A stretch of 14,682 bases of DNA from Curvibacter sp. (GTDB lineage: Bacteria; Pseudomonadota; Gammaproteobacteria; Burkholderiales; Burkholderiaceae_C), in the NCBI GenBank assembly GCA_003500955.1, contig DNQP01000272.1, forward strand, positions 2,648 to 17,329. The letters run 5' to 3'. Numbering within the stretch: position 1 is the stretch's first letter; every line of letters begins with the position of its first letter. This document shows, one piece after another, positions 1 through 14,682 of this stretch. Position numbers and translations under genes: made by a program. A model generated the notes under the pieces. The model was not told the DNA's origin. It worked only from the letters and a program-made list of their open reading frames with translations, and did not search any database.

Positions 1-518
1 ATGATCAGCTCGCGCTGGCCACGGCCCACGGGCACCATGGCGTCGATGGACTTCAGGCCCGACTGCATGGGCTGGTCCACGGACTGGCGGGCGATCACAC
101 CCGGAGCGACCTTCTCGATCACGTCGGTCATCTTGGCGTTGATCGGACCCTTGCCGTCGATGGGCTGGCCCAGCGCGTTCACGACGCGGCCGACCAATTC
201 GGGGCCGACGGGCACTTCCAGAATGCGGCCCGTGCACTTCACGGTGTCGCCTTCGGAAATGTGCTCGTACTCGCCCAGAATCACGGCGCCGACGGAGTCG
301 CGCTCGAGGTTCAGGGCCAGACCGTAGGTGGGCTGACCGTCCTTGCCGGCCGGGAACTCGAGCATTTCGCCCTGCATCACTTCGGACAGGCCGTGGATGC
401 GGACGATACCGTCGGTCACGGAGACCACGGTGCCCTGGTTGCGGATGTCGGCGCTGGCGGACAGGCCTTGGATCCGGCTCTTGATCAGTTCAGAAATCTC
501 TGCGGGATTGAGCTGCAT
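1..518 (-). CDS. atpA: ATP synthase F1 subunit alpha, N-terminal part (cut by window edge)
   Basis: This is the start of the alpha subunit of the F1 part of ATP synthase, the nucleotide-binding but non-catalytic partner of beta in the cytoplasmic hexamer. Read on the minus strand from the ATG at 516-518, it begins [16 protein letters not shown], the usual alpha N-terminus. The reading frame stays open to the window edge. The last codons visible encode [11 protein letters not shown], the segment directly before the Walker A motif, so roughly the first 172 of about 510 residues are present and the P-loop itself is outside. A purine-rich ribosome binding site (AAGGAAA, at 524-530) lies 5 bases before the ATG. 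It follows atpH by 47 bases, in normal operon order. Identity is secure; only completeness is limited. Confidence 0.97.
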
Positions 519-565
519 GACTCTTTCCTTCTTTCTAGGTTGGGCGGAACGACCGGGCGTGAGCC

Positions 566-1096
566 TCAGGCCGTCAGAGCCACTTTCATTTGTTCCAGAC
601 GGGCCTTGACGGAGGTGTCGAGCACCTCGTCACCCACCACCACGCGGATGCCGCCGATCAGTTCGGCGTCGAGCTCGACCTTGACGTTGAGCTTGCGGCC
701 GAAACGCTTTTCCAGGGCGGCCGACACGCCACCCAGGGCCGCGTCGTCGATCGGAAAAGCGCTGTAGACCAGCGCGTCGGACGAACCGCCCTGAGCGTTC
801 TTGAGCGCACGAAACTGCGCAGCGATCTCGGGCAGGGCGTCCAGGCGGCCGTTGTCGATCACGGTGCGCAGGAAGTTCTGGGCCTGGGTCGGCAGGGCGG
901 TCTTGGCAATACCGGCGATGAGGTCGTACACCTGGTTCGACGTCACGCGCGGGTTGCTGGCAAACTGCAGCAGACCAGCGTCGGCGGCGATCGCAGACAG
1001 CTCTTCCACCCAGACCAGGGCGCCGTTCAGGTCCGCCTTGGTGGACTGGAACAGCGCCTCGGCGTAGGGGCGGGCTATGGTGGCAAGTTCAGCCAT
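566..1096 (-). CDS. atpH: ATP synthase F1 subunit delta
   Basis: The 176-residue protein is the delta (OSCP-like) subunit, which caps the F1 alpha3-beta3 hexamer and fixes it to the b-subunit stalk. The N-terminus [17 protein letters not shown] is a classic delta start with the conserved ARPYA segment. The C-terminal part carries the [23 protein letters not shown] signature of the family near residues 147-170, of which [13 protein letters not shown] is the core. Length matches the usual 175-180 residues. It starts 9 bases after the atpF stop, so translation is probably coupled. There are no anomalies. Confidence 0.97.
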
Positions 1097-1105
1097 GGTT
1101 CACCC

Positions 1106-1576
1106 TTACAGCTCGGTCTTCAGACGGCTCAGCAGATCAGCGTGGACACCGGCATTGACTTCCTTACGCAGGATCTGCTCGGCGCCCTTGACAGCCAATG
1201 CGGCCACCTGCTCGCGCAGGGCCTCACGGGCCTTGACGGTCTGCTGCTCGGCCTCGGCTTTGGCAGCGGCGATGATCTTGTTGCCTTCTTCGGTGGCGCG
1301 CGCCTTGGCCTCTTCAATGATGGCTTGGGCACGACGCTCCGCATCGGCCAGCCTGCTGGCCGTCTCGTTGCGCGACGTGGCCAGCTCGGCCTCGACGCGC
1401 TTGTTGGCGGCGGCGAGCTCGGTCTTGGCCTTGTCGGCGGCAGCCAGGCCGTCGGCGATTTTCTGCGCCCGCTCGTCCAGCGCCTTGGTGATCGGGGGCC
1501 AGATGAATTTCATCGTGAACCACACCAGGATCAGAAAGACGATGGCCTGCAGGATCAGCGTTGCATTAATGTTCAC
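1106..1576 (-). CDS. atpF: ATP synthase Fo subunit b
   Basis: The 156-residue protein is the b subunit, whose dimer forms the peripheral stalk linking the Fo membrane part to delta and F1. One hydrophobic membrane segment lies at about residues 5-24 ([17 protein letters not shown]), followed by the conserved FIWPPI turn at about 24-29. A long, charged, alanine-rich helix then runs to the C-terminus, as expected for the right-handed coiled coil of the stalk. Only one b gene is present and there is no b' paralogue, as in most non-photosynthetic proteobacteria. It sits between atpE and atpH in the standard order. Confidence 0.97.
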
Positions 1577-1612
1577 GGCTCGATCCCTTCTCTCGCGTGA
1601 AGGTTCGGGCGA

Positions 1613-1870
<258 letters not shown>

Positions 1871-1912
1871 CTAAAGGTTAAGTGGAAAAGTGAAAAGAAA
1901 ACGGTAAGGGGT

Positions 1913-2782
1913 TCAGTGCGCGTCGTGCGCCTGGCCGGTGTAGATCAGCGTCAGCATCATGAAGATGAAGGCCTGCAGCGTGATCACCAGGATGTGGAAC
2001 AGTGTCCAGACGGTTCCGGCAATGACGTGGCCGATGGCCAGGCCCACACCGGTGGCCGACAGGGCCCAGCCGCCACCCATCAGGGCGATCAGCATGAACA
2101 CGAGTTCGCCGGCAAACATGTTGCCGAACAGTCGCATGCCGTGCGAGACCGTCTTGGCGACGTACTCGATGACCTGCATCAGGAAGTTGATCGGGTACAG
2201 GGCCCAGTGGTCGCCGAAGGGCGCAGCGATCAGCTCATGCGCCCAGCCGCCCAGGCCCTTGATCTTGATGTTGTAGAACAGGCAGACCAGCAGCACCGAG
2301 CACGACAGGCCCAGGGTGGTGGACAGGTCGGCCGTGGGCACGACCCGCATGTAGTCCTTGAAGCCCATGGCCGGGCCGACGTTGTGCCACAGCATGGGGA
2401 TGGCGTCGACCGGCAGCATGTCCATGAAGTTCATCAGGAAGATCCAGACAAACACGGTGAGGGCCAGCGGCGCGATGACCTTGCGGCTCTGCGCATTGTG
2501 GATCACGCCCTTGGCCTGGTTCTCGACCATTTCCACCAGGATCTCGACCGCAGCCTGGAACCGGCCCGGCACGCCTGCGGTGGCCTTGCGCGCCGCCATC
2601 CAGAACACGAAGCAGCCGATGATGCCCAGCACGACCGAGAAGAAGACGGAGTCCAGGTTGAAAACGCTGAAGTCCACGATGCTGGTCTGCTTCACGCTGT
2701 TGAAGGAGAAATCCTTCTGCAGGTGCTGCAGGTGGTGGACGATGTATTCGCCGGCCGTCGGGCCCTGTGCTTCAGAAGACAT
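1913..2782 (-). CDS. atpB: ATP synthase Fo subunit a
   Basis: The 289-residue membrane protein provides the two half-channels for protons next to the c-ring. Hydrophobic segments lie near residues 46-66, 104-124, 155-172, 222-250 and 255-282. The essential arginine is R217 in SHGMRLFGNMFAGELVF, and the conserved glutamine is Q270 in ITLQAFIF. The N-terminus (MSSEAQGPTAGEYIVHHL) matches the betaproteobacterial form. It starts 14 bases after the atpI stop. A 51-base gap rich in A separates its end from atpE. Confidence 0.97.
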   Translation of the reverse strand: MSSEAQGPTAGEYIVHHLQHLQKDFSFNSVKQTSIVDFSVFNLDSVFFSVVLGIIGCFVFWMAARKATAGVPGRFQAAVEILVEMVENQAKGVIHNAQSRKVIAPLALTVFVWIFLMNFMDMLPVDAIPMLWHNVGPAMGFKDYMRVVPTADLSTTLGLSCSVLLVCLFYNIKIKGLGGWAHELIAAPFGDHWALYPINFLMQVIEYVAKTVSHGMRLFGNMFAGELVFMLIALMGGGWALSATGVGLAIGHVIAGTVWTLFHILVITLQAFIFMMLTLIYTGQAHDAH

Positions 2783-2796
2783 AAATCACCAGTACT

Positions 2797-3303
2797 TCAA
2801 TTCAAATTCTTGGCTGGCGACCTGCGGCGCGCCGGATGCAGCCACATGGCCACCCAGTACACCTTCATCGCCACCACAAAGCCCGCCAGCATAGCCGGCC
2901 AGCTCAGCCCGGGAACCACTTTGGGCGCCGCCACTAGCATCGCCACGGTCAAAACTATCTTGACCAGTTCCCACACAAAAAATCCTGCCAAAGCCGCACC
3001 TGCCGCTCCGGACCGCCGGGACATCGCCCGCGCCAACACACTTGCAGGCAGCACCACCGCCAGCGCCCCGTACAACACGGAGCCGGCCAGTGCGTCCCGG
3101 CCGCTCACCAGCCAGGTCAATCCCGCCGCCAGGCTTCCCGCCACCGCCTGCCAGGCCACGATGCGCCAGGGAGACAGGGCCGGATGCTGCTCACGCCACT
3201 GGCGCGCCTCTTCTGCACTCAGTAGCTTGAATTCGGCTTGCGCCGCCTCATCTTCGTCATCTGCAAAAGCCGATTGCGGCCGGGAGGGCATTTCATGCGT
3301 CAT
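2797..3303 (-). CDS. atpI: ATP synthase subunit I (AtpI-like assembly protein)
   Basis: The 168-residue protein is the first gene of the atp operon. AtpI proteins are small membrane proteins thought to help c-ring assembly or to pass ions and are not part of the finished enzyme. The sequence has an acidic, charged N-terminal tail (about 1-45) and then four hydrophobic stretches near 48-66, 73-92, 103-125 and 136-155. It ends in a basic tail (HPARRRSPAKNLN). Sequence conservation in this family is weak, so the call rests mainly on size, topology and position directly upstream of atpB. The GTG or ATG start is not in question: ATG at 3301-3303 is used. Confidence 0.88.
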   Translation of the reverse strand: MTHEMPSRPQSAFADDEDEAAQAEFKLLSAEEARQWREQHPALSPWRIVAWQAVAGSLAAGLTWLVSGRDALAGSVLYGALAVVLPASVLARAMSRRSGAAGAALAGFFVWELVKIVLTVAMLVAAPKVVPGLSWPAMLAGFVVAMKVYWVAMWLHPARRRSPAKNLN

Positions 3304-3334
3304 GTCGTGCGGCCCCGGCGTCTGCCTTAAACTT

Positions 3335-3363
3335 TTGCAAAGCCGCTGATTATAGATTTAAAT
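3335..3363 (+). promoter_or_regulatory. Putative divergent promoter for the copD-like/dat/lip unit
   Basis: On the plus strand TTGCAA (3335-3340) and TTAAAT (3358-3363) are separated by 17 bases, a fair sigma-70 match. It overlaps the -10 box proposed for the atp operon on the other strand, so the two divergent units would share one short control region. The hexamers are imperfect, hence low confidence. Confidence 0.25.
3349..3354 (-). promoter_or_regulatory. Putative -10 box of the atp operon promoter
   Basis: On the minus strand this reads TATAAT, a perfect sigma-70 -10 hexamer, in an A+T-rich patch within otherwise GC-rich DNA. It lies 45 bases upstream of the atpI start, a sensible leader length. 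No good -35 hexamer is found 16-18 bases upstream, so the promoter is inferred from the -10 box and its position alone. Confidence 0.4.
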
Positions 3364-3453
3364 CGACGGGTTCCCGGTACAAACCCGACCCCTGCCCCGG
3401 GACAAGCTGCCTCCTCCCCAGGGCCGTCGTCCTTGCGGCCCGACACTGTATCC

Positions 3454-3900
3454 ATGTACACCTTCTTCAAGTTTTTTCACCTGGTCGCCGCCATCGTCTG
3501 GCTAGGCGGCATGAGCTTCATGCTGCTGGCCCTGCGCCCCAGCCTGCCGGCCGTCGAGGCACCGCCGCAGCGCCTGAAGCTGCTGGTCACCGTGCTGCGC
3601 CGTTTCTTCGCGGCGGTCTGGGCCGCCATCGGCGTGCTGTTGCTCAGCGGCGTGTACATGTTCGGTCACGCCGACGCCCAAGCGGCGCCGCTGGGCTGGC
3701 ATCTGATGAGCGGCATCGGCTTGTTGATGTTTCTGATCTTCGGCCATCTCTACTTCTCACCCTACCGACGCCTGCAACAGGCGGTGGCCGCCGCCGACTG
3801 GCCCGCCGCCGCGGGCCGCGCCAAGACGATCGCCCGGCTGGTAGGGGTCAATTTCGTGCTGGGCTGGCTGGCCGTCGCGGCCATCGTGTTCCTCGTCTGA
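3454..3900 (+). CDS. CopD-like integral membrane protein
   Basis: The 148-residue protein has four membrane helices, at about residues 5-27, 51-70, 82-103 and 127-147. It starts MYTFFKFFHLVAAIVWLGGMSFM, with core FHLVAAIVWLGGM, the usual beginning of small CopD-family proteins. Histidines H9, H83 and H98 sit inside or at the ends of helices, as in family members suspected of binding haem or copper; no function has been shown by the sequence itself. The ATG at 3454 is preferred over an in-frame TTG at 3433 because the family starts directly at the first helix. It ends 4 bases before the dat-like gene, so the two are probably cotranscribed. Confidence 0.82.
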   Translation: MYTFFKFFHLVAAIVWLGGMSFMLLALRPSLPAVEAPPQRLKLLVTVLRRFFAAVWAAIGVLLLSGVYMFGHADAQAAPLGWHLMSGIGLLMFLIFGHLYFSPYRRLQQAVAAADWPAAAGRAKTIARLVGVNFVLGWLAVAAIVFLV

Positions 3901-3904
3901 GCCC

Positions 3905-4813
3905 ATGCCCGACGTCAACCTGCCCCCGCTGCCCTGTTATCTGAACGGGGACTACACGGTCCTGCCCGAGGCCAAGGTCAGTGTCATGGACCGCGGTTTC
4001 ATCTTCGGCGACGGCGTCTACGAGGTGCTACCGGTCTATGGCCGCTGCCTGTTCCGCTTCGAGCAGCACATGGCCCGGCTGGAACGCAGCCTGGCCGAGC
4101 TGCGCATCCCCAACCCGCACACCCGCGCGCAGTGGTACGCCATCGCAGAACGGCTGGTGGATGCCTACGCGCGCAGCACCGGCGGCGATCCGGAAAAAGT
4201 CGAGCAGATGGTCTATCTGCAGGTCACACGTGGCGTGGCCCTGCGCGATCACGCCATGCTGCCCGGCCTCACGCCCACGGTTTTCGCCATGACCAATGTC
4301 ATGAAACCGGCCAGCGAACAGCAGCGCCGCGAAGGCGTGGCCTGCGTGACGGCCGACGACTTCCGCTGGGAAAAGGCCCATATCAAGAGCACCAGCCTGC
4401 TGGGCGCCGTGTTCGCGCGCCAGATCAGCGTGGACGCGGGTGCTGCCGAGACCCTACTGTTCCGCAACGGCCTGCTCAGCGAAGGGGCCTCCAGCAATGT
4501 CTGGATCGTGAAGAACGGCGTGCTGCTGGGCCCGCCGCGCGATCATCTGGTGCTCGAAGGCATACGCTATGGCCTGCTCGAGGAAATCTGCGCCCTCCAG
4601 AGCATCCCCTTCGAGCTGCGCCGCATCTCCCGTATCGAAGTCCTGACGGCCGACGAGGTGCTGCTGAGCTCGGCCACCAAGGAAATCTTGCCTGTCACGC
4701 GCATCGACGGCCAGCCCGTCGGTGACGGCCAGCCCGGATCCGTCTACGATCTGCTTTACGCGGGCTACCAGGCCGCCAAACTGCAGGCGCGTCTGCGCCG
4801 CCCCACGCTATGA
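3905..4813 (+). CDS. dat: D-amino-acid aminotransferase-like PLP enzyme (fold type IV)
   Basis: The 302-residue protein belongs to the class IV aminotransferases, the group of D-alanine transaminase, branched-chain aminotransferase and aminodeoxychorismate lyase. The N-terminal block SVMDRGFIFGDGVYEV (about 26-41) is the family hallmark. The PLP-binding lysine is most likely K161 in HIKSTSLL. The cofactor-binding glutamate is E193 in SEGASSNVW. The D-amino-acid transaminase assignment is by overall resemblance; a lyase or branched-chain role cannot be excluded. It follows the CopD-like gene by 4 bases and overlaps the next gene by 4 (ATGA). This is consistent with a single mRNA, and this gene often sits beside lipB-lipA in Comamonadaceae, from memory. 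Confidence 0.85.
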   Translation: MPDVNLPPLPCYLNGDYTVLPEAKVSVMDRGFIFGDGVYEVLPVYGRCLFRFEQHMARLERSLAELRIPNPHTRAQWYAIAERLVDAYARSTGGDPEKVEQMVYLQVTRGVALRDHAMLPGLTPTVFAMTNVMKPASEQQRREGVACVTADDFRWEKAHIKSTSLLGAVFARQISVDAGAAETLLFRNGLLSEGASSNVWIVKNGVLLGPPRDHLVLEGIRYGLLEEICALQSIPFELRRISRIEVLTADEVLLSSATKEILPVTRIDGQPVGDGQPGSVYDLLYAGYQAAKLQARLRRPTL

Positions 4814-5106
4814 ACCAGCCCCCGAGCGCACCGTCCAACCCCTCGCGCGCTGACTCGCTGATAGAGTACCCCTGCCGCTTCCCCATCAAGGTCATGGGTG
4901 CCAAGGCCGAGGGCTTTGTGCACGCCGTCACCCTGGTGGCACGCCAGTTCGACCCCGGCTTCGATGCGGCCACCATCGAGCTGCGCGAGAGCAAGGGCGG
5001 CAACTACCTGGGGGTGACCATCACCATCAACGCCACCAGCCGCGAACAGCTCGACGAGCTCTACCGTACCCTGTCCACCCACCCCATGGTCAAGGTCGTG
5101 CTCTGA
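4810..5106 (+). CDS. ybeD: YbeD/DUF493 family protein
   Basis: The 98-residue protein belongs to the DUF493 (YbeD) family, small cytoplasmic proteins with an ACT-like fold. Recognisable blocks are [11 protein letters not shown] (20-30), [14 protein letters not shown] (36-49), NYLGVTITI (65-73) and the C-terminal HPMVKVVL. The molecular role is not established; its steady neighbourhood with lipB suggests a link to lipoate metabolism or its control. It overlaps dat by 4 bases and shares one base with lipB (TGATG), so translation of all three is probably coupled. Confidence 0.9.
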
Positions 5107-5789
5107 TGGATGTGCGCCTGCTCGGGCAGGTGGACTACCTGCCCACCTACCAGGCCATGCAGGACTACACGGCCGCGCGCACCGCCGAGACACCGGATGC
5201 GCTGTGGGTCTGCGTACACCCGCCCGTCTATACCCAGGGCCTGGCCGGCCAGGCCGATCACCTGCTGATGCCCGGTGACATTCCCGTGGTGCAGACCAAC
5301 CGCGGGGGCCAGGTCACCTACCACGGCCCGGGTCAGGTCGTGGCCTACCCGCTGATCGATCTCCGGCGCGCGGGCTATTTCGTCAAGGAATACGTCTACC
5401 GCATCGAGGAGGCCGTGATCCGCACCCTGGACCACTACGGCGTCACGGGTCACCGCGTGGCTGGTGCCCCGGGCATCTATGTGCGCCTGGACGATCCGGG
5501 CAGCCACACGCCCCTGCCCCAGCGCCCGCAGAAGGGCGCGGTACCGAGCGAACCCGATTTCACCGGCCTGGGCAAGATTGCGGCCCTGGGCATCAAGGTC
5601 AGCCGCAACTGCACTTACCACGGCGTGGCGCTGAACGTGGCCATGGACCTGGAACCCTACTTGCGGATCAACCCCTGCGGCTATGCCGGGCTGCAAAGCG
5701 TGGACCTTTCTACAATCGGAGTCTCCGCCGATTGGGCCGACGTGGCCCATGTGTTGAGCCACAAGCTCCAGAACCACCTCCAGCCCTGA
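5106..5789 (+). CDS. lipB: Octanoyl-[acyl-carrier-protein]:protein octanoyltransferase
   Basis: LipB moves the octanoyl group from acyl carrier protein to the lipoyl domains of enzymes such as pyruvate and 2-oxoglutarate dehydrogenase, the first step of lipoate synthesis. The 227-residue protein has the [12 protein letters not shown] block (66-77), the lysine K157 in [11 protein letters not shown] and the catalytic cysteine C191 in INPCGYAGL. Both members of the known Cys/Lys pair are therefore present. Between about 130 and 155 there is a proline-rich stretch longer than in the E. coli protein; it lies in a loop position and should not affect catalysis. lipA follows after 10 bases. Confidence 0.96.
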
Positions 5790-5799
5790 AGGCCCCGCC

Positions 5800-6792
5800 A
5801 TGAGCAGCCCCACCACCGTGCGCGACGCGCAAAGCGTCGAAACCTACGATCCCAGCGCCAAGCAGAAGGCGGCCGCCAAGCTCTCGCGCATCCCGGTCAA
5901 GGTGGAAGCGGGCGAGGTGCTCAAGAAGCCCGACTGGATCCGCGTCAAGGCCGGCTCGCCCAGCACCCGCTTCTACGAGATCAAGGACATCCTGCGCGAG
6001 CACAAGCTGCACACCGTGTGCGAGGAAGCCAGCTGCCCCAACATCGGCGAATGCTTCGGCAAGGGCACGGCCACCTTCATGATCATGGGCGACAAGTGCA
6101 CGCGCCGCTGCCCCTTCTGCGATGTGGGCCATGGCCGTCCCGACCCGCTGGACGTCAACGAGCCCGAGAATCTTGCCAAGACCATCGCCGCGCTCCGGCT
6201 CAAGTACGTGGTGATCACCAGCGTGGACCGCGACGACCTGCGTGACGGCGGTGCCGGCCACTTCGTCGATTGCATCCGCAAGACGCGCGAACTCTCGCCC
6301 CAGACCCAGATCGAGGTGCTGGTGCCTGACTTCCGCGGTCGCGACGACCGCGCCCTGGACATCCTCAAGGCCGCGCCGCCGGATGTGATGAACCACAACA
6401 TGGAAACCGTGCCGCGCCTGTACAAGCAGGCCCGCCCGGGCAGCGACTACCAGTTCTCGCTGAACCTGCTGAAGAAGTTCAAGGCCCTGTTCCCCGATGT
6501 GCCGACCAAGAGCGGCCTGATGGTCGGCCTGGGCGAGACCGACGAGGAGATCCTCGAGGTCATGCGCGACATGCGCGCCCACAACATCGAGATGCTGACG
6601 ATCGGCCAGTACCTCGCGCCCTCGAACTCGCACCTGCCCGTCAAGCGCTACGTGCACCCCGACACCTTCAAGATGTTCGAAGAAGAAGCCTACAAGATGG
6701 GCTTCACGCACGCCGCCGTGGGCGCCATGGTGCGTTCAAGCTACCACGCCGACCAGCAGGCCCACGCGGCCAGCCTGGCTGCCAAGAATTAG
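5800..6792 (+). CDS. lipA: Lipoyl synthase (radical SAM)
   Basis: LipA inserts two sulfur atoms into protein-bound octanoyl groups to make lipoyl cofactors, acting after LipB. The 330-residue protein has the auxiliary-cluster motif with C74, C79 and C85 ([12 protein letters not shown]). The radical-SAM motif has C100, C104 and C107 (CTRRCPFC). The C-terminal R312-S313-S314 (RSSYHA) supplies the serine ligand of the auxiliary cluster. All cluster ligands are intact. A GAAGG ribosome binding site lies 7 bases before the ATG. It is the last gene of the compact unit that starts with the CopD-like gene. The DNA becomes A+T-rich directly after its stop codon. Confidence 0.98.
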
Positions 6793-6800
6793 AAGTAAAT

Positions 6801-6833
6801 GAGAAAGTTTAATAGTTAGCGAGAAAATTCAAT
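6801..6833 (+). repeat. Two direct 13-base repeats with 20-base period
   Basis: GAGAAAGTTTAAT (6801-6813) and GAGAAAATTCAAT (6821-6833) match at 11 of 13 positions and start exactly 20 bases apart, about two helical turns. They lie between the lipA stop and the next gene. Possible meanings are binding sites for a regulator or for a transposase or TnsE-like protein, or one end of a mobile element. No further copies were noticed in the window. Confidence 0.5.
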
Positions 6834-6841
6834 TCATCGCC

Positions 6842-8500
6842 ATGCAATTTGCCTCTGGCTATGCACCCAGACTGTCCTTCTTTCCCCAGGATGGCATGCC
6901 GTGGCGAATCGACTGGTTCGGAGATGTGGCTTTTCCGGACAGACGCGAAGGCCACAAACAGCCAGCCATGTGCTTGGCCATCTCGAGAGTCAACAAGGAC
7001 ACCTTCGACAGGTTTCACTGCAATCGTTCCGTCTTGAAGCAGCGCCAGATTTGGGCACCTGTGGGGTTGCTGCCCAATTTCCGGTTGGGGGACATCTGGC
7101 AGGATGGTTTCCTGTTGCAACGGGAGGTAACCCCGGCAACCACCTTCCAGAGTCTGAACATCAACCGAAGATCCTGCCGGATGGCAAAGGCCGGCATCGA
7201 CGTCAATGGCCAAGGATTCCTTCTACCGGCCTCAGAGCACCCATGGCACATGCGTCACACGCATTCATATTGTCTGGTGGTAAAGCTTAAAGAGGATCAT
7301 CAGCTTGTCATCCCATGTGCCGAATTAATTAGGTTCTACTTTGGTTCATCCAGCAGCCTACTCGCCACGCTCTTCACACCGCCACTGAATCGAAAGCGGC
7401 TATACAGCGATGCCCACTTTCGCTCAGACAGTGGGCGTCTGCACCTGAAACTGGCAAAGGGGATTTCTGGCTATTCAGCCGCGGACATTGGACGACTCCA
7501 TCTGGATAGACACGCCTGGGCGGCCGCCTCTGAAATCGGCCTGTCTTTGCTTGAGGGCACTACTCGCAACGCCAAGGCCTACCCGCGCACGCGCTTCCCG
7601 TTTGTTGGTGAAACGACACTGGTCGCGGTCGGCGAATGGCTGTCCCTCGGAGATCAAGCAGATCGATCATTCCTGGTCCATAGCATCCAATCATGCTCGC
7701 ATCAGTTCCCGTTCCGCACCCTTGCATACGACATGATGCGTGTGTCCCCGTTCGAAAGGTCGCGTCGGCAGCCGCAGGGGATCCAGACGCCACCACCCGC
7801 ATCACAGTTCGCCGGCATCACGCGTTCGCCCTCTGTAGTACATCAGGATCCGTCAAAACACTTCTCACCGAGTAGTTGGTATGTGTGGCAGGGCGTCAAA
7901 TTCCCTGACCTTGAGGCCAAAAGTGTCTTCAAGAGAAGCACCCTGATCGAGCGCATTCCTGCGCCTGCAGCTAATCACCGTCGGAGTTCGGTTGTAGACA
8001 CGTGGGCCATAAGCGAGCCAACAGGCACACGACGCCCCGTCCGCCCGTTGGCACTGGAACTGCCTCAACAGATCCAGGCTATTGATACTGCTCCGGACTT
8101 CCTGCAGGAGCCGTTGTCGAAACTCGTCTCAATCCCCGAAGTCTCGATAACGCTCATGACTGCGAGCCACCAAGACGGTTGGAGCTTGGCAATAAATGCG
8201 ATGCAGGACGACAGTCGTGCCATTGACAGCAGGTTGTACCTTCGGGACGGTCATATCAAACGCATTCGGCGCGCCTGTATCGTGCACGTCGAAGACAGAA
8301 ACGGATCATTGGGATTGCTGGTCTTACTGGAGGCCACCCCCACCCAGGCCTATCTACTGACGGAATTTCCCGCCAACGAAGAGGGGGTTTCTTTAGCGCT
8401 TGAGACTTCAGCCATAAAGTTCCTCACGAAGCGTCGCTCCTTGACCAGCGGCACAATTCAGCAGCTTAGACAAATCGTCAGAAAGCGCCGTCAGAAGTAA
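6842..8500 (+). CDS. Large hypothetical protein, possibly TnsE-like
   Basis: The 552-residue protein has no membrane segment or signal peptide. Its layout resembles TnsE, the Tn7 protein that directs insertion to replicating or mobile DNA (about 540 residues in Tn7). It has an N-terminal WRIDWF (21-26) and an IPCAELIRFYF segment (157-167) followed by a charged region. After a poorly conserved, proline- and serine-rich middle comes a C-terminal domain. There a basic stretch (IKRIRRACIVHVE) leads into an RNGS turn and a strand (LGLLVLLEATP) near residues 483-500. The resemblance is recalled, not computed, so the call is tentative; it may be an unnamed island protein. The ATG at 6842 lacks a ribosome binding site. 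An in-frame ATG at 6896 has AGGA 4 bases upstream and would still keep WRIDWF. The DNA is more A+T-rich than the flanking genes, which suggests transfer. Confidence 0.4.
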   Translation: MQFASGYAPRLSFFPQDGMPWRIDWFGDVAFPDRREGHKQPAMCLAISRVNKDTFDRFHCNRSVLKQRQIWAPVGLLPNFRLGDIWQDGFLLQREVTPATTFQSLNINRRSCRMAKAGIDVNGQGFLLPASEHPWHMRHTHSYCLVVKLKEDHQLVIPCAELIRFYFGSSSSLLATLFTPPLNRKRLYSDAHFRSDSGRLHLKLAKGISGYSAADIGRLHLDRHAWAAASEIGLSLLEGTTRNAKAYPRTRFPFVGETTLVAVGEWLSLGDQADRSFLVHSIQSCSHQFPFRTLAYDMMRVSPFERSRRQPQGIQTPPPASQFAGITRSPSVVHQDPSKHFSPSSWYVWQGVKFPDLEAKSVFKRSTLIERIPAPAANHRRSSVVDTWAISEPTGTRRPVRPLALELPQQIQAIDTAPDFLQEPLSKLVSIPEVSITLMTASHQDGWSLAINAMQDDSRAIDSRLYLRDGHIKRIRRACIVHVEDRNGSLGLLVLLEATPTQAYLLTEFPANEEGVSLALETSAIKFLTKRRSLTSGTIQQLRQIVRKRRQK

Positions 8501-8595
8501 CGAGACGGCTCCAGCTGCGGCGAATCCAGCAATGGATTGGGTACAACTATCACCAGCGGACTCAAGTCAACGACTGCATTGCAGCGATAGCCGCC

Positions 8596-8637
8596 GGTCG
8601 GTAACTAATGCTGAGCGGCTGCTACTTGGTCGCTAAC
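8596..8637 (+). repeat. Short direct repeat next to the integrase gene
   Basis: GGTCGGTAAC (8596-8605) and GGTCGCTAAC (8628-8637) match at 9 of 10 positions, 32 bases apart. An inverted pair, AGCCGC (8589-8594) and GCGGCT (8615-8620), overlaps them. They lie in the 218-base non-coding stretch 8501-8718 downstream of the integrase. The arrangement could be a recombination site, but the copies are short and chance is possible. The rest of this stretch holds only a small hairpin, AATCCA-GCAA-TGGATT at 8523-8538, without a T-run. Confidence 0.25.
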
Positions 8638-8718
8638 GCCATCTCTGCGTGGAGATCCATAGCTGAAAAGCAGGATGCCCAACCCGGCCTGTTTGTCCGG
8701 GTGGACACCACCCACCCC

Positions 8719-9342
8719 TCAGATCTCCGTTTGCTCAGAGATTTCGAGGGCGTCGTCAACTTCAATGCCTAGGTACCGCACCGTCGACTCCAGCTTGGCG
8801 TGCCCGAGAAGCAACTGCACGGCGCGAAGGTTCTTGGTTCGCCGGTAGATCAGCGTCGCCTTGGTCCTGCGCATCGAATGCGTTCCATAGTCGGCACGGT
8901 CAAGCCCTAGTTCGTCAACCCAGTGCCCGAGAATCCGCGCGTACTGCCGGGTTCCGAGATGGGGCGACTCGTGAAGTCGGCTGGGAAACAGGAAATTGTC
9001 CGGTTTCAGCCCAGCGTACTTGATCCACGCCTGCAGGGTATCTCGAGTGGTTGCGGTGATCTCGAACTGAACCGGACGCTGAGTTTTGTGCTGCATGACG
9101 ATGGCGCGGGTTGCCACCTGGTCGCCATGGCAGACGTCCCGGACTTTGAGCGCGACGAGATCGCATCCACGTAACTTGCTGTCGATGCCCAGATTGAGGA
9201 GCGCAAGTTCTCGTATGCGTCCTTCCATCTGAAGGCGGACGCGGAGTGCCCAGATGTCCTTGGGCTTGAACGGCGCCTTCTGCCCTACGATCTTGCCCTT
9301 GTTCCACGGCTCGCGATGTGTGGTGTTACCTACTGTTTCCAT
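8719..9342 (-). CDS. Compact tyrosine recombinase/integrase (catalytic domain only)
   Basis: The 207-residue protein is a site-specific DNA recombinase of the phage-integrase family. All catalytic residues can be placed: R58 (SKLRGCDL), K86 (HKTQRP), H155 and R158 (THSMRRT), H181 (LGHAKLEST) and the nucleophile Y190 (VRYLGI). Typical integrases have 300-400 residues with arm-binding and core-binding domains before the catalytic part. Here only about 40 residues precede it, so the usual N-terminal domains are missing. The ATG at 9340-9342 has GGGAGA 5 bases upstream, and no matching upstream coding sequence is seen in the same frame, so the short form looks genuine rather than truncated by a recent frameshift. 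Similar short integrases are, from memory, common in proteobacteria and plasmids. No partner recombinase is present. Confidence 0.9.
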   Translation of the reverse strand: METVGNTTHREPWNKGKIVGQKAPFKPKDIWALRVRLQMEGRIRELALLNLGIDSKLRGCDLVALKVRDVCHGDQVATRAIVMQHKTQRPVQFEITATTRDTLQAWIKYAGLKPDNFLFPSRLHESPHLGTRQYARILGHWVDELGLDRADYGTHSMRRTKATLIYRRTKNLRAVQLLLGHAKLESTVRYLGIEVDDALEISEQTEI

Positions 9343-9356
9343 GATGGTCTCCCATC
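9343..9356 (-). promoter_or_regulatory. Hairpin holding the integrase ribosome binding site
   Basis: On the minus strand the bases directly before the integrase ATG read GATGG-GAGA-CCATC. This is a perfect 5-base-pair stem with a GNRA-type GAGA tetraloop. The Shine-Dalgarno GGGAGA lies partly in the stem and partly in the loop, and the stem touches the start codon. It could reduce or regulate translation. Confidence 0.35.
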
Positions 9357-9593
9357 GAGTTGAGGGGCACGTAGGATGCGCCGAGAACCGCCGGCGGACT
9401 ACGATCTTGGTTTACAAGCGGGCTAGAACGGCTGGTCAGAGTCAGCTTGTGGCACGCCCCGGGTAGACACTGATCCGGCCAGGTGCGGACGGTAGCGTGG
9501 AAAGCGCAGAGTGGACACCATGTGCCGACGGGTTTCCCAGCCTTGTTATTACCTTTGGAATACCAGAGATTCAGGAATTTCCAGGCCCTAGCC

Positions 9594-10472
9594 TCAGCCC
9601 CTCGCCAGCTCCACAAAGGCCTGCAGGTAATCCACATCGCCATCCGATTCACGCAGGCCCAGGAAAATCTGTTTCTTGAGGCCGTGCCGGCCCAGGCGCA
9701 CGGGCACGATGTCCATGCGTTCGGCGTACTCCTCGATTAGCCAGCGCGGCAGTGCCGTGACACCACGGCCGCTGGCCACCATCTGCAGCAGGATGTCGGT
9801 GGTCTCGATGGTTCGGTGCTGGCGCGGCGCGATGCCTGCGGGCGTAAGGAACTGGTTGAACACGTCCAGCCGCTCGGGTGCCACGGGGTAGGTGATGAGG
9901 ATCTCCTGCGCCAGCTGTTTTGGCAGCACATGGGTCGCCCCGGCCAGCGTGTGGCTGCGCGGGACGACGAGCACCTGTTCGTAGTCGAACACGGGCTCGA
10001 AACGCAGGCCGGGTTTGAACAAGGGGTCGGGCGTGACCAGCAGGTCGATCTCAAAACCGAAGAGCGCGCCGATGCCGCCGAACTGGAATTTCTGCTTCAC
10101 GTCCACGTCCACATCGGGCCAACGCGCGAGGTAGGGGGCCACGAGCTTGAGCAGCCACTGGTAGCAGGGGTGGCATTCCATGCCGATGCGCAGCGTGCCG
10201 CGTTCACCCTCGGCGTATTGCCGCAGGCGTTCTTCGGCCTGGTCCAATTGCGGCAGCACACGGTTCGCCACCGCCAGCAGGTACTCACCCGCCTGAGTGG
10301 GGATGAGCTGGCGCCCTTCGCGCAGCCAGATGGCCGTGCCCAGCAGCGACTCCAGCTTTTTCACTGAATGGCTCAGGGCTGACTGGGTCAGGCACAGGGT
10401 GTCGGCGGCGGCCGTCAACGAACCCTGTTTGGCGACTTCCTGCACGATGGCCAGATGGATGCGTTCCAGCAT
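9594..10472 (-). CDS. metR: LysR-type regulator MetR of methionine biosynthesis
   Basis: The 292-residue LysR-family regulator most resembles MetR, which activates metE and other methionine genes in response to homocysteine. The N-terminal helix-turn-helix includes LTQSALSHSVKKLE (28-41). The effector-binding domain carries MetR-type blocks: ECHPCYQWL (99-107), ITYPVAPERLDVFNQFL (around 193-209) and QMVASGRGVTALPRW. It is transcribed away from metE, the classic metR-metE arrangement, and the 107-base gap between the start codons contains a likely MetR operator. No strong ribosome binding site precedes the ATG at 10470-10472. The 251 bases between its end and the integrase start (9343-9593) contain no convincing gene. 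Confidence 0.93.
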   Translation of the reverse strand: MLERIHLAIVQEVAKQGSLTAAADTLCLTQSALSHSVKKLESLLGTAIWLREGRQLIPTQAGEYLLAVANRVLPQLDQAEERLRQYAEGERGTLRIGMECHPCYQWLLKLVAPYLARWPDVDVDVKQKFQFGGIGALFGFEIDLLVTPDPLFKPGLRFEPVFDYEQVLVVPRSHTLAGATHVLPKQLAQEILITYPVAPERLDVFNQFLTPAGIAPRQHRTIETTDILLQMVASGRGVTALPRWLIEEYAERMDIVPVRLGRHGLKKQIFLGLRESDGDVDYLQAFVELARG

Positions 10473-10474
10473 AT

Positions 10475-10489
10475 ATGAGCCAATCTCAT
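10475..10489. promoter_or_regulatory. Putative MetR operator
   Basis: The palindrome ATGAG-CCAAT-CTCAT has the T-N11-A form of LysR-type sites and is close to the known MetR consensus TGAA-N5-TTCA, here TGAG-N5-CTCA. It lies 2 bases upstream of the metR start and 90 bases upstream of the metE start. From there it could activate metE and repress metR. No confident -35/-10 pair for either gene is visible. Confidence 0.6.
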
Positions 10490-10579
10490 GGATGATTGAA
10501 ATAAGACCATTTTACGTAGTGGGTCTGCTTGCCTAGGATGCCGAGCTTCGACATCACACACACGATAGGCAACAACAAC

Positions 10580-12877
10580 ATGGCCCTGATCCACAACCTA
10601 GGCTTCCCCCGTATCGGCGCCAAGCGTGAACTCAAATTCGCCCTGGAGTCCTATTGGAAAGGCGAGTCCTCGCGCGCAACCCTGCAGGCCACGGGCGCCC
10701 AGCTGCGCCAGCGCCACTGGCAGCAGCAGGCCGGGCTGGACCTGGTGCCCGTGGGCGACTTCTCTTTCTACGACCAGGTGCTGGACATGAGCTTTACGCT
10801 GGGCAATCTGCCCGAGCGCGTGCGGGGTTTCCACGGCGAAGCCCTGGACAACTACTTCCGCATCGCACGGGGCCGTTCTGCCGTCGGGACCGACGAGCAC
10901 AGTGCCTGCTGCGGTGGTGTGGCCGCGGGCGAGATGACCAAGTGGTTCGACACCAACTACCACTACATCGTGCCGGAGTTCACGGCCGCGACCGAATTCA
11001 AGCTCGATGCCTCGCGCCTGCTGGCACAGCTGGCCGAAGCCAAGGCCCAGGGTGTGAAGGTCAAGCCGGTCATCGTCGGGCCCGTCACTTACCTCGCCAT
11101 CGGAAAAGCCAAGGATGATTCCGACAAGCTGGCCCTGCTGCCTCGCCTGCTCGACGTCTATGCCCAACTGCTGGAGACCCTGGCCGCGCAGGGCGTGACC
11201 TGGGTGCAGATCGACGAGCCCCTGCTCGTGACCGAGCTCGATGCTGACTGGCAACACGCCTACAACACGGCCTACCACCAGCTCAAGAGCTGCAAGGTCC
11301 AGCTGCTGTTGGCGACCTACTTCGGTCCCCTGCTGGAGAATGGCTATCTGGCTGCCAACCTGCCCGTGGCCGGCTTGCACATCGATGCGGTCCAGGGCCG
11401 TGACGACGTGCTGCCCGTGCTGAATCTGTTGCCGGCGCACAAGGTGCTGTCGCTGGGGGTGATCAGCGGCCGCAATATCTGGAAGACCGATCTGAACGCG
11501 GTGCTCGACTGGCTGGAGCCGCTCAGCGCACGCCTGGGTGACCGCCTGTGGATCGCCCCCACGTGTTCGCTGCTGCATGTACCGGTAGACCTGGACAATG
11601 AACAGAAGCTCGATGCCGAGGTGAAATCCTGGCTGGCCTTTGCGCTGCAGAAACTCGATGAACTGCAAGTGCTGGGCACCGCCCTGCGTGAGGGGCGCGC
11701 TGCGGTGCAAGACGCGCTTACCACCAACCAGGCCGCGCTGGTTGCACGGCGCACTTCACCGCGTGTGCACAACCCGGCTGTGCAGGCCGCCGTGGCCACG
11801 ATCAGCGACAGCCTGGGCCAGCGTGAACACAACTATGCCCAGCGCGCACCCAAGCAGGCCGCCCTGCTGCAACTGCCCGTCTACCCGACCACCACCATCG
11901 GCTCCTTCCCGCAGACGGCCGAGATCCGCCATGCACGCAGCGAGTTCAAGGCCGGCCGCCTGGACGAGGCCGGCTACCAGGCTGCGATGAAAAAGGAGAT
12001 TGAACGCAGCGTGCGCGAGCAGGAGGCCCTGGGCCTGGACGTGCTGGTGCACGGCGAGGCCGAGCGCAACGACATGGTGGAGTACTTTGGTGAGCAGCTT
12101 GAGGGCTATGCCTTCAGCCAGTTCGGCTGGGTGCAGTCCTATGGTTCGCGTTGCGTGAAGCCGCCCATCCTCTTCGGTGACATCAGCCGCCCCAAGGCGA
12201 TGACGGTGGAGTGGATACGCTACGCGCAATCGCTCACGGCCAAGCCCATGAAAGGCATGCTCACGGGCCCGGTGACCATCCTCAACTGGTCCTTTGTGCG
12301 TGACGACCAGCCGCGTGCGCTGTCCTGCAAACAGCTGGCGCTGGCTATCCGCGAGGAGGTGCTGGACCTGGAGCGGGCCGGCGTGCAAGTGATCCAGATC
12401 GACGAGGCCGCGCTGCGCGAAGGCCTGCCGCTGCGTCGTTCTCAATGGAAGGTCTATCTGGACTGGGCGGTGGAGTCCTTCCGCATCACGGCCAACGGCG
12501 TGCGTGACGAGACGCAGATCCACACCCATATGTGCTATTCGGAGTTCAACGACATCATTGCCTCGATCGCCGACATGGATGCCGATGTCATCACCATCGA
12601 GACCTCACGTTCGGACATGGAGCTGCTAGATGCCTTCGACCACTTCAAGTACCCGAACGAGATCGGCCCCGGCGTCTACGACATCCACTCACCCAACATC
12701 CCGACGCAGGAACACATGGTGCAGCTGATGCGCAAGGCCGCCGAGCGCATTCCGGCCGAACGCCTCTGGGTGAACCCGGACTGTGGCCTCAAGACCCGGC
12801 AGTGGTCCGAGGTGTTGCCGGCGCTGACGCATATGGTGGGCGCGGCGCGTCAGCTGCGCGCCACCGTCGCAGCCTAG
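10580..12877 (+). CDS. metE: Cobalamin-independent methionine synthase
   Basis: MetE transfers the methyl group of 5-methyltetrahydropteroyl-triglutamate to homocysteine without B12, using zinc. The start is taken at 10580, giving the standard N-terminus [19 protein letters not shown] and 765 residues; an in-frame TTG at 10529 would add 17 residues of no family character. Zinc ligands can all be placed: H650 and C652 (HTHMCYSEF), E674 ([10 protein letters not shown]) and C735 (NPDCGLKTR). Each is 9 residues beyond its E. coli counterpart. The C-terminal domain opens with [15 protein letters not shown] and contains [13 protein letters not shown]. Control by MetR is likely from the divergent regulator and the palindrome. 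No riboswitch precedes it; the B12 riboswitch lies after it. No terminator is evident between them. Confidence 0.98.
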
Positions 12878-12894
12878 GACGTATACTGAACTCG

Positions 12895-13071
12895 CCTCGC
12901 GGTTTCCTGCCCAACAGCAGGAATGAAAAGGGAACGACAGAGGGATGGACACTCCATCCAAGCTGTGGCTGCCCCCGCAACTGTGATCGGTGAGTCCGCT
13001 GCCTGACAACCACTGGCTATATGCCGGGAAGGCCGCAGCGGACGACGACCCGAGAGCCAGGAGACCTGCCA
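12895..13071 (+). promoter_or_regulatory. Cobalamin (B12) riboswitch aptamer
   Basis: The conserved pieces appear in order. A 7-pair stem TTCCTGC/GCAGGAA (12904-12923) is followed by GAAAAGGGAAC (12925-12935) and a stem GGATGG/CCATCC (12943-12959). Then come GCTGCCCCCGCAACTGTGA (12968-12986), a 9-pair stem GTCCGCTGC/GCAGCGGAC (12994-13043) enclosing CCACTGG and GCCGGGAAGGC, and finally the B12 box AGCCAGGAGACCTGCC (13055-13070). The element binds adenosylcobalamin or a related corrinoid and usually switches genes off. It points at the thioesterase gene 173 bases further on. End points are approximate. It starts about 17 bases after the metE stop. Confidence 0.95.
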
Positions 13072-13121
13072 CGGGGCGATGTGATTGTGCATGGGGCGGG
13101 GTGTCCTCGAGCAAGATCGGT

Positions 13122-13243
13122 GGTGCTTCGTCCTGCCTTCGTCTTCCGCGCGCCTGCGTCTTCGGGTCAGCGCGTGTGGCCGTGTCCGCGTGCGTTGCGC
13201 CTGGTTTTGCCGTGCTCCCGCCTTCTTAACCGGAGGAAGCACC
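13122..13243 (+). promoter_or_regulatory. Putative riboswitch expression platform: anti-Shine-Dalgarno helix
   Basis: GGTGCTTCGTCC (13122-13133) can pair with GGAGGAAGCACC (13232-13243) at 11 of 12 positions, with one G-G mismatch. The second arm contains the Shine-Dalgarno GGAGGA (13232-13237) and ends directly against the TTG start at 13244. A competing smaller hairpin, CGAGCA (13108-13113) with TGCTTCG (13124-13130, one bulge), would use the same first arm and free the ribosome site. The 98 bases between the arms hold no gene. The pairing is seen; the switching is inferred. Confidence 0.55.
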
Positions 13244-14035
13244 TTGTCTGTACTCGTTGAGCCCGAAACGTCCGCGCCCGCGGACACCCCCAACATGTCC
13301 CTGGTCGTGGTCGACATGGTCTGGCCCGATCAATCCAACCACCACGGCACCCTGTTCGGCGGTGCGGCCCTGTCCATGCTCGACCGCATGGCCTTCATCG
13401 TGGGCAGCAAGGTGCTGCGTGGTTCCGTGGTCACGGCCGCGGTGAGCAGGCTGGACTTTGCCGCGCCAGCGCCCGCGGGCCATCTGGTGGAGTGCCGCGC
13501 CGAGGTGTTGCAGCGGGGCCGCCGGTCCGTCACCGTAGACACCCGCCTGATCGCCGAAGACCTGCTCAGCGGTGCACGTACCCACTGCCTCTCGGGTGAG
13601 TTCGTGATGGTGCGCCAGGCTGACGAGGCGCCCGCCGATGCAGCTGAGGCAGCCGAGGTGGCGCAGGCCAGGCATGAGGCCGGTGCCGAAAACACGGCCA
13701 TGGCCTGCGCCACCGTGGCTGAGATCGTCTTCCCTGGCCATGTGAACCACCGCGGCGTGCTGCACGGCGGTCCCGCCATGGCCTGGATGGCCAAGGCCGG
13801 TTTCGTGGCCGCCACGCGCCAGGTGCGTCGACCCGTGGTGATGGCGGGCACCGAACAGCTGGACTTCGTCGCCTCGGCGAGGGTGGGGGATGTGGTCGAG
13901 GTCACGGCCCGCGTTATCGGCACCGGCCGGCGCTCCATCCGTGTGCAGGTAGATATGTGGGCTGAGTCGTCGAGTAGCGGCGAACGCCGGCTCTGCGCCT
14001 CGGCCCCGCTGACTTATGTGGCCATCGAGGCTTGA
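13244..14035 (+). CDS. Double-hotdog acyl-CoA thioesterase
   Basis: The 263-residue protein has two hotdog domains in tandem (about 15-125 and 155-260), the plan of BACH/ACOT7-type acyl-CoA thioesterases, which hydrolyse acyl-CoA to free acid and CoA. Domain 1 has NHHGTLFGG (32-40) and an acidic residue D47 in the hotdog helix. Domain 2 has NHRGVLHGG (168-176), but the matching acidic position is A183, so the active sites are probably formed unequally by the two halves. An alanine-rich linker joins them. The TTG start at 13244 is chosen because GGAGGA lies 6 bases upstream; a longer frame from 13085 would run through an Arg/Cys-rich, non-family sequence. The gene sits behind a B12 riboswitch. 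The substrate is unknown. Confidence 0.85.
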   Translation: MSVLVEPETSAPADTPNMSLVVVDMVWPDQSNHHGTLFGGAALSMLDRMAFIVGSKVLRGSVVTAAVSRLDFAAPAPAGHLVECRAEVLQRGRRSVTVDTRLIAEDLLSGARTHCLSGEFVMVRQADEAPADAAEAAEVAQARHEAGAENTAMACATVAEIVFPGHVNHRGVLHGGPAMAWMAKAGFVAATRQVRRPVVMAGTEQLDFVASARVGDVVEVTARVIGTGRRSIRVQVDMWAESSSSGERRLCASAPLTYVAIEA

Positions 14036-14513
14036 GATCTCGCCGCTGCTGCCCGTGCACCGTGGTGCGCTGGGCCTGCACCTGCTGGCCCTCCCGGCCG
14101 AGCACCGGTACTCTCGCTTCGGCGCCACGCTCAGCGACGAGGCCCTGCTGCGCTGGGTGGCTCGCTTGGCCTGGGAGCGGCAACGATGCTGGGGGGCTTG
14201 GCTTCCGGGAGACCTAGGCTTGGTCGCCGTGCTTCAGCTCACCCCCACACGCCGGCTTGGCAGTTGGGAACTTGCCCTCACAGTGGCCGCCGCCCTGCAT
14301 GGTCGGGGCGTGGGCACGACCCTGCTAGCTACGGCCTTGGGTCAGATGCCCGACGTACGGCAACTGGTATGCCAGCACGGCCACGCGGCCGTCTACGCCA
14401 TGGCAAAGCGGCTAGGCTATGGTGTGCAGTGGCAGGGACAGCAACTGAGGTTGGCAACAGCAGCACCGCACAGCACGGTCCCGGCAACTCCGAAACGGGC
14501 TGGTAGGCGCTGA
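14016..14513 (+). CDS. GNAT-like acetyltransferase
   Basis: The 165-residue protein resembles GNAT N-acetyltransferases, which move an acetyl group from acetyl-CoA to an amine. The key signature is LALTVAAALHGRGVGTTLL (86-104): a strand, then the acetyl-CoA pyrophosphate loop GRGVG, then a helix. The C-terminal HAAVYAMAKRLGYGV fits the last helix and strand of the fold. The substrate cannot be told. The ATG at 14016 overlaps the thioesterase end by 20 bases and lacks a ribosome binding site; a GTG at 14055 is an alternative. Overlap suggests translational coupling to the thioesterase and so possible B12 control too. Confidence 0.65.
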   Translation: MWPSRLEISPLLPVHRGALGLHLLALPAEHRYSRFGATLSDEALLRWVARLAWERQRCWGAWLPGDLGLVAVLQLTPTRRLGSWELALTVAAALHGRGVGTTLLATALGQMPDVRQLVCQHGHAAVYAMAKRLGYGVQWQGQQLRLATAAPHSTVPATPKRAGRR

Positions 14514-14581
14514 TTCAATATCTGCTTTAGCAAGGAGCGAAGGTTCAACAACGCTAATTCATGGGCCCCGATAGCGGCCAC

Positions 14582-14680
14582 CCAGTCAGCGAGCTGCTCA
14601 GTGACTGGTGTCGATGGCAGCAGTCATTGACGCTCCGAAATCAAGTGACTGCAGCCAGCCGAGGCTGTGTGGAAACAGCC
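14582..14680 (+). repeat. Three successive inverted repeats in non-coding DNA
   Basis: After the GNAT-like gene the sequence holds CCAGTCA/TGACTGG (14582-14588 and 14602-14608), then GCAGTCA/TGACTGC (14620-14626 and 14646-14652), then GGCTGT/ACAGCC (14663-14668 and 14675-14680). The first two share the AGTCA/TGACT core. They could form hairpins in RNA (no T-run follows, so not a standard terminator), bind a dimeric protein, or be ends of a mobile element lying beyond the window. Confidence 0.45.
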
Positions 14681-14682
14681 AT

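Follow-up and report, generated by a model that had tools for sequence, protein, structure and literature searches.

Why should a cobalamin riboswitch stand in front of a gene for an acyl-CoA thioesterase? In the window (the whole 14,682-nucleotide stretch analysed here), RF00174 gave the sole Rfam match above threshold, at 12883-13087 on the plus strand. The match covered positions 1-189 of the 189 in the model and scored 112.8 bits against a gathering threshold of 31.5 bits; its E-value of 4.2e-28 therefore rules out a chance match. The first-pass annotation had described a complete aptamer, and the full-length match bears this out. It had been right to see an aptamer at 12895, but that start lies 12 nt inside the true one at 12883. 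The genome (3.3 Mb in 308 contigs, the window lying in contig C197) carries two cobalamin riboswitches besides the window's.

The aptamer, the thioesterase gene and their surroundings

Within the aptamer, the strand GCTGCCCCCGC (12968..12978, plus strand), picked out from the sequence and the motif listing, is what we take to be L5 of the kissing loop, with L13 as its partner. Just 3' of the aptamer, the motif listing gave an L13-like strand, GGGGCGGGGTG (13093..13103, plus strand), and the two were complementary by inspection. The L13-like motif (GGGCGGGGTG or GGACGGGGTG) was present in 18 of 20 leaders of related thioesterase genes, L069 and L103 being unmatched, and was retained in L068 although the aptamer is missing there. 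In an alignment of 24 related aptamer cores, standard pairs made up 95.0% of cells and both-sided changes occurred at 14 of 24 pairs, figures that are flattering because the structure came from that very alignment.

The next gene on the same strand encodes a double-hotdog acyl-CoA thioesterase (hereafter TE; 263 aa, 13244..14035), recognized by Pfam, structure-family matches and an AlphaFold2 model. Its longest open reading frame begins at a TTG at 13085, within the aptamer tail, and ends at 14035; judging from the sequence, the likely start is the TTG at 13244, behind the Shine-Dalgarno (SD) sequence GGAGG at 13232..13236 (plus strand). Pfam 4HBT matched two stretches of the protein (E 1.7e-30), and the model showed two hotdogs whose mutual placement is uncertain (mean pLDDT 76.6, pTM 0.55). 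The closest solved structures were 2gvh, ACOT12 and ACOT7; whole-length TM-scores against them reached just ~0.4, while single hotdogs superposed at 1.3-2 Å. The identification of the next gene as a double-hotdog thioesterase, made in the first-pass annotation, therefore holds, with two 4HBT domains in the architecture of 2gvh. This last protein (Agrobacterium AGR_L_2016p) also has two hotdogs and matched TE with an E-value of 1.1e-50 over residues 21-262, at 36-38% identity in Foldseek alignments; it is named just as an acyl-CoA hydrolase, and the likeness to TE comes from the protein alone.

The first hotdog of TE carries the catalytic-type residues Asn32 and Asp47; the second has no corresponding Asp. 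A motif script run on 27 double-hotdog TEs found Asn or Asp plus Asp in the first domain in all 27, and a second domain without Asp at that place in all 26 scored, one TE being without the motif. Each hotdog pair would thus have one working active site. With two fused hotdogs and Asn/Asp catalytic-type residues, TE falls among the double-hotdog acyl-CoA thioesterases of the ACOT7/2gvh type, and both its predicted fold and its catalytic-type residues match CoA thioesterases. It shares the hotdog fold and these residues with YciA as well as with ACOT7/ACOT12; against the YciA equivalog (PRK10694) it scored 81.8 bits, far under the cut-off of 162, and is not a member. Titles of PDB entries include the Asp44Ala variant of HI0827 and the Asn28Ala and Asp43Ala variants of a S. 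aureus enzyme; the residues changed in these bacterial enzymes seem to correspond to the Asp and Asn described here.

Upstream, metE for cobalamin-independent methionine synthase (10529..12877, plus strand; PF01717, PF08267) ends so close to the aptamer that the latter begins 6 nt past its stop codon. Divergent from metE lies a LysR-type regulator of the MetR kind (9594..10472, minus strand), assigned by a domain match and by its homologue on plasmid pOS401, a gene 76% identical to it that carries the MetR annotation. Downstream, a GNAT acetyltransferase gene recognized by a domain match (14016..14513, plus strand) overlaps the last 20 nt of TE and, from this arrangement, is possibly translationally coupled to TE. 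The first-pass annotation was silent on metE, on the divergent LysR-type gene and on the overlapping GNAT gene.

Since the aptamer lies within the metE-TE gap, TE and metE probably share a transcript, with B12 gating TE separately. The absence of a sigma-70-like promoter in 12600-14682 is weak evidence for such a shared transcript. Between aptamer and TE, a terminator scan found a weak terminator-like stem with a T tail (13188..13200, plus strand); in 12600-14682 there were 2 terminator-like sites against 0.9 +/- 1.1 in shuffles, so the excess is not significant. An antisequestor model, in which L13, by pairing upstream of the SD, would leave the SD free without B12, was unsupported by folding. 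Of 16 leaders, 11 could be scored, 2 being without a clear SD and 3 without a match to the L13 pattern; in 10 of the 11, blocking L13 shifted SD accessibility by at most 0.01, and in L086 accessibility rose from 0.10 to 0.32, opposite to the model. The SD was predicted to be mostly paired in both states.

Recurrence of the riboswitch-thioesterase pairing

Relatives of TE were collected by protein similarity alone, never by riboswitch. Sixty were gathered, five of them at 69% identity or more with the window's own genome not counted, and the named-genome collection yielded 12 TE loci. The gene is patchy, occurring in 9 of 399 genomes of the window's family (own included); there were matches in 3 of 399 genomes of the order (own included), and 4 among 274 genomes of the class and 28 among 378 of the phylum, mostly single-hotdog. 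Plasmid matches came from 208 records, of which 13 were fetched, with H5, H8, H9, H10 and H14 left out among the 14 best; the locus counts leave out the contexts of 669 similar proteins. Duplicate removal merged L066 (100%), L008 (100% to L066) and L009 (99.5%) with the window, which is identical to the Curvibacter sp. PD_MW3 contig (L066) over 5,417 bp. It also removed 100% duplicates (L010=L076, L011=L070, L081=L071, L083=L075, L085=L077, L087=L068, L164=L068), and L074 is contained in L102. Twenty-seven distinct double-hotdog TE proteins remained.

A cobalamin riboswitch headed the TE transcript for 25 of these 27. It lay directly before TE in 19 (the window, L012, L067, L069-L077, L082, L084, L086, L088, L101, L103 and L113), with 47-228 nt between the aptamer and the TE match, and in six more the order was riboswitch-metE-TE (L105, L106, L108, L110, L141 and L142). 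The pairing recurs across genera, in both Alpha- and Betaproteobacteria, and so passes the test of recurrence that the first-pass annotation had proposed for a functional pairing. That annotation had also asked whether relatives have btuB or a cob gene between riboswitch and thioesterase; at the 19 direct loci the 47-228 nt gap is too short for one.

The two TEs without a riboswitch were L068 and L143. For L143, Rfam found none in 10 kb, and a scan of the next 10 kb upstream with model R1 likewise gave none. Alignment of L068 with the window breaks off at 12903 and restarts at 13087, so that ~183 nt of the aptamer are gone while the L13-like strand and the SD are kept; the gap may be an assembly error, because L068, L087 and L164 are one sequence from a single metagenome-assembled contig.

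Hotdog paralogues that fall outside the TE clade served as controls; of these 37, the 60 relatives supplied 22 (L015-L036) and the phylum search the other 15 (L126-L140). No cobalamin riboswitch was detected within up to 1.5 kb of any of these YciA-like genes (0/37), by Rfam for 26 of the 37 and by model R1 for L015-L036, the stretches of L022, L029 and L133 ending early at contig ends. Among the positives, R1 found all 10 riboswitches already known from Rfam; the model derives from aptamers that are TE-linked or neighbouring, and it is less sensitive to other riboswitch kinds. Riboswitch linkage is thus a feature of TE, unlike the paralogues examined. On these sequence comparisons, the linkage is well supported as real and conserved.

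This recurrence bears on two other readings of the locus. The riboswitch might control metE instead of TE, for instance through the 3' end of the metE transcript, as its placement 5-6 nt after the end of the metE reading frame in the window and in Caldimonas, and 39 nt after it in G003, could suggest. Among the 19 direct loci, however, metE is just upstream only in the window, L077 and L012 (with a remnant in L067), and the riboswitch faces TE in 19 of 19, which makes control of metE very unlikely. The first-pass annotation had offered a second reading, that the usual target was lost or displaced and TE is a chance neighbour of an orphan riboswitch. In the window metE does lie upstream of the switch, not behind it. 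As a general explanation, displacement is contradicted by the linkage of 25 of 27 proteins and by the separate riboswitch-metE-TE and riboswitch-nrdA-nrdB-TE arrangements, and we regard it as hardly credible.

Neighbouring genes and single-hotdog relatives

The first-pass annotation overlooked the main context of the gene, its recurrent neighbours for B12-independent methionine synthase and ribonucleotide reductase. One of these two enzymes was encoded within the stretch read at 19 of the 27 TE loci, one case being a metE remnant. Genes for metE were present in the window, L068, L077, L012 (whose stretch includes just the 3' part), L086, L105, L106, L108, L110, L141 and L142; the remnant, in L067, is a 109-aa reading frame matching metE 676-770. 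MesX-MesD occurred at L071, L074, L103 and L113, MesX being backed by a PF08908 match in L071 and pOS401; in L103 and L113 the annotation reads DUF1852, a name that we take to mean PF08908. The pOS401 locus is flanked by IS1071 copies. A PRK06520-type MetE-like synthase lay directly downstream of TE in L070 and L076, and also in L012, and ribonucleotide reductase genes were found at L101 and also at L105, L108 and L110. In the remaining eight (L069, L072, L073, L075, L082, L084, L088 and L143), tblastn at 1e-6 to 1e-8 detected no B12-independent isozyme in stretches of about 8.7-13 kb. In L088 a second, divergent riboswitch precedes a CbiM-like cobalt transporter (translation read by eye), and cobS lies near TE in L075.

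We then asked which B12-dependent counterparts the TE genomes encode. MetH was present in 21 of 21 genomes examined and class II ribonucleotide reductase (NrdJ) above cut-off in 16 of 21; the neighbours of TE are therefore mostly backups, not sole enzymes. The B12-dependent acyl-CoA mutase (PF01642) was found in all 12 of the family's TE genomes and in 136 of 150 background genomes, and so its presence discriminates nothing; mutase co-occurrence was dropped as support for a role. With 12 further TE genomes added the count was 22 of 24, PF01642 missing in 2 of the 12 beyond the family set. These two, G1159 and G1347, are nrdA-TE genomes, and no riboswitch was detected in them, the stretch before nrdA having been scanned with R1 only.

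A domain tree (106 rows and 107 columns, few for the number of rows, with a midpoint root; tandem YciA-like reading frames L152/L116 of G812 excluded) placed the double-hotdog domains and two single-hotdog groups together on a branch supported at 99/95 (67 rows), opposite the 37 control paralogues. In the first single-hotdog group (6 rows), nrdA lay upstream of TE in 5 of 6 loci; the single-hotdog L149 has no linked isozyme. A riboswitch preceded nrdA in 3 of the 6, found by Rfam in G1215 and G1331 and by R1 in G969 (38.7 bits); the reductase subunits in G1215 were backed by Pfam.

In the second group, prp genes for the 2-methylcitrate route of propionyl-CoA and an ScfR-type regulator were present in 7 of 7 loci, L112 showing prpB only. 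Five of these loci were known earlier; L013 and L014, from the window's family, were put in the group by the tree before their neighbourhoods were read, and both hold TE-prpC together with the regulator and a gene resembling prpB, an aconitase being backed by Pfam in one. In G1259, a TE-prpD-prpC-prpB operon lies between riboswitch-nrdA and another riboswitch. No riboswitch was found directly before the prp-type TE in L107, L109, L112, L150 or L151, and these TEs are presumably under the ScfR-type regulator. A comparable set is given in PMC10370305, where the Paracoccus denitrificans acyl-CoA thioesterase Pden_1349 is listed along with methylcitrate-cycle genes; we liken it to L107, L109, L150 and L151, with TE-prpD-prpC-prpB beside the regulator.

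Outside the TE clade, Thermus brockianus carries an RF01482 (AdoCbl) riboswitch followed by TE-nrdB-nrdA (52.6 bits against a gathering threshold of 50), and Deinococcus radiodurans MP1 carries TE-nrdI-nrdE-nrdF, before which no riboswitch was detected. The tree placed both TEs among the paralogues, so that they represent independent recruitments unless their rows are misplaced. The solved protein 2eis (Thermus thermophilus TTHB207) matched TE with an E-value of 3.4e-21; it is a single hotdog, whereas TE is a double one. Its context is a lead only, coming from the T. brockianus locus, not from T. thermophilus HB8.

Proposed role of the thioesterase in B12 shortage

TE probably belongs to the B12-shortage response, because a riboswitch precedes it in distant relatives, often beside genes for B12-independent enzymes. 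Our preferred reading, which we consider likely, is that TE is a short-chain acyl-CoA thioesterase that B12 represses; as a member of the B12-shortage regulon it would probably free CoA from propionyl-CoA and/or methylmalonyl-CoA. With B12 present, the aptamer would bind it and TE and the coupled GNAT would be kept low; as B12 falls, TE would be made, as would metE and nrd. At metE-riboswitch-TE loci, TE would share the metE transcript with a B12 gate of its own. Adenosylcobalamin-dependent acyl-CoA mutases would then stall, propionyl-CoA and/or methylmalonyl-CoA would back up, and TE would hydrolyse the backed-up acyl-CoA and free its CoA. Some corrinoid riboswitches activate, according to the title of PMC10653944, so the OFF direction is our inference here. 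The prp branch and the B12 logic suggest as substrate either propionyl-CoA or the methylmalonyl-CoA that a stalled mutase would leave.

The first-pass annotation had made much the same metabolic guess, that a thioesterase made when B12 is short frees CoA trapped behind methylmalonyl-CoA mutase. The guess gains independent support from the single-hotdog sister branch, since this branch sits in 2-methylcitrate loci in 7 of 7 cases. The mutase counts set out above, near background within the family and with two genomes missing beyond it, lend it none.

TE might instead be a broad-specificity CoA recycler, B12 shortage merely trapping CoA, with the acyl group immaterial. Its partial likeness to the broad-specificity YciA (half the cut-off score) and to ACOT7/ACOT12 would fit such an enzyme. 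Against this, the tree separates the TE clade from the YciA-like paralogues (with the few columns and midpoint root already described), and these lack riboswitch linkage in all 37 cases; tree and linkage say nothing on specificity, and we consider a general recycler possible, though doubtful. Alternatively, TE could act within the B12-independent routes to methionine or deoxyribonucleotides and be unrelated to acyl-CoA mutases, for example through hydrolysis of a thioester or thiolactone whose level rises as homocysteine accumulates. Methionine synthases and ribonucleotide reductases are indeed the commonest neighbours of TE, and the two nrdA-TE genomes without PF01642 would agree with such a role. 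What the methionine, reductase and 2-methylcitrate neighbours have in common, however, is B12 independence rather than a thioester substrate; the prp branch points to propionyl-CoA and the fold and catalytic-type residues are of the CoA thioesterase kind; a role in these routes therefore seems improbable.

TE as a B12-shortage thioesterase resembles the regulon of B12-independent isozymes (metE, ribonucleotide reductase) in its aptamer families (RF00174/RF01482), in its logic, in its conserved riboswitch linkage and in the operons and loci it shares with metE, MesXD and nrd. It differs in being no isozyme of a B12 enzyme, its family matches being to thioesterases, and would relieve a blockage, not replace an activity. 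To our knowledge, no B12-dependent enzyme has thioesterase activity.

The main text of PMC3766115, in which the word thioesterase has 0 occurrences, assigns cobalamin-riboswitch targets to B12 synthesis, transport of B12 or its precursors, cobalt transport, and isozymes of B12 enzymes. A thioesterase lies outside all four classes. The literature searched contained no prior report of a cobalamin riboswitch-thioesterase pairing; supplements and regulon databases were outside its scope, and an earlier mention is possible. Passage searches of PMC4465626, PMC4809877, PMC8620254, PMC7205611, PMC13194489 and PMC8216456, which use both words, showed no link between a cobalamin riboswitch and a thioesterase gene; the main text of PMC7857596 has neither riboswitch nor thioesterase (0 each), and that of PMC9600662 has 0 occurrences of thioesterase.

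A wider reading, for and against which we find the case evenly balanced, is that a dedicated B12-shortage thioesterase forms an overlooked arm of the B12-independence response, held by a riboswitch or sitting in metE, nrdA-nrdB or 2-methylcitrate loci and hydrolysing stranded propionyl-CoA or methylmalonyl-CoA. This arm would range over Alpha- and Betaproteobacteria, other orders of the window's class and Thermus, and could travel in mobile cassettes, as on pOS401. If the preferred reading is true, bacteria provide for CoA trapping upon B12 failure, the counterpart of propionic or methylmalonic acidaemia, and a conserved metabolite-relief enzyme would extend cobalamin-riboswitch targets past the synthesis, uptake and isozymes laid out in the main text of PMC3766115. 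A family annotated merely as acyl-CoA thioesterase, with 2gvh and 2eis as solved relatives, would gain a testable physiological role. TE could also serve as a marker for further B12-shortage genes such as the coupled GNAT, which was matched downstream of TE at 10 of 16 loci drawn from the window's family and its nearest kin (in L075 in pieces only).

Mobile-element genes beside the thioesterase block

On plasmid pOS401, a block running riboswitch–thioesterase–GNAT–metR–FMN reductase–MesX–MesD (positions 887-12789 of locus L102) was found to be flanked on both sides by genes annotated as IS1071 Tn3-family transposases. Because it lies between these two transposase genes, the block is likely a mobile B12-independence cassette. 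In the window, a phage-type integrase gene (PF00589; 8719-9342, minus strand) and an unassigned 552-aa ORF (6842-8500, plus strand) occupy the space between the metR-like gene and the gene on their far side, which we take to be lipA; this placement suggests an insertion adjoining the metR-metE-thioesterase block.

The GNAT gene and a broken thioesterase frame

In the window, the thioesterase is followed by a GNAT acetyltransferase gene (14016-14513). Among 16 loci from the window's family and its nearest kin, 10 show this gene behind the thioesterase. The Caldimonas manganoxidans locus retains both the riboswitch and the GNAT gene, while the second domain of its thioesterase (4001-4770) has a broken reading frame, reflecting either a gene in decay or a sequencing error.

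Single-hotdog thioesterases at nrd genes

Within one genus, genome G969 carries a riboswitch at its nrdA-thioesterase locus and retains a match to the mutase family PF01642; in G1159 and G1347 the PF01642 match is absent, and no riboswitch was detected at this locus by R1, the model built from thioesterase-linked and neighbouring aptamers. In Deinococcus radiodurans MP1, a single-hotdog thioesterase heads nrdI-nrdE-nrdF (L104, 3929-8117), where a riboswitch search detected none. Transposase and integrase genes lie nearby.

A cobalamin riboswitch at biotin genes

In nine checked genus relatives, a riboswitch scoring similarly to the one at bioA-bioF in the window's own genome stands before a TonB-receptor-like gene and not before bioA-bioF; a tenth is cut by a contig end. 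In the window's own genome (contig C44, locus L005), a cobalamin riboswitch (4953-5177) is followed after 36 nt by a bioA-bioF ORF pair for biotin synthesis (5213-7778).
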